From contig JAHBXW010000002.1 of NCBI GenBank assembly GCA_019636235.1, forward strand, positions 62,001 through 126,000: 64,000 nt of DNA, written 5' to 3'. A program made the translations under genes and the position numbers. Below, piece after piece: positions 1 through 64,000 of the stretch. The DNA is from Planctomyces sp. (GTDB lineage: Bacteria; Planctomycetota; Planctomycetia; Planctomycetales; Planctomycetaceae). Every line of letters begins with the position of its first letter. Positions within the stretch are counted from its first letter, which is position 1. The notes under the pieces were generated by a model, which saw nothing but the letters and a program-made list of their open reading frames with translations, made no database searches and was not told the origin of the DNA.

Positions 1-625
1 CGCGGGTGATGTACTTTTCGATGAAGATGTCGGGGGAGTTGAACGCGACAAGCGATTCCCGGCGGGCCGTCTCGTAGGCGCTGGCGAACTCCTTCTCCGC
101 CAGGACGATCCGCATTCCGCGGCCGCCGCCGCCGTGCGCCGCCTTGAGAATCACCGGGAAGCCGAGCTTCTTCGCTTCCCTGAGGCCCTGCTGGGCGTCC
201 GTGAGGGCCTCCGCGGTGCCCCCCAGGACGGGAACTCCCGCGGCGGTGGCGATGCGCCGCGCGGCCGTCTTGTCGCCGAGCTGCTGGAGATGTTCGACCT
301 GGGGGCCGACGAACGTGATGCCGGCCTCGAGGCAGGCCTGGGCGAATTCGGGCTTCTCGGACAGGAAGCCGTAGCCGGGATGGATCGCGTCGACGCCATT
401 TTCCTTCGCGATCGCGATGATCGCGGGGACGGTCATGTAGGACTTCAGCGGTTCGCCGGCCTGGCCCACCTGGTAGGCTTCATCGGCCTTGAACCGGTGC
501 AGCGCGAAGCGGTCCTCATGGGCGAAAATGGCGACCGTGCGAATCTTGAGTTCCGACGCGCTGCGAAACACGCGGATCGCGATTTCGCTGCGGTTGGCGA
601 CCAGCAGTTTGTTGATGGCGGGCAT
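1..625 (-). CDS. pyc: Pyruvate carboxylase, N-terminal part (truncated by window edge)
   Basis: The minus strand encodes about 208 residues of a biotin carboxylase domain, starting MPAINKLLVANRSEIAIRVF. The stretch EDRFALHRFKADEAY at about residues 42-56 is characteristic of pyruvate carboxylase rather than AccC. The ATP-grasp glycine-rich loop AHGGGGRGMR is near residue 170. Pyruvate carboxylase makes oxaloacetate from pyruvate, bicarbonate and ATP in the cytoplasm to refill the TCA cycle. The remainder (rest of biotin carboxylase, carboxyltransferase and biotinyl domains) would lie left of position 1. The start is the ATG whose complement is at 623-625. A separate AccC-type subunit is the alternative, but the FALHRFKADEAY stretch argues against it. 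Confidence 0.88.
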   Translation of the reverse strand, partial: MPAINKLLVANRSEIAIRVFRSASELKIRTVAIFAHEDRFALHRFKADEAYQVGQAGEPLKSYMTVPAIIAIAKENGVDAIHPGYGFLSEKPEFAQACLEAGITFVGPQVEHLQQLGDKTAARRIATAAGVPVLGGTAEALTDAQQGLREAKKLGFPVILKAAHGGGGRGMRIVLAEKEFASAYETARRESLVAFNSPDIFIEKYITR

Positions 626-740
626 GTCGAGAGTCTGGCGTGCCCCGGCCGATTTTCAAGCGGGTCCGTCACGCCTGGCCCCGAAGTGAGACTGGCTGGC
701 CGTGCGATTGCGATTCCCGATCGATTCCGCGTCCGGCTCT

Positions 741-1133
741 TCACTCCGGTCGAGATCGGATGTGCCAGACGCGCGTCTGCCCGTCATTTGGATGGCAGGT
801 GAAATACGCTTCGACAGGACCCAGCTGGATCCTGCGGACGTCTTCAGGAATCACGCCGATGCGCTGCCCAAGCATGTTCAATGATGGAACGTCCAGCTGG
901 CCGGCGAAGACGCGTTGTCCCTTGGAATCGGGAGAGACCCTCAACAGCGACTCGATCTCATTCGGATCGACTGCGCCCGACGATGGGGCATCAGCAGTGC
1001 GAAGCACGATGACGCCGAGCGGCCGCCCGTCCGAACTGGTGACATGTTTGACCTCTGGAATCGTTGTCGTTTCTTTCGGCGCGTAGAAACGCCAGACGAC
1101 ATGGCCAGAAACCCCGGAGCCCTGGCCGCCCAT
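741..1133 (-). CDS. Hypothetical protein, about 130 aa
   Basis: This is an open frame between the tRNA-Leu gene and pyc on the same strand. I do not recognise the family. The product has no signal peptide or membrane segment. It contains a plausible folded core (GHVVWRFYAPKE, then RPLGVIVLR and EDVRRIQLGPVEAYFTC). The frame stays open up to 1226, inside the tRNA. I chose the ATG at 1133 because a GAGGT stretch lies just upstream; an ATG at 1184 is the alternative. It could be a remnant rather than a functional gene. Confidence 0.4.
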   Translation of the reverse strand: MGGQGSGVSGHVVWRFYAPKETTTIPEVKHVTSSDGRPLGVIVLRTADAPSSGAVDPNEIESLLRVSPDSKGQRVFAGQLDVPSLNMLGQRIGVIPEDVRRIQLGPVEAYFTCHPNDGQTRVWHIRSRPE

Positions 1134-1199
1134 CCCACCTCTGACTGCGTCAGGGCATGTCAGCCCACTGAGGTCGCGGCGCATCGCCAAATCGACCAG

Positions 1200-1283
<84 letters not shown>

Positions 1284-1501
1284 TGCAAGTGAATCCGCCT
1301 TGTATCGCGCGAACCGAACGCCTGCAAGCGGCCATTCGATTTCACGATCTTTCCCCGTCGCTTCCGCCGCGCGGTCCGCACAATGCCGCCAATCCGCGCG
1401 AACCATCCGGTTCTCCGCTTCCCGACCGCTGACGCAGCTCCATCCGCAGGCTAGACTTAAGCTACACGACGCCCTCCCCGCATGAACCCTCCCGCCTCAT
1501 C

Positions 1502-3742
1502 ATGCCGCGACGTCCCCCGCAGTTCGTTCCCGCCGCGCTCCTCCTGACGCTGGCCTCCCTTGTCGGTGCGGCCGCCCAGGCTGAGGAGGCTTCGCCGTCA
1601 TTCCGTCGCGACGTCATGGCGGTCCTTTCGAAGGCCGGCTGCAACCTGGGGACCTGTCACGGCAACGCCAACGGCAAGGGGGGCTTCAAACTGTCGCTGC
1701 GGGGAGAGGACCCCGCCGCCGACTATCAGGTTCTCACCCGGGACGTCGTCGGCCGCCGAATCAACCCGCTTTCGCCGGAAGACAGCCTGATCCTGCGCAA
1801 GCCCACGCTGCAGATGCCCCATGAGGGGGGCGGCCGCTTTCGGTCCGATTCCCCGGAATTCGCGATCCTCCGCGACTGGATCGCCGCCGGAGGTCGCAAT
1901 GACCGGGACAGCGCGCGGGCGGTCGCCGGTTTGCGGATCGAACCGCGCGAAGCGGTTGTGACCGCGGGGGAAACCGTCTCGCTGCAGGTGTTCGCCGAGG
2001 ATGCGGACGGCGCCCTCCAGGACGTCACGCGCTGGGCCGTCTATGAACCCTCTCAGCCGACGCTGGACATCTCCATCGACGGTCAAGTTCGCTCCGCGCT
2101 GCCGATCGAAGCCACGATCGCTGTGCGCTACCTGGATCGCCAGCTTCCCGTCCGGGTCGCGTTCGTCCGGGACGCCGACATGGAGTGGTCCGGCCCCGAG
2201 CCGCAGAACCGCATTGACGAGTTCGTCTTCCAGAAGCAGCAGCAATTGAAGATCCAGCCGGCGCCGCTGTGCGACGACGTGACGTTTCTGCGCCGCGCGA
2301 CGCTCGACCTGCTGGGCCTCCCTCCGACCGCCGACGAGGCCCGACGGTTCCTCGCCTCCAGCGACCCGCACAAGCGCGGCCGACTCATTGATGAACTCCT
2401 CGATCGCCCGGAGTTCGCCGAACACTGGGCGCTGAAATGGGCCGACCTGCTGCGCAGCGAAGAAAAGACGCTGGATCGCAAAGGGGTCGAGAACCTGCAT
2501 GCCTGGCTAAAGCTGCAGCTGGCTCGCGACGAACCCTGGAACGAACTGGCGCATCAGCTGCTGTCCGCCAGCGGGAGCACCTACGCCGAGCCGGCGACGA
2601 ATTACTACCGCGCCCTGCGGGATCCGTTCGTCCGCGCCGAAACGACCGCGCAGGTGTTTCTGGGCGTGCGGCTGCAGTGCGCCAAGTGCCACAGCCATCC
2701 GTTTGATCGCTGGACGCAGGACGACTACTACGCCTGGGCCAACGCCTTCGCCCGCGTGGACTACAAGATCGTCGAGAACAAGCGCCGCGACGACAACGAC
2801 TCGCACGAGTTCGACGGCGAGCAGATCGTGTTTTCCAAGCCGGAGGGAGATGTGAAGGACCCGCGCACGGGACGCCCCCGGCCCGCGCGCGTCCTCAGCC
2901 ACGAGGTCCCGCCGATTGACGCGGATCGGGACCGCCGGCAGGCGCTGGCCGACTGGGTCGTCGATCCGGCCAATCCGTACTTCGCCCGCGCGCAGGTGAA
3001 CCGCGTCTGGTTTCATCTGCTGGGGCGGGGACTGGTCGATCCGATCGACGATTTCCGGATCACGAATCCCGCGTCGCATCCGGAGCTTCTGGACTGGCTG
3101 GCGGACGAGTTCGTCGCGGGGGGCTGCCGGATCAAACCGCTGGTGCGGATGATCATGCGGTCAGCGACGTATCAGCTGGCCTGCGACCTGAACGAATCCA
3201 GCCACGCGGACGAGTCGAACTATTCGCACACCGTTCCGCGGCGGCTGTCGGCCGAAACGCTGGCGGATGCGATGGCATTGGCGCTCGACGCGCCGGTGCG
3301 CTTCAAAGGGTATCCCGGCGATGTCCGGGCGGGGCAGCTTCCGGGGGTCGGACCGATGCGGGCCCGCGACGGCACGCCGGACCTCGGAGACCGGTTCCTC
3401 AAGACGTTCGGCAAGCCGCCGCGGCTGCAGTCCTGCGAATGCGAGCGCGTCGCCGCGCCGACGCTGGCGCAGACGTTTCAGCTGATCAGCGGCGGCCTGC
3501 TCGACGACCTGCTGCGCTCCAGCGACAACCGGATCCGCCGCGCCCTGGAGCAGGGGCAGTCGGACAGCGACACCGTCCGCGAACTGTACTGGGCGGCACT
3601 CAGCCGCGAGCCCGTGGAGGCCGAGTTCCTCGCCGCCCAGGCGCGGCTCGCCTCCGCCGACGGGGAGCCTTCCCGCCGCGCGGCGCTGGAAGACATCGCC
3701 TGGGCGCTGGTGAACTCCAACGAGTTCCTGTTCCGCCGCTGA
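1502..3742 (+). CDS. DUF1549/DUF1553 planctomycete cytochrome-like protein with Ig-like domain
   Basis: The 746-residue protein has a secretory N-terminus (residues 1-27). A haem-like motif C47-N-L-G-T-C52-H53 is followed by GNANGKGGFKLSLRGE, as in planctomycete PSCyt-type proteins. A Big2-like Ig domain covers about 145-225. The DUF1549 domain begins near 235 and ends with a CxxCH motif, LQCAKCHSHPF (C393, C396, H397). DUF1553 fills the C-terminal half (NRVWFHLLGRGLVDPIDDF, SHPELLDWLADEF) and the protein ends in NSNEFLFRR. These proteins are exported and probably redox-active, and they often sit next to DUF1501 genes, but their reaction is unknown. No DUF1501 partner is adjacent here; the next gene is convergent. 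Confidence 0.88.
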   Translation: MPRRPPQFVPAALLLTLASLVGAAAQAEEASPSFRRDVMAVLSKAGCNLGTCHGNANGKGGFKLSLRGEDPAADYQVLTRDVVGRRINPLSPEDSLILRKPTLQMPHEGGGRFRSDSPEFAILRDWIAAGGRNDRDSARAVAGLRIEPREAVVTAGETVSLQVFAEDADGALQDVTRWAVYEPSQPTLDISIDGQVRSALPIEATIAVRYLDRQLPVRVAFVRDADMEWSGPEPQNRIDEFVFQKQQQLKIQPAPLCDDVTFLRRATLDLLGLPPTADEARRFLASSDPHKRGRLIDELLDRPEFAEHWALKWADLLRSEEKTLDRKGVENLHAWLKLQLARDEPWNELAHQLLSASGSTYAEPATNYYRALRDPFVRAETTAQVFLGVRLQCAKCHSHPFDRWTQDDYYAWANAFARVDYKIVENKRRDDNDSHEFDGEQIVFSKPEGDVKDPRTGRPRPARVLSHEVPPIDADRDRRQALADWVVDPANPYFARAQVNRVWFHLLGRGLVDPIDDFRITNPASHPELLDWLADEFVAGGCRIKPLVRMIMRSATYQLACDLNESSHADESNYSHTVPRRLSAETLADAMALALDAPVRFKGYPGDVRAGQLPGVGPMRARDGTPDLGDRFLKTFGKPPRLQSCECERVAAPTLAQTFQLISGGLLDDLLRSSDNRIRRALEQGQSDSDTVRELYWAALSREPVEAEFLAAQARLASADGEPSRRAALEDIAWALVNSNEFLFRR

Positions 3743-3788
3743 CGCCGCCACCGCATTCAGCCAACGTGCGCGCGGCCGACGCCGCGGA

Positions 3789-4895
3789 TCACTTCCGGCC
3801 TTCCAGCCCCTTCGGCGTGTCGGGATACAGGACGTATTTCTGAATCTCCTCCGGAGTGTTCGGGCGGAACGGCCTGACGACCCGGAACCCGACGTGCGAG
3901 GCGTCGGTCAGGTACCACTTGCTCTGCGGCAACTGGGGGTCCTGGATTTTGAGGTCCGACGACGAGGCGACGCGGGCCGCGCTGCGGTGCGCCGGCGCTT
4001 CATCGTCCCACGAACCGCCGCGGAACACCCGGGGGTACTCCTCGCCGTCCGGCACGCAGATCGGGAAGATCGCGGCTGTCTTCGGATCGAACGTGGCGTA
4101 GAACTCCGCGTCATAGCGGTCCAGCGTCCATTCCGCGACGTTGCCGTGCATGTCATACAGGCCCCACGGGTTCGGCTTCTTCCTGCCGACCTTGTGATAC
4201 ACGTTGTCGCCGTTCTCGTAATGCCAGGCGTAGTCGTCGAGGTCGGCCGGGTCGTCGCCGAACGAATAGGCGGTCGTCGTCCCGGCGCGGCAGGCGTATT
4301 CCCACTCCGCCTCGGTCGGCAGCCGGTAATACTGCCCGGTTCGCTCGGTCAGCCACACGCAGTACATCTTCGCGGCCAGCTGGGTCAGTCCGGTGGCGGG
4401 GAAACCGTCGTGTCCCATGCCGAACGTCATGTCGGTGTATTCCTTGGTCGGGCGGGTGACGCCGTCCGCCTTGAGGTCGATTTCGTCCGACTCCCGGCCC
4501 GCGAGCTTGCGACGCTGGCTGTCTAAGTTCAGCCGCCACGTGTCGTATTCGTCCCAGGTGACCTCGCACCTCCCCATCCAGAAGGGCTCGATCTTCACCA
4601 GGTGCTGCGGCCCTTCATCGTCGTTGCGGCCCTCTTCCGAATCGGGGCTGCCCATCAGGAACTCGCCGCCGGGAATCGGCACCATGTCGAACGTGACTTC
4701 GGTGTCCCGCAGCCGCTGGGAGTAGGGCTGCATTTCCTCCGGCGTGGCCGCGAGGCTCTTCGGGTCGCGCAGATAAGGATCGCTGTGGTCGACGGCGGCA
4801 TCCCCGGCGATCAGCGGAGCCCCGCAGGCCGACAGATACAGCGCGACCGCCAGCAAGGCTTGCCGCGGGACGACATTGGTGAATACTGAAATCAT
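3789..4895 (-). CDS. SUMF1/formylglycine-generating-enzyme-like domain lipoprotein
   Basis: The product has about 368 residues. The N-terminus [20 protein letters not shown] ends in the lipobox LSAC, indicating a lipoprotein. The rest is an FGE-sulfatase (SUMF1) fold: [63 protein letters not shown] and FRGGSWDD. True formylglycine-generating enzymes carry catalytic cysteines around the GGS region. Here that segment ([20 protein letters not shown]) has none, so sulfatase maturation is unlikely. A binding or other role at the membrane is more probable. The start was set at the ATG (complement 4893-4895) that gives the lipoprotein signal. A longer upstream open frame runs opposite apbE and is not coding. 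Confidence 0.85.
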
Positions 4896-4991
4896 GACAG
4901 GCGGCCTGGGCTGCTCGTAGAGGCAAGACGTGACAGCGGGCGGCGCCCAGCGGGCGCGCCGCCGGGACGAATGACGCCGGGGGGATGGAAC

Positions 4992-6029
4992 ATGGGATGG
5001 CGGACCGCAATCCAGGGGCCGGCAGTCATGGGACTGCTGGCGATCTGTGGACTCGGACCGGCGGCGGAGCCGGAAACCGCCCGCTACGAATTCGAGCAGA
5101 TCCGATTCGCCGCCCCTGTCCGTCTCGCATTTTACGCCCCGTCCGAACCGCTCGCAAATCAGCTTGCCGAAGACGTGTTCCGCCGGCTCAAAGAGTTCGA
5201 CCGGATCATGAGCGATTACGACCCGGACAGCGAACTGTCGCAGCTCTGCGAAAACTCCGGTCCCGGGCGTCCCGTCCGCGTCAGCGACGAGCTGTGGGCC
5301 GTGATCCAGGCGTCCCAGGCCTGGTCGGAAGCCACCGACGGCCAGTTCGACATCAGCCTGGCCCCCTCGGTGCGGCTGTGGCGGATCGCCCGGCGGAAAC
5401 AGGCCCTGCCCACCGACGAGGAGCGCCGCGAGGCCCTGGCGAAATCGGGCTGGCGGTCGATCGTGCTCGATCCGGACCAGCAGACGGTCGAGCTGCGCAA
5501 GCCCGGCATGCGACTCGACCTGGGGGGCATCGCCCAGGGCTACGCGGCGGACGAGGCCATGCGGATCCTGAAGGCCGGCGGGATCGTCAGTGCGATGGTG
5601 GACGTCAGCGGCGACATCTGCGTCAGCGCACCGCCCCCCGGGACCGGCGGATGGCGCATCGCGATCGAATCCCCGCTCGGCCCGGATTCGCCGGAGGGCG
5701 CCCGGGTTCTGCTGCTGCGGAATGCGGCCGTTTCGACATCGGGCGCGGCGTATCAGTTTGTCGAGATCGAGGGAGTGCGGTATTCGCACATCATCGATCC
5801 AGCGACGGGCTTGGGAATGACGGCCGCCTGCACGGTGACGGTGATCGCGCCGGACGCGCTGACGGCTGACGGGATCGACACGGCGTTGTGTCTGCAGGGT
5901 TCGGAGCGGGGTCTGCGGACGGTGGCGGCCCATCCGGGAATCGAGGCGATGTTCTCAACGCTGATCGATGGCCGGCTGGAGGTGGTGGAATCGCCGGGAT
6001 TCGCGCGCTGGATCGCGCCTGCGGAGTGA
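4992..6029 (+). CDS. apbE: FAD:protein FMN transferase (ApbE family)
   Basis: ApbE proteins transfer FMN from FAD onto Thr/Ser of extracytoplasmic flavoproteins such as Nqr/Rnf subunits. The sequence shows [63 protein letters not shown], then [12 protein letters not shown] and [12 protein letters not shown], all typical in order. A short hydrophobic N-terminus ([18 protein letters not shown]) suggests export. I prefer the ATG at 4992 because GGGGGA lies 7 nt upstream; ATG 4971 is in frame and would add 7 residues. It is divergent from the SUMF1 lipoprotein. No Nqr or Rnf genes are in the window, so the target flavoprotein is unknown. Confidence 0.88.
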
Positions 6030-6183
6030 CGTCTGGAGGGGCGTTGTTAAGCTGGGCCGGGCGCCATTGTCGGCTTGTCGACTGTGCTGAGTTCTCAGCT
6101 GTCGGCGATCGGCAGAATTTCGCACAGGCGGGCAAGGCCCCCTTGGAGCCAGGCTGTCGACCGCCGGCCGCACCGACTGTCGA

Positions 6184-6414
6184 TCAATCCTCGGAATCCG
6201 CGGGCCGCTCGTCCTCGCCGGCGGCGAACAGATTCTGATCGCGAAAGCGCCCGGATGGCCGGGGCCTTTCCCCTCCCAGCGACTTCCGCCACTCCGGCGG
6301 AACCTCCAATGCGCCGGCCGCCCGGAGTTCGTCGACGGAAATCAGGTGCGGGCGGGGCGACGCTCCGACGTCAATGTCCTCGTCGTCATTCGCTGAATCT
6401 GAGCGTCGGTCCAT
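6184..6414 (-). CDS. Small acidic/basic hypothetical protein overlapping the methyltransferase 3' end
   Basis: This 76-residue frame begins inside the last codons of the preceding methyltransferase gene, with a 29-nt overlap in a different frame, so it could be translationally coupled. The product starts MDRRSDSANDDEDIDVGA and includes SVDELRAAGALEVPPEWRKS. It has no membrane segment and no recognised family. The start and overlap are the only support besides residue composition. Confidence 0.4.
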   Translation of the reverse strand: MDRRSDSANDDEDIDVGASPRPHLISVDELRAAGALEVPPEWRKSLGGERPRPSGRFRDQNLFAAGEDERPADSED

Positions 6415-9400
6415 CGCAAATCGCCTCCAGAATCGCTGCCTGTCCCGGTTCGAGTTCCACCAGCATGGTCAGGACATGCAGAACATTGAGCAGCTCCGTC
6501 GTGTATTCGGCCAGCCAGTGGTCGGGTTGGATCTCGCCCAGTTTGGATGGGGGACGCCGGTCGCCGATCAGCGGCCGCTCACGATTCCGCCTGCGATAAC
6601 TGAACCACTGGGTCAGAACCCGCTTGCCGGACACCTCGTACCGCCAGACGGCCGGGTCGACGTTCTCCACGAACCCCGTCCCGACCAGCAGGCGGCGCTG
6701 CGACGAATCATAGTCGATCTCGTCGGGCATGGCATCCGGCGTGCCAGGGATCGCGCCGGCCTTCGGGATGCGCGGCGACCGGTCCTTCGGCAGCCGCGGG
6801 GGGCCGGGAAGACGTCCCGCCTTGCGGTCGGCGTAACGCTCGCCGAACGTGTGCAGCCAGATCACGTGCCGGCCGATGTCGACGGCGCGCGAGAACCGTT
6901 TCCAGTCGGCCGCGATGGACATGCGCAGTCCAGGCTGGGCGAGGTCGGCCTGAAACCGGGCCGTGTAGGCGGGGCTGGCGGCGACGCCGGCGAGGTAGGC
7001 GAAGAAGTCTTCGGCCGTGACGTCCTTGCGGTACGTGCGGGAGAGGAAGGGCAAAAGATCCGGCGGCAGGTTGGGCGTACGGGCTTCAGGATCGCGCCAC
7101 AGGGGAAAGACGCGGCCGCCGCGCCCATTGTAATGGTGAAGGTCTGGAATCAGTGATGTGAATGTGATCGCTGGACCGGCCGTCGGCGATCGATCGCTCG
7201 GCGCCGTCAAGTAGACCTGCCTTGCCGAGTGCGCGCGCCACAGTTCCGGATTCGGCTGGTTGATGACCCGGCTGTCAGGAACGATCCACTGCCGATCAAA
7301 CGATCGAAAACCGTATGGAATCGGCGATGGACAGGCACCTTCGTCATCAGCAACGGGTAGCGGATTGTCGACATAGCCCGGCAGAGCCCTGACGACCTTA
7401 TGGACGTGCTTATCGCCGGGCAGTCCCCCCCGCAAATGCGGATGGAAGAGTGCGGCCTTTTCTTCGGCTGTGGCCTGAACCAGTCTCGCCCATCGCAAGA
7501 CCAAGGAATTCGCATCGGGGGCGATGACCCACGTTCGGCCCGGCATGACTCCCGCGCCGTTGTACGCGAACAGGTCGTCCAGCGCCGGATAACTGGCCCA
7601 CGCCCCCGACGACGCGGGCAGAAACGGCGTGCGCCACTCTGTTGAGCAGACTTGCCAGGAGCGGGATTCCAGCTTCAGCTTCGCCAGGGCCGCGAACTTT
7701 TCCTCGCGCCGGCCGGCCGGCAGGGCCGCGTACTTCACCACCGCCGGCGCGCCGGCCGCCTTGGTCTTGGATCGCGCCGCCAGCACGATGCACACGGGCT
7801 GCTGGACGCCCTGGAAGATGCGGGTCGGCACGTCGGGCTGGTGGCCGTCGGGCGAGCAGTCGATGACCCAGATCCGGTCCGCCTTGCGGCGCAGGTCATC
7901 CCGCATCCGCTGGAATCCCGGGCCGTTCAGAAAACCGGCGACCGTGATGAAGCAGACGATGCCCGCGTCATGGTCCGGGTCGACATCGAAGACCTTCCAG
8001 GTCGCCCACCGCCAGAAGTAGACATACAGGTTCCGGAGATGCTTGGCATGCGCGCCGACTCCCCAGTCGGCGGGCGGAATCCAGGCGTTCAACGGCCCCT
8101 TCGCTGTCGCGTTGCCGTCTTCGACCCAGCCGCCCCGTCCCTTGGCCTTTTCCTTGTACGGGGGATTGCCGATGACGACCGTGATTGTCTCGTTGCGCTT
8201 GATCTCATTCGCCAGCCGCCGGGATTCAGCGATTCGACCGTACCAGGAACCGAGCGTCTCGACGGGCGTGTAGGGGTCCGCCAGCGTGTCGGCGACGAAC
8301 ATCCGCGGAACATCTCGGGGCGGTTTCCCGATGAGCTGCAATAGTTCGGCGTACACCCGGAGCTGCGCGACGGCGAACGGTCCCAGTTGCATCTCGAAGG
8401 CGATCAGGCGACCAATGGCGGCGTCGATGGCCTGCGGGACGGCGCCTTCCCCCTGATCGGCCTCGACGTCGGCGGCGATCTGCCTCAGGACTCCCAGGAG
8501 GAATGTGCCCGTACCCACGGCCGGATCGGCGAGCGTCACATCAGCTGCGGCCAGTCCGGCGCTGCGTCCGAAGTGCTTGCGCAGCACATCGTCCACGAGA
8601 CGGATCATCGGCCCGACGACTTCCGGCGGGGTGTAGTAAGAGCCGGTGAGTTTTCGCAGCTTGTTGTCGTAGACCGCCAGAAAGTCCTCGTAGAAATACA
8701 GCCACGCGTCGGCGTTGCCTTTGCTGATCGCCTGCCAGTTGACGGCGTCCAACACGCGGACGAGCGCATGCAGAGACGTTTTCAGGGTGGCCTTGCTTTC
8801 GACCTCGTCGGTGAGCAGGCGGAGCGCGGCCCCGATCAGCGAGTTGGTCCTGCCGAGTTCCCTGCCGACCTGATCCAGTCCATCGGCGAGGCGGATGCCG
8901 CTGGACCGGGCCATCAACAGGCCGAACGTGACGGCCTGCGCGTAGCCGTCGGCGAACTGTTCGTCGTTCGCCTCGGGAAAGAGCAGCTTTCGCCAGTCAG
9001 CGGCCAGAGCCGTCAATGCCGGACTGTTCTCGGAGAGCTGTTCGGTGACCTCATCGCGCAGCAGGCGGCAGAGTTTCGCGGAAACCTTCGCGAGTTCGGC
9101 GGCGGACCTGGGACGAATTGGTTCCCACTGGAGGAATCTGTCGAAGAGGACCAGCAGTTCGGCGGGAGCGGCGAGTTTTTCGCCCGACGTCGCGACATCT
9201 CCCTGCAGATGAACGATGGTCCCGACTGGTTCGCCGCTTTGCCACAGACTGAACGAATTCCCGTCGGTATAGAGCACGTTCGGGAGGGATTGCAGCTTTT
9301 CCCACTGCTCCTTGTCGTGCCCTTTATAGCGACGAGGGTCCGCCCCCTTGCCCGGGGCTTTGACTTCAACGAAGCCGACAAGCACATTGCGCAGCGTGAC

Positions 9401-9616
9401 CGAGTAGTCGGGCCGCGTTTTCAGCGACGTGAGGGAAGACTCGCCGACGGCGGTCAGCCAGTCACGTCGCAAGCCGCACAACTCCGCGAGATCGCCAAAG
9501 AGCCGTTCCAGCGGACTGCGCAACTGGTCCTCAGGCTCTCCCGTGATAGCGGGATTGGCGAGTTTGGCTTTTGTCTCCGCGCCGAATCTGGCAATGGCCG
9601 CGTTGAGATCTGGCAT
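6386..9616 (-). CDS. Single-chain N6-adenine DNA methyltransferase with N-terminal nuclease domain (type ISP / type IIG-like)
   Basis: The protein has 1076 residues. The N-terminus holds a PD-(D/E)xK-like nuclease core (D70 in TRPDYSV, then E84-V-K86 in GFVEVKAPGKG). The central part is an N6-adenine methyltransferase: GSYYTPPEVV (325-334), motif I DPAVGTGTFL (364-373) and motif IV NPPY (484-487). The C-terminal half is long and resembles the specificity region of type ISP enzymes. I see no helicase motor between nuclease and methyltransferase, unlike true type ISP enzymes, so the layout is closer to type IIG/IIL enzymes that cut and modify with one chain. No separate S, R or BREX/DISARM genes are adjacent. 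The likely role is restriction-modification; target site unknown. Confidence 0.82.
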   Translation of the reverse strand: MPDLNAAIARFGAETKAKLANPAITGEPEDQLRSPLERLFGDLAELCGLRRDWLTAVGESSLTSLKTRPDYSVTLRNVLVGFVEVKAPGKGADPRRYKGHDKEQWEKLQSLPNVLYTDGNSFSLWQSGEPVGTIVHLQGDVATSGEKLAAPAELLVLFDRFLQWEPIRPRSAAELAKVSAKLCRLLRDEVTEQLSENSPALTALAADWRKLLFPEANDEQFADGYAQAVTFGLLMARSSGIRLADGLDQVGRELGRTNSLIGAALRLLTDEVESKATLKTSLHALVRVLDAVNWQAISKGNADAWLYFYEDFLAVYDNKLRKLTGSYYTPPEVVGPMIRLVDDVLRKHFGRSAGLAAADVTLADPAVGTGTFLLGVLRQIAADVEADQGEGAVPQAIDAAIGRLIAFEMQLGPFAVAQLRVYAELLQLIGKPPRDVPRMFVADTLADPYTPVETLGSWYGRIAESRRLANEIKRNETITVVIGNPPYKEKAKGRGGWVEDGNATAKGPLNAWIPPADWGVGAHAKHLRNLYVYFWRWATWKVFDVDPDHDAGIVCFITVAGFLNGPGFQRMRDDLRRKADRIWVIDCSPDGHQPDVPTRIFQGVQQPVCIVLAARSKTKAAGAPAVVKYAALPAGRREEKFAALAKLKLESRSWQVCSTEWRTPFLPASSGAWASYPALDDLFAYNGAGVMPGRTWVIAPDANSLVLRWARLVQATAEEKAALFHPHLRGGLPGDKHVHKVVRALPGYVDNPLPVADDEGACPSPIPYGFRSFDRQWIVPDSRVINQPNPELWRAHSARQVYLTAPSDRSPTAGPAITFTSLIPDLHHYNGRGGRVFPLWRDPEARTPNLPPDLLPFLSRTYRKDVTAEDFFAYLAGVAASPAYTARFQADLAQPGLRMSIAADWKRFSRAVDIGRHVIWLHTFGERYADRKAGRLPGPPRLPKDRSPRIPKAGAIPGTPDAMPDEIDYDSSQRRLLVGTGFVENVDPAVWRYEVSGKRVLTQWFSYRRRNRERPLIGDRRPPSKLGEIQPDHWLAEYTTELLNVLHVLTMLVELEPGQAAILEAICDGPTLRFSE

Positions 9617-9853
9617 TTCCGAGTGGCTGGAGAATCGGAGCGGCGTTCATTCAATCTGAGGGCGAGCGGGAATCCTAACAGGAACCGCAACCCGCGGAAG
9701 CGGAAGTCCGCTGGCTGCGGCCCGCGATTACCAGCTCCGTTGATCTATTCGCCCTGCTGGCCGAACCTCCGCCGGCGTCTACAAACCCGCTGAGCCCGCG
9801 GCGGAGCCCTGTCGCAGGCCTGTCGCAACGGGCGGAATCACGGGAGCGGCGGA

Positions 9854-10321
9854 GTGGCGGACTGGTATCCCTGGCTGATCGCAGCCCATCTCGCCGCCAC
9901 GCTCTACATGGCGGGCGTCATCTGGTTCGTCCAGCTCGATCATTATCCGCTGCTGGCCTGCGTCGGGCGGCAGGACTTCGTGCGGTATGAAACGTCGCAC
10001 CGGCTCCGCGTGACGTGCGTGGTGGCGCCGGCGATGCTGGTTGAGGCGTTTTCAGCGGCGGCGCTGTGCCATTGGCCGCCGCGGGGCGTGCCGGGCTGGC
10101 TGGTGTGGCTGGGGATGGGGCTGGTGTTCGTGAACTGGATTGCGACAGCGGCGTTGTCGGTTCCCGCTCATGACGCGCTGTCGCGGGGATACTGCGAGCG
10201 GACGATCGGGCGTCTGGTGCGGACCAACTGGGTGCGGACAGTTGCCTGGACGGCAAGGGCGATCGTGGCGCTGGCCCTGGTGTGGCCCTCGATCGCCCTG
10301 GCAACGCCCTCGGAATGGTGA
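9854..10321 (+). CDS. Conserved four-helix integral membrane protein
   Basis: The 155-residue product has about four hydrophobic segments (roughly 5-27, 53-72, 80-102 and 130-150). The first helix ends in GVIWFVQLDHYPLL, and RYETSHRLRVTCVVAPAMLVEA follows. The pattern of a WxVQxxHYP motif, then a polar His-containing segment and PAMLxE, recurs in small uncharacterised bacterial membrane proteins. The start is GTG at 9854 with CGGGAGCGG upstream. The function is unknown. A perfect hairpin covers its stop codon. Confidence 0.7.
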   Translation: MADWYPWLIAAHLAATLYMAGVIWFVQLDHYPLLACVGRQDFVRYETSHRLRVTCVVAPAMLVEAFSAAALCHWPPRGVPGWLVWLGMGLVFVNWIATAALSVPAHDALSRGYCERTIGRLVRTNWVRTVAWTARAIVALALVWPSIALATPSEW

Positions 10322-10330
10322 TTCCGAGGG
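10307..10330 (+). terminator. Perfect 10-bp hairpin overlapping a stop codon
   Basis: CCCTCGGAAT and ATTCCGAGGG flank the 4-nt loop GGTG. The TGA stop of the upstream membrane-protein gene is at 10319-10321, inside the structure. No T-tract follows, so it may act as an mRNA 3' stabiliser or a weak terminator rather than a classical Rho-independent one. Confidence 0.4.
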
Positions 10331-10331
10331 G

Positions 10332-10645
10332 ATTGCTCGCTTCGCCCGCCCTCTCGTTCTCACTGACCACCCGCCGGAGGGCGTCTGATCCCGGTCGGCC
10401 TCAGGCCCCTCCGCAGCACGCGAAACCGACGTTGCGATTCGGCAACGTGTTGACGACAGGCAGCATTCGGACTGTCGATTTCCGAGGACGCGGAGCGCCG
10501 CGTTCAGCCGGATGAACAATCCCGCTAATGCTTTACGCGCGAGCGCCAACTTTGCGGCCCCAACCGGCATGGGCTTTGATTGTGTGGGACCGGGGGACGG
10601 TGACTCCCCCTCCCGATCTGTTGTGCCCGCGAACGAAGGTTCCGC
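10332..10645. other. Intergenic region without recognised gene
   Basis: About 310 bases upstream of the sigma-54 activator gene. No plausible coding frame, RNA or repeat was recognised. It presumably contains the promoter of the downstream gene. Confidence 0.5.
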
Positions 10646-12028
10646 ATGACTCCAGCGACCATCCTCGCCGTCCGCCTCAGCCCCGAATGTTCTGATTCGC
10701 TCCGCGAGTCCTGGGGGCGTTCGCACGTCTTGGACCAGGCGGGCGGACTGGCGGAAGTCGTCCATGACGTCGGACGCGAGGCGCCGGCTCTCGTCGTCGT
10801 CGACCTGACTCGACAGGCCGATGGCGGGCACAGCGCCGCTGGCGATCTCGAACTGCTCACAGCCCGCTGGCCAAACACGCCGGTGCTGGCGATCGTCGAT
10901 CCCGATTGTCCCGAGATGCTGGAACGGCGGGCCGTGCTGTCGAACGTCAGCCTGCTGCGAAGCCCGTCTGCGGAGTCGCTGCTCGGCCAGGTGCGGAACC
11001 TGCTGCCCGTCGAGGCTCCCGCGCCGGAGCCGAAGCGCGGCGCGAACGTCGTGACGCCCGGATTCGAAACAGCGTCCGGCAGTTTTCGTCGCATGCTTGA
11101 CGACGTGTCGGTCGCCGCGTCGCATAATGTGACGATCCTGCTGATCGGCGAGACGGGCTCCGGCAAGACGCATCTGTCGCGGCGGATTCACGAAGCGTCG
11201 CCGCGCCGGGACGAACCGTTCCTGCACGTGGCCTGCGGGGCCCTCCCCAGGGAACTCATCGAAAGCGAACTCTTCGGGCATGTCCGCGGGGCGTTCACCA
11301 GCGCCCACGCCGACAAGGACGGCAAGTTCGTCGCCGCGGGGCGGGGCACGATCCTGCTTGACGAAATCGACGTCCTCGGCCCCGAACAGCAGGTCAAGCT
11401 ATTGAAGGTCATTGAAACGGGCGAGTTCGAGCCGGTCGGCTCCAACCGCACGCTGAAATCGCAGGCGCGGCTCGTTGTGGCCAGCAATCTCGAACTTCAG
11501 CCGCTCGTGGAGCGCGGCCAGTTTCGGCCCGACCTGTACTACCGGTTGAACATGTTGAAGTTCGACATCCCGCCGCTTCGCAAGCGCAGGCCGGACATTG
11601 TTCCGCTGGCGCGGAAGTTCATTGAGAAGTTCCAGGAGCTGCATGGCGTCTCGATCCGCCGCGTCGACGAGGCGCTGTTCGACTCGCTGCTGGCGTACCC
11701 CTGGCCGGGCAATGTCCGCGAGCTGGAACACGTGGTCCAGCGGGCCGTGATTTACTGCCGCGACGGCGTGCTGACCGACTGCTGCCTGCCGCCGCACATT
11801 CTGGCAGGCCAGGCGGGGCCGACGAACGACTCCACGGTTCAGTTGGGCGGGCGTTTCGCCGGGGCTGATCCCACTCTGGAACGCCAGGTGGCGTTCACGG
11901 AGCGCGAGATCATCGAGCAGACTCTGTACAAGAACAATTTCAGCCGCACGAACACGGCCCGCGAGCTGGGGATCAGCCGCGTGACGCTGTACAACAAGAT
12001 GAAGAAGTACAAGATGATGCGGACGTGA
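10646..12028 (+). CDS. Sigma-54-type transcriptional activator with atypical GAFTSA loop and degenerate receiver
   Basis: The product has 460 residues. Residues 1-120 resemble a receiver fold, but the usual N-terminal acidic pair is missing (TILAVRLSPECSD); an Asp does occur in LVVVDLT (D53). The AAA+ domain has Walker A GETGSGKT (168-175), ESELFGHVRGAFTSA (loop at 215-220) and Walker B TILLDEID (235-242), plus an arginine-rich RPDLYYRLN segment. A Fis-type HTH ends the protein (NTARELGISRVTLYNKMKKY). The sigma-54-contacting loop is normally GAFTGA; here the fifth residue is Ser. The promoter targets and signal are unknown, and no histidine kinase is adjacent. Confidence 0.87.
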   Translation: MTPATILAVRLSPECSDSLRESWGRSHVLDQAGGLAEVVHDVGREAPALVVVDLTRQADGGHSAAGDLELLTARWPNTPVLAIVDPDCPEMLERRAVLSNVSLLRSPSAESLLGQVRNLLPVEAPAPEPKRGANVVTPGFETASGSFRRMLDDVSVAASHNVTILLIGETGSGKTHLSRRIHEASPRRDEPFLHVACGALPRELIESELFGHVRGAFTSAHADKDGKFVAAGRGTILLDEIDVLGPEQQVKLLKVIETGEFEPVGSNRTLKSQARLVVASNLELQPLVERGQFRPDLYYRLNMLKFDIPPLRKRRPDIVPLARKFIEKFQELHGVSIRRVDEALFDSLLAYPWPGNVRELEHVVQRAVIYCRDGVLTDCCLPPHILAGQAGPTNDSTVQLGGRFAGADPTLERQVAFTEREIIEQTLYKNNFSRTNTARELGISRVTLYNKMKKYKMMRT

Positions 12029-12085
12029 CGGGGCCGCGCCCCGGCCGCTGATCGGTTTGACCGCCCCGGGTGCGAAAGTCTTGCA

Positions 12086-12484
12086 GTGACAGCCGAAGCG
12101 CCATCGCCGGATTGGGCTCCAGGTCGACCGCTGCGCCGCGCCATCCCGGTGCGGGCGCCGAACAACATCGCTTTCCGGCTGCTGATTCCCGTCGTGTTCG
12201 TGTTCTGCGGGACCGTGCTGGCCTGCGTGATGCTGTCGTTTGGCGATGCCCGGGCGCCGATGCACGGGTTTGTGGATCGCTGGGCGTCGACGGCGCTGAC
12301 GGTTCAGGTCGTGCTCATCGGCATCCTGGGGCTCACGGCGATGATCGTGGACCGTCGGCGGACGCTGCGGTTGCTGCGGGACCAGCCAGCTGACCGCCCT
12401 GCGGGTTTGTTCAGCGAGGCGGCGGCGCCCGGCGAGTCCGAGGCGGCCGATTCCAGCGTTCCGTCGGCCGTGGTCGACCGCTGA
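12086..12484 (+). CDS. Small two-helix membrane protein, hypothetical
   Basis: The 132-residue product has two hydrophobic segments, about 30-50 (LLIPVVFVFCGTVLACVML) and 68-88 (ALTVQVVLIGILGLTAMIV), a positively charged VDRRRTLRLLR stretch and a low-complexity acidic tail. The start is GTG at 12086. I do not recognise it. It lies 180 bases upstream of an ABC ATPase gene on the same strand, but it is too small to be a normal permease. Confidence 0.55.
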   Translation: MTAEAPSPDWAPGRPLRRAIPVRAPNNIAFRLLIPVVFVFCGTVLACVMLSFGDARAPMHGFVDRWASTALTVQVVLIGILGLTAMIVDRRRTLRLLRDQPADRPAGLFSEAAAPGESEAADSSVPSAVVDR

Positions 12485-12664
12485 TCCCCCAGAGTCCGCG
12501 ACTCGCCCCGATCGGCCAGCGCCGCCCCTGGCTGGCCGGACATCGCCGCGATCGGCCCCGGCCCCATACGCGCCGGCGGGGCGGGCGATTATTCTGCGCA
12601 TTTCCCGCGTCCCCAGCGGAACCGCCTGGCGACACCCCGTCCTCCCTTCGTTCCGTCCGATCCC

Positions 12665-13591
12665 GTGATCGAAACCCGCCAACTCACCAAGCGCTATGGC
12701 GACCTGATCGCCGCCAACGAGATCACCCTGAATCTCAAGGAAGGCGACGTGTTCGGCTTCATCGGGCCCAACGGCTCGGGGAAGACGACCACGATGCGGA
12801 TGATCGCCACGCTGCTGCCGCCCGACTACGGCGAGTGCTACGTCTGCGGCAAGTCGATCTACACGCACCCCCAGGAAATCCGCCGGATGGTCGGCTATAT
12901 GCCGGACCTGTTCGGCGTGTACGACGACATGACGGTTCTCGAGTACCTCGAGTTCTTCGCCGCCACGTACCGGATCAACGGTCCGGACCGGCGGCGGATT
13001 TGCGAGGACAAGCTGGAACTCGTCGACATGGCGTTCAAACGGGACGCGATGGTCAGCCAGTTGTCGCGCGGGCAGACGCAGCGCATCGGCCTCGCCCGGA
13101 CGCTGCTGCACGATCCCCAGGTGCTGTTGCTGGACGAGCCGGCCTCGGGTCTGGACCCGCGGGCCCGCATCGAGATTCGCAGCCTCCTGCGGCGGCTGGG
13201 CGAGATGCGCAAAACGGTCATCGTCTCCAGCCACATTCTGCCGGAGCTGTCGGACGTCTGCACCCGGGTGGGAATGATCGAAAAGGGAGTCATGATCGTC
13301 GACGGCTTCGTGGATGAAGTCATGCGCGAGGCCCGGCAGTCGCTGCTGTTGCACGTCGGCGTTCGCGACAACGCCGAAGGGGCGGCCCGGCTGATCGAGC
13401 AGCACTCGGACGTGGCTTCGGTGACGATGTCCGGACAGCGGATCGATGTCACGCTGAAGAAGGGAGTCGAGGACTACAGCTTTCTGCCCAGCCTGCTGGT
13501 CGAAGCCGGACACCGGGTGACGCTGTTCCGCGAGGAGGAAGTGAATCTCGAAACGGCCTTCATGCTGCTGACGAAGGGCAAGCAGCAATAG
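12665..13591 (+). CDS. ABC transporter ATP-binding protein
   Basis: The protein has 308 residues. Walker A is GPNGSGKTT, the signature motif is LSRGQTQRIGLA (SRGQ in place of the common SGGQ), and Walker B with D-loop is LLLDEPASGLDP. A C-terminal extension of about 80 residues (from about 220) follows, as in export-type ATPases such as those of the CcmA/NatA kind. The start is GTG at 12665. No permease gene follows; the next genes encode universal stress proteins. The ATPase must therefore work with a permease encoded elsewhere, unless the small upstream two-helix protein takes part. Substrate unknown. Confidence 0.87.
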   Translation: MIETRQLTKRYGDLIAANEITLNLKEGDVFGFIGPNGSGKTTTMRMIATLLPPDYGECYVCGKSIYTHPQEIRRMVGYMPDLFGVYDDMTVLEYLEFFAATYRINGPDRRRICEDKLELVDMAFKRDAMVSQLSRGQTQRIGLARTLLHDPQVLLLDEPASGLDPRARIEIRSLLRRLGEMRKTVIVSSHILPELSDVCTRVGMIEKGVMIVDGFVDEVMREARQSLLLHVGVRDNAEGAARLIEQHSDVASVTMSGQRIDVTLKKGVEDYSFLPSLLVEAGHRVTLFREEEVNLETAFMLLTKGKQQ

Positions 13592-13618
13592 CCCGGGGGG
13601 AAGGGCGCTCCCTGGAAA

Positions 13619-13684
13619 CGCGTGGCCGGTCGGCTGGAATCCACGGGATCGCGTGCGGTTGATTGGATTCCGGCACGCGGTTTT
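13619..13684 (+). terminator. Imperfect stem-loop followed by TTTT
   Basis: Two nested pairs of arms, CGCGTG/CACGCG outside and GGAATCC/GGATTCC inside, can form a long bulged hairpin just after the ABC ATPase stop codon. GTTTTC follows it. It may terminate the upstream transcript before the usp gene. Confidence 0.4.
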
Positions 13685-13774
13685 CATGGAGAGCAGCGGG
13701 GCGTCCGGACCGTCCGGTTCGCCGTCGCTCCCCGTGGAACCGCTGACACGCTCGATCTCCAGGAGTCCTGCCGC

Positions 13775-14647
13775 ATGAACGCCCCCAAGAACGTCCTGCT
13801 GGCGACCGATTTTGCTCAGGCCAGCGAGGAGTCGCTGAACGTCGCCGCCCGCCTTGCGGCGCAGTTCGGTTCGGAGATCACGCTGCTGAACGTCCTGGAA
13901 CCGATGCCGCAATGGCCCGTGGCCATTCACGAGCTGCGGGAGACGGCCTCCGGCGTGTTGACGCTGTGGACCGACCGGCTCGCGAAACAGGGGGTCAAAG
14001 TCGCCGCGTCGCTGGTGGAGGTGGGAGCGCCGGCCGACATGATCGTTCAGACGGCCGACCAGATCGGGGCCGATCTGATCCTGTGCGGCGCGGGCCTCTT
14101 GTCCCCGTTCGATCGGTATTCCGCGGGGCCGATCGCGATGTCCGTCATCGAGCACGCGAAGCAGCCCGTTCTGGCCGTCCGCCCGCACGGCCGGCCCGCG
14201 ACGTTTCAGAAGATTTTGTGCCCTGTCGATCACTCGGCCGCTGCAGCGGAGGGGTTCAAGACGGCGGCCGGCCTTGCCAGGGCCTTCAGCGGCGAGTTGA
14301 CGATCCTGACCGTCGTGCCGGACGTTTCGACGCTGGTCGCCGCCGCGGAAGCCCGCCAGTTTGAGGACGCAAAGCTGATTTATGAGACGAGGTGGCGCGA
14401 GGAGTTTCAGGCGTTCCTCGACAAGCATGAGTCGACGCTGGCCGGCACGCGCCACACGTCCGAAGTCCGCGTGGGCAAGCCGCACCAGCAGATCGATGCG
14501 GCCGCTGAGGCGCACGGTTCCGATCTGATCGTCGTCGGCGCGACCGGCCGCACCGGGCTCGCAAGAATGTTGCTGGGAAGCACGACGCGGCGGCTGCTGG
14601 GCGGGTTGCCCTGCTCGCTGCTGGCGGTCAAACCGCCGGCGGTGTGA
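13775..14647 (+). CDS. Tandem-domain universal stress protein
   Basis: The product of about 290 residues contains two Usp domains. Domain 1 begins NVLLATDFAQASEESLNVAA and domain 2 begins KILCPVDHSAAAAEGFKTAA near residue 145. The second domain ends with the ATP-binding-type GATGRTGLARMLLGSTTRRLL. The first domain's corresponding region (CGAGLLSPFDRYSAGPIAMSV) is degenerate. Usp proteins bind ATP or AMP and support survival under stress. The ATG at 13775 has AGGAG 10 nt upstream, so the longer frame starting at 13622 is not used. A single-domain paralogue follows. Confidence 0.88.
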   Translation: MNAPKNVLLATDFAQASEESLNVAARLAAQFGSEITLLNVLEPMPQWPVAIHELRETASGVLTLWTDRLAKQGVKVAASLVEVGAPADMIVQTADQIGADLILCGAGLLSPFDRYSAGPIAMSVIEHAKQPVLAVRPHGRPATFQKILCPVDHSAAAAEGFKTAAGLARAFSGELTILTVVPDVSTLVAAAEARQFEDAKLIYETRWREEFQAFLDKHESTLAGTRHTSEVRVGKPHQQIDAAAEAHGSDLIVVGATGRTGLARMLLGSTTRRLLGGLPCSLLAVKPPAV

Positions 14648-14803
14648 CCGGCATCGCGGCTTCCAGAGCCGTTGACACGCTTCCGGGGCGGGGTTGGATC
14701 GATCGGACCGGCGCGCCAAAATGTCGCGCTCTTGTGACGCATTGTCACAGTCGGATGAAACGCACGCGCGGAAACCGGATTTCGCCTCAGAAAGGACATA
14801 GCC

Positions 14804-15265
14804 ATGTCGAACTTCTCCCGGATCCTGGTGCCCGTCGACTTCAGCGACAACTCGATGGACGCCCTGCGTCAGGCGTGCGACCTCGGCCGTCGGTTCGACG
14901 CGGAGATTCACGTCGTGCACGTGCTGGAACCCTGGGCGCCGGCGGCGGCTGTCGATCAATTCGTGCCGGACCGGGACAAGGAACTGGTCGCCCGGGAGAA
15001 GGCCCGCATCAATGAAGCGCTCGAAGCGCTGCCGCCCGCGGAGTGGGGGCCGCAACCCGTGAAGCGCGAACTGGTGGTGGGCATGGCGGCGCCGGAGGTG
15101 GTCAAGTACGCCGAGCAGCAGGGCATCGAACTGATCGTGCTGGGGACGCACGGACGGACGGGGCTGGCCCGCTGGTTCATGGGAAGCGTGGCCGAAAAGG
15201 TGGTCCGCTTCGCACCCTGCGCGGTACTGGTGGTGCGTCCTGCGGAGGCTCCGACCGCCGCGTGA
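14804..15265 (+). CDS. Universal stress protein (UspA family)
   Basis: The 153-residue single-domain Usp starts SRILVPVDFSDNSMDALRQA. Its nucleotide-binding motif is GTHGRTGLARWFMGSVAEKV near residues 118-137, the G-2x-G-9x-G(S/T) pattern of ATP-binding members. A Shine-Dalgarno-like AAAGGAC lies before the ATG. It is 156 bases downstream of the tandem Usp gene and may be co-transcribed with it. Confidence 0.9.
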   Translation: MSNFSRILVPVDFSDNSMDALRQACDLGRRFDAEIHVVHVLEPWAPAAAVDQFVPDRDKELVAREKARINEALEALPPAEWGPQPVKRELVVGMAAPEVVKYAEQQGIELIVLGTHGRTGLARWFMGSVAEKVVRFAPCAVLVVRPAEAPTAA

Positions 15266-15712
15266 CGAGCGGGGGAAGCCGCGACCGGGATGTGATCGTC
15301 ACTGGCGAGCATGGATCGCTTCGGTGAGAGCGAACAGCGCGGCCAGGATGAGGATGTAGAGCATGGCTGGAACTCCGTTCGCTGCGGGGATCGGCCCATG
15401 GCTTCCTTGAACGAACGGTCCATTTGCAGACGCTGCGCCAATCCCGGACAGATTCGCGTGCGGTTCATGGCGACCGATTGCAGTTGCCGACGCCAGCATG
15501 GGTTGCGCGCGGGCGCTCGCCCCGGGCGGGAACAACCTGGCGGATGGCGTCGCCGGTCGGCTGGCGGACGTTGGCGCAGCGGCGGTCGCTGAGCGTGCGC
15601 CGGTCCTCTCTCGAGGCGCAGAATCGGCGGGTTGCCCCGGTACTCGTCCCATTCAAACTGGCGGCGCGTGGGACCGCCAGTCACAACTCGCGCGCCCGGA
15701 AAGAACGCCCGC
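15266..15712. other. Intergenic region; contains only a possible 21-codon ORF
   Basis: About 450 bases between uspA and the GNAT gene. Apart from the very short minus-strand frame listed separately, I see no supported gene, RNA or repeat. Confidence 0.5.
15299..15364 (-). CDS. Possible 21-residue single-helix membrane peptide
   Basis: The minus strand encodes MLYILILAALFALTEAIHAR plus one residue. An ATG is preceded by GGAG about 9 nt upstream. The peptide is one hydrophobic helix with a short polar C-terminus, a form often seen in small bacterial membrane proteins. Nothing but the start context and composition supports it. It is convergent with the upstream uspA gene. Confidence 0.28.
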   Translation of the reverse strand: MLYILILAALFALTEAIHARQ

Positions 15713-16237
15713 ATGACGAAACTTGAGACGGAGCGGCTCCTGTTCCGCGACCATGAACTGGCCGATCTGGAGCCCTTCTGCGAGATGGAGTCTGACCCCG
15801 CATACCGATTCCCGCAGGCTGTCCACCCCCGTATTGAGCTGGAGCGGAGTTTCCGCGAGGGGTGGCTTCCGGTGAAAGCGATGGGCCTCCTGGCCACCGT
15901 ATACAAGCCCGAGGGCCGCTACATTGGACGGTGCGGCCTCTACCCGAACAGGGATGAGGACGGCGAACTCATCCCCGGCGAGGCCCAGCTCGCCTACTAC
16001 CTGGCGCGGCCGTATTGGGGACGTGGCCTGGCCTCAGAAGCCGCCGACGCCTTCGTTGCTTACGGCTTCAACGTGTTGGGCCTTCAACGGATCGAGGCCG
16101 GGACGAACGTGCTGAACGCGGCGTCCAACCGTGTGCTGGAGAAGCTTGGCTTCCGGCGGATCCGAAGCGGCGAAGGGGGAGGCAGCGCCTGGCACCTCTA
16201 CGAGTTGCGGAATCCGACCGGCGATCCGCAGGCATGA
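15713..16237 (+). CDS. GNAT N-acetyltransferase, RimJ/RimL type
   Basis: The 174-residue product starts MTKLETERLLFRDHELADLE, the typical beginning of Acetyltransf_3 proteins. It contains YKPEGRYIGRCGLYP, AYYLARPYWGRGLASEAADA (the acetyl-CoA pyrophosphate loop, GRGLAS) and NAASNRVLEKLGFRRI, which is diagnostic of the family. Members acetylate ribosomal proteins, amino groups of metabolites or antibiotics; the substrate here cannot be told. The ATG at 15713 is chosen because the family begins there; the frame is open further upstream. Confidence 0.9.
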   Translation: MTKLETERLLFRDHELADLEPFCEMESDPAYRFPQAVHPRIELERSFREGWLPVKAMGLLATVYKPEGRYIGRCGLYPNRDEDGELIPGEAQLAYYLARPYWGRGLASEAADAFVAYGFNVLGLQRIEAGTNVLNAASNRVLEKLGFRRIRSGEGGGSAWHLYELRNPTGDPQA

Positions 16238-16454
16238 CGTTCGGCCTCCCGCGTTCCACTGGCTGAGCGGCACGGCTCTTCGCCGGCGTGAAAGCGCGCG
16301 GTCGCTGGGAGTGCATGCGTTTCTTCCGAGGCCAGGTTTCCGCGGATTGCTGCGATCCAGTGTGACGACAAGCTGTCACACCCGGCGGCTATGAATCTCC
16401 GCATGGTGTTTTCTTTCGGGGTCAGTCACGGGTCCATCAGAGGGGCAACAGGCC

Positions 16455-17897
16455 ATGTCCACGACTTCTCGACGCACGTTTCTGGGTTGGGCCGCGGGAG
16501 CGGCGACGGCGACCGTTCTGGGAGGCCGTACCTCGCACGCGGCGGCAAGCAGCGGCGTCCGGGTCCGCAAGGATGTCAGCGAGCTGTCGGCCTCGCATCC
16601 CGATATCGAGGCTTACAAGGAAGCCGTCCGAAGGATGAAGGCGTTGCCGGCCAACAATCCGCGAAGCTGGCTGGCGCAGTCCCGAATTCACGGCATGCTG
16701 GGGGGAGGGTTCGGCAACTGTCGGCATGGGAGCTGGCACTTTCTGCCGTGGCACCGCGCGTACCTGCACTACTTCGAGGAGATCTGCCGCGAGTTGAGCG
16801 GCAAACCGGATTTCGCGCTGCCGTACTGGGACTGGTCGCGGACGCAAAGCATTCCGGCGCACTTCTTCGGAGCGGGAAATCCACTCGACAACCCGTCGGC
16901 GACAGGGAACGTCGGCCGGCAACGCGGCCCGATGGAGACTTTCTCTCAGCAGAACCTGGACGAGTTCGTCGGGTTGAACGTCATCTCCGCGATTCTGGGC
17001 AACCCGGATTTTGAGACGTTCGCTGGCGGGGCCGTCGCCAACATCAATGCGCGAGGCACGCAGGGACGCCTGGAGAGCGTTCCCCACAACTTCGTGCACC
17101 GTTGGGTGGGAGGCGACATGGCGACGGGGGGCTCCCCCTACGATTCGATCTTCTGGCTGCATCACTGCAACGTCGACCGCCTGTGGAGCGAATGGTCGGC
17201 CCGGCACCCGAACAGCACACCGAACGACCCGTTGTGGCTGAATGGAGACTACGGCGGACATTTCGTTGACGGCGAGGGCATGCTGGTGGGTTCAATTCAG
17301 GTTCGAAACCTGCTGGACACGGCGGCGCTGGGCTATCGGTACGACACGCGGTCCGAGGCGATCGCCGTGGCGCCGCAGCCGTTGAACCTGAAGATCGCCG
17401 CGCTGACCGCCGCCGCGCCGGCCGCCAGCGACGGCGGGTTGACCTTCGCCCTGGCCCCGAACGAGGAGGAACGCGCGGAACTCGCCAAGGTCGGCGAGGG
17501 CGCTCTCAGCGCGCCGAGCGTCCGCATCCGCCTCAGCGGAATCGAAGTTCCCAAGAATCAGGACGTCAGCCTCCGGGTGTTCGTCAACTGCGAGCTGCTG
17601 ACGGAATCGACGCCGATCGACGACCCCAGCTATGTCGGCAGTTGCACGTTCTTCAGCCACGGCGACCACGGGCACGGGGACGATTCGCATGGGGACGGGA
17701 CGGCGTCCTTCTTCCTGAACGCGTCGCCGGCGTTTGCGAAGCTGTACGGCGATCGTCCCCTCAAGGAGGACGAGCCGCTGAAGGTCTCGATCGTGGCCGT
17801 GCCATTGTTCCCGGACGACGCTGAGCGGACCTGGTCGGGATCCGTTCAGGAACTCAGCCCCAAGCAGGTCCAGATTGATATCATTACGGGCAGTTGA
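16455..17897 (+). CDS. Tyrosinase / polyphenol oxidase with Tat signal
   Basis: The protein has 480 residues. A twin-arginine signal (TTSRRTFLGWAAGAATATV) shows export of a folded, probably copper-loaded enzyme. CuA ligands fit H79, H91 and H100 (RHGSWHFLPWHRAYLHYFE) and CuB ligands H211, H215 and H237 (VPHNFVHRW and FWLHHCNVDRLW). C89 lies two residues before H91, the spacing of the Cys-His thioether in fungal tyrosinases. Residues from about 350 form a C-terminal domain like that capping plant polyphenol oxidases, with a His/Asp-rich loop (H402, H405, H407, H412). Tyrosinases oxidise phenols to quinones. The next gene encodes a lipoprotein resembling this C-terminal domain. Confidence 0.93.
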   Translation: MSTTSRRTFLGWAAGAATATVLGGRTSHAAASSGVRVRKDVSELSASHPDIEAYKEAVRRMKALPANNPRSWLAQSRIHGMLGGGFGNCRHGSWHFLPWHRAYLHYFEEICRELSGKPDFALPYWDWSRTQSIPAHFFGAGNPLDNPSATGNVGRQRGPMETFSQQNLDEFVGLNVISAILGNPDFETFAGGAVANINARGTQGRLESVPHNFVHRWVGGDMATGGSPYDSIFWLHHCNVDRLWSEWSARHPNSTPNDPLWLNGDYGGHFVDGEGMLVGSIQVRNLLDTAALGYRYDTRSEAIAVAPQPLNLKIAALTAAAPAASDGGLTFALAPNEEERAELAKVGEGALSAPSVRIRLSGIEVPKNQDVSLRVFVNCELLTESTPIDDPSYVGSCTFFSHGDHGHGDDSHGDGTASFFLNASPAFAKLYGDRPLKEDEPLKVSIVAVPLFPDDAERTWSGSVQELSPKQVQIDIITGS

Positions 17898-17976
17898 GGG
17901 ATGTTCGACAAGCCCGGGCGTCCCGGCGCGGAGACAAGGTCCGCGCCGGGGCGGGTCCGGATTGCGGAGGTGTGCC

Positions 17977-18576
17977 GTGTGGACGGGACCAACGGGGTTG
18001 GGCGTCGCGCTCTGGCTGTCAGCCTGCGGGCTGTCCGAGCAGGCGCCGAAGGCGTCGCCGAAATCGGAAGAACCGGCCGCCGGGGAACCAGCCGCCGATT
18101 CCAAGTCTGCGATCGACGATGAGCCGCAGCCAACGGAACTCACCACGGAGACGCCGGCCGTCGTGGAGCTGAAACTCAGCGAGGAGCAGCAGGCCGACAT
18201 TCTTGAACGGCTGGCGAAGCCGCGGCCGCAAACGGTCCGATTGACCCTGACGGACATCGTACCGGTCGGCGGGAAGCCGCCCAGCGGCGCGATTCGGATC
18301 TTTCTGGGCGAAGGGGACGAGGCGGTGACCGCCAAGACGTCCGTGCGCGACCCGCGTTACGCGGGAACCGTCGTGTTTCAGCCTGCGCACGGGGAGGAGC
18401 CGCAGAGTTTCGTTCTCGATGTCGCCCCGGTGCTGGCGGAGTTGCGCCGCCGCGAACGCGTCGCGCTCGACAAGCCGATTCGCCTGCAATTGTTGCTGAT
18501 TCCGATCGAAGGGGACGATCCTCCCCGTCCGGTGACGTTGAAATCAGCGACGCTGTCCGTTCCCGAGCCGCGTTGA
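17977..18576 (+). CDS. Lipoprotein resembling the tyrosinase C-terminal domain
   Basis: The product has about 199 residues. GTG 17977 follows GGAGG by 6 nt and gives a lipoprotein signal ending LSAC (Cys17). A Pro/Glu-rich linker leads to a domain from about residue 85. It aligns by eye with the C-terminal domain of the tyrosinase just upstream: VRLTLTDI against VRIRLSGI, DPRYAGTVVF against DPSYVGSCTF, SFVLDVAPVLAEL against SFFLNASPAFAKL, and IRLQLLLIPI against LKVSIVAVPL. The His-rich loop is missing. It may cap or modulate the tyrosinase, or act as a membrane-anchored partner; this role is inference. The 79-base spacing suggests one transcript. Confidence 0.75.
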   Translation: MWTGPTGLGVALWLSACGLSEQAPKASPKSEEPAAGEPAADSKSAIDDEPQPTELTTETPAVVELKLSEEQQADILERLAKPRPQTVRLTLTDIVPVGGKPPSGAIRIFLGEGDEAVTAKTSVRDPRYAGTVVFQPAHGEEPQSFVLDVAPVLAELRRRERVALDKPIRLQLLLIPIEGDDPPRPVTLKSATLSVPEPR

Positions 18577-18906
18577 TTTTCGCGCTGCACTACGGGACAT
18601 GCCGCTTGCCGGCGGTTCGGCGGCATTTCCGATTCAAAGTGGCAAGACGCGCGCCGATGCCGGCTGCGCGGCCATGTTCAACGGTGTTGCAATCCCGTAA
18701 CGGATGCAGGTCTGAAGTCCCTGGCGGGACTGCTTCGACTCCAGTCGCTCAACCAGGGCGGTACGCCCGTCACGAACTCTGGGTTGAGAGGACTGCGTGT
18801 TGTTCAGGTGGCGATGCCGGCTCGCGGGATGTATCGTGCGCTTTACGGAGTTGACCGGCAGAAGCCAGCGCTGCTGATCGCCATGATCATTCTTCGGACA
18901 TCTCTA
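18577..18906. other. Intergenic region without recognised gene
   Basis: About 330 bases between the lipoprotein and the frameshifted esterase gene. No supported coding frame, structured RNA or repeat was seen. Confidence 0.5.
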
Positions 18907-21736
18907 ATGAAGGCATTCCTTTCGCTCGTGCTGCTGTCGATGGGGGCGTCGTCGCTGTTGGCGGCGGAGCGGCCCTTGAAGGTCTTCATTCTCGCGGGGC
19001 AGTCCAACATGGAGGGTCACGCCCGGATCGAGACCTTCGACTACATTGGCGATGATCCGGCGACCGCGCCGCTCCTGAAGCGCATGCGGGGTGCGGATGG
19101 CTCGCCGGCGGTTTGCAATCATGTCTGGATTTCGTACCTCACCGGGGACGGCGAAGCGAATGGCGAGGGCTTCGGCATGCTCACGGCGGGGTATGGCTCG
19201 CGGCAGAAGCCGAACGAAGACGGCGGCAAGATCGGGCCGGAGTTCACATTTGGACTGACTCTCGACGAACAGCTCGAGGAGCCGGTGCTCATCATCAAGG
19301 CCGCGTGGGGCGGGAAGTCGCTGCACACCGACTTTCGCCCGCCGAGCGCCGGGCCATATGTGCTAAGCGATTGGCAACAGGCGAATTATCCCAAACAAGC
19401 AGGGCACGGCATCCCACAGGATTTTGAGAAGTGGAAGGCCGACAAGGTCGACGAAACGGGCGTCTACTACCGACTCATGATCGACCACATTAAGCGCGTC
19501 CTGGCCGACCCGAAACGCGTTTGCCCCGTTTACAATCCGGCGGCAGGTTGCGAGCTTGCGGGCTTCGTCTGGCTGCAAGGTTGGAACGATATGGTCGACG
19601 GGCACGCGTACCCCGATCATGGCCAGCCCGGCCGCTATGAACTCTACAGCGACTGCCTGTCGCACTTCATTCGCGATGTGCGCCGCGATCTGTCCGCTCC
19701 CAGGATGCCGTTTGTGATCGGCGTTATGGGGGTCGGCGGCGAGCAGGCCGACTCGGAGATTGTGGAGTTCCGCAAAGCAATGGCCGCCCCAAGCCTGCTG
19801 CCCGAGTTCAAAGGCAATGTCGCGGCCGTTCCGACATCGCCGTTCTGGGCCGAGGAACTCGGAGCCATTTGACGACAAGTACGGCCAGGTTCGGCAGATG
19901 AGCTACTTCCTTGATTCAAAGCACAAAGACTACGCCAACGCCGACGGGTCGATGACCGCCGAGCAGAAGCGCGAGTGCCTGAAGAAGTTCGAAGCCGACC
20001 TCATCTCGCCTGCCGAAGTTGCGCTCTGGAATCGCGGCGCCTCGAACGCGGGTTATCACTACCTCGGCTGCGCGAAGACGTTTGCACTGATGGGCCAGGC
20101 GTTCGCCGAAGCCAACCTCGCGATGTTGAATTCGCCGCACGAGGCGGCAGAGAATCCGGAGCAGGATCAGCCTGCGATGGCGGAGCTCATCAGGGGCGAG
20201 ATGGCGGGATACTTGCTGATCCCGAATGAGAAGGCGCCTGAAACGTTCAACGCGGGCTTCTCCATGTACATCGCCGCCTGGCCGTTGCTGAAGCAGTATC
20301 CGGGGCAGCGGTTTCAGTCGGGACTGCCGGGAACCTGGATGTTCGCGCAGCCTGTCGATAAGCCGCTGGAGAAGGGGTACTCAGATATTGAGGGGGGGCT
20401 TGGCTGGTGGCGGGATACCGAGTACGCCACGGAGACGCCCAAATTCATCATGGGTGGCGTGGCTCCGGATTTCGTCGAATGGGCCAATGGCCCGGGGGCG
20501 GGAAAGGGGCGGGACTGGGACATGCCCAATGGCAAGTATGCGGTTGCACAGCTCAGCCCGTGGGTGCTGTGGCCGCCGGACGGGTTGAACCTCAAGCAGG
20601 GCACGCGCGGCGAATGGTTTGGCTATGGCTATCTTCCGCTGCCGCTGACGCAGCCAAAGACGACGACCGACGGACAAGACATTCCGACCGGCAATCAGTG
20701 CTGGACGCTGTTCCTCAATGCCGGCAACTTCAAAGGGCCGGTCACGTTCTTCACGCCCTACTTCTGGTCACGCAACGCCGTTCGTGAGCCGCGTTTAGCC
20801 GGGCATCTGCTCGACGCTCGGCCGTCCGATCCGAACCGCGCGCTGCAGATGGAGACGCAGCACATTCCCAGCGTGCAGGCGACGGACTCCCGGGGCGTCA
20901 CTTACGCGCGGATCACCCCGACTCAGTTCCCGAGCGACGCCAACGGCGACTCGGCATTGGCGCATCGCATCACGTCTTACAACCGACAGGCGTTGTGGGA
21001 CGCTGTGCAGGCGTGGTTCGACGGCGGCCCTGTCGCAAGCGGCGCGGTCAACACCGATGGCGCTACGTTGCACGAGTTCCCCGGTCGAGGCGGAGCGACA
21101 TGGGAAATCTATCCCGACGGGAGCGAGAAGCCGGAGAAGGCCGCCGTCGCATGGACTTCTTTCGCGACGCCTTTTGCGCCGGACAGAACCACGTTCGGCT
21201 ACAAGTGGAACCCGCAGTGGGTGACGCGTGACGAATCAGCCAATCGCCATCTGGTCGTCTTGCCGGAGTACTTTCGACTCGACATGAACGATCAGCGCAA
21301 GCCCGTGTGGTCGCCGGCGACTGCGTCGGAAGTCCCCGCCGAGACCGGCCTCGCCGACGTTCGATTCGACCGCCGGCGCCGCGGCCCGCCCATGACCTAC
21401 GAGACCCCATCGGATGCCAACAGTTGTTGGAAGACGCCAGGTCCGAAAGCCGGTCCGTTCACAGCTCATCTGGGGGACGGGAGCGTCGTGACTTACTCCT
21501 GGTATCGGTTCGCCGATCAACCCGCGCTGCTCAACGCCGACATGACCGACGCCGAACGCGAAGCCATTCAGGGTCGTGTGGAGCTCTTGCATCGTCACTG
21601 GACAAAAGACCGCGACTACCTCTCGCCGCCCGCGAGCGGCGAACTCGCCGATCTCGACCCGGCCCTGATCGTCACCCCGCCGCCCGGATTGGAGGTCGGA
21701 TATGTGCCGATTGTGACTCGGCAGGAACCGCAGTAA
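18907..21736 (+). pseudogene. Frameshifted sialate O-acetylesterase (SASA)-like secreted protein
   Basis: The first frame (18907-19872) has a signal peptide (MKAFLSLVLLSMGASSLLAA) and a SASA/GDSL-type esterase domain: VFILAGQSNMEGHAR, then FVWLQGWNDMVDG and FRKAMAAPSLLPEF. It stops after EELGAI. The sequence continues naturally in the +1 frame as DDKYGQVRQMSYFLDSKHKDYA and runs about 620 more residues to 21736. Removing one T from the TTT at 19868-19870 would restore a single frame of about 940 residues. The C-terminal part (GAPETF-like and FGYGYLPLPL segments) is not a family I can name. It may be a pseudogene, a sequencing error or a programmed frameshift. Confidence 0.75.
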
Positions 21737-22226
21737 CTGCGAACCCGACTGCAGTGCTGCCACAGTCCACTGCGATTTGCGAACGACCGCTCTGTGCTGA
21801 GGTCCGTGTGGCAGTGGCGTCCGGTGAGATCCCGCTTTCCGCCTGGATTCGCGAAACTCGGCATTCCGTCCCGTGTGCGAAACCGGTCGCGATTCGCGGC
21901 GTTCTCCCGGATGATCCCTTGCGGGACCTGGACCGGCTCGCGGCCGACATCCAGCATCCGTTTGGCCAGCGGATCGACCCTGAAACGGCGGGGCGGGCGC
22001 GGCCTCAGAATACGGGTCAGCAGGAGAAGCGCACATCCTCAAACGGGGGAAATCCGAATGGGAGCGCGGCCCGCGCCAGCGCATCGCCATTGCCGCCCGC
22101 TCGGCGACTGGCCTAGATTGCCCCCCTGCAGTTCCTGAAACGCCCAGCCAGCCGCGCCGCGAGACGTCTCCCGGCCCGGCACGTCCCGGAGGACGCCTGG
22201 CTGAGGCCCACGTTGGACCCCCGCAC
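21737..22226. other. Intergenic region without recognised gene
   Basis: About 490 bases upstream of cysS. Open frames here have no start-site support or recognisable composition. No RNA, repeat or terminator was seen. Confidence 0.5.
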
Positions 22227-23792
22227 ATGCCGCTTCGCGTTTACAGCACGCTGTCCCGCCAGAAGGAAGAGTTTCAGACGGTCGAGCCCGGGAAGGTGCG
22301 GATGTACCTCTGCGGTCCGACCGTTTACAAGCCTGCGCACATCGGCCACATGGTCGGCCCGGTGATCTTCGACACCATCAAGCGGTACCTGACGTACGCG
22401 GGCTACGACGTCACGTTCGTCGTGAACATCACCGACGTGGACGACAAGCTGATCGTCAAGGCCCAGGAGAAGGGCACGACGGTCAAGGCGCTCGCCGAGC
22501 AGATGACGGCCGACTACTTCGACAACCTCAAGCTGATGGGCGTCGATTCGGTCGATCAGTTTCCGTATGCGACGGACCACATCGCCGACATGCTGGCGAT
22601 GATCGCCCGGCTGATCGAAAAGGGGCACGCCTACCCCCTGGAGGGAGACGTGTACTTCGCGGTCGACAGCGACGCGGATTACGGCAAGCTGTCGAACCGC
22701 AGCATCGCCCAGATGATGGCCGGCACGCGGGTCGAGGCGAACGACCGCAAGCGGAACCCGGCCGACTTCGCGCTCTGGAAGTCGTCCAAGCCGGGCGAAC
22801 CGGCCTGGGACAGTCCCTGGGGGCCGGGCCGTCCGGGATGGCATATCGAGTGCTCGGCGATGAGCGCCCGCATCCTGGGCGATTCGATCGACATCCACGG
22901 CGGCGGGCTGGACCTGATGTTCCCGCACCACGAGAACGAACTGGCCCAGTCGGAATCGTGCAGCGGCAAACCGTTCGCGCGGTACTGGCTGCACAACGGG
23001 TTGATGCAGTCCGGTCGGCAGTCGGGAAAGGTCGGCGGCCAGCACAGCCGGCAGGGTGATGCGCCGGCGTCCGAGGAGGACCAGATCGCCGGAAAGCTCG
23101 CGGGGTCGGCCGGCGCGGAATCGGTCAAGTCGGCCGTGTTCGCCCATCACCCGCCCGAGGTCGTGCGGTTCTTTCTGTTGAGCACGCACTACCGCAGCCC
23201 GATCGACTTCTCGCTGGAGAACATCGCCGCGACGGGCAAGAGCCTCGAAGGCTTTCACCGGCTGTTCGAGGAGTACGAACGGATCAGCGGGAAGAGCGCG
23301 TACGCGCTGCCCGCGCCGACGAAGCGGACGGAGACAACGTCGCTGGCGGCCGTGGAGTCGCTGGCGCCGGAAGTGGCCGCCGAACTCGCGTCGCTGCGGG
23401 ACCGGTTCACGGAGGCGATGGACGACGATTTCAACACGGGGGGCGCCGTCGCGACGCTGTTCGACATGCGGCGCGTGATCAATGGCCTGGTGAATCAGTT
23501 CACCGCCGCGGGGGCCAAACCGGATGCCGCCCAACAGGCCGCGCTGACCGCTTCCGTGAAGCTGCTGATGGAACTGGCCCACACGCTGGGCGTGTTCCGC
23601 ACGCCCCCCGCGAAGGCCGCCGGGCAGCAGGACGACCTGGTCGAGGGGTTGATGCAGTTGATCCTCGACATCCGCGCCGACGCCCGGAAGAGCAAGAACT
23701 GGCCGGTTGCCGACAAGATCCGGGACGCTCTCAAGACGCTGCAGGTCGTTGTCGAGGATCGGCCTGACGGCGTCCGCTGGTCGCGGGGCTGA
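22227..23792 (+). CDS. cysS: Cysteinyl-tRNA synthetase with non-canonical KMSKS region
   Basis: The 521-residue class I synthetase charges tRNA-Cys. Visible signatures are MYLCGPTVY with zinc ligand C29, the HIGH motif at 38-41 (PAHIGHMVG), NITDVDDKLI, WHIECSAMSARILGDSIDIH and GGGLDLMFPHHENELAQSE. The expected KMSKS motif should fall between HNGLMQ and PPEVVRFFLLSTHYRSP. This stretch carries an insertion of about 24 residues relative to E. coli and reads GKLAGSAGAESVKS; the nearest match is K290-L-A-G-S294. The C-terminal helical and anticodon-binding part looks normal. No second cysS is in the window. Confidence 0.92.
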   Translation: MPLRVYSTLSRQKEEFQTVEPGKVRMYLCGPTVYKPAHIGHMVGPVIFDTIKRYLTYAGYDVTFVVNITDVDDKLIVKAQEKGTTVKALAEQMTADYFDNLKLMGVDSVDQFPYATDHIADMLAMIARLIEKGHAYPLEGDVYFAVDSDADYGKLSNRSIAQMMAGTRVEANDRKRNPADFALWKSSKPGEPAWDSPWGPGRPGWHIECSAMSARILGDSIDIHGGGLDLMFPHHENELAQSESCSGKPFARYWLHNGLMQSGRQSGKVGGQHSRQGDAPASEEDQIAGKLAGSAGAESVKSAVFAHHPPEVVRFFLLSTHYRSPIDFSLENIAATGKSLEGFHRLFEEYERISGKSAYALPAPTKRTETTSLAAVESLAPEVAAELASLRDRFTEAMDDDFNTGGAVATLFDMRRVINGLVNQFTAAGAKPDAAQQAALTASVKLLMELAHTLGVFRTPPAKAAGQQDDLVEGLMQLILDIRADARKSKNWPVADKIRDALKTLQVVVEDRPDGVRWSRG

Positions 23793-24048
23793 GGGGGGCC
23801 GCATTCGAAGCGGCGTGGCGCCTGGACCCGGAGCGAACAGCGCTGCGGCGAATCGACGCCGCCGGTTGCGCGGGTTGTGCGGCCGGCAGGGGCCGCAGGT
23901 CCAGCGTCGGCTCGCGGGGTCTGCGGCATCGGCGGATCGGCGACGCATTTCGTTCGCGGCGGCTGCGGCCTGCGGTCGATTTCCCCGCAGCGGGGCGCTG
24001 ATCGACACGGCGCTCCTCCGACGTCCCCGGCTGCGCGGTCCGGCTTCC

Positions 24049-25152
24049 ATGACGGCCAGTCTCAAACCTCTGTTCCTCGGGCTGACGGCGATTCTGCTCG
24101 GCGTCGGGGTGATGCTCGTGTTCAGCGCCAGCGTGTCGTCGCGGCCTGGCGATCCCGAGGTCGCCTACATCGCGAAGCATCTCGTCTTCCTGGCGCTGGC
24201 GGCGGCGATCGGCGGCGCGGCGTCGCAGGTGTCTCCGGAGACCTGGCGGCGGCTGGCGCCGTATCTGTTTCTGGGAACGGTCGTCCTGCTGGTGCTGGTG
24301 TTGATCCCCGGGCTGGGGGTGAAGGTGAACGGCGCGCGGCGCTGGTTCCGGATGGCGGGGCTGTCGCTGCAGCCGTCCGAGCTCGCCAAGTTGACGCTGC
24401 CGCTGTACCTGGCGACGGTGCTGGAGAAGCAGCGGCGGGTCGGCGCGACATTTCGATCGGACCTGGCGCGGATGCTGGGACCGCTGGCGGGCGTCAGCCT
24501 GCTGGTGCTCGTCGAGCCAGACCTGGGCACGGCGGCGCTGTTGATGGCGACGGGGGCGGTCGTGCTGTGGTCGGGGGGCTGGCCCCTGCGGCGGATGCTG
24601 GCGGCGGCGGTGCTGGCATCGCCGGGTCTGTTGGGATTGCTGTTCCTGAAGCCCTACCAGTGGCAGCGGATCACCGGGTTCGTGGACGCGTGGACGGCCC
24701 CGCACCTGGCGCCGTATCAGATCCGGCAGTCGCTGCTGACGCTGGGAGTCGGCGGCTGGTTCGGTCAGGGGCTGGGGGCGGGCTGGCAGAAGCTGAGCTA
24801 CCTGCCGGAGGCAAACACCGACTTCGTGTTCTCGGTGGTCGGCGAGGAGCTGGGGCTGGTCGGGACGCTGTCGGTCGTGGCGGCGTGGATTGGTCTGTAT
24901 GTCGTCGGGCTGCGGTTGATCGACGAACGTCGGGGGGACTGGTTCGCGCGGACGGTCGGCTTCACCTGGCTGACGATGCTGGTGTTTCAGGCGGCATTGA
25001 ACATCGCCGTTGTCACGGCGCTGGTCCCGCCGAAGGGGGTGTCGCATCCGCTGATCAGCTACGGCGGCACGAGCCTTCTGGTGAGCGTGACGATTCTCGG
25101 CGCGTTCTGCGGCCTCATGCGTCCGCGGGATGGCTCAGCAGTTCCGGAATGA
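24049..25152 (+). CDS. ftsW: FtsW/RodA-type SEDS peptidoglycan polymerase
   Basis: The 367-residue polytopic protein starts MTASLKPLFLGLTAILLGVG. SEDS signatures are VNGARRWFRMAGLSLQPSELAK, LVEPDLGTAAL (with the family's conserved Asp), YLPEANTDFVFSVVGEELG and HPLISYGGTSLL. These proteins polymerise lipid II together with a class B PBP. FtsW fits slightly better than RodA because of the GARRW and PEAxTDFIF-type motifs. No PBP, mur or fts genes are adjacent. The ATG at 24049 starts the conserved region; the frame is open upstream. Its 3' end overlaps the convergent DUF1501 gene by 38 nt. Confidence 0.88.
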   Translation: MTASLKPLFLGLTAILLGVGVMLVFSASVSSRPGDPEVAYIAKHLVFLALAAAIGGAASQVSPETWRRLAPYLFLGTVVLLVLVLIPGLGVKVNGARRWFRMAGLSLQPSELAKLTLPLYLATVLEKQRRVGATFRSDLARMLGPLAGVSLLVLVEPDLGTAALLMATGAVVLWSGGWPLRRMLAAAVLASPGLLGLLFLKPYQWQRITGFVDAWTAPHLAPYQIRQSLLTLGVGGWFGQGLGAGWQKLSYLPEANTDFVFSVVGEELGLVGTLSVVAAWIGLYVVGLRLIDERRGDWFARTVGFTWLTMLVFQAALNIAVVTALVPPKGVSHPLISYGGTSLLVSVTILGAFCGLMRPRDGSAVPE

Positions 25153-26596
25153 CGTGTCCGTGGACGTCGGTCAGCCGCCGGTCGATCCCGTTGTTGCGGA
25201 CCGTCAGCCGCGTGTGGTCGACGCCCAGCAGATGCAGCACCGTGGCGTGGATGTCGTAGACCTCGGTCGGATGCCGGCGGTCGGCCGGCTTGTAGCCGAA
25301 CTCATCGCTGGGGCCGTGGGTCACGCCTTCGCGAATGCCGCCGCCGCACAGCCAGTTCGTGAAGCAGTAGGGATTGTGGTCGCGTCCGCGGCCCCCCTGG
25401 CTGGACGGCATGCGGCCGAACTCGGTCGTCCACAGGATGAGGGTGTCGTCGAGCATGCCGAGCCGTTCGAGGTCGGTGATGAGGGCCGCGGCCCCGCGTG
25501 CCATGCCGCGCGCGAGCGGACCGTGGTCGCGCTCGACATCCTCATGCGAGTCCCAGTTCCGCCGCGGAAACCCGTTGTCGTTGCCGCTCCAGATCTGCAC
25601 GAACCGCACGCCGCGTTCCAGCAGCCGCCGCGCGGCAAGGCACTTGCGGCTGAACGCGTCGATCTCCTCGAGCTCGTTGATCTCCGAGGCGAACTCGCTG
25701 CGACCGTGATCGAGGCCGTACAGCTTCAGCGCCTCCAGGGATTCGCCGGACAGGTCGAGCGCCTCCGGCGCGGCGAGCTGCATGCGGGCCGCGAGTTCGT
25801 AGCTGCGGATCCGCGCATCCAGCCGGTCATCGCCCGGGCGCGTGTCCGCGTGTCCGCGGTTCAGCCGGCTGAGAAGTTCGATGCCGGCGGCGTCCCCCGC
25901 GGGCGAGGCGATCGGGATTCGCTCGTCGGGAAACAGATCGGCGATGGGGGTTTTCGAGCCGGGAAAGATCACCGTGCCCTGGTGCTGCGCGGGCAGGAAC
26001 GCGCTGTCCCAGTTCTTGGTGCCGTTGGACGCCAGGCCGCGGTGGTCGGGCAGGACGACGAACGTCGGCAGATTGTCGGACAGGCTGCCAAGTCCATAAC
26101 TGACCCAGGCGCCGATCCCCGGGAAGCCCGGCCGATTGAAGCCGGTCGTCTGCAGCAGCGTTCCCTGGCTGTGCACGCCCGTTTTGCCGACGACGTTGTG
26201 CACGAACGCGAGACGGTCGACGACGTCGCCCAGCGGCGCCACGGCGTCGGACAGCATCTTGCCCGTCTCGCCATAGGGACGGAACTCGAATACCGGCTTC
26301 AGCCAGGGGCCCAACCCGTCCTGGAACGTCTCGACGGACTCGCCGAAGTCGGAGGGCTGGCCGTGCCGGCGAACGAGTTCCGGCTTGTAGTCGAACAAGT
26401 CGATGTGGCTGGCCGCGCCGGCCATGAACAGTTGAATGACTCGCCTGGCCCGCGGCGCATGGTGCAGACCGCCATGGATCTGGCCGCCCGGCGACTGATC
26501 CGCGAACACGCCGTCTTGCCCCAGCAGCGCGGCCAGTGCGATGCCGCCCAGCCCGCCGCCGGCCTGCCACAGAAAGTCGCGTCGCGAGGAAATCAT
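25115..26596 (-). CDS. DUF1501 family protein (Tat-exported)
   Basis: The 493-residue protein starts MISSRRDFLWQAGGGLGGIA, a twin-arginine signal. DUF1501 features follow: RRVIQLFMAGAASHIDLFDYKP, then PGIGAWVSYGLGSLSDNLP, FVQIWSGNDNGFPRRNWDSH and LILWTTEFGRMPSSQGGRGRDHNP. The family is related to alkaline phosphatase/sulfatase folds, abundant in planctomycetes and of unproven activity. It lies 30 bases downstream of a DUF1549/DUF1553 cytochrome gene on the same strand, the usual two-gene arrangement, so the two probably act together in the periplasm. Confidence 0.92.
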   Translation of the reverse strand: MISSRRDFLWQAGGGLGGIALAALLGQDGVFADQSPGGQIHGGLHHAPRARRVIQLFMAGAASHIDLFDYKPELVRRHGQPSDFGESVETFQDGLGPWLKPVFEFRPYGETGKMLSDAVAPLGDVVDRLAFVHNVVGKTGVHSQGTLLQTTGFNRPGFPGIGAWVSYGLGSLSDNLPTFVVLPDHRGLASNGTKNWDSAFLPAQHQGTVIFPGSKTPIADLFPDERIPIASPAGDAAGIELLSRLNRGHADTRPGDDRLDARIRSYELAARMQLAAPEALDLSGESLEALKLYGLDHGRSEFASEINELEEIDAFSRKCLAARRLLERGVRFVQIWSGNDNGFPRRNWDSHEDVERDHGPLARGMARGAAALITDLERLGMLDDTLILWTTEFGRMPSSQGGRGRDHNPYCFTNWLCGGGIREGVTHGPSDEFGYKPADRRHPTEVYDIHATVLHLLGVDHTRLTVRNNGIDRRLTDVHGHVIPELLSHPADA

Positions 26597-26626
26597 GCGC
26601 TCTCCGGAGGGGGAGTCCCCCGGCCT

Positions 26627-29602
26627 TCAGTCGATGAACAGAAATTCGTTGAGGTTCAGGATCACTCGGCAGGCGTTCGCCAGGCCATGCTGGTCCGCGT
26701 ACTCGACGAGCGCGGCGCGCTCGTCCGGCGAGGGGCTCCGTCCGATCGCCAGTCGGAATGCGAGGTCGATGCGGTCCTCGGGCTGTGCCTGATTCTCGGA
26801 GACCCGGTCGGCCATTCGCCGGGACATTGCCAGCATGAAGCCGTTGTTGAACATCGACAGCGCCTGCAGCGGCGACAGCGTCTCCGAGCGGCGATCGACC
26901 TGCATCGACGGGTCCGCGCAGTCGAGAACCGTCATGAAGGGCTGCGGCTTGGAACGCACCAGGAACCGGTAAACGCTGCGGCGATGCGAGTCGGGCGCAT
27001 CGGGGTCATGCAGGTGATACTGGTAGTGCGGCGAATGTTCGGGCCGCTCGACGACGAAGTCCTGAAACGCCGGCCCATACATCTTCGGATCGAGCGCCCC
27101 GGCGACGGCGAGAGCCGCGTCCCGCACGGCTTCCGCCTCCAGCTTGCGGCGGTTCATCCGCCACAGCCAGACGTTGTCCGCATCGACGAGTTCCGCGTCG
27201 GCGCGGCCGGTTGACGCCTGCCGGTACGTGGCGGACAGAACAATCATCCAGTGCAGCCGCTTCAGCGACTGGCCCGAGTCGCGAAAATCGGCCGCCAGCC
27301 AGTCGAGCAGCTCGGGGTGCGACGGGAGCTGGCCCATCCGTCCGAAATCATTGGGCGTGGCGACGATGCCGCGGCCGAAGTGGTACTGCCAGACGCGGTT
27401 CACGATCGACCGCCAGGGAAGGGGATTGCGGGGATCCGTGATCCAGCGGGCGAGCGCCGCGCGGCGTTCTCCCTCCGCGTGCCCTTCCGGAAGTTCAAAT
27501 TCCGCCGCGAGTTCGCGGACCAGCGCCGGCACGCCCGGCCCCACTTCCTCGCCCGGGGACTTCACATCACCGCGGTCCAGCACGCGAATGCTGCGCGGCC
27601 GTCCGCCGTCGGGTCCGGTTCCGCGAAACGCGGAGCCGCCGCCGTGGTGAATTGTCCCGGCATAGACCGTCCCTGACGGTTGGACCTCCGCGAGCCCCGA
27701 TTCGATTTGAGCCAGTTCGTTCCGCAGTGCGGCCAGAGCCTGCCGCTGCTGGTCAGGCACGACCCGCTCCAACAGCGCCTCGCGCTCCGCCCGCAGGGCC
27801 GCGGCGTCGACAGCGATGGCTTTCCCGGGCGCGAGCCCATCGGTGAGGTTCGTCGTTCGCCAGCGGATGGGCGCCTCGATCGAATCGGCCGCCTGAACCG
27901 GCGCGCCGGCCGCGACGTTCCGGCCCTCGGCGTCGATCGCTTCGAATTCCGCGAGGGCGAAGATGAAGTCATTCTGCCGCGGGGCGAGCTTGGTCGCCGT
28001 GATCCGCACATAGCGTCCGGCCTGGGCGCGGGCGGCGAACGTGTGCGGCGCGGTCCCCGGGTTCGGGACATCGTTCGCTGTACGATCAATGAGCGTCGTC
28101 ACTGTCGACTCGAACGCCGGATCGTCCGCCAACTCGATTCGGAATCGCACAGGGAAACCGAACCCCGCGCCAATGCCGTTGAAGTCATCGTGGCAGGCCC
28201 ACAGCACGATGCTGTGCAGCGGGATCCGCGCGCCGAGGTCGATCTGCACCCACTTGGCGACGTCCTGCGCGGTCTCGATGCCGCTGTGATAACCGTGCTC
28301 CGGTGGCGTGGCGGCGCCCCCTTCCGCGTTCGCGATGCGCTCGTCGAGCGCCGCCAGCGCGTCGCCGCCGGCGTCGCGAATCTCCCGATCGAGTTTGTCC
28401 CGTTGCGACTGAACACGCCCCTTCTCGGCCAGCAGATCGGCGTAACGTCGCGCGTCTGTTTCGTCCGAATGGAACGGGCGATCGGCGCGGTCGAGCGCCG
28501 CGAACACGGCCTGCACGCGGTAGTAGTCCTCCTGCTCGATCGGATCGAACTTGTGGCGATGACACTGAGCGCATTGAATCGTGAGGCTCAGGAACGTCCC
28601 GAAGGCGTTGGTCGCCATGTCGTCCCGATCAAGATGCCGGGCGATCATGCCGTCCGTTTTGGTTTCCGGAACCTCCGCATGTCCGATCAGGTCCCACGGA
28701 CCGGCCGCGATGAAGCCCAGCGCTGTCACGCCGTCCCGCGTCCCGGGATGCAGCACGTCTCCCGCGAGCTGCTCCTCGATGAACCGGGAATAAGGCTTGT
28801 CGGCGTTCAACGAGCGAATCACGTAATCCCGATATGGCCAGGCGTTGGGCCGGGGCTGATCCTTGTCGTAGCCGTGCGTGTCGCCGTAGTGCACAACATC
28901 CAGCCAGTGCCGGGCCCAGCGCTCCCCATACGCTTCCGAGGCCAGCAGCCGATCGACGAGCCGTTCGTACGCGCCGGGCGACTCGTCCGACACGAATGCG
29001 GCGATGTCATCCGGCGTCGGCGGGAGCCCGGTGAGATCGAACGACAACCGGCGGATCAGCGTGCGGCGATCCGCTTCGGGCGAGGGGGCGAGGTCGTGCG
29101 CGGCGAGCTGCGCGAGGATGAACCGGTCGATCGGCGTGCGGGCCCAGGCTTCGAATCCAGGCGGCACAGGGGCCGCGGGGACCTCCGGAGCGTTGAGCGG
29201 TCGCAGCGACCACCAGTCGAGCGGATCATCGCCCGCATCGGCGTTCGGCCAGTCGGCCCCGGCGTCGATCCAGGACCGCAGCGTGGCGACCTGCTCGGCG
29301 GTCAGCCGTTCGCCTTTGGGGGGCATGGCGAGGTCGGGATCGTCGGCCGACACACGCTCGATCAGGGGACTGCCGGCGGCATCGCCGGGAATGATCGCGG
29401 TCCCGCTGTCACCGCCCCGCAGCGCATCGGCGCCCCGGTCGAACCGCAGCCCGGAATGCTGTTCATCCCGACCGTGGCACGCGGCGCAATGCTGCGTGAG
29501 GATCGGACGGACGTCGCGTTCGAAATCGACGTCCGCGGCCGCGGCGGACGGGAGGAACGCGAGCATCGCCAGCAGGGGACTCAGCGGCAGCGGGTGGGCC
29601 AT
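26627..29602 (-). CDS. PSCyt1-DUF1549-DUF1553 cytochrome-like protein with discoidin-like insert
   Basis: The protein has about 990 residues. After a signal peptide comes a cytochrome c-like domain with CAACH and DPDLAMPPKGERLT, whose distal Met is likely haem-binding. DUF1549 follows (RRLSFDLTGLPPTPDDIAAF, a second CxxCH in IQCAQCHRHKFDP). An F5/8-type-C-like beta domain occupies about residues 440-600 (VAKWVQIDLGARIPLHSIVL, GRYVRITATKL), and DUF1553 ends the protein (NRVWQYHFGRGIVATPNDFG). The discoidin-like insert suggests carbohydrate or surface binding. I prefer ATG 29602, which has GGAG upstream; ATG 29632 adds 10 residues. It forms an operon with the downstream DUF1501 gene. Confidence 0.9.
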   Translation of the reverse strand: MAHPLPLSPLLAMLAFLPSAAAADVDFERDVRPILTQHCAACHGRDEQHSGLRFDRGADALRGGDSGTAIIPGDAAGSPLIERVSADDPDLAMPPKGERLTAEQVATLRSWIDAGADWPNADAGDDPLDWWSLRPLNAPEVPAAPVPPGFEAWARTPIDRFILAQLAAHDLAPSPEADRRTLIRRLSFDLTGLPPTPDDIAAFVSDESPGAYERLVDRLLASEAYGERWARHWLDVVHYGDTHGYDKDQPRPNAWPYRDYVIRSLNADKPYSRFIEEQLAGDVLHPGTRDGVTALGFIAAGPWDLIGHAEVPETKTDGMIARHLDRDDMATNAFGTFLSLTIQCAQCHRHKFDPIEQEDYYRVQAVFAALDRADRPFHSDETDARRYADLLAEKGRVQSQRDKLDREIRDAGGDALAALDERIANAEGGAATPPEHGYHSGIETAQDVAKWVQIDLGARIPLHSIVLWACHDDFNGIGAGFGFPVRFRIELADDPAFESTVTTLIDRTANDVPNPGTAPHTFAARAQAGRYVRITATKLAPRQNDFIFALAEFEAIDAEGRNVAAGAPVQAADSIEAPIRWRTTNLTDGLAPGKAIAVDAAALRAEREALLERVVPDQQRQALAALRNELAQIESGLAEVQPSGTVYAGTIHHGGGSAFRGTGPDGGRPRSIRVLDRGDVKSPGEEVGPGVPALVRELAAEFELPEGHAEGERRAALARWITDPRNPLPWRSIVNRVWQYHFGRGIVATPNDFGRMGQLPSHPELLDWLAADFRDSGQSLKRLHWMIVLSATYRQASTGRADAELVDADNVWLWRMNRRKLEAEAVRDAALAVAGALDPKMYGPAFQDFVVERPEHSPHYQYHLHDPDAPDSHRRSVYRFLVRSKPQPFMTVLDCADPSMQVDRRSETLSPLQALSMFNNGFMLAMSRRMADRVSENQAQPEDRIDLAFRLAIGRSPSPDERAALVEYADQHGLANACRVILNLNEFLFID

Positions 29603-29679
29603 CCGGCGGCTCCGACGGGGCGGGAACAGCATCGCGGGGGACTTCAGCGTACTCGCGGCGGGACACTCACTTCCACCCG

Positions 29680-29712
29680 AACAAGAAAGCCCCGGGGGCG
29701 CCCCCGGGGCTT
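29680..29712 (-). terminator. Rho-independent terminator downstream of bacterioferritin
   Basis: A perfect palindrome, AAGCCCCGGGGG on one arm around a central GC, is followed on the minus strand by TCTTGTT. It lies about 80 bases after the bacterioferritin stop codon and before the DUF1553 gene, so it separates these two minus-strand units. Confidence 0.75.
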
Positions 29713-29789
29713 GGAGAAGTCCAGCTGCGATCCTGCCCGGCGTGTCCGCTCCGTCAGCGACCAGCCTTCGCCGTGAATCGGCGGGGCTT

Positions 29790-30278
29790 TCAGTGCCCTT
29801 CGCCGCCGTCCTCGCCGACCTGCGTCACGAGGTAATTCTGAATGCCCATCTTGTCGATCAGGTCAAGCTGCGCCTCGAGCCAGTCGACGCTGTCCTCGGA
29901 CTCGCGGATGATCTGTTCCATGATCTCGCGGCTGGCGGCGTCCTTTGCCTGGGTCGCGACGACGACGCCCTCGTTGTAGGTCTTGCTGGCGTTCTTCTCG
30001 AGGGCCAGCGCGTGTTCGAGCTGTTCCTTGACGTCCGTGCCGACGCGAATGACGTCGTAACGCGCGATTTCCGGAACGCCTTCCAGGAAGATGATCCGGT
30101 CGATGAGCAGGCCGGCGTGCTTCATCTCGTCGATCGACTCGTGGTAGTGATGCGCCGCGAGGCGGTTCAGGCCCCAGTTCTTGCACATCTTGGACTGAAT
30201 GAAGTACTGGTTGATCGCCGTGAGCTCGATCGTGAGGCCAGCGTTGAGGGCCTCGATGACTTTGGGATCGCCTTGCAT
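29790..30278 (-). CDS. bfr: Bacterioferritin, haem-ligand subunit with incomplete ferroxidase centre
   Basis: The 162-residue protein starts MQGDPKVIEALNAGLTIELT and aligns without gaps to E. coli Bfr through the ferroxidase region. Bacterioferritin forms a 24-subunit iron-storage shell. M52 (haem axial ligand) and ferroxidase residues E18, E51, H54 and E94 are present. The positions of E127 and H130 carry Ser in both cases (IIRESEDSVDWLE against ILRDEEGHIDWLE). Thus the diiron site is probably impaired while haem binding is kept, as in one subunit type of heteromeric bacterioferritins. The start at 30278 follows the family's N-terminus; the frame is open 18 codons upstream. No bfd or second bfr is in the window. 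Confidence 0.92.
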   Translation of the reverse strand: MQGDPKVIEALNAGLTIELTAINQYFIQSKMCKNWGLNRLAAHHYHESIDEMKHAGLLIDRIIFLEGVPEIARYDVIRVGTDVKEQLEHALALEKNASKTYNEGVVVATQAKDAASREIMEQIIRESEDSVDWLEAQLDLIDKMGIQNYLVTQVGEDGGEGH

Positions 30279-30562
30279 GGGGAAGCATTCCTTCAAGAGT
30301 GTGTGTGCGGCCGCGTTGTCCGGACCCGCCATGGAGTGGAGCGCGGGATTCTAGGACCGCTGCTTAACGCCCGCCAGCAGTGGGGCGTCGATTGCCGGGC
30401 GAACCGGCGCTATTGAAACTGCGTCCGCCGCTGCGATCGATTCTCAATACCGGCCTGACGCCAGCGGAGACGCATTTCCGTCGCGGACTTGCATCCCGAC
30501 CGGCGCTGCGGCACAACCACAGTCGACTGTCCCGCCCCTTCCGTTCCCGCCTCGCCAAACGC

Positions 30563-33500
30563 ATGCCACGCTCCAGCGCTACGCGAATCCGCACTCCCGT
30601 CCTGCTCGTCGCGGTGCTGGCCCTCGCCGTTCCGCGGCCCGCCCCCGCCGTCGAGCCCTGGGCGCATCCGGATCTGCCCGTTCAGGACGGGCTGGAACTC
30701 TGGCTGGACGCCGCCCGTCAGCCCGAGGCCCGGGCCGCGGCCGGCGCGGGGCCGCTGGTGAATGGCTCGCGGCTGGAAACCTGGTACGACGCGTCGGGCC
30801 GTAAACGCCACGTCGCCGCGCCCGCCGCGGATTCCCGCCCCGAGTGGGCAACCATCGCCGCGGTCCCGGTCGTCCGGTTCGACGGCCAGGACGACTGCCT
30901 GCGGCTGACCGGCCAGGGCGCGGAACTGCAGGGCTTCACGATCGTGTTCGTGATCGTGCCGCGCAGCAATCATGGCGAGTTTCGCGGCTGGCTGGCGTTC
31001 AACGCCCCCAACGAACGGGACTACACCAGCGGGCTGACGATCGATCACGGGCCGGCGTTCAGCACCCGCTTCGACTCGCTGAACGTCGAGGGGCGCGGAT
31101 TCGGCGGGGCGCACAGCCTGATGACATCGGCCGCTTCGTTCGGGACGGCGCACATCGTCGAGGTCCGATCGGATGTCGACGGCGATCTAGTCTCGCTGAC
31201 GGTCGACGGCGAACCGGCCGGCGTCCGGCCCCGTCAGCCCGGCCCGATCTCGATGGACGAAATCACCGTCGGCGCGCGGTTTTACACGAATGGTCCCGGC
31301 CCCCAGCAGGCGCGCGGTTTCAGCCAGGCCGACATTGCGGAAGTCCTGGTCTACAACCGCGGACTGTCCAACGACGAATTGACCGCCCTGCGCGGCACGC
31401 TGGATACGCGCTATGCGGAACTCAAAGCGGCTGCCCGACCGCAATTGGGATCCGGGCTGGTGACCGTCGATTCGCCCCCCGCGCTGCAGATGCTGCAAGC
31501 GGGCTTCGAGGCGCGGCGTCTGCCGCTGGATCTGCCGAACATCAATAATGTCCGCTGCCGTCCGAACGGCACGCTGCTGGCCGTGGCCTACAACGGCGAC
31601 ATGTACGTGCTGTCCGACACGGACGGCGATGGCCTCGAGGATCGCGCGGACCTGTTCTGGGACAACAAGGGCAGTCTGCGAGCGCCGATCGGCATGGCGC
31701 TGACTCCGCCGGGATACGCACATGGCAACGGCGCGTTCATCACGGCCAAAGGCAAAGTGGCGCTGATCGTCGACACCGACGGCGACAACGTGGCCGACCG
31801 CGAGATCGTCGTCGCCACGGGCTGGAAGGAGCTCGCGCACGGCGTCGACGCGCTGGGCACGGCTTTCGATCCGACCGACGGCAGCGTCTATTTCGGGATT
31901 GGCTGCGGCGATTTCACCAACGCCTACGAAATTGATCGGGAAGGCAAGGCCCACTACGTCAAGGACGATCGGGCGACAGTCCTCCGGGCCAGCCCCGACT
32001 TCTCCTCATACGAGGTCGTCGCCACCGGCGTCCGTTTCGCCGTCGGCATGGCGTTCAACGCCCGGGGCGATTTGTTCTGCACCGACCAGGAGGGAGCCAC
32101 CTGGCTGCCCAACGGCAACCCGTTCGACGAGCTGCTGCAGATACAGCGCGGCCGGCATTACGGGTTTCCGCCGAGGCATCCCAAGTGGCTGCCCGACGTC
32201 ATCGACGAGCCGAGCGTGTACGACTACGGCCCGCAGCACCAGTCGGCGTGCGGCCTCGTGTTCAACGAACCGGTCGCTCCGGGGGACCCGACGTTTGGCC
32301 CCGAGGCGTGGCGCGGCAACGCCCTCATCGCAGGGTACTCGCGGGGCAAGCTGTACCGCACGGAATTGACGCCCACCGACGCCGGATACGTGGCCCGGAG
32401 TCATGTGCTGGCGAATCTCACGGAGCTGACGGTCGACCTGTGCGTCGATCGGCAGGGCGCGCTGGTTGTGGCGACGCACAGCGGGGGGCCGGATTGGGGC
32501 AGCGGCCCCGGCGGACAGGGACAGCTTTATAAGGTCACGTGGCGCGACCGCGACCTGCCGCAGCCGACGTTGGTCTGGCCGGCCGCACGCGACGAGGTCC
32601 GCGTGGCGTTCGATCGTCCGCTCGATTCAGAACAACTGCGCGGGATGGCGTCCCGCGGGTCGATCCAATGGGGGGCGGCGGTGCGGGCCGGGGACCGGTT
32701 TGAGACGCTGCGGCCGGGGTACGCATCCGTCGGGGCCCAGTTGCTGTCGCCGCGGTTCGAAGCGCCCGTCCGGTCGCTGCAGGTGTCCGCCGACGGTCGC
32801 ACGCTGCTGGTTGTGACCGATTCCTCAGCGGTCCGCGTGCCGCATGCGCTGACTCTGCCCGCTGAGATGCTCGGCGCCCGGGGTGAACCGAAGCCGGGGG
32901 GCATCGAGCAGCACCCCGAGTTCGACCTCGATTATGACCTGTCTGGCGTCGAGGCGCACTGGCAGCCCGCGGGAGAAGGCCTGGCGTGGCGCGGCTGGCT
33001 GCCGCATCTGCAGACGTCAGTCGCTCGAGAAATGACCGCCGGCAGCGCGTTTCATGACGCACTGTGGAGTCAGTTGGCGGCGCCGGGTCAGTTGACGTTC
33101 GACATGCTGCTCGATCCCAGAAACATGCTGCGGCCGGAGGTCCAGCCCGGTTCGAAGATCGACTATGAATGGCCCGCGGAGACGGTGACGTTCTCGTTCG
33201 AGGCGAACGCGCCGCTGCGGGTCGAATGCGATTCGGGCGTTGTCGAACAGGGGCCGGAAACGCCGCACGCCGCGCGGCTGATCATCGCCGACGCGACGCG
33301 GCCGCTGCCGGTGCGAATTCGAATCGATGCGGCCAGCGGCGATCCGCGGGTGACGGTCGCCTGGCATACCGCAGAGGATGCCACGCCCCGGGCTCTGCCG
33401 CTGCACCGCCTGCAGGTTCCCTGGTCGGAGGATCCGCAGACGTCGCCGGAGAGCTTCGCCCGGACCCGCGCTCCCGAACTGGAGGGGGGCAGTTGGGCCC

Positions 33501-34690
33501 GCGGCCGCCAGGTGTTCTTCAGCGAGGCCGCCGCATGCTTCAAATGCCATTCTGTGCATGGGAAAGGCGGCGATTCGGCCCCGAATTTGTCGAATCTGAT
33601 CCATCGCGACTACGCCTCCGTGCTGCGCGACGTCGCCGATCCCAGCTTCGCGATCAATCCCGACTTCACGACGTTCCTGATCGAGGATCGCTCCGGCCGG
33701 GTGCTCAGCGGCACGATGCAGACTGTCGGCGAGGAGGTCCGCGTCACCGATCAGCAGGGGCGACTTGAGATCCTTCAACGGCACGACATCGAACAGATCG
33801 TCCCGGGCAAGATCTCCAACATGCCGACGGGCATTCCGCAGCAGCTCGGCGAGGAGCGCCTGCGCGACCTCCTGACGTTCCTGCTGACGCCCCCGCCACA
33901 GATGCCGCAGGACGGCCCGGGGCCGCCTCCTCCCGCGCGGACGCGGCAGGAGGTCGACGCGGTGCTCGCCGGAGCGCCGGAGCCGACCGCTCCGCCGGCG
34001 CCGGTCCGCATCACGCTGGTCGCCGGGCCGAAAGATCACGGGCCGGGCGAGCACGATTACCCCGCCTGGCAGTCGGCCTGGAGCGAACTGCTGCAGGCCA
34101 TGCCGGAAACGGTCGTCACGACGGCGATGGACTGGCCTTCGGACGAAGATCTTGCGGAGTCCGACGTGCTGGTCTTCTACCAGCGGGGGGACTGGACGAC
34201 GGAGCGCGAGCAGGCGCTGGACGCGTACTTCGCCCGCGGCGGCGGAGCGGTCTACATTCACTACGCCGTGGACGGCGGCGCCCGTCCGGCCGAGTTCGCC
34301 GAGCGGATCGGCCTCGCGTGGCAGGGAGGGCGATCCAAGTTCCGGCATGGCCCGCTGGATCTGACTTTCAATCGCGGCGGAACGCATCCGGTGGCCAGGA
34401 ACTTCGACCGGCTGGAGCTGGTCGATGAAAGTTACTGGCAGCTGCTGGGATCGTTGCCGGCGGACCGGGTGCTGGCGACGGGCCTGGAAGACGGGGCGCC
34501 GCAGCCGTTGTTCTGGACGCACGACTCCGGCCGGGGCCGCGTGTTCGTGTCGATTCCGGGGCATTTCTCGTGGAGCTTTGATGACCCGCTGTTCCGCGTG
34601 CTGCTGCTGCGGGGCATCGCGTGGTCGGCCGGCCAGCCTGTCGATCGGTTCAACGAGGCGGTGTGGATCGGTTCGCGGATCGTGGAGTGA
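30563..34690 (+). CDS. LamG / propeller dehydrogenase-like / cytochrome c / ThuA mosaic protein
   Basis: The product has about 1375 residues. An Arg-rich N-terminus and hydrophobic segment form a signal peptide. A LamG-like domain covers about 40-280 (LELWLDAA, then RFDGQDDCLRL). A PVC-type membrane-bound dehydrogenase-like beta-propeller follows at about 310-640 (LSDTDGDGLEDRADLFWDN, HGVDALGTAFDPTDGSVYFG). A cytochrome c domain has CFKCHSVHGKGGDSAPNLSN and PDFTTFLIEDRSG. The last 230 residues are ThuA-like (DVLVFYQRGDWTTEREQ, GGGAVYIHYAVDGG, PGHFSWSFDDPLFR). Such proteins are probably periplasmic carbohydrate-oxidation factors, but substrate and reaction are not known. ATG 30563 gives a signal peptide; the frame is open to 30380. 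Confidence 0.88.
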   Translation: MPRSSATRIRTPVLLVAVLALAVPRPAPAVEPWAHPDLPVQDGLELWLDAARQPEARAAAGAGPLVNGSRLETWYDASGRKRHVAAPAADSRPEWATIAAVPVVRFDGQDDCLRLTGQGAELQGFTIVFVIVPRSNHGEFRGWLAFNAPNERDYTSGLTIDHGPAFSTRFDSLNVEGRGFGGAHSLMTSAASFGTAHIVEVRSDVDGDLVSLTVDGEPAGVRPRQPGPISMDEITVGARFYTNGPGPQQARGFSQADIAEVLVYNRGLSNDELTALRGTLDTRYAELKAAARPQLGSGLVTVDSPPALQMLQAGFEARRLPLDLPNINNVRCRPNGTLLAVAYNGDMYVLSDTDGDGLEDRADLFWDNKGSLRAPIGMALTPPGYAHGNGAFITAKGKVALIVDTDGDNVADREIVVATGWKELAHGVDALGTAFDPTDGSVYFGIGCGDFTNAYEIDREGKAHYVKDDRATVLRASPDFSSYEVVATGVRFAVGMAFNARGDLFCTDQEGATWLPNGNPFDELLQIQRGRHYGFPPRHPKWLPDVIDEPSVYDYGPQHQSACGLVFNEPVAPGDPTFGPEAWRGNALIAGYSRGKLYRTELTPTDAGYVARSHVLANLTELTVDLCVDRQGALVVATHSGGPDWGSGPGGQGQLYKVTWRDRDLPQPTLVWPAARDEVRVAFDRPLDSEQLRGMASRGSIQWGAAVRAGDRFETLRPGYASVGAQLLSPRFEAPVRSLQVSADGRTLLVVTDSSAVRVPHALTLPAEMLGARGEPKPGGIEQHPEFDLDYDLSGVEAHWQPAGEGLAWRGWLPHLQTSVAREMTAGSAFHDALWSQLAAPGQLTFDMLLDPRNMLRPEVQPGSKIDYEWPAETVTFSFEANAPLRVECDSGVVEQGPETPHAARLIIADATRPLPVRIRIDAASGDPRVTVAWHTAEDATPRALPLHRLQVPWSEDPQTSPESFARTRAPELEGGSWARGRQVFFSEAAACFKCHSVHGKGGDSAPNLSNLIHRDYASVLRDVADPSFAINPDFTTFLIEDRSGRVLSGTMQTVGEEVRVTDQQGRLEILQRHDIEQIVPGKISNMPTGIPQQLGEERLRDLLTFLLTPPPQMPQDGPGPPPPARTRQEVDAVLAGAPEPTAPPAPVRITLVAGPKDHGPGEHDYPAWQSAWSELLQAMPETVVTTAMDWPSDEDLAESDVLVFYQRGDWTTEREQALDAYFARGGGAVYIHYAVDGGARPAEFAERIGLAWQGGRSKFRHGPLDLTFNRGGTHPVARNFDRLELVDESYWQLLGSLPADRVLATGLEDGAPQPLFWTHDSGRGRVFVSIPGHFSWSFDDPLFRVLLLRGIAWSAGQPVDRFNEAVWIGSRIVE

Positions 34691-34921
34691 TCGGTCCGAG
34701 TGTTGTCAGCCCTTCGCGGCTGACGCTTCTTTGATGTCTCCCGGAACGGGGCCAGCGGTGGTGCGCGCGTGCGACGCGCCATTGCGGTTGCACGCCCATC
34801 GCCGACGGCGTTCTGTACAGGGCCCCCCGACGCGCGGCATACTGTCGACGTCGGGCTGTGCGACAACGCCTGCCCGCGACGCTTCTGGGCAATCACGCTT
34901 CGATCGGGCAGGGGCAGGGCC

Positions 34922-35938
34922 ATGGCCGCCGTCGACAAGATCCGCCGCATCCTCAACCTGGTCGAACGCCTGCAATCGGGACGCGTCTACAACGCCCGCC
35001 AGCTGGCGGAGTTCCAGGGCGTCAGCCATCGCACGATGTTCCGGGACATCACGCTGCTGAAACAGTCGGGCGTGCCTGTTTACTACGACGAACAGCGGCG
35101 GGGCTACTTCATGTCGGCCGCGGCTTTTCTGCCCCCCACCGACCTGACGTTGCAGGAGGCGCTGGCCCTGTTGATTCTCACTCAGGAACTCGGCAAGCCG
35201 GACGCCGGAATCCCGTTTCAGCAGGCCGCACACAGCGCCGCGCTCAAGTTCCTCAGCAACATCAACGGCCAGTTGCGGACCCATCTGGGGCTGATCACGT
35301 CCGCCACGCATGTCCGGCTGCATGCCCGCCATCCGCTGGACGGCGCGCAGTCGCATTACGAGCGCCTCCAGCAGGCGATTTCCGAACGACGGCGCATCCG
35401 CCTGCGATACAACAGCCTGCACGATCGCAGCGAAATCACCACGCTGCTCAGCCCCTATGGCCTGCTGTTTTCCCGCCGGACATGGTACGTCCTGGGGCGC
35501 TCGTCGCTGCACCGCAGCATTCGGACGTTTCACCTGGGGCGGATCCGGGAATCGGCGCTGACGGGAGACCGCTATGAAATTCCGCCGCGGTTTTCGGTGA
35601 GCGGCCATCTCGGTCTGGCGTGGCATCTCATTCGCGAGCCCCGGGGCCGCACGAAGGTCGTCATCCGGTTCCAGCCGCTGGTCGCCGCCAACGTCGCCGA
35701 AGTCTCCTGGCATCGCACTCAACGGATCGTTCCGCGGGAAGACGGGTCGATCGAGTTCCATGCGACGGTCGATGGCATCCGCGAGATCGCCTGGTGGGTG
35801 CTCGGCTACGGCGACCAGGCCGAAGTGCTGGAGCCGCCGGAACTCCGCGACCTGATCACCCAGCGCATCCGCGCCATGGCCGCGACCTATGGCCTTGTGC
35901 CCGCGGCTCGGAAGGCGCGCCGCCCCAGGCAAGGGTGA
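34922..35938 (+). CDS. WYL-domain HTH transcriptional regulator
   Basis: The 338-residue protein has an N-terminal HTH of the DeoR-like type (RRILNLVERLQSGRVYNARQ, SHRTMFRDITLLKQSGVPV). A linker leads to a WYL domain (ERRRIRLRYNSLHDRSEITT, LLSPYGLLFSRRTWYVLGRS) and a C-terminal extension (EIAWWVLGYGDQAEVLEPPE). WYL domains bind ligands such as nucleotides or single-stranded DNA and occur in many planctomycete regulators. The ATG at 34922 is where the family begins. Its targets are unknown; the neighbouring upstream gene is a same-strand cytochrome mosaic, the downstream gene is convergent. Confidence 0.9.
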   Translation: MAAVDKIRRILNLVERLQSGRVYNARQLAEFQGVSHRTMFRDITLLKQSGVPVYYDEQRRGYFMSAAAFLPPTDLTLQEALALLILTQELGKPDAGIPFQQAAHSAALKFLSNINGQLRTHLGLITSATHVRLHARHPLDGAQSHYERLQQAISERRRIRLRYNSLHDRSEITTLLSPYGLLFSRRTWYVLGRSSLHRSIRTFHLGRIRESALTGDRYEIPPRFSVSGHLGLAWHLIREPRGRTKVVIRFQPLVAANVAEVSWHRTQRIVPREDGSIEFHATVDGIREIAWWVLGYGDQAEVLEPPELRDLITQRIRAMAATYGLVPAARKARRPRQG

Positions 35939-35953
35939 GCGGCGAACCTGGCT

Positions 35954-37777
35954 TCACCGTGCGATTGCGTGCGCGGCGCGAAGCAACAGCCGCTCGGGCG
36001 TGCTCAACGACTGAATCTCCAGCCAGCGGGACCGGATCGCGGCGGGGTCATCGGTGATGAGGTTGTCGGTTCCCGCGTCGAGCAGCGGACCGACCTGCGC
36101 GGGATCATTGACCGTCCAGGCGTGGACGGCGATGCCCCGGGCGTGCGCGCGGTCCACAAGCCGCCGCGTAATCCGGTCGCTCTTGAGCATTAGAAAATCG
36201 ACATTCAGCCGCACAGGGTCGCCGACTGAGGTCGCCACGATGAAACCGATCGGAATCTGCGGTTCGATCCGTCGCGCGAGCTGCAGGCTCTCATACGACT
36301 GCGAGCAGACCCGGCAGCGATCGGCCATGTCCAGTCGCTGAATTTCGGCAATCACGCGCCGCGTCAGATCCGGAGCATCCTCCCGGCTGTGCGGCTTGAG
36401 TTCCACGTTCAGCCGGATCCCGTCTCCTGCGGCGACCAGCATTTCCTCGAACGTCGGAATCCGCTCGCCGGCGAACTCCGGGCGGAACGGGGCGCCCACG
36501 TCGAGCGACTGAATCTCCGCCAGTGTGGCGCTGTCGACGCGCCGCGAACCCCCTCCCACGCGGGCCAGATCGATGTCATGCATCACCACGATCGCTTTGT
36601 CGGACGTCAACTGGACATCGATTTCCGCCCAGTCCGCGCCATCCTGGATCGCTCTCGTGAGCGCCGCGACCGTGTTCTCCGGGGCATGCGTGGCCCCGGC
36701 CCGGTGTGCGGTGATCTCCAGGCGGTCACCCAGCCGGATGCCGTCCACAGCCTGCAGGCTGGCCGCGACGGCCAGGATCGCCCCCATGACCAACAGCCCC
36801 GCCGCCATCCGGCCATACGACAGCGTGCCCGCCGAATCGGCGTCGCTGGCGGCCATCGCGATCCGCACGCCCGGCGCGGCCTCCTGATACAGCCGCAACA
36901 CGACCGCGGCGAACGTCACGTTGGCCACGATCGACACCCCCGCCGCGGCGATCGACTGCACGGCGAACACCGACCCCGCGGTCAGCACGGCCGCCGTCAC
37001 CGATGGCCCCCCGCGATTCAGCACCGCCGCCAGCACGAAGTGCACGATCGTAATGGCCGCCGCGCTGAACGCCAGCTGGAATCCCGCCCAGCCGGCGATC
37101 GCCAGCGCCGAGCGGATCAGCCGGCCCTCGGAGCGCTCCGCGCTGGTCTTCAGCGTCGCCCGAACGCCCCGTGCCGGCTCGAACGCCGTCGCCGGCGGCG
37201 CCAGCAACTGGCGCAGCAGCATGCGAAACGACAAGACCGCAAAGCCGGCGGCCAGCAGAGCTGCGATTCCCGCCCCGCGCCAGAACTCCGGCGGCCGCAG
37301 AATGATCAGCCCGTTAAGGTCGCGACCGCTCCAGAACTGCTGGTAGACCAGGGCAATCGCCAGCAGAAACGGCGCCGCCAGCGCGAACTGCAGCGCCACC
37401 TGCGCCAAGCCCAGCTTCGCCAGTCGCGGGAAGATCCGCGTCGAACTGCGGAACGCCTCCCACCAGTGCAGGCGGTCGTCCGCCAGCAGCCGGATCAGGC
37501 CGGACAGTTCCAGCCACAGCGTCGCGAGCAGGATGGCGCCGACCGTCAGCGCGGCCGTCAGGCCGATCGGCGACAAAAAGAACGCGATCAGCTCAAAGTT
37601 GCCGACCGAGGCCCGGCCCCACTGCGCCAGTCCGAATCGCAACACGGTCGCCGCGAGCGGCGCCAGGACGATCAGGTTCAGGACCTTGAACGCCAGCGAG
37701 AGCGCGACGACGCAGCGCCACCGCTGGCGCACACGCCCCGCGATCCAGCGCCAGTCGAACCTGGTTCCGGTCTCCAT
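35954..37777 (-). CDS. Glycerophosphodiester phosphodiesterase with N-terminal membrane domain
   Basis: The protein has 607 residues. Residues 1-340 contain about eight hydrophobic helices resembling the GPDPase_memb domain. The GDPD TIM-barrel starts at about 350 with HRAGATHAPENTVAALTRAI, WAEIDVQLTSDKAIVVMHD and LNVELKPHS, holding the metal-binding His and Glu/Asp residues. GDPD hydrolyses glycerophosphodiesters to glycerol-3-phosphate and an alcohol. The catalytic domain ends near AWTVNDPAQVGPLLDAGTD. It lies 36 bases downstream of the FG-GAP protein gene on the same strand. Convergent with the WYL regulator gene. Confidence 0.9.
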   Translation of the reverse strand: METGTRFDWRWIAGRVRQRWRCVVALSLAFKVLNLIVLAPLAATVLRFGLAQWGRASVGNFELIAFFLSPIGLTAALTVGAILLATLWLELSGLIRLLADDRLHWWEAFRSSTRIFPRLAKLGLAQVALQFALAAPFLLAIALVYQQFWSGRDLNGLIILRPPEFWRGAGIAALLAAGFAVLSFRMLLRQLLAPPATAFEPARGVRATLKTSAERSEGRLIRSALAIAGWAGFQLAFSAAAITIVHFVLAAVLNRGGPSVTAAVLTAGSVFAVQSIAAAGVSIVANVTFAAVVLRLYQEAAPGVRIAMAASDADSAGTLSYGRMAAGLLVMGAILAVAASLQAVDGIRLGDRLEITAHRAGATHAPENTVAALTRAIQDGADWAEIDVQLTSDKAIVVMHDIDLARVGGGSRRVDSATLAEIQSLDVGAPFRPEFAGERIPTFEEMLVAAGDGIRLNVELKPHSREDAPDLTRRVIAEIQRLDMADRCRVCSQSYESLQLARRIEPQIPIGFIVATSVGDPVRLNVDFLMLKSDRITRRLVDRAHARGIAVHAWTVNDPAQVGPLLDAGTDNLITDDPAAIRSRWLEIQSLSTPERLLLRAAHAIAR

Positions 37778-37813
37778 TGCCCGCCCGCCTCAGCGCCGTT
37801 GTTCCTGCGGGGT

Positions 37814-39034
37814 CTACTGCCGTGCGACCGCGTCGGCGGCCGCCCCGCCGGGTCGGCGCTGCAGCAGCAGGTTGACCCCCTTCTTGTTCGCCAGCGCGAT
37901 GTCGATCAGGCCGTCCCCGTCGATGTCCCCCATGTCGAACTGCGTGCCGTGCCCGGTGTCCAGGCTTTCCTCGATCGTGTGTTTGACGAACTGCGGCGGG
38001 CGTCCGGCCTCGCGGCGGATCTCAAACCAGTGCATGTAAGTCGGTTCGTACGCGCCCGGATCGCCGCCGTTGTGGGCGTAATACCGCTTGCCGGTGACCA
38101 GTTCCCGTTCGCCGTCGCCGTTCAGGTCCACGTAATGGGCCGCGTGCGACTGCGAGAACGTTTCGTCGATCGTGTGCTGTTTGACCTGCCCGTTCCCCAG
38201 GTTTTCGAACCACCACACGCCGTAGCTGTGGGCGCAGGTCATCAGAAAGTCGGGGTCGCCGTCGAGGTCCAGATCGACGGTGTAGATGTCGGCTCCGGTT
38301 TGCGGATTGCCGTTCGGCCCGAGCGCGTGCGGATGGAACGTCCACACCGCTTCGCCCAGGGTCTCCGGGTGCTCCCACCAGCCGTGCGGAATCACGACGT
38401 CCAGCCGGCCGTCGCCGTTGCAGTCGGCGATGCCCAGCCCGTGGTAGTACCGATGCGTGCCGTTGCGCCCCTCTTCGCCCGGCTCGCTGATTGGCGTGAA
38501 CGTCCAGCGCTGGTACACGGCGTCGCCCGTTGGAATCTCGAGATAGCCCATCTGCGATTCCGGCTGCGATCCGCAGATCACCTCCGGCCGGCCGTCGCCG
38601 GTGAGGTCCCGGAACTGCGGCGTCTCGTTGCAGATCGAGTGCCAGATGACGTGCTGCTTCCAGTGCCCGGGCTGCCCTTTAGGATTCTCGTACCAGTGAA
38701 ACGGCTCGCCGGGGAAGCCGACGACGATGATGTCCAGCCAGCCATCGCCGTTGATGTCGTACGTCCAGTTGCAGAACGACTGGCTGTATCCCTGACCGAC
38801 GGGGAAGTCGCCGACCGGCCGAAACTCGCGCATTGTCCAGTTCGGCGCCTCGTACCAGACGTCGCCGGCGACGATGTCGTTCCGGCCGTCGTTGTTCAGG
38901 TCCCCGATGGCGACCCCTTCGGAGCGGAACCGGGCGTCAAGCTGGACCCGCTGCCAGCCGATGTCCGCCGCGGCGGCCAGTTGCGACAGGCACAGGCAGG
39001 CGACGAGAGTTTCGAGAATCGCACGAAGAACCAT
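37814..39034 (-). CDS. Secreted FG-GAP/VCBS-repeat protein
   Basis: The product has about 406 residues with a signal peptide (MVLRAILETLVACLCLSQLA). It carries at least seven calcium-binding-like FG-GAP blades, such as IGDLNNDGRNDIV, YDINGDGWLDIIVV, RDLTGDGRPEVI, ADCNGDGRLDVVI, VDLNGDGERELVT and GDIDGDGLIDIAL. The predicted fold is an integrin-like beta-propeller that binds calcium in the D-x-N/D-x-D-G loops. Ligand and role are unknown; such proteins are numerous in planctomycetes. The start at 39034 is chosen because it yields the signal peptide. Probably in one operon with the GDPD gene. Confidence 0.88.
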   Translation of the reverse strand: MVLRAILETLVACLCLSQLAAAADIGWQRVQLDARFRSEGVAIGDLNNDGRNDIVAGDVWYEAPNWTMREFRPVGDFPVGQGYSQSFCNWTYDINGDGWLDIIVVGFPGEPFHWYENPKGQPGHWKQHVIWHSICNETPQFRDLTGDGRPEVICGSQPESQMGYLEIPTGDAVYQRWTFTPISEPGEEGRNGTHRYYHGLGIADCNGDGRLDVVIPHGWWEHPETLGEAVWTFHPHALGPNGNPQTGADIYTVDLDLDGDPDFLMTCAHSYGVWWFENLGNGQVKQHTIDETFSQSHAAHYVDLNGDGERELVTGKRYYAHNGGDPGAYEPTYMHWFEIRREAGRPPQFVKHTIEESLDTGHGTQFDMGDIDGDGLIDIALANKKGVNLLLQRRPGGAAADAVARQ

Positions 39035-39179
39035 CGCGAACGCACTCCAGCGGATCCGGGGCGGGCACACATCAACGCCGGCCGATCATGCGGCAATTGC
39101 GGTCGAAAGACAATCTCACCGCCCGGAAGGCGGCCCAGGCATCGCCGCCATCCCGGCGCGCGTCCGCTATCATCACCGC

Positions 39180-40565
39180 ATGCGTTATCACACCGTCATC
39201 ATCGGCGCCGGAATGTCGGGCCTCGCCGCCGGCATCCGTCTCGCCTATTACGACAAATCCGTGTGCATCGTCGAACGCCACACGACGATTGGCGGCCTGA
39301 ACTCGTTTTATCGCCTCCGCGGCCGCAACTACGACGTCGGCCTGCACGCCGTCACGAACTTCGCTGCCCCCGGAACCCGAACCGGCCCCCTCGCCAAGCT
39401 CCTGAAGCAGCTTCGGCTCCGCTGGGACGATTTCGCGCTGGCGCCGCAGGTCGGTTCGGCCGTGATGTTCCCCGGCCGGACGCTGCGGTTCACCAACGAC
39501 TTCGCGCTGCTCGAAACCGAGGTCCGGACCGCGTTTCCCTCGCAGATCGACGCCTTTCAGAAGCTCGTGCGGACCATCAACGAGCACGACGAGCTGAACC
39601 TCAGCCAGCAGCCCGTTTCCGCGCGGCAGGTCGTCGGCGGCATTTTGTCCGATCCCGTGCTGGTCGACATGCTGTTCTGCCCGCTGATGTTCTACGGCAG
39701 CGCCATCCCGCGGGACATGGACTTCAGCCAGTTCGTGATCATGTTCAAGAGCATCTTCCAGCAGGGCTTCGCGCGGCCGTTCGACGGCGTGCGGCGCATC
39801 CTCAAGACGCTCGTCCGGCAGTTCAAGGAACTGGGGGGCGACCTCAAGCTGCGGCACGGCGTGCAGTCGATCGTCGCGCAGAACGGACGGGCCTCGGGCG
39901 TGCTGCTCGACGATGGCCAGGTCATCGAGGCCGAGCACGTGCTGTCGACAGCCGGCGCCGCCGAGACCGAGGCGCTGTGCGGCGCGCTGGAAGCGACCGT
40001 TCGCCGCGACGCGGGACAGGTGTCGTTCAACGAGACGATCTACGTCCTCGACCGGCTCCCCGCCGAACTCGGCCATCCCGAGACCATCGTCTTTTACAAC
40101 GACGCCGAACAGTTCGACTACGCGCCCCCCGAGGACCCCTGCGACGTCCGCAGCGGCATCGTCTGCTCCCCAAACAATTTCCTGTACCCCGATGGCCAGC
40201 AACTGTCCGAGGGGGTGCTGCGGATCACGGCCCTGGCGAACCCCGCGTACTGGCTGGCGCAGCCCGAACCGCGGTATGTCGTCGAGAAACGCCGCTGGAG
40301 CGACGCCGTCGCGGACGTGGCCGTGAAATACATTCCCGAGTTCCGGCCGCACGTGGTCGAAACGGACGCCTTCACGCCGCGGACGATCGTCAAATTCACG
40401 GGCCACCTGAACGGAGCCGTATACGGCGCGCCGCGGAAGCGACTGACTGGCGAGACGTCCCTGCCGGGGCTGCATCTGGCCGGCACGGATCAGGGATTCC
40501 TGGGCATCATCGGATCGATGCTGTCAGGCATCACGATCGCCAACAATCATCTGCTGCGGGACTGA
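39180..40565 (+). CDS. FAD-dependent oxidoreductase, phytoene desaturase-like (CrtI family)
   Basis: The 461-residue protein begins with a dinucleotide-binding Rossmann motif, VIIGAGMSGLAAGIRLAYY, followed by CIVERHTTIGGLNSFYRLRG. Further features are FARPFDGVRRILKTLVRQF, LKLRHGVQSIVAQNGRASGV and the C-terminal FAD motif LPGLHLAGTDQGFLGIIGSM. These fit the amine-oxidase/CrtI superfamily, which acts on carotenoid or squalene-type isoprenoids. No crtB, hpn or other isoprenoid gene is adjacent, so the substrate is open. It is divergent from the FG-GAP gene, and its 3' end overlaps the convergent membrane-protein gene by 19 nt. Confidence 0.87.
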   Translation: MRYHTVIIGAGMSGLAAGIRLAYYDKSVCIVERHTTIGGLNSFYRLRGRNYDVGLHAVTNFAAPGTRTGPLAKLLKQLRLRWDDFALAPQVGSAVMFPGRTLRFTNDFALLETEVRTAFPSQIDAFQKLVRTINEHDELNLSQQPVSARQVVGGILSDPVLVDMLFCPLMFYGSAIPRDMDFSQFVIMFKSIFQQGFARPFDGVRRILKTLVRQFKELGGDLKLRHGVQSIVAQNGRASGVLLDDGQVIEAEHVLSTAGAAETEALCGALEATVRRDAGQVSFNETIYVLDRLPAELGHPETIVFYNDAEQFDYAPPEDPCDVRSGIVCSPNNFLYPDGQQLSEGVLRITALANPAYWLAQPEPRYVVEKRRWSDAVADVAVKYIPEFRPHVVETDAFTPRTIVKFTGHLNGAVYGAPRKRLTGETSLPGLHLAGTDQGFLGIIGSMLSGITIANNHLLRD

Positions 40566-42214
40566 CTCGACGCGTCGGTTTCCGCGCCGGGCGCCGTTCG
40601 ATGAACGCGGAACGTCGCATTGGCGTAAACGGGTTCGACGTCGATCGGCCCGAACCGGCTGGAGATCAGAAACTCGATGCCGGTTTCGTCCCGGAGCCGT
40701 TCGAGGTCCGCGGCTGAAACGCGACCGTCGTCCGCCAGGCCGGCGCGACTCCAGCTCGTGAACCGGGACAGCCGGCGGTTCCATTCGACGATCCCCGCCG
40801 CGTCCTGCGGACAGTCCTTGAAGTTCACGTACTCCGGGCGCTCGGCGTACCACTTCACGCCCCAGTTCTCGTTCGCCGCCTGGATCAGTGCGCCCTCGGC
40901 GGAGCGCTCGCGGATCCAGTGCATCGCCGCGCGCCAGTCGCGGCGGACGTCCGGCGTCATCCGGCTGGGATTCTGATCCGGGCCCGGGGCGGCGACAGCG
41001 ATCGCATACGCCCCCAGCACCGGCAGCAGCGCCCACCTCGGCCGATGTGCGCGCACCAGTCCGTACCAGAACTCCGCGGCGTGCAGCGACAGCGCCACGG
41101 GGATCAGCGCATCCGCCATTCGGAATCCGTAGAACTTCAGCAGTCGGACCTGCCATTCCTCGACGGCCGAAAGCGGCATCCGCAGTGGCCGCGGTCCCGC
41201 TGTCGCCAGAACGATCCCCAGGCTCACCGCCAGGCTGCAGCCGGCGACGACGTCAATCCGCCGCAGCAGGGACCGCGACCCCGACGCGTGCCGCAGCAGC
41301 AGCCAGAGCGCGCACAGGCAGGCGAACCAGCGATGGCTCTCGCGTGGAAACGTCCAGGCGTCGAGGTGATGCGCCAGCCGGTACGACACCTGAATGAAGT
41401 CCGCCTGCAGCGAGGTGAGCGCATCGGGAGAACGGATCGCCGACATTGCCCAGACGATTCCCGGCGCCGCCGCGACGAACCACCACAGACTCAGCGCGAT
41501 CAGCCGCCGCCGCGTCGACTGTTCCGGCGCAAACTCCGGCATCCACCGCCGCCGTCCCAATTCCGCCAGCCCGACCGCGGCCATCATCCAGCCCCCGACG
41601 AGCGGATGCGCCGTCGTCGCCAGTCCCAGCCACAGCCCGGCCGCTGGTTCGCGTCGCGACAGCCAGGCCCCCAGTCCCGCGAAGCCCAGGCCGTAGGCGA
41701 AGACCTTCGATTCGATCCCGCCCACAATCCATTCGCCCGACCACGAACCCAGCGTCTGCAGCAGCAACAGGACCGACAGCGCCGCTGCCGCCCGCGCCGC
41801 CCCGAACGCCAGCGCGTCGCACAACCGCCACCAGCCCCAGGCCAGCACGGCCAACCCGGCGAATCGCCCCACGATGGCCGCCTGATCGAACGGCAGGATG
41901 CGCGTCAGCCAGCCGATCGCCAGGTAGAACGCGCGATGTGCGGGAGCCGATTCGAGAAACAGGTCTCCAGGACACCATGCGGGATCCCAGAACGCCCGAG
42001 CCCGCGTCAGATAATGCGGCTCGTTGACGCCCGGGACGGGAACCCGCAACAGCGACGCGCCCAGCAGGATCGCCCACAACATCCCGATCGGCAGGGCGCT
42101 GCGCATGAGCCGCGTCGAGAGCGGTGCAGCGGACCGCAGGGAGCGCGTCGCGCCGACGTCGCCGCCCGAATGCTCGGAAGCGATCGCCGGCCGGCCGCGC
42201 GGTCCGACTGTCAT
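40547..42214 (-). CDS. Polytopic membrane protein of unknown family
   Basis: The product has about 555 residues with roughly ten hydrophobic helices in residues 35-430 and a soluble C-terminus (about 430-555; MHWIRERSAEGALIQAANEN, GIEFLISSRFGPIDVEPVYA). Early motifs are VPVPGVNEPHYLTRARAF and GDLFLESAPAHRAFY, and the layout resembles GT-C type or DUF-type multi-pass proteins, but I cannot name a family. The start ATG at 42214 overlaps the stop of the upstream H1-like gene as ATGA, implying translational coupling. The frame is open further upstream but in antisense-like composition. Confidence 0.75.
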   Translation of the reverse strand: MTVGPRGRPAIASEHSGGDVGATRSLRSAAPLSTRLMRSALPIGMLWAILLGASLLRVPVPGVNEPHYLTRARAFWDPAWCPGDLFLESAPAHRAFYLAIGWLTRILPFDQAAIVGRFAGLAVLAWGWWRLCDALAFGAARAAAALSVLLLLQTLGSWSGEWIVGGIESKVFAYGLGFAGLGAWLSRREPAAGLWLGLATTAHPLVGGWMMAAVGLAELGRRRWMPEFAPEQSTRRRLIALSLWWFVAAAPGIVWAMSAIRSPDALTSLQADFIQVSYRLAHHLDAWTFPRESHRWFACLCALWLLLRHASGSRSLLRRIDVVAGCSLAVSLGIVLATAGPRPLRMPLSAVEEWQVRLLKFYGFRMADALIPVALSLHAAEFWYGLVRAHRPRWALLPVLGAYAIAVAAPGPDQNPSRMTPDVRRDWRAAMHWIRERSAEGALIQAANENWGVKWYAERPEYVNFKDCPQDAAGIVEWNRRLSRFTSWSRAGLADDGRVSAADLERLRDETGIEFLISSRFGPIDVEPVYANATFRVHRTAPGAETDASSQSRSR

Positions 42215-42420
42215 TTCTTGCGAGCGGCTTTGGCCGACTTCGCGGCGGGCTTCGCCGATTTCGCCGCCTTGACGGGGGTCTTGGCGGTCGGCCGGGCCGC
42301 GGGCTTGGCCGACTTCGCGCCGGACTTCGCGGCCGCCGCCTTCTTCTTTCCGCCGAAGACGTTGTCCCAGTTCTTCCAGAACTCGGGGGTCGCACCGGTT
42401 CGCACAATCGGTCCACTCAT
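42211..42420 (-). CDS. Small Lys/Ala/Pro-rich histone H1-like protein
   Basis: The 69-residue product starts MSGPIVRTGATPEFWKNWDN and continues VFGGKKKAAAAKSGAKSAK. The rest is a tail of Lys, Ala and Pro repeats (KPAAK, KTPVKAAKSAK), as in the C-terminal tails of histone H1. Such tails bind DNA or RNA through their positive charge. The acidic/aromatic N-terminus with FWKNWD is distinctive and could be a protein-binding segment. Its stop overlaps the start of the membrane protein gene by 4 nt. The function is unknown. Confidence 0.8.
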   Translation of the reverse strand: MSGPIVRTGATPEFWKNWDNVFGGKKKAAAAKSGAKSAKPAARPTAKTPVKAAKSAKPAAKSAKAARKK

Positions 42421-42544
42421 CGTTCGCCACGTCCCTTGGACAGAGAAAGTTCTCGCGACAGTTCGCGCGGCTTCGTGATACCGACCTGCGGCGCAATGTC
42501 AAGCCGCGCGCGCCTGCCCCGAGATCGTCCGCCAGCGGGGAAGC

Positions 42545-43507
42545 TCAATTCTGGCGCTGCGATTCCGCCAGCGACGGCGCGGAACGCTGGAGCTGCATCG
42601 CCTGCTGAAACGTGCAGACGCGATTGCGGCCGCTCCGCTTGGCGGCATACAGCGCCTGGTCCGCCCGATGCGCCAGGTCCTTGCCGCCGTCGACGAACTC
42701 GGCCGAGGACGCCACGCCGATGCTGACCGTCAGCGGCAGCGCCAAATCCCCGATTGACACCGGGTGGCAGTCGACGCGGAACCGGATCCGCTCGGCGATC
42801 GCGACCGCGTTCTTCAGCGTCGCGTTCGGGGCCACGACCAGAAACTCCTCGCCGCCGTATCGGCCCACCTGGTCGTACGACCGCACCGCCTGCGTCATCA
42901 GCCGGGAGACCGTCCGCAGCGCGTCATCTCCCGCCTGGTGCCCATGCTCGTCGTTGATCCGCTTGAAATTGTCGAGATCGATCATCAGCACGCCCATGGG
43001 CGCGTTCTGGCGCTGCATGCGATCCCATTCCCGCTCCAGCATCTGCAGGATCGCGCCGCGGTTCCACATTCCGGTCAGCGAGTCGTGCGTCGCCTGGATG
43101 CGCAGCTCGGCCTGGGCCGCCAGCAGGCGGTCCTGCAGCTCGGTGATCCGCCGCCCCGTCCGCAGCCGCTGCTCGAGCTCGTCCGGGTCGAACGGCTTGC
43201 GGACGAAGTCGTCCGCCCCGGCCCGCAGGCCGTCGACCGCGCTCGACGCCAGATTGCAGCTCGTCATCAGGATGACGTAGGTGTACGGCCCGTCGATGCG
43301 GCTGCGCAGCTTCTCGCAGATCTCCGTGCCGTCCATGCCCGGCATCCGCCAGTCGAGAATGGCGATGCGGGGCGCGGCGATCCGCGTCAAAGTCTCCCAG
43401 GCCTGCCGGCCGTCTTCCACGACGACCGGCTCATACCCCCATTGGGCGACTTTCACGTTCAACAGCCGGCGCGAAACCGGGCTGTCATCAGCGATCAGCA
43501 CCTGCAT
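42545..43507 (-). CDS. Diguanylate cyclase response regulator (REC-GGDEF)
   Basis: The 320-residue protein has an N-terminal receiver domain (VLIADDSPVSRRLLN, phospho-acceptor D52 in LDWRMPGMDG, K104 in VRKPFDPDE). A GGDEF domain follows from about 140 (HDSLTGMWNRGA, LMIDLDNFKRINDEHGHQAG) with the active-site GGEEF at 218-222. A complete RxxD inhibitory site, R209-S-Y-D212, lies five residues upstream. The enzyme should therefore make cyclic di-GMP when phosphorylated and be product-inhibited. No histidine kinase is adjacent. Its start is 21 bases downstream of the end of the Ser-Asp repeat gene, so the two probably share an operon. Confidence 0.93.
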   Translation of the reverse strand: MQVLIADDSPVSRRLLNVKVAQWGYEPVVVEDGRQAWETLTRIAAPRIAILDWRMPGMDGTEICEKLRSRIDGPYTYVILMTSCNLASSAVDGLRAGADDFVRKPFDPDELEQRLRTGRRITELQDRLLAAQAELRIQATHDSLTGMWNRGAILQMLEREWDRMQRQNAPMGVLMIDLDNFKRINDEHGHQAGDDALRTVSRLMTQAVRSYDQVGRYGGEEFLVVAPNATLKNAVAIAERIRFRVDCHPVSIGDLALPLTVSIGVASSAEFVDGGKDLAHRADQALYAAKRSGRNRVCTFQQAMQLQRSAPSLAESQRQN

Positions 43508-43528
43508 GGGATCGGTTCCGCCGGCGGG

Positions 43529-45046
43529 TCAAAAGATTCCGGACAGCAGCTTCAGCAGCGCCGAAGGTTCGTTGGGGCGGCCGTCCCACAGCCACATCGA
43601 CCGCACCAGGTCGAACATGACCAGGCCGGTCAGCACGGTCATCGCGCTGGTGGCGACGAGGGAGACGAGCGTGCCCGTTCCCCATTCGTCCTCGACCGCG
43701 GCGCCCCGGGCAATCGGCGCCCCCATCTCCTCTTCGTCCTCGACGTCGGCGAACGCCCCCTCATCCGCGTCAAAGACGTCCAGCTCGTCGATCTCCTCGT
43801 CCTCGCCGAGGACATCCTCCGCGACGTCGAGTTCGTCGAACTCGGCCGACGGGGATTCCTCGTCGTCGAGGTCGAACACCGCGTCGTCCAGCGAGCCTTC
43901 GCCGCTGTCCGACAGGTCCATCACGCCCGTCTGATCCTCGCCCGACTGCAGTTCGAACGCACTGTCGTCCGACCGCATCGAAGGCATCTCGAATTTTGTC
44001 TCCGGGCTCTGATCGCGGTCGCGGACGGTGTTCATCATCGGCACCGTGCCGGAGTATTCGCCGCTGTCCTCCAGGGAAATGCCGCTGTCCGCAACGGCCT
44101 CCAGGGAGATGCCGCTGTCCGCCGACGACAGCGAAATGCCGCTGTCCCCGCTGGCCAGGGAGATGCCGCTTTCCGCGCCCGCCAGCGAAATGCCGCTGTC
44201 CCCGGTGGGCGCCAGCGTGATGCCGTCGTCCTCGCCGGCGAATGGACTGTCGCTGCTGCCCTGCAGGGTCACGCCGCTGCCCGAGCCCATGAGACCGCTG
44301 CCGGACAGCCCCGCGCTGCTCTCGTCGGCCAGCACCGAATCGCTTTCCGAGTGGAAGTCGAGGGCGATGTCGGAGTCGCTGCCGAGGATCGCCACGTCGC
44401 TGTCGCTGGCCTGGTCGGCGAGGGTCTGGTCGCCGAGCAGCTGGACGTCGCTGTCGCTGCGGTCGGCGGCGCTGTCGCTGAAGGGGTCGGCGGCATCGGA
44501 CGCGGGTTGGACGATTTTGACGTCGCTGTCGCTGTCCTCCATGCTGGGCGGCATGTTGAGTTCGCGGACGGTCTCGTCGCCGACGAGCTTGACGTCGCTG
44601 TCGCTGTCGGCGTCATCGACGAGTTTGACGTCGCTGTCGCTGCCGTCGCCGACCAGCTTCACATCGCTGTCGCTGTCGGACATGTCGCTCGAGGAGGGAG
44701 GCGCATCCTCGTCCTCGGGGATCAGTCGGACGTCGCTGTCGGACGTCGACAGCGAATCGCTGCTGCCGTACAGCGCGGCGCCGGAATCGGACGGCGAGCC
44801 GCCCGAGACGCGGATGTCGCTGTCCGACAGCGCGTTGGCGTCGGAATCAGACATCAGCGGGACGTCCGGATCGGAATCCGCCTGCCGGCTGCGCCCCAGG
44901 TTCTCGATGTCCTCAGCCTTGAACTTCCAGGTTCCGCGATCGGCGAACCCGCGGATCTCTCCGCGCTCCCGGAGCCGCGTGAGCTCCTCCCGGGGCATGC
45001 CGAGCTGCGCCGCGGCTTCATCCAGGCTGAGATACTTCTTCGACAT
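43529..45046 (-). CDS. Membrane-anchored HTH protein with Ser-Asp and DSGISL repeats
   Basis: The 505-residue protein starts MSKKYLSLDEAAAQLGMPRE, an excisionase-type (MerR-like) HTH that continues to LTRLRERGEIRGFADRGTWK and FKAEDIENLGRS at about residue 52. Then come Ser/Asp-rich repeats: six SDSDV units such as SDSDVKLVGD, and five DSGISL-like units. After an acidic stretch, one hydrophobic helix (SLVATSAMTVLTGLVMFDL) near the C-terminus anchors it to a membrane, with about 25 residues after it. The HTH would lie in the cytoplasm. It may link DNA to the membrane; this is inference. The family looks planctomycete-specific to me. Confidence 0.85.
   Translation of the reverse strand: MSKKYLSLDEAAAQLGMPREELTRLRERGEIRGFADRGTWKFKAEDIENLGRSRQADSDPDVPLMSDSDANALSDSDIRVSGGSPSDSGAALYGSSDSLSTSDSDVRLIPEDEDAPPSSSDMSDSDSDVKLVGDGSDSDVKLVDDADSDSDVKLVGDETVRELNMPPSMEDSDSDVKIVQPASDAADPFSDSAADRSDSDVQLLGDQTLADQASDSDVAILGSDSDIALDFHSESDSVLADESSAGLSGSGLMGSGSGVTLQGSSDSPFAGEDDGITLAPTGDSGISLAGAESGISLASGDSGISLSSADSGISLEAVADSGISLEDSGEYSGTVPMMNTVRDRDQSPETKFEMPSMRSDDSAFELQSGEDQTGVMDLSDSGEGSLDDAVFDLDDEESPSAEFDELDVAEDVLGEDEEIDELDVFDADEGAFADVEDEEEMGAPIARGAAVEDEWGTGTLVSLVATSAMTVLTGLVMFDLVRSMWLWDGRPNEPSALLKLLSGIF
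44071..44222 (-). repeat. Tandem in-frame repeats encoding DSGISL-type units
   Basis: Five copies of a unit of about 30-36 bp, sharing on the plus strand the stretch AATGCCGCTGTCC or close variants, encode DSGISL or ESGISL units in the Ser-Asp repeat protein. Copies are 80-90 percent alike by eye. Confidence 0.75.
44366..44690 (-). repeat. SDSDV-encoding repeats
   Basis: Irregularly spaced copies of ACGTCGCTGTCGCTG (plus-strand reading) encode SDSDV or SDSDI units, several followed by KLV or QLL. They alternate acidic/serine and hydrophobic residues. Spacing ranges from about 30 to 70 bases. Confidence 0.7.
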
Positions 45047-45659
45047 GACAGGCCGCCCCTCGTTTCGTCTCGACGGGAACTCGAATGTGCCGTTCCATCC
45101 GCTCCACGCACGGGGTCAGGAGGGCCGCGGGGGCCGCCGACCGGCGCGCGTCATTTGTCTGCAACGGGACCTGGGCGTCCAATGCCGCCGCTCGGGAAGA
45201 GCGACTGCCCGGCACGTCTGAGAATCGGCAGGTCTTGCCGGGCTTCCCAACGCAACCCAGTCAGAATCAGGGTTCGCCGATGGATCTGATTGCGACCGGA
45301 GCGCTTGCGGCGGTTGCACCGGCTGGAGGATGCAGGCCGCCGCTGCCGGATCTGACATCCTGTTCAGCACCTGCAATTCTACGGGGCGGGGGAGGCAACG
45401 CAAGATGCCTCTGGACCGGGCGTCGTACGACAGCCCCCGGCTCGCCGCAATCGTCGATACGGGCCGGAGCACGCCCGCCGGCGGCCGTCAAATCCTGAAA
45501 AATCCACGTGATCCGCGCCGACACCCGCGGCGTTGACACGGGGTACATGCAGCAGCGAAAACCCAGCAGGCGGCGGAAACCGGGCGGAACTCCGACAGGG
45601 GCGCTCCTGCCGTTCCGAATGCCTGCCCCGGACAATCTCCCTCTCAAGGAACCTGAGAA
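45047..45659. other. Long intergenic region between divergent genes
   Basis: About 610 bases between the Ser-Asp repeat gene (minus) and a secreted protein gene (plus). Both strands have open frames without family resemblance or start support. It presumably holds two divergent promoters. No RNA or repeat was recognised. Confidence 0.5.
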
Positions 45660-47351
45660 ATGACACGGATTCGATGCGCGGCCGCGTTTCTGGCGCTGGT
45701 CGCAGTCGGGGCGTCGGCCCTCGCAGCCGACGGTCCGCTGAACCAGTTCGCAAGCGACACGGACGTCGTCGTACGCTTCAAGACTCCCAAGGCGACCATC
45801 GAGAAGGTCGCCCGCATGGTCGACAAGATTCAGCCCGGGTTCGGCGCCATGGTCCGCCAGAACTCGCCGGCCATCGGCATGCTGATCTCCAATCCGGCGC
45901 TGACCGGCGTCGACCAGACCAAGGACTGGTACATCGCCATCCACACCAATGGACCCGACCAGCCCAGCGTCGTGTTCGCCATTCCGACCACGAACGCCAA
46001 GGCCGCCGACGCGGCGCTCGGCGAGCAGTTCTCGTCGCACGCCGCCGGCGGATGGTTGTATTACAGCGAGGATGAAGACGCGCTGCCGGGCGATTCCGCC
46101 CCCGTCCAGGCCCTGGCCGGAGTGATGCGCGGCGAACCCACCACCCTCTTTGAACGCGGCGACATCTCGATCTTCGTCAACATCGCCAACCTCACGACGA
46201 AGTACGCGGACGAACTCGAACAGGCCCAGGAACAGGCCGCCATGGCCATCCAGCAGATCGGAGAGCAGGCGCCGCCGACGCCCGGCATGGACATCGGCGC
46301 CCTCCTCAACGCCTACAGCGAGATCTTCAACCACCTCATCCGGGGCGCCCAGGACACGCAGCAGCTGACGATCGCCGCAACGATTGCCGACGACGGCATC
46401 CTCTTCGAGGACTACCTGTCCTTCACCTCCGGCTCCTCCACCGCCAACGCGCTGCGGAATCACCCCCGCAATGCGATGGCCGGGCTGACGAAGCTGCCCG
46501 CAGACGCGACCGTCCTGTTCGGGGCCAGCGCCGACATGCAGCAGTTGACCGCCTGGGGCATGAGCTTCTCGTCATCGATGCTGGGCGACAATCAGGACCT
46601 CAAGGCGCAGCTCGACACGTTCAACACCGGGATCAAGAGCATCACGTTCGGCCCGATGATCGGCTCGTTCTCGCTGGGGAATCCGGCGGACGGCATGTTC
46701 CGCACCGTGTCGGTGATGGAAGTCTCGCCGGTTGAAAAGTACCGCGACATGATGCGGTCGCTGTCGGAATCGATGGGCCGCGTCGAGATGAACGGCATCA
46801 CGCAGGAGACGACGGTCCAGCGCGACGCCGAATCGGTCGGCTCCGACAAGGTGGACATCGTCACCGTCGTTCAGGACTTCGACGAGAACCTGGACCCGAC
46901 CGGCATGCAGAAGCAGATGCAGGGCGTCATGTTCGGGCCGGAAGGCCTGGCCACCCGCATGCTCTACCAGAAGGGACGCGTCGTTTCGTCGCTGGGCGGC
47001 GGCAAGGCGGCCCTCGAAGCCGCGGTCCGGAACCTCGATGGGACGGCCAGCGGACAGATCGAGGCAGGCCGCAAGGGCATGATCGACGATCCGAACTTGC
47101 TGGTGCTGATCGATCTCCCCGGTCTGGCGATGCAGGGGATCAAGGCGGCGTCGGAAATCCCGGGCTTGCCGCTGCCGATCGACGGCCAGGCCGTCGACAA
47201 CCTGAAGTTGCCGCAGTCGTACATCGGATTCAGCGCGGCCGTTGAGCCGGACGCGGTCCGCATCAAGACGCGGATCCCTGTCGAGCAGGCCCAGTCGTTG
47301 ATCGCGATCGGGTTCTTCTTTCAGCAGATGCAGGGCGGCGGCGGATTCTGA
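45660..47351 (+). CDS. Secreted hypothetical protein, about 563 aa
   Basis: The N-terminus MTRIRCAAAFLALVAVGASA is a signal peptide ending in ALAAD. The mature protein has mixed alpha/beta composition with segments SDTDVVVRFKTPKATIEKVA, WYIAIHTNGPDQPSVVFAIP and LVLIDLPGLAMQGIKAASEI. I see no cysteine pairs, catalytic motifs or repeats. Similar signal-peptide proteins of about 550-600 residues are common in planctomycetes, but I cannot name a family. The start is the first ATG after an apparent GGAACC spacer region. A terminator hairpin follows 33 bases after the stop, so it is probably monocistronic. Confidence 0.75.
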   Translation: MTRIRCAAAFLALVAVGASALAADGPLNQFASDTDVVVRFKTPKATIEKVARMVDKIQPGFGAMVRQNSPAIGMLISNPALTGVDQTKDWYIAIHTNGPDQPSVVFAIPTTNAKAADAALGEQFSSHAAGGWLYYSEDEDALPGDSAPVQALAGVMRGEPTTLFERGDISIFVNIANLTTKYADELEQAQEQAAMAIQQIGEQAPPTPGMDIGALLNAYSEIFNHLIRGAQDTQQLTIAATIADDGILFEDYLSFTSGSSTANALRNHPRNAMAGLTKLPADATVLFGASADMQQLTAWGMSFSSSMLGDNQDLKAQLDTFNTGIKSITFGPMIGSFSLGNPADGMFRTVSVMEVSPVEKYRDMMRSLSESMGRVEMNGITQETTVQRDAESVGSDKVDIVTVVQDFDENLDPTGMQKQMQGVMFGPEGLATRMLYQKGRVVSSLGGGKAALEAAVRNLDGTASGQIEAGRKGMIDDPNLLVLIDLPGLAMQGIKAASEIPGLPLPIDGQAVDNLKLPQSYIGFSAAVEPDAVRIKTRIPVEQAQSLIAIGFFFQQMQGGGGF

Positions 47352-47383
47352 TCCCCGCCGTCGGCGAATGACTTGAAGATGGC

Positions 47384-47420
47384 GAGAGGCCCGGGGATCG
47401 ATTCTCCGGGCCTCTTCGCT
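47384..47420 (+). terminator. Rho-independent-like terminator
   Basis: GAGGCCCGGGGA and TCTCCGGGCCTC pair around the loop TCGAT, then CTTCGCT follows. It sits 33 bases after the secreted-protein stop codon. The T-tract is weak but the stem is strong. Confidence 0.65.
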
Positions 47421-47682
47421 GCGCGGCGCAAAGCGGGCGCCCCGTCGCGCCTTGCGAGAGACGCCGACCGAGAAGAAACCCTCGTTTGCCAGTCGCGAAC
47501 TGGACCGTTCGCGAACATCGTTTACAAACGCCGCCGTGAATCGAATTCACACGGTCGTTTGGCGTCGCTGCGGGCGGCGCCGACGGCAGTGAGACATCGG
47601 GCGAGTGCGCAAGACGCGCCGAAATCGCCCGGTTCACGGACCGCTGTGACGCGCTGATGGAGCGGCGCGACTGCGCGAACTG

Positions 47683-47718
47683 CGACGCCCCGGCGAATGC
47701 CCTTCGCCGGGGCGTTGT
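47683..47718. terminator. Strong hairpin between convergent genes
   Basis: ACGCCCCGGCGAA and TTCGCCGGGGCGT pair with a loop of about 4 nt. On the plus strand TGTCATTCTCC follows. It lies about 80 bases after the minus-strand lipoprotein gene's stop and may serve either direction. Confidence 0.55.
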
Positions 47719-47795
47719 CATTCTCCTGGCGACGATCGCCCCGGCGACGGATCGCCTCGCGTTCCGCGGCGGACGTGTCCGAGCGCCTCCTCGCG

Positions 47796-48401
47796 TCAGT
47801 TCTCCGGAGCGTCCTCGACAGTCTCGATCGGCTCGAGCGGCCGCTGAATGCAGACGGGCAGCGGCGCTTCCGACGGGAAATCCTCGAACAGGTCCCGCAG
47901 GTCTTCGTCGTCGAGCCGCGCCCCCTCGATGTAGCCCCAGTCGGCCGTTCGCCGGTCGCGACAGCCCAGGATGAAGAAGTCGCTGCGCACGCGCCCGTCC
48001 GCCGTCTGGAACACGGCCCGCATCGGCACGATCGCGAAGTGCCGGTAAGGCGTCGAAAAGAACCGCGGCGTCGACGGCAGCGAAACTGACTCCACCTTCA
48101 GCCCGGAATCCCGGATCTCCTGGAGAAACGACGAGAATCCCTCCCGCGCCTCCGCCTCGCCCCCCAGCGCGCCGATCAGCCGGGAGTGCGTCAGGTCCAT
48201 CACTCCGTCGACATTGTTCCAGCGGTAGGTGGCGTCGAACATCTTCACGGCGTCCGCTTCCACGCGGGCTCGCTCTCGGGACTCGTCCAGTTCCGTCGGC
48301 GCGCCGCCGCCGCGTCCCGGCTTCCCGGCGGGGGCCGACGAATCACAACCGGCGAGGAGCGCGCCGAGACCCGTCGCCGCGAGAACCAACTTCAGCGCCA
48401 T
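47796..48401 (-). CDS. Lipoprotein, hypothetical
   Basis: The 201-residue product has a lipoprotein signal, [19 protein letters not shown], with lipobox LAGC (Cys19). A short low-complexity linker ([11 protein letters not shown]) precedes a domain resembling small DUF4878/nuclear transport factor 2-like folds by its size and pattern ([40 protein letters not shown]), but I cannot confirm the family. Location would be the periplasm-facing membrane. It is divergent from the ATP-grasp gene, with about 320 bases between their starts. Confidence 0.75.
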
Positions 48402-48725
48402 CGGTGCGGCCCTTCATGTGGGGAAACGCCGCGGACAATGACGCCCCGCACAAATGCCGTCAATGACGACCGTCGTCGCAGCGGGGGTCCTGCTCGCATC
48501 CGCCGTCGTTCGCCTGCCCGAATTTCGGGCACCTTTTCGCCTCGGAAGCCAACTGTCCGCGCAGCGCGCCGCCTCAGCCCGTGGCGGCGCACGCCGACTT
48601 TGGCCGAAGTTCCACGACAGGACTGGCGCGCTGCGCAAGGATGCGTCACTCCGGTACGAGTGTTGCTTCCATCGGACGGTCGCTCCTATTCTGTACGCGC
48701 GCACGCGCTGACCGAGGCGTTCACG
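48402..48725. other. Intergenic region between divergent genes
   Basis: About 320 bases upstream of both the lipoprotein and the ATP-grasp gene. It probably carries both promoters. The plus-strand frame of the ATP-grasp gene is open through here, but the encoded sequence has no family resemblance. Confidence 0.45.
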
Positions 48726-50234
48726 GTGTCGGATAATCATTCCCAATATCTCCCGGCTGGCAGCTTCGACGAGATGTACTGCGGCGATGGCCTGCCGCGG
48801 CCCGGCGTCGACAGCGTCGCTCGTCGAATGCACTCGATGTCGGGCGATGATCTCGCGCGGCGACAGGCGGCCGCCGAAGCCATGCTCCGCACGCTGGGCA
48901 TCACGTTCGCCGTCTACGGGCATTCCGACGGCCACGAGAAAGTCTGGCCCTTCGACATCGTGCCCCGCATCATTTCCGCCGCGGAATGGTACAAGATCGA
49001 TCTTGGACTGAAGCAGCGCATCACGGCGCTGAACATGTTTCTCAGCGACGTTTACAACGAACGTCGCATCCTCGCCGACAAGGTGATTCCCGAAGATCTG
49101 CTCGAATCGGCCGTCACTTACCGCCCCATGTGCCGCGGCCAGCGTCCGCCGCAGGGCATCTGGTGCCACGTCACTGGGACGGATCTCGTCCGCGACCGGG
49201 ACGGCACGTTCTACGTTCTCGAAGACAATCTCCGCTGCCCCTCGGGAGTCTCATACGTCCTTGAGAACCGCGAGGTGATGAAGCGCACCCTGCCGCAACT
49301 GTTCGACGGGCTGCAGGTCGTCTCCGTCGACGACTACCCCGAACGCCTGCTGGACACGTTGCTCAGCGTGGCCCCGCCGGTGCCCGATCCGACCGTCGTC
49401 GTGCTGACGCCCGGCGTGTTCAACTCCGCGTATTTTGAGCATTCGTTTCTGGCCCAGCAGATGGGCGTCGAGCTCGTGGAAGGCTCGGACCTGGTGATCC
49501 GGGACGGCTTCGTGCACATGCGGACGACCCGGGGCCTGCGCCGCGTGGACGTCATCTACCGCCGGATCGACGACGACTTCCTGGACCCGCGCTGCTTCCG
49601 TGCGGATTCCATGCTGGGCGTGCCCGGGCTGATGGAGGCCTACCGCGCCGGACGCGTCACGCTGGCGAACGCCCCCGGCAACGGCATCGCCGACGACAAG
49701 GCCGTTTACGCCTACGTCCCCAAGTTCATCAAGTACTACCTGAATGAGGATCCAATCCTCCCCAACGTCCCGACGTACGTCTGCAGCGAGGGGGACAGCC
49801 TCCAGTACGTCCTCGACCATCTCGATGAGCTGGTCGTCAAACCTGTCAACGAGTCCGGCGGCTACGGCATCCTGATGGGGCCGCAGTCCTCGAAGGAGGA
49901 GCGGGCGAGCTTCGCGGCCCGCATTCGGGAGAATCCGCGAAACTACATCGCTCAGCCGATGCTGAACCTGTCGACCTCGCCGACGATCATCGATGGCCGG
50001 CTCGAGCCGCGGCACGTCGACCTGCGCCCGTTTATTCTGTCGTCATCGCAGGGCGTGTTCGTGCTGCCCGGGGGGCTGACCCGCGTGGCGCTCAAGAGCG
50101 GCTCGATGATTGTGAATTCCTCGCAGGGGGGCGGGAGCAAAGACACCTGGGTCCTTGCGGATGACCGCTTCTCGCGGCGGCGGTCCAACGGGTTCTCGCG
50201 GACCAGTCTGCCAGTGGAATCCGTGCCGTGCTGA
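48726..50234 (+). CDS. Circularly permuted ATP-grasp protein (CP_ATPgrasp_1 type)
   Basis: The product has about 502 residues. Family motifs are [80 protein letters not shown] and [20 protein letters not shown]. These proteins are predicted ligases forming amide or peptide bonds with ATP, and they are normally encoded beside alpha-E and transglutaminase-like proteins, as here. The start is uncertain: GTG 48726 gives [20 protein letters not shown], and ATG 48774 is possible. The stop overlaps the start of the alpha-E gene by 7 nt. Confidence 0.88.
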
Positions 50235-51196
50235 GCCGTGTCGCCGAATCCGTGTACTGGCTGTCGCGGTACATCGAGCGCGCCGAGAACGTGGCCCGCT
50301 GCATCGACGTGCATTTGTCGCTCACTCTGGATCTGGGCCAGGAATGGGCCGATCAGTGGGCGCCGCTGGTGTACACCACGGGCGGGCACGAGCTGTTCGA
50401 GAAGCTGTACGGCGCGCCGACGCGCGAAAACGTGCTGAAGTTTCTGACGTTCGACATCGACAATCCGAACTCGATCATGTCGTGCGTGATGAAGGCTCGG
50501 CAGAGCGCGCGGACCGTGCGAGAATCCCTGTCGCTGGCCGTCTGGGAGGAGCTGAACCGGTTTTACCTGCAGATGCGCGAGCGGAAAGCGCTGGGGGACC
50601 CCGAGCAGGCGGTGTACAATGAGGTCAAGCGGGCCAGCCAGCTGCTGATCGGCGTGGGCGACACGACGCAGTCGCACACGGAGGTCTGGCATTTCTCAAG
50701 GCTGGGCCGGCTGCTGGAGCGGGCCGATCAGACCTCGCGGATCCTGGATGTCAAATACTTTCTGCTGCTGCCGACGTTGACCGACGTCGGCACGTCTCTG
50801 GACATCACACAGTGGAGCGCGCTGTTGCGGTCGGCCAGCGCGCTGGGGATGTACCGCCAGGAGCACCACCGGATCGTTCCGGTGCGGGTTGTCGAGTTCC
50901 TGGTGCTGGATCGCGATTTTCCGCGCTCGATGCGGTTCTGCGTCAGCCGCGCGGAGAACTCGCTGCATCGGATCACCGGGACGGCGGCGGACGTTTTCTC
51001 GACGCGCGCCGAGCAGGAGCTGGGCCGCGTCCGGGCCGACCTGGAATTCACCTCCGCGGACGAGATCATCCGGGACGGCATGCACGAATTCATCGACGAC
51101 TTCCAGACGCGGCTGAACCGCGTCGGCGCCGCCATTTCCGACAGCTTCTTCGCCGCGCAGGATGATCTCCCCGCGGCGCAATCGCAGTCGCAGTAG
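50228..51196 (+). CDS. Alpha-E domain protein (DUF403)
   Basis: The 322-residue, mainly helical protein starts with the family hallmark [20 protein letters not shown] followed by [11 protein letters not shown]. Further motifs are [17 protein letters not shown]-like stretches and [20 protein letters not shown] with [14 protein letters not shown]. Alpha-E proteins are predicted partners of the circularly permuted ATP-grasp ligase; their chemistry is unknown. The GTG start at 50228 lies within the end of the ligase gene, implying translational coupling. Confidence 0.92.
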
Positions 51197-51259
51197 CCGG
51201 CCGCGCCCCCGCAGGTCGCCGTTGCCGATCACTCCCGTTGCGTTCAGGAACTTCCACTC

Positions 51260-52171
51260 GTGCGCGTCCGCATTCAACACGAACTGCACTACGTCTATTC
51301 CCGAGAGGTGTTCTGCGAACCGGTCATGATCCGGCTGCGGCCCCGCGAGGACGCCGCCCAGCGGATCCGCAGCTGGAAATGCTCGATCGCTCCCGAGCCC
51401 GAGGGCATTTCGGAGTTCCGCGATCTGGACGGCAACATCGTCCTCAAGGCCTGGTTCGAGGGGCTGACCAGCTCGCTGCGGATCATGACGGACGCCGAAG
51501 TCGAGACGCTGCAGTCCGATCCGTATCGCTTCCTGCTGAATCCCGAGGCGGCGGTGCTGCCGGCGCGGCTCGATCCGATCGATCAGAGCCTGGCGGCGCA
51601 TTACGCGAAGCCGGGGACGCTGTCGCCGCGGATGGTGGCGATGGCGGAGGAACTCGAGCGGCAGGCGGGCCGGCAAACGATCCGGTTTCTGATGGCCCTG
51701 ACGTCGCATCTGAATGAGTCCTGCCAGGTGATTATCCGCCCGACCGGGGAGGCCTGGCCGGCCGAGAAGACCCTGTCCGAGCGGGCCGGCTCCTGCCGGG
51801 ATCTGGCGGTTTTGTTCTGCGAGGTCTGCCGCAGCGCGGGTCTGCCGGCTCGATTCGTCAGCGGCTACAGCGTGGATCCGGATCTGGACGGCCTGCATCA
51901 CCTGCACGCCTGGGGCGAGGTGTACCTGGCGGGGGCCGGCTGGCGGGGGTTCGACCCCACGGCCGGGCTGGCGGTCGGAGATCGGCACATCGCGGTGGCC
52001 GCGGCGCGACTGCCCCCCTCGGCGAGTCCGACCTCCGGAGCGTTCCGCGGAACCGGAGTTTCCAGCCAGCTGGAGGCGAACGTGCGCGTCGTGCCGCTCG
52101 AAGCGGACGCGCCCCGGAATGGAGCGGCACAACCGTCACAGCCGGCGGTCTTGCCCCGCTCGCCCGGTTGA
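51260..52171 (+). CDS. Transglutaminase-like cysteine protease/peptidase-fold protein
   Basis: The 303-residue protein has an N-terminal Bact_transglu_N domain (RVRIQHELHYVYSREVFCEP) and a transglutaminase core with triad C179 (RAGSCRDLAVLFCEVCRSAG), H216 (LHHLHAWGEVYL) and D232 (GFDPTAGLAVGDRHIAVA). The motifs are complete, so it should be active as a transamidase or peptidase. It has no signal peptide. The start is GTG 51260. It follows the alpha-E gene by 63 bases and completes the ATP-grasp / alpha-E / transglutaminase cluster. Confidence 0.92.
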   Translation: MRVRIQHELHYVYSREVFCEPVMIRLRPREDAAQRIRSWKCSIAPEPEGISEFRDLDGNIVLKAWFEGLTSSLRIMTDAEVETLQSDPYRFLLNPEAAVLPARLDPIDQSLAAHYAKPGTLSPRMVAMAEELERQAGRQTIRFLMALTSHLNESCQVIIRPTGEAWPAEKTLSERAGSCRDLAVLFCEVCRSAGLPARFVSGYSVDPDLDGLHHLHAWGEVYLAGAGWRGFDPTAGLAVGDRHIAVAAARLPPSASPTSGAFRGTGVSSQLEANVRVVPLEADAPRNGAAQPSQPAVLPRSPG

Positions 52172-52364
52172 CATGCCCGCTCCGGTGCGCGCCCGCGCCC
52201 GCCCGATTTCCCGATTCCGGCGGACGATTCCCGCTTGCGGCTTGCACCCTCGCGCCCCGTGCTAGATTTGCACGGCAGCGAAGCATCGCCGGGACGCCTC
52301 CCGGCTCCGCCGCCAGAGGATCCGCCGGCGCCTTTCCGCCGGCGACGTCTCCGGGGGAGTAGCC

Positions 52365-53048
52365 ATGGGGTTCCTCAAACGTCAAAGCCGAACTTCGGTC
52401 CGCGACGGCGCGCCGCGCACCGGCCGCAGCAGCTTCGAAGGCGTGACCGATCAGCAGCTCGAAGAGCATCTGTCGATCGCGCGCTACGGCAGCTACCTCC
52501 TGACCGACGCCATCCGGCCGTCATTCGATCTCCAGGTCGTCCCCAGCGCCGGCTGGCGCCGCGACTCGTACGAAGATGAGGAATCGGGCGTCTCCGTCCC
52601 GGTCATCATCGCCTCGCAGACCCTCGAGCGGCTGTTCGACCTGTTCATCGAACTCCTCACGCCGCTGGGCGACGAAGTCGACGTCGTCCTCGAAACAAGC
52701 CACCGGCGCGACGGCCGCAAGCACCGCGACCTGAATCGCGAAAGCATCGATCTGCCGATCCTCAAGAGCCTGCTGTACGACTTCGAAGACCTGTTGCTCA
52801 ACGACGGCTGCACCGGCATCGCGGTCCTCAACCCGGGGATCCCGCTGGAAGTGCAGTTCGACGAACACAAGCTGCTTGTCCTGTACGGACACGAACTGGA
52901 CGAGTTCGAAGCCATCCTCAACGAGAACCGCCTTCCGGAAAGCGACACGATTCGCTTCCTGACCGAGGGCGAGCACGTCCATTCCTCGACCGAGGAGCAC
53001 TCCTCCCGGTTCCTGGAACTCGGCTGCCGCCTCGGCGTCGACGATTGA
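52365..53048 (+). CDS. Hypothetical soluble protein, 227 aa
   Basis: The product starts MGFLKRQSRTSVRDGAPRTG. After a basic N-terminus it has an alpha/beta pattern with segments VSVPVIIASQTLERLFDLFI, LTPLGDEVDVVLETSHRRDG and LLVLYGHELDEFEAILNENR. It lacks signal peptide, membrane helices and cysteine motifs except single Cys residues. I do not recognise the family. The ATG has GGGGGAG about 6 nt upstream. It lies 194 bases downstream of the transglutaminase gene on the same strand, so a link to that cluster is possible but unproved. Confidence 0.72.
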   Translation: MGFLKRQSRTSVRDGAPRTGRSSFEGVTDQQLEEHLSIARYGSYLLTDAIRPSFDLQVVPSAGWRRDSYEDEESGVSVPVIIASQTLERLFDLFIELLTPLGDEVDVVLETSHRRDGRKHRDLNRESIDLPILKSLLYDFEDLLLNDGCTGIAVLNPGIPLEVQFDEHKLLVLYGHELDEFEAILNENRLPESDTIRFLTEGEHVHSSTEEHSSRFLELGCRLGVDD

Positions 53049-53124
53049 GACCGCTTCCGCGACCTCCCGGGGCCTGCCAGGGCGGCCGCATCTGTCCCCT
53101 TGCCACGGATCGGGAGATGACGCA

Positions 53125-53580
53125 ATGCCCTGCAAATCCGCACACCGTGCCGTGCCGCTTCCGCTGTTGAGCGCGGTCGCCCTGGCCCTGTCGACTTCGG
53201 CCGCCTGGGCTGTTGACGCCGCGCCGCCGCGCACCGCGCCTCAGCCCAGGACCGAACTCAAGGTGATTCCGCTGGACGGCGGCATTGGACGCGTCGCGCC
53301 GCCGCAGCCGGGTTCGGTTTCGACCGCGGCCCGCGAAGGCTTCTCCGGCCGCGCCGCAGCCGGACCTCAACCGTTGCCGCTGCCCGCATCGGCCATCGCC
53401 CAGCCCCGGTCCGAGACCCGGCCGTCCACGCGGCCCGTCAGCTCGCAGCACGCGGCGCCGATCCGACCGGACGGCGCCCGCGGGTTCGTCGATCTGCTGC
53501 CGCCGCCGCCCAATCCTGATTCGCCTGAATCCGATCAGGAATCGCGCTGGTACGAGCTGCCTCCCGCGCCGGGAAGCTGA
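53125..53580 (+). CDS. Secreted Pro/Ala-rich hypothetical protein
   Basis: The 151-residue product starts with a signal peptide (LPLLSAVALALSTSAAWAVD). The mature part is low in complexity and rich in Pro, Arg and Ala (APPRTAPQPRTELKVIPLDG, SETRPSTRPVSSQHAAPIRP) with an acidic end (NPDSPESDQESRWYELPPAP). It is probably disordered in the periplasm or cell surface. No family was recognised. It follows the 227-aa gene by 76 bases and is convergent with the DMT transporter gene. Confidence 0.6.
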   Translation: MPCKSAHRAVPLPLLSAVALALSTSAAWAVDAAPPRTAPQPRTELKVIPLDGGIGRVAPPQPGSVSTAAREGFSGRAAAGPQPLPLPASAIAQPRSETRPSTRPVSSQHAAPIRPDGARGFVDLLPPPPNPDSPESDQESRWYELPPAPGS

Positions 53581-53625
53581 TCGCCGAGATGCCGCGTCCG
53601 CAAGCTGCGCGTCGAACGCGGGCGT

Positions 53626-54762
53626 TCAGGCCTGCACGTTGACGGCCGATTCGGCGACGGTCGTCGCCAGGGCCGGCAACGGCGCGGGAACCGTGGGGTC
53701 AACCGTCGGCAACGGCATCGGCGGCGCCGCCTCCAGGGCCGGAGGCGGCTGGATCGCGAGTTCCGCCTCGGCTTCGGCGTCGGCCGTCACGACGACGTCC
53801 GCCCGGTCCTGGGTTCCGAGGATCGCCAGGCTGGCGACCGTCAGGATCGTTCCCAGGCCGATCCACACCGTGGCCGGTTCGCCGAACCAAATGATGCCCG
53901 CCAGCGCGCACAGCGCCGCCTGCGACGAATTGATGAGATTCACGCGCGTCAGCGGCAGCCGCGCCATCGCCGCGCCCACCGCGAAAAACCCGATCGCGTT
54001 GAACGTTCCCGCGCCCAGCATCGACAGCTGGTCGTGCAGGCTGATGGCCGCCAGGCCCTCCCATCCCAGACGGTACACGGCGATCATGACTGGAAACACG
54101 ACGCCCGCCGCCGCGATCGGGGCGATCGCCCCCACCACGGTTCCCGTCCCGGCCACCGAATGCCGGATCGCCACGCCGCCCAGCCCAAAGCAGATGCCGC
54201 TCAGGCAGGCACCGACCACCGCATAGATCACCGTCCAGCCCGTGCGATCCGGACGCATCACCTGCGACGCCGCATCCGCACCCTGCTGCAGCACGAACAC
54301 CGACAGGATCAACAGGGCCATCGCGGCCAGAGTCCGTCGCGGGATGACTTCGCCCAGCAGAAACCGTCCGCCGAGGGCGCCTGCCAGGATCAGGGTCGAG
54401 AAACACAACGGCACGCTGAGCGCCAGGCCGCCCAGGCTGAGCGCGTTCTGAAAGATCAGATTCCCGCCGAGCTGCATCAGCAGTCCGGCGGCCGTCAGAG
54501 CGACAAGCGACCGCCCGTCCGGCAGCATGCGCCGGCCGCGCCCCGCCTGCCACAGGATGATGCCCCAGGCGACGATCGCCGAGGGCAGCGCCTTCAGGCA
54601 GGTCACCCAGGCGGTCCAGCCCAGGTCTCCGCGGCTCGCCACCTCGCGCAGCAGCACGTTCGTCAGCGTGTAGGCCAGCGCCGACGACAAACCGAAGGCC
54701 ACGCCCGCGATTGCCCGGCGGCGAACTCCGTCGCCGCACTCCTCGTCATCCAACCGATTCAC
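53626..54762 (-). CDS. DMT-superfamily (EamA-type) transporter
   Basis: The product of about 378 residues has ten hydrophobic segments as expected for EamA/DMT transporters, beginning with GVAFGLSSALAYTLTNVLLR and ending near VWIGLGTILTVASLAILGTQ. Two-fold repeat structure is visible (PSAIVAWGIILWQ, INSSQAALCALAGIIWFGEP). The tail of about 60 residues is Pro/Ala-rich and atypical. DMT proteins export or import small metabolites; the substrate is unknown. GTG 54762 is preferred over TTG 54795 because GGGA lies about 8 nt upstream of it. Confidence 0.85.
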   Translation of the reverse strand: MNRLDDEECGDGVRRRAIAGVAFGLSSALAYTLTNVLLREVASRGDLGWTAWVTCLKALPSAIVAWGIILWQAGRGRRMLPDGRSLVALTAAGLLMQLGGNLIFQNALSLGGLALSVPLCFSTLILAGALGGRFLLGEVIPRRTLAAMALLILSVFVLQQGADAASQVMRPDRTGWTVIYAVVGACLSGICFGLGGVAIRHSVAGTGTVVGAIAPIAAAGVVFPVMIAVYRLGWEGLAAISLHDQLSMLGAGTFNAIGFFAVGAAMARLPLTRVNLINSSQAALCALAGIIWFGEPATVWIGLGTILTVASLAILGTQDRADVVVTADAEAEAELAIQPPPALEAAPPMPLPTVDPTVPAPLPALATTVAESAVNVQA

Positions 54763-54799
54763 TGCCGATTCCCAGGCGGATCCCCGCCTCTGCAAAAGT

Positions 54800-55189
54800 C
54801 TATCCCGACCGCTCCGCTGTCGCGTCCACGCCCTGCCGACGCCGATAGATCCGGCATCCCGGCGAGCCGGTTTCCAACACCCGGCAGGAGGAGGGCCTCC
54901 AGTCGTAAAACTCGCAGCGTTTTCGGTCTGCGTCGAGCCAGACGCACGGCCCGTCGGGAGTCCGACCGCCCGCAGCCGGTTCGGAAAGATACCGCGTGAT
55001 CCGTCGCGCGGCCTCGTCCGGCAACTGGCTGAGCCGAGCGCTATCTTCCGCGAAACTGGGGTCGTCGGCCAGTGGGGAATTTTTCAGCAGGGCGATGTAG
55101 TCCGGCGGCGCGCCGATCTCCAGGCAGCACGCGGAGCAGCCGTCGCAACTGTCGAGGAGCGGCAGCGATGGGAGTTCCGGGAACGACAT
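54800..55189 (-). CDS. YkgJ-family cysteine-cluster protein
   Basis: The 129-residue product starts MSFPELPSLPLLDSCDGCSA. It has CxxCxxCC at the N-terminus (CDGCSACC), then PDGPCVWLDADRKRCEFYDW, RPSSCRVLETGSPGC. These cysteines are the signature of the YkgJ/CxxCxxCC zinc- or iron-cluster family. Function in planctomycetes is unknown. The ATG at 55189 begins at the conserved region; the open frame extends 19 codons further. The gene lies 37 bases upstream of the DMT transporter on the same strand. Confidence 0.85.
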   Translation of the reverse strand: MSFPELPSLPLLDSCDGCSACCLEIGAPPDYIALLKNSPLADDPSFAEDSARLSQLPDEAARRITRYLSEPAAGGRTPDGPCVWLDADRKRCEFYDWRPSSCRVLETGSPGCRIYRRRQGVDATAERSG

Positions 55190-55543
55190 GCGGCACGGAC
55201 AGGCGGTCGGAAGGTCGCCAGAGGGAGGTCTTAGGCTGGCGTTCACGGGGCGTGCGCCGCGTGGGCAGGATTTACATGCACTCTATGCAACTATTTCACA
55301 ATTCATAAGTTGCAGAAAATTCTTGCCGGGGACAACTGGACACGCCGCCCGGAGGAATCATAATCGTCGTCGGTAGCAGGACGCGCCCGACCGGCGTCTG
55401 CGGCGGGACACTCGACGCCGCGCCGGAGGAACGGTACACCGCGCCCAGGGCCTGCAGGAATCAATCCTCAGCGCTGGGCGCCGGCAGCAGGATGTGTCAT
55501 CCCGGCTGCAGAAATCTGTCTGTCCGATAGGGAGAAGTTGCTC
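55190..55543. other. AT-richer intergenic region between divergent genes
   Basis: About 350 bases between the YkgJ gene (minus) and a thioredoxin-like gene (plus). The 55260-55325 part is far richer in A and T than its surroundings (TTTACATGCA, ATTTCACAATTCATAAG) and includes an inverted repeat listed separately. It likely contains promoters of both genes. Confidence 0.5.
55286..55314. promoter_or_regulatory. Inverted repeat, possible operator
   Basis: TGCAACT and AGTTGCA form perfect 7-bp arms separated by 15 A/T-rich bases. It lies 97 bases upstream of the YkgJ start and 230 bases upstream of the thioredoxin-like gene. It could be an operator for a dimeric regulator. Confidence 0.35.
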
Positions 55544-56092
55544 ATGAAGAAGGTTCTCGCGCTGCTTGCGGTCGCCTGTGTCGCCAACACGGGTCTGTTT
55601 GCTGAAGAGAAGCCGGAGTGCCTCGCGGAAGGCGATTCCGTGGCGGCGTTCTACGTGACGGACGTGACCGGCCCCGCTGCTGGTGAAAAGCTCTGCTACC
55701 GCTGCCGGTACGGCAACCGCCCCGTGGTCAGCATCTTCGCTCGTGAGATGAACGAAGAAGTCGCCGCCCTCGTCAAGGAAATTGACGGCGTCGTCGGCGG
55801 CAACAAAGAGAAGAAGATGGCCGCGTTCGTCGTGCTGCTCAGCGACCAGCCGGAAGCCCAGAACGACAAGCTGAAGGCCGTCGCCGAGAAGCAGCAGATC
55901 AAGGAAACCCCGCTGACCACGTTCGATGGCGCCGCCGGCCCCGCCGAATACAAGATCGCCAAGGAAGCCGACATCACCGTCATGATGTGGGTCGACGGCA
56001 AGGTGAAGGTCAACGAGACCCTGAAGAAGGATCAGCTCAGCAAGGACAAGATCGCGACTCTCAAGAAGAGCACCGACAAGATCCTGAACTGA
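55544..56092 (+). CDS. Secreted thioredoxin-fold protein
   Basis: The 182-residue protein has a signal peptide, MKKVLALLAVACVANTGLFA. The mature part begins EEKPECLAEGDSVAAFYVTD and contains GEKLCYRCRYGNRPVVSIFA, in which C-x-x-C (CYRC) sits at the position of a redox-active pair. Later segments (MAAFVVLLSDQPEAQNDKLK, TVMMWVDGKVKVNETLKKDQ) fit a thioredoxin-like fold. It is unusually Lys-rich, with a strong preference for AAG codons, a sign of high expression. GGGAGAAG lies about 7 nt before the ATG. A terminator follows the stop. Function is probably periplasmic redox or peroxide handling; exact family unknown. Confidence 0.8.
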   Translation: MKKVLALLAVACVANTGLFAEEKPECLAEGDSVAAFYVTDVTGPAAGEKLCYRCRYGNRPVVSIFAREMNEEVAALVKEIDGVVGGNKEKKMAAFVVLLSDQPEAQNDKLKAVAEKQQIKETPLTTFDGAAGPAEYKIAKEADITVMMWVDGKVKVNETLKKDQLSKDKIATLKKSTDKILN

Positions 56093-56122
56093 ACCTCGCC
56101 GGTCAGTTTTGAGTTCCACACG

Positions 56123-56157
56123 AAGGCCCGGCAAGCCGCTTGCCGGGCCTTTCGTCT
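56123..56157 (+). terminator. Rho-independent terminator
   Basis: AAGGCCCGGCAAGC and TTGCCGGGCCTT pair around a short loop and TTTCGTCT follows. It lies 30 bases after the thioredoxin-like stop. Its mirror symmetry could also stop transcription coming from the convergent lpxD-lpxI unit. Confidence 0.8.
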
Positions 56158-56234
56158 GCGCAGTCCCTCGGAATTCCTGCGGCGCGTCGCGCCGCTCCTG
56201 CGCTGCTCAGCGCGTCGCCCGCGAACCCCAGGCC

Positions 56235-57131
56235 CTACGCCGCTGCCCGGATCTGCAGCTCGTCCGACTTCAGCGACACGATCGCGATTCCCAGTTTGTT
56301 CGCCAGCGCGACGACCTCCGGCTCGTCGAGCAGGATCGTCATCCCCGACTCGATCGCCAGCACCCGGGCTCCCGCCTCGCGCATCGTTTGCAGCGTCTGT
56401 GTGCCGATCGTCGGCACGTCGAACCGCAGATCCTGTTGAGGCTTGGCCACTTTGACCACCGTCAGTCCGCCCCGGCGACACAACAGCCCGGCTCGACGGA
56501 TGCATTCGTCCGTCCCTTCGATCGCCTCAATGGCGATCACCGCCGAGTCGTGCACGATGACCGTCTGGCCCACGTCCAGCCGGCCCATCTCCTTCGCCAT
56601 CTCCCAGCCGAAGCGGATGTCCTTCCACTGGGCGGGCGTCGGCTGTTTGCGGGTCAGGAATCCATGTTTCACGAGAAGCTCCGGGCAGAAGTCCAGGGCC
56701 GATCGAAAGCAGATGCCGTCCTGCTCGAATTCGCGGATCACCGCGAGCAGCAGCGTGTCGTCCTTGCGGTTCCGGCAGTGCCCGTACCACATCTTCAGAG
56801 TCCGCCAGTCCGGCAACAGCCGCAACAGCCGCAGGGGATCGAACAGCTTGCGCTTCTCGATTTTGCCGGCCATCACGGCCTCGGTGACGCGACGCCGCTT
56901 GAAGTACCGGATCGCGCGGCCGATCCGCGCCAGGGGCACGGTCTCGTACCGGTCGCAGATGTCCGCCAGCTCTTCGCTGGCCATCCCCGCGACGCCCAGG
57001 CACTGCACGGAATACCCCTGCTTCTGTGCCGCGGCTGCGAAGTGGATCGGGAACCGGCCCCACCCCGCGAGCAGTCCGATCCGCCCGCCCGGTCGGGCGG
57101 CGGCCATCGAGATCGTGTTCAAAGTCCTCAT
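56235..57131 (-). CDS. lpxI: UDP-2,3-diacylglucosamine pyrophosphatase LpxI
   Basis: The product of about 298 residues begins with GGRIGLLAGWGRFPIHFAAA, and then AQKQGYSVQCLGVAGMASEE. The DUF1009/LpxI domain follows, with DDTLLLAVIREFEQDGICFR, HDSAVIAIEAIEGTDECIRR and VKVAKPQQDLRFDVPTIGTQ. LpxI hydrolyses UDP-2,3-diacylglucosamine to lipid X plus UMP, the step done by LpxH in enteric bacteria. ATG 57131, with AGGA 8 nt upstream, is preferred over TTG 57155. It lies 43 bases downstream of lpxD on the same strand. Confidence 0.92.
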   Translation of the reverse strand: MRTLNTISMAAARPGGRIGLLAGWGRFPIHFAAAAQKQGYSVQCLGVAGMASEELADICDRYETVPLARIGRAIRYFKRRRVTEAVMAGKIEKRKLFDPLRLLRLLPDWRTLKMWYGHCRNRKDDTLLLAVIREFEQDGICFRSALDFCPELLVKHGFLTRKQPTPAQWKDIRFGWEMAKEMGRLDVGQTVIVHDSAVIAIEAIEGTDECIRRAGLLCRRGGLTVVKVAKPQQDLRFDVPTIGTQTLQTMREAGARVLAIESGMTILLDEPEVVALANKLGIAIVSLKSDELQIRAAA

Positions 57132-57174
57132 CGGTCGATTCCTGCGGCCGTCCAACGGCGACCGTCAGCCGGGT

Positions 57175-58239
57175 TCACGCGGCTTTCGTCCGGGCGGCAC
57201 ACTCCAGCGCGGCCTCCAGTTCCGCCACCTGCTTCGTGAGCGACTTCACCTGCTGGATCAGGTCCGGCAGCTTGGCGACGGTCACCAGTTGCCGGAACGC
57301 GTCCTTTTCGGGAACGGCCGGCAGGCCGATGTAATGGCCGCCTTCGGGAATGTCGTCCATCACGCCGGCCTTGGCGCCCAGCGTCGAGCCCCGGCCCATG
57401 TGCAGATGGTCCGCGATGCCGACCTGCCCGGCACAGCGCACGTAATCGCCCGTCGTTACGGAACCCGCCAGGCCCACCTGCGAGGCGAACGCGTTGTGCC
57501 GACCCAGCCGGCAGTTGTGTCCGATCATCACCAGATTGTCGAGTTTCGTTCCGGCGCCGATCCGCGTCGCGCCGACCATGCCGCGGTCAACCGTCGTGCA
57601 GGCGCCGATCTCCACATCGTCTTCCAGAACGACCGTGCCGGTGTGCGGGATCTTCTCGTAGCGGCCATCCACGAACCGGTAACCAAAGCCGTCCGCGCCG
57701 ATCACGGCGTTCGCATGCACGATGACGCGGTCTCCCGTCTGCACCCCGGCGTACAACACGGCGTTGGGATGCAGCGTGACGAAAGCTCCGAGGCGGCACC
57801 CCGCGCCCACCACGGCCCCCGGCCCGATGTCGCAGTGATCCCCGATGATCGCGCCTTCGCCGACATACGCGCCGGGAAACACATTCGTCTCCCGGCCGAT
57901 ACGCGCCGAGGGGCTCACGTAGGCCCCGGAAGAGATCCCGCTGACGCCCCGCGACGTCGCTGGTCGAAACAACAGCATGGCCGCGATGAAAGCCGCCTGC
58001 GCGTCGTCGGACAACAGCCACGTCCTGGCGGCGTCCAGTCCGGCGGCCGCTTTGCGGGGCACGATCACCGCGCCGGCCGCGCTCGCGGCGATGCGTTTCA
58101 TCGGCCGCGTCCCGGCTGCGAACGACAGATGCTCCGGCCCCGCTTCGTCGAGCGGGCGGACGTCCGACACGCGCTGCGCGCCGTCCCCCTGCACGTCGCA
58201 GCCGATGCGGGCTGCCAGATCTTCGACCCTGATTTCCAT
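57175..58239 (-). CDS. lpxD: UDP-3-O-acylglucosamine N-acyltransferase LpxD
   Basis: The 354-residue protein has the N-terminal uridine-binding domain (EDLAARIGCDVQGDGAQRVS, PEHLSFAAG) and a left-handed beta-helix of hexapeptide repeats (ARIGRETNVFPGAYVGEGAI, CTTVDRGMVGATRIGAGTKL). The catalytic His is H241 in LVMIGHNCRLG, and QVGIADHL matches the family. The C-terminus forms a short coiled coil (KLPDLIQQVKSLTKQVAELE). It adds the second acyl chain in lipid A synthesis. Together with lpxI it shows that this organism makes an LPS-type outer membrane. Confidence 0.95.
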   Translation of the reverse strand: MEIRVEDLAARIGCDVQGDGAQRVSDVRPLDEAGPEHLSFAAGTRPMKRIAASAAGAVIVPRKAAAGLDAARTWLLSDDAQAAFIAAMLLFRPATSRGVSGISSGAYVSPSARIGRETNVFPGAYVGEGAIIGDHCDIGPGAVVGAGCRLGAFVTLHPNAVLYAGVQTGDRVIVHANAVIGADGFGYRFVDGRYEKIPHTGTVVLEDDVEIGACTTVDRGMVGATRIGAGTKLDNLVMIGHNCRLGRHNAFASQVGLAGSVTTGDYVRCAGQVGIADHLHMGRGSTLGAKAGVMDDIPEGGHYIGLPAVPEKDAFRQLVTVAKLPDLIQQVKSLTKQVAELEAALECAARTKAA

Positions 58240-58433
58240 TGCGGAATCCGTCCCTGCCCCGTCGTCGACGAGCCGCGATCCGTCGCGGCAACCGGGACAA
58301 ATACCAGAATCGTGCGGAGGGGCTCAAGGCCCTTCGGACGCGGCAATTCGGGCAGGATCGGGGAGCTGGCGACGGTCTGGAATGTCCGTTCGCGTCAAGC
58401 GCCGGCGGCCGACCCGGACATGCTCGCGCCGTC

Positions 58434-59396
58434 TTAGAGCGGATCGCCGACAAGCGCCGGCGACGGGGGAGCAAGACTGTCCAGAAACGCGTCCAGTTCG
58501 CGTTCGAAGAGTTCCGGGCTCGCCACATCCAGGGCGACATGCCCCGCGCCGGGGATCACGATGAACGCGGCGCGATCCCGGACCGGCTCGAACACACAGC
58601 GCGCGTCGTCGAGCGGCAGGTGTGCGTCGCAGTCGCCGCAGATCACACGGATCGAGCACGAAGACGGAATCTTCGCGATGTGGTCCACGGGCGCGATCGT
58701 GGAAATCGGCGTCTCGATCAGCATGGGCGCCCAGAGGCGCATGCCGGCGTACGCCGTGGCGTCGAACACGGGAGGCAGGTGCGACTGCAGTCGCCGCCAC
58801 ACCGCCGAATCCAGCGTCGGGTAGGGCTGTTCGAGCCAGTATCCCTGCACGCGGTCGGAGAGTTCTCCGGCGGCGAAGATCGACGCTGCCGAGCCCATCG
58901 ACCGGCCGACAATCGCGAGCGGCCGGTCGGGATGCCGCTCGCGAAGCAAATCCACCGCGGCGATCACGTCCTGCCGGGCGCTCCAGCCGATGTCGTTGAG
59001 CCGCCCCGTCGAGTCCCCGTGCGCCCGGAGCGAGATGGCCAGCGTCGTGCAGCCCCGCCGGACGAGCCGCTCGATGAGCGGGCCGTTCGATTCCCGATCG
59101 GCGTTAATGCCATGCAGCACCAGGACGCAGGGGCGGCCCGGGCGCCCCTCGTACCACCACGCGCCGAGCGTCTCGCCGTCGCGGGTGCGCAGGACAAGGT
59201 CCTCGCGCGCCGCATCCAGCGCCGGGGGAGACTCGACGCGAACCGGCCGCGGGCGCCGAGTCAGCCGCCAGGCGACGGCCCAGGTCGATGCCGCCCAGAC
59301 AATCGTGAGGACGACGGCGGCCAGCAGCAGACGTCGTCGCCAGCGAGGCTGCCCTGGCGGCGATTGCGTTCGAGGGTGGCCGGAGTCCGTGCCCAT
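58434..59396 (-). CDS. Alpha/beta hydrolase with N-terminal membrane anchor
   Basis: The product of about 320 residues has a hydrophobic helix at about 24-44 (LLLAAVVLTIVWAASTWAVA) and an alpha/beta-hydrolase domain facing outward. Motifs are GRPCVLVLHGINADRESNGP (oxyanion-hole HG), the nucleophile elbow GRSMGSAAS, and a C-terminal His in IVIPGAGHVALD. The family acts on esters or amides; the closest pattern is that of the extended-family BAAT/FrsA-like hydrolases. The ATG at 59396 starts the conserved protein; the frame continues antisense to the tetR gene. Start-to-start distance to the divergent tetR is 90 bases. Confidence 0.85.
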   Translation of the reverse strand: MGTDSGHPRTQSPPGQPRWRRRLLLAAVVLTIVWAASTWAVAWRLTRRPRPVRVESPPALDAAREDLVLRTRDGETLGAWWYEGRPGRPCVLVLHGINADRESNGPLIERLVRRGCTTLAISLRAHGDSTGRLNDIGWSARQDVIAAVDLLRERHPDRPLAIVGRSMGSAASIFAAGELSDRVQGYWLEQPYPTLDSAVWRRLQSHLPPVFDATAYAGMRLWAPMLIETPISTIAPVDHIAKIPSSCSIRVICGDCDAHLPLDDARCVFEPVRDRAAFIVIPGAGHVALDVASPELFERELDAFLDSLAPPSPALVGDPL

Positions 59397-59486
59397 GTCC
59401 GCATCGTCCCACGCGCCGACACAATTCCGTAGCGCAATCAATCGATTCCAATTGCCAGGTAAGTAAATGCTCACTACCATCAGTCC

Positions 59487-60212
59487 ATGGCCGTCGCCAA
59501 GTCCCCCTCCCGCATGACCACCGACGAACGCCGCCAGGCGATCCTGGACGCGGTCCGCAAAGTCTTCGCCGAAAAAGGCTTCCACGGCGCCACCACCCGC
59601 GAACTCGCCGAGGTCTCCGGCGTCTCCGAAGCCCTGCTGTTCAAGCATTTCCCCACCAAGGAAGCGATCTACAACGAGGTTCAGCAGGCCCTCTGGCAGG
59701 AAATCACCAGCCAGGACCTCGAACGCTTGATGAATCTTCCCGCTTCGACCGAATCCCTCGTCGCGCTGGTGCGCTACCTCGTCGCGCGCATCCTGCAATG
59801 CAAGACGGTCGTGCCTCCCACCGGGCCGACCTACATGGAGCAGCTCATGCTGCGGAGCCTTCTCGAGGACGGCAGCTTCGCCCGCGGCATGCTGAAGCGG
59901 TTCGAGCAAACGTGGGTGACGAAGTTCGTCGAATGCGTTTCCGCCGCGCGGGAGGAGGGGACGCTGGTCGAGATGGCCGTGCCGGACGGCTTTCGCGGCT
60001 GGCTCGTCCACGACATGGCCGTGATGACGATGATTCAGATGCTGCCTGATCCGCCGGCGGCGGGGCACGGGCTGGATCGCGACCAGCTGATCCGGCATTC
60101 GGTGTCGTTCGCGCTGCGCGGCATCGGGCTGCGGGACGACGTGGTGCGCGCGTTGAACCCGCCGGGCGCCGCGCTCGGCTTTCCGACATCGCCGGAGGAG
60201 GCCCGGCCATGA
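59487..60212 (+). CDS. TetR/AcrR-family transcriptional regulator
   Basis: The 241-residue protein has a TetR-type N-terminal HTH: RRQAILDAVRKVFAEKGFHG, ATTRELAEVSGVSEALLFKH and FPTKEAIYNEVQQ. The ligand-binding region is helical and not conserved. Its stop overlaps the start of the permease gene by 4 nt (ATGA), so it very likely represses the exporter operon it heads. The ligand would be the exported compound or a related signal. Confidence 0.92.
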   Translation: MAVAKSPSRMTTDERRQAILDAVRKVFAEKGFHGATTRELAEVSGVSEALLFKHFPTKEAIYNEVQQALWQEITSQDLERLMNLPASTESLVALVRYLVARILQCKTVVPPTGPTYMEQLMLRSLLEDGSFARGMLKRFEQTWVTKFVECVSAAREEGTLVEMAVPDGFRGWLVHDMAVMTMIQMLPDPPAAGHGLDRDQLIRHSVSFALRGIGLRDDVVRALNPPGAALGFPTSPEEARP

Positions 60213-61342
60213 GCTGGATCGCGCTCCGCATGCTGACCGGCGACCGCAGCAAATACTATGGAATCGTGTTCGGCATCACGTTCGCATCGCTGCTGATCGC
60301 GCAGCAGGGGGCGATCTTCTGCGGACTGATGCTGCGGACGTCGAGTCAGATTGCGGACATCCAGGGGGCCGACATCTGGGTGATGGACCCGGGCGTGCAG
60401 TTCGTGGACGACATCAAGCCGATGTCCGAGAACGAGTTGTACCGGGTTCGCGGCGTGGAAGGGGTGGGCTGGGCCGTGCGGTTCTACAAGGGGTTGGCGC
60501 GGTCGCGGTTCAGCGACGGCAAGTTTCAGCAGTTCATTCTGCTGGGGCTGGACGATGCGACGCTGGTCGGCGCGCCGCGGGAGATGGTGCAGGGTTCGCT
60601 GGACGATCTGCGTCAACCGGACGCGGTCATCATGGACGAAGGGGGCTACAAGTACCTGTGGCCCAACGAGCCGTTCGAACTGGGCCGGACGTTCGAGATG
60701 AACGACCGCCGCGCGGTGCTCGTCGGGTTGTGCAAGGCGTCCCCCACGTTTCAGACGTTCCCGATCGTGTATGCCCGTTACAGCCAGGCGACGATGTTCG
60801 TGCCGCGGGAGCGGAAACTGATGTCGTTCATTCTGGCCGATCCCGCGCCGGGCTGGACGTCTCAGCAGGTCTGCGAGCAGATTCAGCAGCAGACGGGCCT
60901 GCTGGCCAAGACGCGCGAGGAATTCATCTGGACGACGATCATGTACTACATGATCCGGACGGGCATTCCGATCAACTTCGGCATCACGATCTCGCTGGGA
61001 TTCGTTGTGGGGACGGCGATCGCCGGTCAGACGTTCTACCTGTTCGTGATCGAGAACCTGCGGCAGTTCGGCGCGTTGAAGGCGATGGGCGTCACGAACA
61101 TCCGCATCGTGGGCATGATCCTGCTGCAGGCGTTCGTCGTCGGACTGCTGGGATACGGGCTGGGGGTGGGCGCGGCGACGCTGTTTGGCGAGTTGAGCAA
61201 GGAGAACATGACGCTGGCGTACTACATGCCCTGGCAGGTGCTGGCGCTGACGGGGGGCGCGGTGTTCTTCATCGGGATTCTGGCCAGCCTGCTGAGCGTG
61301 CGTCGGGTGCTGGTCCTGGAACCCGGAATCGTGTTTCGGTGA
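60209..61342 (+). CDS. ABC exporter permease, MacB/DevC-like (FtsX family)
   Basis: The 377-residue protein has one hydrophobic helix at about 15-40, a periplasmic core domain at about 45-255 (DIQGADIWVMDPGVQFVDDI, RFYKGLARSRFSDGKFQQFI), then three helices in the C-terminal 130 residues (NFGITISLGFVVGTAIAGQT, ILLQAFVVGLLGYGLGVGAA, ALTGGAVFFIGILASLLSVR). This is the FtsX/DevC layout for permeases that work with a separate ATPase and a fusion protein. Start codon overlaps tetR. Confidence 0.9.
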   Translation: MSWIALRMLTGDRSKYYGIVFGITFASLLIAQQGAIFCGLMLRTSSQIADIQGADIWVMDPGVQFVDDIKPMSENELYRVRGVEGVGWAVRFYKGLARSRFSDGKFQQFILLGLDDATLVGAPREMVQGSLDDLRQPDAVIMDEGGYKYLWPNEPFELGRTFEMNDRRAVLVGLCKASPTFQTFPIVYARYSQATMFVPRERKLMSFILADPAPGWTSQQVCEQIQQQTGLLAKTREEFIWTTIMYYMIRTGIPINFGITISLGFVVGTAIAGQTFYLFVIENLRQFGALKAMGVTNIRIVGMILLQAFVVGLLGYGLGVGAATLFGELSKENMTLAYYMPWQVLALTGGAVFFIGILASLLSVRRVLVLEPGIVFR

Positions 61343-61347
61343 CGCCG

Positions 61348-62115
61348 ATGTCCGCACTCGCCTCATCCGCCGCCCCCACGTCCGCCGCGTTCGACGGAAC
61401 GCATGCGGTCTGCGTGCGCGAACTGTCGAAGGTGTTCGGCGACGGCGATGGCCGCGTGACGGCCCTGCAGGACGTGACGGTCGACATTGCCGCGGGCGAG
61501 ATGACGCTATTGGTCGGTCCCAGCGGCTGCGGCAAGACGACGCTGATTTCGATCATCGCCGGGTTGCTGGAACCGACAAGCGGGACGGTCGAGGTGCTGG
61601 GACAGGACCTGGGCCGGCTGTCCAACGGCAAGCTGGTGCGATTTCGGGGGGAGAAGATCGGGTTCGTGTTCCAGCAGTACAACCTGCTTCCGGCTTTGAC
61701 GGCGGCCGAAAACGCGGCGGTGCCGCTGGTGATCGCCGGGTGGTCGCGTCAGCGGGCCGTGGCGCGGGCGACCGAAGTGCTCGATTCCGTCGGGCTGGGC
61801 AGCCGGGCCCGGTCGCTGCCGTCGCAGTTGTCCGGGGGCCAGCAACAGCGGGTGGCCATCGCGCGGGCGCTGGTTCACGAGCCGCGGCTGCTGGTGTGCG
61901 ACGAGCCGACGGCGGCACTGGACGCCCATTCGGGTCACGCGGTGATGGAATTGCTGCGGGCCGTGGCCATTCAGCCGGACCGGGCCGTGATCGTCGTGAC
62001 GCATGACAGCCGCGTTTTCGAGTTCGGGGATCGAATCATTTCCATGTCGGACGGGGCCATCGAGCGGATTGAAACTCCGGCGGCCTCGATGTCGGGTCGG
62101 GAGAGCGGAACATGA
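61348..62115 (+). CDS. ABC exporter ATP-binding protein, LolD/DevA-like
   Basis: The product has about 255 residues with a non-conserved N-terminus of 22 residues. Then come [20 protein letters not shown], Walker [30 protein letters not shown] (Q-loop), signature [15 protein letters not shown] and Walker [13 protein letters not shown]. This is the MacB/LolD-type ATPase. The ATG at 61348 is used; GTG 61339 is in frame and overlaps the permease stop. Its stop overlaps the next start by 4 nt. Confidence 0.92.
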
Positions 62116-63224
62116 TCCGCCAGATGCTGTTGCCAATCGTCGCGCTGGGTTTGCTGGCGTTCGCGGTCCTGCATGTGGTCCGCGCACAGCAGCCGGCGCC
62201 CCCCGTGTCGCCGCCGATCGAGCCGCCGCGGGCGCCTTACCGTCGGACGGTCGCCGGCGCGGGGATTGTCGAAGCGCGGACGGAGAACATCTCGGTCGGC
62301 TCGCAGTTGCCGGGGATCGTCGTGGACGTGGACGTCGTCGTCGGCGCGCAGGTCGAGGCCGGAGCGCCGCTGTTCCGGCTGGACGACCGGCAGACCCGCG
62401 CGGACTTGAAGGCCCGGCAGGCGAACCTGGCCGCGGCCCGGGCGGAACTCGCCAAGCTGGACAGCCTCCCGCGTCCCGAGGAGCTGCCGGCGGCGGAGGC
62501 CCGCATTCGCGAAGCCGACGCGAATCTTGTCGAACAGAAGTCAAACTACGAACGCGTGCAGCGGCTCGATGCCGAGAAAGCGGCGACGGCTCAGGAAGTC
62601 GTCCGCCGCCGGCAGGCGATGTTGATCGCCGAACATCTCCTGGCCCGCTCGCGCGCGGATTACGACCTGCTGATCGCCGGCGCCTGGGAGCCGGACAAGC
62701 TGCTGGCCCGCGCCAAGATCGAGCAGGCGGAGGCGGAAGTGGTGCAGGTCGAGACGCAGCTCGCGCGGTTGCAGGTTCAGGCGCCGGTGGCGGGGGAGGT
62801 GCTGCAGGTGAACGTGCGTCCCGGGGAGTTCGTCGGCGCGCCCCCGGGTCAGCCGCTGATTGTCCTGGGCAACGTGAACACGCTGCATGTGCGGGTGGAC
62901 ATCGATGAGTACGACATTCCGCGGTTTCGGCCGGGAGCGCCGGCGACGGCGACGCTGCGCGGCGATCCCACGGTGAAGTTCAACCTGACGTTCCGGCGCG
63001 TCGAGCCTTATGTGGTTCCCAAGCGATCGCTGACCGGCGACAACACCGAGCGGGTCGACACCCGGGTGCTGCAGGTGATTTATGAGATCGAGCCGGGGCC
63101 GATCCGGCTGTACGTGGGGCAGCAACTGGACGCGTTCGTGGACGCCGAGCCGGCCGATCCGCCTGTTCCGGCGTCGACGGGTCCGCCGCCGCTGACGTCC
63201 GCGAAGAGCCGGACTCCACGCTGA
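62112..63224 (+). CDS. HlyD-family membrane fusion protein
   Basis: The 370-residue protein starts with a membrane anchor ([20 protein letters not shown]). A biotinyl-lipoyl-like half follows (GSQLPGIVVDVDVVVGAQVE), then a coiled-coil hairpin at about 90-235 rich in Ala, Glu and Arg (KARQANLAAARAELAKLDSL). The second lipoyl half, VQAPVAGEVLQVNVRPGEFV, and a beta-barrel (RVDIDEYDIPRFRPGAPATA) come last. It connects the permease to an outer-membrane channel in a tripartite exporter of the DevBCA/MacAB kind. No outer-membrane factor gene is adjacent. Confidence 0.9.
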   Translation: MIRQMLLPIVALGLLAFAVLHVVRAQQPAPPVSPPIEPPRAPYRRTVAGAGIVEARTENISVGSQLPGIVVDVDVVVGAQVEAGAPLFRLDDRQTRADLKARQANLAAARAELAKLDSLPRPEELPAAEARIREADANLVEQKSNYERVQRLDAEKAATAQEVVRRRQAMLIAEHLLARSRADYDLLIAGAWEPDKLLARAKIEQAEAEVVQVETQLARLQVQAPVAGEVLQVNVRPGEFVGAPPGQPLIVLGNVNTLHVRVDIDEYDIPRFRPGAPATATLRGDPTVKFNLTFRRVEPYVVPKRSLTGDNTERVDTRVLQVIYEIEPGPIRLYVGQQLDAFVDAEPADPPVPASTGPPPLTSAKSRTPR

Positions 63225-63597
63225 GCTGAAGCTGCGGCGGGGCATCGCCGGACCGGCTTTCGAAGGCGTCCATGGGGCGGCCTGTCGGAGAAGCGGCGAC
63301 GGCGACGGCATTTTGCCGGAATTTCTTGCGGATCCGCGCAGCGGGCCGTGGCGAGGGGGCGATGCCGCGCGTCAATTCTCCCCGAGCGGACGGCCATGGC
63401 GGGTCGCGGAGCCCGGCTGGCGCCCGGGAGGGGCCGGCGGACCTGACGGCCGATCCGGAGGCCGAAACCGGCAAACCGGCCGGGCAGATGTCGGGCTCAG
63501 TATGGACTTTGCCGCCGATCGCCTATCATCCCGTGCGATTTTTCCAGCCGAGGACCCATGACGTCCTCACCCCTGAGGACAGCAGGAGACGTTCGGG
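63225..63597. other. Intergenic region without recognised gene
   Basis: About 370 bases between the export operon and the acyl carrier protein gene. No supported coding frame. AGGAGA precedes the acyl carrier protein ATG. The promoter of the latter is presumably here. Confidence 0.5.
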
Positions 63598-63861
63598 ATG
63601 GCGCCGGGTGATATTCGTCAAGTGATTCTCAACATTCTCGAGCGAATCGCCCCCGACGAAGATTTGTCGAATCTGAATGACGGCGTCCCGTTCCGCGAGC
63701 AGATGGAACTGGACAGCATGGACTTCCTCGACATCGTCATGGAGCTGCGGAAGCAGTACCGGATCCAGATTCCCGAAGCGGACTACCCTCAACTGGGGAC
63801 AATGGACAGCACGGTGGCGTATCTGACGCCGCTGCTGAAGGACGCTTCCGCGCCGGCCTGA
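63598..63861 (+). CDS. Acyl carrier protein
   Basis: The 87-residue protein is all-helical with the 4'-phosphopantetheine site in MELDSMDFLDIVMEL: the Ser of DSMDF corresponds to DSL in typical ACPs. Flanking segments VILNILERIAPDEDLSNLND and YRIQIPEADYPQLGTMDSTV match the ACP fold. It is a carrier of growing acyl chains, but whether for fatty-acid synthesis or a dedicated pathway is unclear; partner genes, if any, lie beyond the right edge. AGGAGA is 11 nt upstream. Confidence 0.9.
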   Translation: MAPGDIRQVILNILERIAPDEDLSNLNDGVPFREQMELDSMDFLDIVMELRKQYRIQIPEADYPQLGTMDSTVAYLTPLLKDASAPA

Positions 63862-64000
63862 GCCGGGCCCGGCCCCTTGCCCGGCCCCTCAGCCGTTCCT
63901 GCCGATCGCGTCGCATTCCGCGCACTTCCCTTTGGCCCTCGCGGGCCGTCCCGGATAGGATGTCCTATCGGGCAACGCATCGGGTGTGGCGCAGAGATCA
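63862..64000. other. Window end; possible start of another gene
   Basis: An ATG at 63960 opens a frame (MSYRATHRVWRRD) that runs off the right edge. No clear Shine-Dalgarno is seen at the proper spacing, and it is too short to identify. Confidence 0.2.

Follow-up and report, generated by a model that had tools for sequence, protein, structure and literature searches.

A detached homolog of the tyrosinase C-terminal domain encoded beside tyrosinase genes in distant bacteria

Introduction

Why would a bacterium whose tyrosinase already carries its own C-terminal lid encode a second, separate protein of the same kind directly behind it? This question is raised by a 64,000-nucleotide stretch of DNA from Planctomyces sp. 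(GenBank assembly GCA_019636235.1, contig JAHBXW010000002.1, positions 62,001 to 126,000 of the forward strand), referred to here as the window. The original prediction for this locus, made from the sequence, was that a lipoprotein aligns with the C-terminal domain (CTD) of the neighboring tyrosinase and is a duplicated, detached capping domain, now anchored to the membrane. It might keep the exported enzyme inactive, hold it at the membrane or help to load copper, and no two-part system of this form was thought to be described. Profile comparison, predicted folds and a survey of both genes in other genomes were proposed as checks. Caddie pairs, fused CTDs, bare enzymes and PpoB2 are among the arrangements described in passages of earlier papers (PMC11608171, PMC9454253, PMC10526336, PMC8049008, and PMC2855505).

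The tyrosinase gene and its neighbor

The two genes lie on the + strand, 79 bases apart, and their main features are collected in Table 1. The coordinates first given for the lipoprotein gene are correct, as the GTG start codon, the GGAGG ahead of it, the stop at 18576 and the 199-aa product all bear out. An in-frame TTG at 17962 is a second possible start; it adds MRRCA, with two arginines, and the signal is then charged. The lipobox LSAC was read by eye, but in the GTG-start version no charged residue precedes it.

Table 1. Features of the tyrosinase-lipoprotein pair, in positions of the window
Feature	Position	Strand	Evidence
Tyrosinase gene, 480 aa: Tat-type signal, type-3 copper core, C-terminal lid	16455..17897	+	PF00264 7.6e-39
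Fused C-terminal lid domain (CTD), tyrosinase residues 328-480	17436..17894	+	Strand/helix order of the model; aligned with detached copies
Phe400 codon, gatekeeper of the fused CTD	17652..17654	+	Aligns with MdPPO1 Val449; residue number counted by hand
His-rich loop of the fused CTD (SHGDHGHGDDSHGDGTA)	17655..17705	+	Four His
GGAGG, likely ribosome-binding site of the lipoprotein gene	17966..17970	+	Sequence read directly
Detached CTD homolog, lipoprotein of 199 aa	17977..18576	+	BLASTP, shuffles, profile-profile comparison
Lipobox LSAC, predicted lipidation site Cys17	18016..18027	+	Pattern read by eye in the translation
CTD-like jelly-roll domain (predicted), lipoprotein residues 53-195	18133..18561	+	Model; ten-residue pLDDT means 82-97; 7xio Z 13.3
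Gln135 codon, gatekeeper position of the lipoprotein	18379..18381	+	Alignment column, same in two alignments

The tyrosinase is the only PF00264 gene found in the 5.6 Mb genome. Its twin-arginine signal motif is SRRTFLG, and seven of its histidines (His79, 91, 100, 211, 215, 236, and 237) are invariant in an alignment of 35 tyrosinases; we take six of them to be the copper ligands. PF12142 and PF12143 are the middle and C-terminal families of plant polyphenol oxidases. In the Pfam scan, the tyrosinase matched both (E 0.0015 and 0.0019, respectively), as well as PF10518, all below the curated cut-offs. The closest fold to the tyrosinase model is the Ralstonia tyrosinase 7xio, and within the fused CTD the model falls below pLDDT 50 at residues 404-412.

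Upstream of the pair are genes for a GNAT acetyltransferase and two universal-stress proteins, and downstream are a sialate-acetylesterase-type gene and cysteinyl-tRNA synthetase; none of these flanking genes was seen beside the other pairs described below. The end of the sialate-acetylesterase-type frame (18784-19872) is overlapped by a long frame in another phase, 19760-21736, which has no Pfam match, and the two are possibly one gene split by a frameshift. A promoter and terminator scan was uninformative: it gave no promoter-like sites and one terminator-like site, on the - strand within the tyrosinase gene, fewer than in shuffled sequence.

The lipoprotein is a homolog of the tyrosinase CTD

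The alignment noticed at the outset is well borne out. In a single BLASTP comparison, the lipoprotein and the tyrosinase CTD share 28% identity over 170 aligned positions (E 1e-10). Lipoprotein residues 46-199 reach a local score of 120 against the tyrosinase, and none of 2000 shuffles came near this value (mean 33, maximum 66). Across the whole genome, the only matches of the lipoprotein at E <= 0.001 are itself and the tyrosinase CTD, the next lying at E 0.175.

Profiles of detached copies from several genomes give the same result. A profile built from five such copies, with no tyrosinase included, recovers CTDs from dozens of tyrosinases, the best at 6e-20. A profile of six copies finds CTDs in the PDB (8b74 5e-6, 7xio 7e-6, 9wfm 3e-4) and, weakly, the isolated C-terminal domain of apple MdPPO1 (6elv 0.008, 6elt 0.012). 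The mutual profile similarity by which the prediction was to be judged is present: the detached copies, which we call family I, match fused CTDs in profile-profile comparison at P 9.4e-24 (145 columns; 0.05 for the reversed-sequence control) and, with other alignments, at 1.7e-20. PF12143 is matched at E < 0.01 by 7 of the 10 detached copies of other genomes (not by those of loci L023, L142, and L143), and two, L067 and L140, exceed its curated cut-off of 26 with scores of 28.1 and 28.5. The window lipoprotein itself was not listed for PF12143 at E <= 10 in the Pfam scan, in which HMMER filters drop most matches above ~0.1. Chance similarity is ruled out by BLASTP, the shuffles and the profile-profile comparisons, and these sequence comparisons show the window lipoprotein to be a homolog of the tyrosinase CTD by common descent.

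Predicted fold of the detached domain

The AlphaFold2 model of the lipoprotein (mean pLDDT 82) has the element order E-E-H-E-E-E-E-H-E-E-E, the main order of which is shared with the model of the fused CTD, E-H-E-E-E-E-H-E-(short H)-E. In a VIA-align search, its top 11 structural matches were all tyrosinase or polyphenol oxidase (PPO) entries with a CTD, at Z 13.3 to 10.6 (7xio 13.3, 6els 11.8, 6elt 10.6). The model thus matches solved tyrosinase CTDs first, and the difference in fold that could have spoken against the relationship did not occur at the level of models. This match is not independent of the homology because the alignment from which the model was built was rich in fused CTDs, which could pull the fold toward that of a CTD; the sequence profiles are free of that weakness. 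The lipoprotein domain is predicted to be the jelly-roll of solved tyrosinase CTDs.

The pair recurs in other genomes

The proposed survey of both genes covered the best 80 of 188 confirmed tyrosinase loci (genome contigs), with whole-genome searches in addition, and gave eleven genomes with a pair: the window, G003, G562, G563, G564, G565, G1272, G1255, G1084, G978, and G961. G003 comes from the same family as the window. Among the others are a Gemmataceae genome labeled "palsa" (G562, locus L023), a Nitratireductor metagenome-assembled genome (MAG) (G563, L026), a Methylocapsa MAG labeled "bog" (G564, L067), and a Deltaproteobacteria MAG (G565, L072). The two genes are adjacent and on one strand in all eleven, with the detached gene downstream of the tyrosinase in 10 and upstream in one (G565), and every partner tyrosinase keeps its own fused CTD. 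Puniceibacterium confluentis (L024) is a weaker twelfth member and stands outside the counts of eleven.

With the centre genome of each search counted in, a detached family I copy was carried by at least 1 genome among the 392 of the phylum sample, 2 among 170 from the window's family, 1 among 385 from the class to which G563 belongs, 3 among 102 from the order of G562, 4 among 248 from the family of G564, and 1 among 145 from the order of G565; all are lower bounds because at most 8 to 32 candidates were scored per genome. Among the candidates scored, no pair-bearing genome showed a second detached copy elsewhere. The other matches in the genome searches were frames of tyrosinase length, or G520, where the match lies within a 957-aa frame and was set aside when a second profile gave no confirmation. 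G1378 was rejected as well, as it holds a fused CTD only, and the short frames at L056 and L041 resemble pieces of tyrosinase genes (frame break, contig end) and were dropped from the alignment counts together with L097. At L097, from an Acidobacteriales MAG, a 363-aa tyrosinase frame (5926-7014) overlaps a separate 192-aa CTD-like frame (6984-7559), which suggests a split gene or a frameshift. Searches of viral contigs with the window lipoprotein and of plasmids with the Methylocapsa detached copy gave no relatives, and we saw no convincing case of a tyrosinase with two naturally fused CTDs.

We found no conserved third operon gene: in the 64 of 76 neighboring frames scanned, no Pfam family occurred in more than two. 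As a lead only, a gene for a trypsin-family protease in G1272 (L139, 7260-8087) is convergent with the detached CTD gene, 32 bases from it; trypsin is named as an in vitro activator of pro-tyrosinases in a part of one review (PMC9454253).

Export signals, all read by eye, were seen in 10 of the 11 detached copies. The window and G563 copies have a lipobox, those of G978 and G961 an uncleaved membrane anchor, and those of G562, G564, G565, G1272, G1255, and G1084 a Sec-type signal; the G003 copy has no evident export signal. With two lipoboxes and two membrane anchors among 11 copies, membrane anchoring is not general. Anchoring is a probable feature of the window copy, in which an export signal and a lipobox can be read, but not a trait of the family.

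Evolution of the pair

The detached copies are divergent, at 14-29% identity to the window copy. Our tree comprises 59 domains; of the 57 other CTDs, 20 had been removed before it was built. Many of its branches are long, and the program warns of this. The window copy falls into a group with its detached counterpart from the Gemmataceae genome G562 (support 97/94) and not with its neighbor's CTD, and the partner CTDs of these two genomes also group, with weaker support (91/73). Among the pairs of G564, G1272, G1255, and G1084, the branching pattern is the same for the two genes. From the tree, the pair seems to have been inherited jointly and the detachment to be older than these lineages. In an AU test, a single clade of all detached copies was not rejected (p 0.129), nor does the tree establish one. 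The tree lends no support to a recent, private duplication of the window tyrosinase's own domain; what is left of the proposed duplicated capping domain is a detached CTD copy, apparently not one freshly derived from its own enzyme.

Other second genes behind tyrosinases

To place family I in a wider setting, we took the best 80 of 188 loci and sorted into families the frames that immediately follow the tyrosinase on its strand. Family I accounts for 4 of these loci, plus L024; in L072, the gene is in front of the tyrosinase. Family II accounts for 11, family III for 7, family V for 12, and a PpoB2-type gene for 10, with no such gene in 26 and a contig end in 6. Three further loci have CTD-like frames: L041, where the frame is a fragment at the end of a contig; L049, a weak case at a distance of 857 bases; and L097. 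In total, families I-III provide 23 of the best 80 loci with a CTD-like second gene, II and III being probable relatives only.

Family II (L028 7557-8057, L034 2437-2949, L025 3769-4320, and 8 further loci) consists of proteins of ~145-200 aa with a signal-like start, encoded right behind CTD-tyrosinases; several members share the motif VGRFSIFP...RYRFDVTxAL. Family III (L039 7400-7951, L040 7411-7935, L064 7291-7869, L037, L043, L050, and L062) is found behind tyrosinases of cyanobacteria (Symploca and Richelia) and Alphaproteobacteria, with the motif LGTYGFFPP in several. Both look like exported beta proteins of ~145-200 aa. Neither gave a match above cut-off when three members of each were compared with Pfam and one of each with NCBIfam. 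Profile comparison links the two families to each other (P 7e-8) and to fused CTDs (P 5e-5 for II and 4e-5 for III, HHalign probability 68-70%; reversed controls 0.3 and 0.18), while family I matches III at P 3e-4 and II weakly at P 0.0079. On these sequence profiles, families II and III are probable distant relatives of the CTD.

Family V (L052, L060, L065, L069, L070, L073, L080, and others) comprises small proteins whose genes follow tyrosinases, mostly of rhizobia, at a distance of ~4-120 bases; some members lack an evident signal, and a relation to the CTD was not borne out (P 0.0067). The PpoB2-type member tested, L088, matches PF09948. By best label, none of the 10 PpoB2-type loci also has family I, II, III, or V (Fisher p 0.001, 74 loci). 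Against families I-III alone, the exclusion has p 0.026, or 0.15 if L081 is counted as both, so the argument that these genes fill one slot is weak. Tyrosinases with PpoB2 and those with families I-III may simply be different lineages.

The gatekeeper column and the histidine loop

In fused CTDs, a lid residue lies over the copper site: Phe453 in vsTyr (AlphaFold model), Val449 in MdPPO1, and Ile456 in AUS1, and exchange of Phe453 for Ala in vsTyr raised activity and left the copper sites underloaded (from a portion of PMC10526336). In the alignment, MdPPO1 Val449 falls on the second Phe of an SxxFF motif, which is Phe400 in the window tyrosinase. We compared this gatekeeper column in 79 rows, comprising 11 detached copies, their 11 partner CTDs and 57 other fused CTDs (profile 1e-4), with near-duplicates kept and three broken or short frames excluded. 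The other fused CTDs have Phe in 56 of 57 rows and Leu in one; the partner CTDs have Phe in 6 of 11 and Leu or Val in 5. Among the detached copies, Phe is found in only two (G003 and G563), Val, Leu, or Met in three, and Gln, Ala, Gly, or Ser in six, none of which occurs in the 68 fused CTDs. No bulky residue stands at this column in the window lipoprotein, which has Gln135 there in two alignments, the column being set through MdPPO1 Val449. The result was the same in a second, merged alignment, except that G563 has Leu and G978 has Ser there; by eye, the weaker twelfth member, L024, has Phe.

At least two His are present in the loop next to this position in 42 of the 57 other CTDs and in 9 of the 11 partners, but in none of the detached copies. 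Detached copies differ from partners with Fisher p 0.012 for the gatekeeper and 0.0002 for the His loop, in rows that are not independent. Families II and III have Phe in 16 of 19 members and Tyr in one more, and a loop with two or more His in none of the 19; loss of the plug is thus a trait of family I only.

Because the gatekeeper and the His loop are lost, inhibition and copper loading are both disfavored as main roles, and with them two of the three functions first suggested for the lipoprotein. As an inhibitory cap in trans, it would, like the fused CTD and the Streptomyces caddie, cover the active site and keep the enzyme silent until removed. Its predicted fold is that of known inhibitory CTDs, most members of families II and III keep Phe, and the column holds Phe or an aliphatic side chain in 5 of the 11 copies of family I. 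The window copy, however, has Gln, small or polar residues fill the column in six copies, and the tyrosinase already has a fused lid bearing Phe400; we judge this reading improbable. A copper-loading chaperone would instead pass copper to the apo-tyrosinase in the manner of MelC1 or PpoB2, both presented as copper-transfer factors in the relevant parts of PMC11608171 and PMC2855505, and the lipoprotein occupies the place of the PpoB2-type gene in other tyrosinase operons. Against this stand the missing His loop in all 11 detached copies, a window domain (residues 46-199) with one His, no Cys, and no Met, and the lack of a match to MelC1 models; we give it a similarly small chance.

Comparison with described tyrosinase systems

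The claim that no two-part system has been described needs qualification: MelC1/MelC2 and PpoB1/PpoB2 are described, although their accessory proteins differ from the lipoprotein. The closest relatives are the zymogen tyrosinases and PPOs (vsTyr, MdPPO1, AUS1, and Ralstonia TYR; PPO1_KFDV for PF12143), which have a homologous domain with a like predicted fold. In these enzymes the CTD is fused, whereas the window homolog is a separate exported protein, additional to a fused lid; compared with fused zymogen CTDs, detached copies lack the His loop in 11 of 11 cases and a bulky gatekeeper in 6 of 11.

MelC1 of Streptomyces is likewise a beta-rich tyrosinase partner encoded by a second operon gene (passages of PMC11608171 and PMC9454253), although its gene stands upstream of its tyrosinase according to the same passages. 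Parts of PMC11608171, PMC9454253, and PMC10526336 describe how MelC1 Tyr98 reaches into the site and brings copper, and present the Streptomyces tyrosinase as an enzyme without a CTD of its own, in contrast to that of the window. The lipoprotein was not listed at E <= 10 for the MelC1 models NF047833 (NCBIfam) and PF06236 (Pfam), within the HMMER filters, and membership of the MelC1 family was rejected, judged by sequence alone.

PpoB1/PpoB2 of Marinomonas mediterranea (PF09948) is also a bacterial tyrosinase operon with a second gene (PMC2855505, in part), and a PpoB2-type gene stands at the place of the detached CTD in 10 of the best 80 loci. PpoB2 is described in that part of the paper as a transmembrane copper-transfer protein, and the lipoprotein has no sequence match to it: PF09948 was not listed for the lipoprotein in the Pfam scan, and the profiles of family I and of PpoB2-type proteins do not match (P 0.99).

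A further detached CTD-like protein adjoining a tyrosinase is found in Chromobacterium sphagni (L081). There, a 319-aa tyrosinase frame without a lid (5962-6918) is followed by a DUF7868 protein (6908-7399; PF25271 1.9e-44; family I profile match 1e-5), which stands between it and a PpoB2-type gene; a further tyrosinase frame, this one with a CTD, is located at 9284-10534. The DUF7868 lid seems to be the sole lid of its enzyme and keeps Phe and His (by eye), whereas the window copy comes on top of a fused lid; L081 is possibly a split zymogen. The window lipoprotein reaches PF25271 at E 0.085 only. In the open-licence literature, we found no description of a detached CTD beside a fused one.

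Discussion

We put it at slightly better than even that the lipoprotein, as a detached relative of the lid, is a dedicated accessory subunit of the tyrosinase encoded upstream. The tyrosinase would be exported by Tat and the lipoprotein by Sec, so that both would meet in the periplasm, and in the window organism the lipid would hold the complex at the membrane. The detached domain could dock on the tyrosinase with the copper site left unblocked, and it may hold the enzyme or assist its maturation, or else trade places with the fused lid, rather than act as an inhibitor or a copper carrier. In favor of the accessory-subunit reading are the homology and the predicted fold, the adjacency on one strand in 11 of 11 genomes whose other flanking genes have little in common, the co-inheritance of the pairs, the lost plug and His loop and, as a weak argument, the PpoB2-type genes in the corresponding place at 10 of the best 80 loci. 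Several observations count against it: Phe is kept in 2 of the 11 detached copies, by eye in L024, and in 16 of 19 members of families II and III; 5 of the 11 partners themselves have Leu or Val; and the G003 copy lacks an evident signal.

The jelly-roll might also have turned into a binding module, that is, a carbohydrate- or polymer-binding lipoprotein that puts products or substrates of the tyrosinase near the envelope. The first match of the lipoprotein model outside the CTDs is a chondroitin-binding carbohydrate-binding module (CBM) at Z 8.4, and a similar resemblance is noted for the vsTyr CTD in a section of PMC10526336. Structural Z values near 8 are, however, common for models in general, and such a role would leave the pairing with tyrosinase unexplained, which makes it unlikely in our view. 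A functionless, decaying duplicate of the CTD would account for the high divergence, but it is very unlikely given that the frames are open beside tyrosinase in 11 genomes and the pairs co-inherited.

Beyond the accessory subunit, we offer a wider proposal that we ourselves regard as doubtful. CTD-derived, separately exported proteins may be a widespread and unrecognized third class of tyrosinase partner besides MelC1 and PpoB2, within which family I would be a plugless lid. By taking over the position of the inhibitory lid that is fused to the enzyme, it would open the zymogen in trans, at the membrane, with no need for proteolysis. As of a 2022 review, in the part that bears on this, there were no experimental data on the in vivo activation of bacterial pro-tyrosinases (PMC9454253). 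Tyrosinase activity is discussed in the same source as a control on carbon storage in palsa- and bog-type habitats, and two of the pairs (G562, "palsa," and G564, "bog") come from assemblies named for such habitats.

Taken together, the arrangement recurs in distant bacteria and points to an undescribed helper protein of tyrosinase. This suggests that many bacterial tyrosinases have been studied and produced without their natural partner, and a conserved second gene for a plugless lid would be a concrete candidate for the activation of pro-tyrosinases in the cell.
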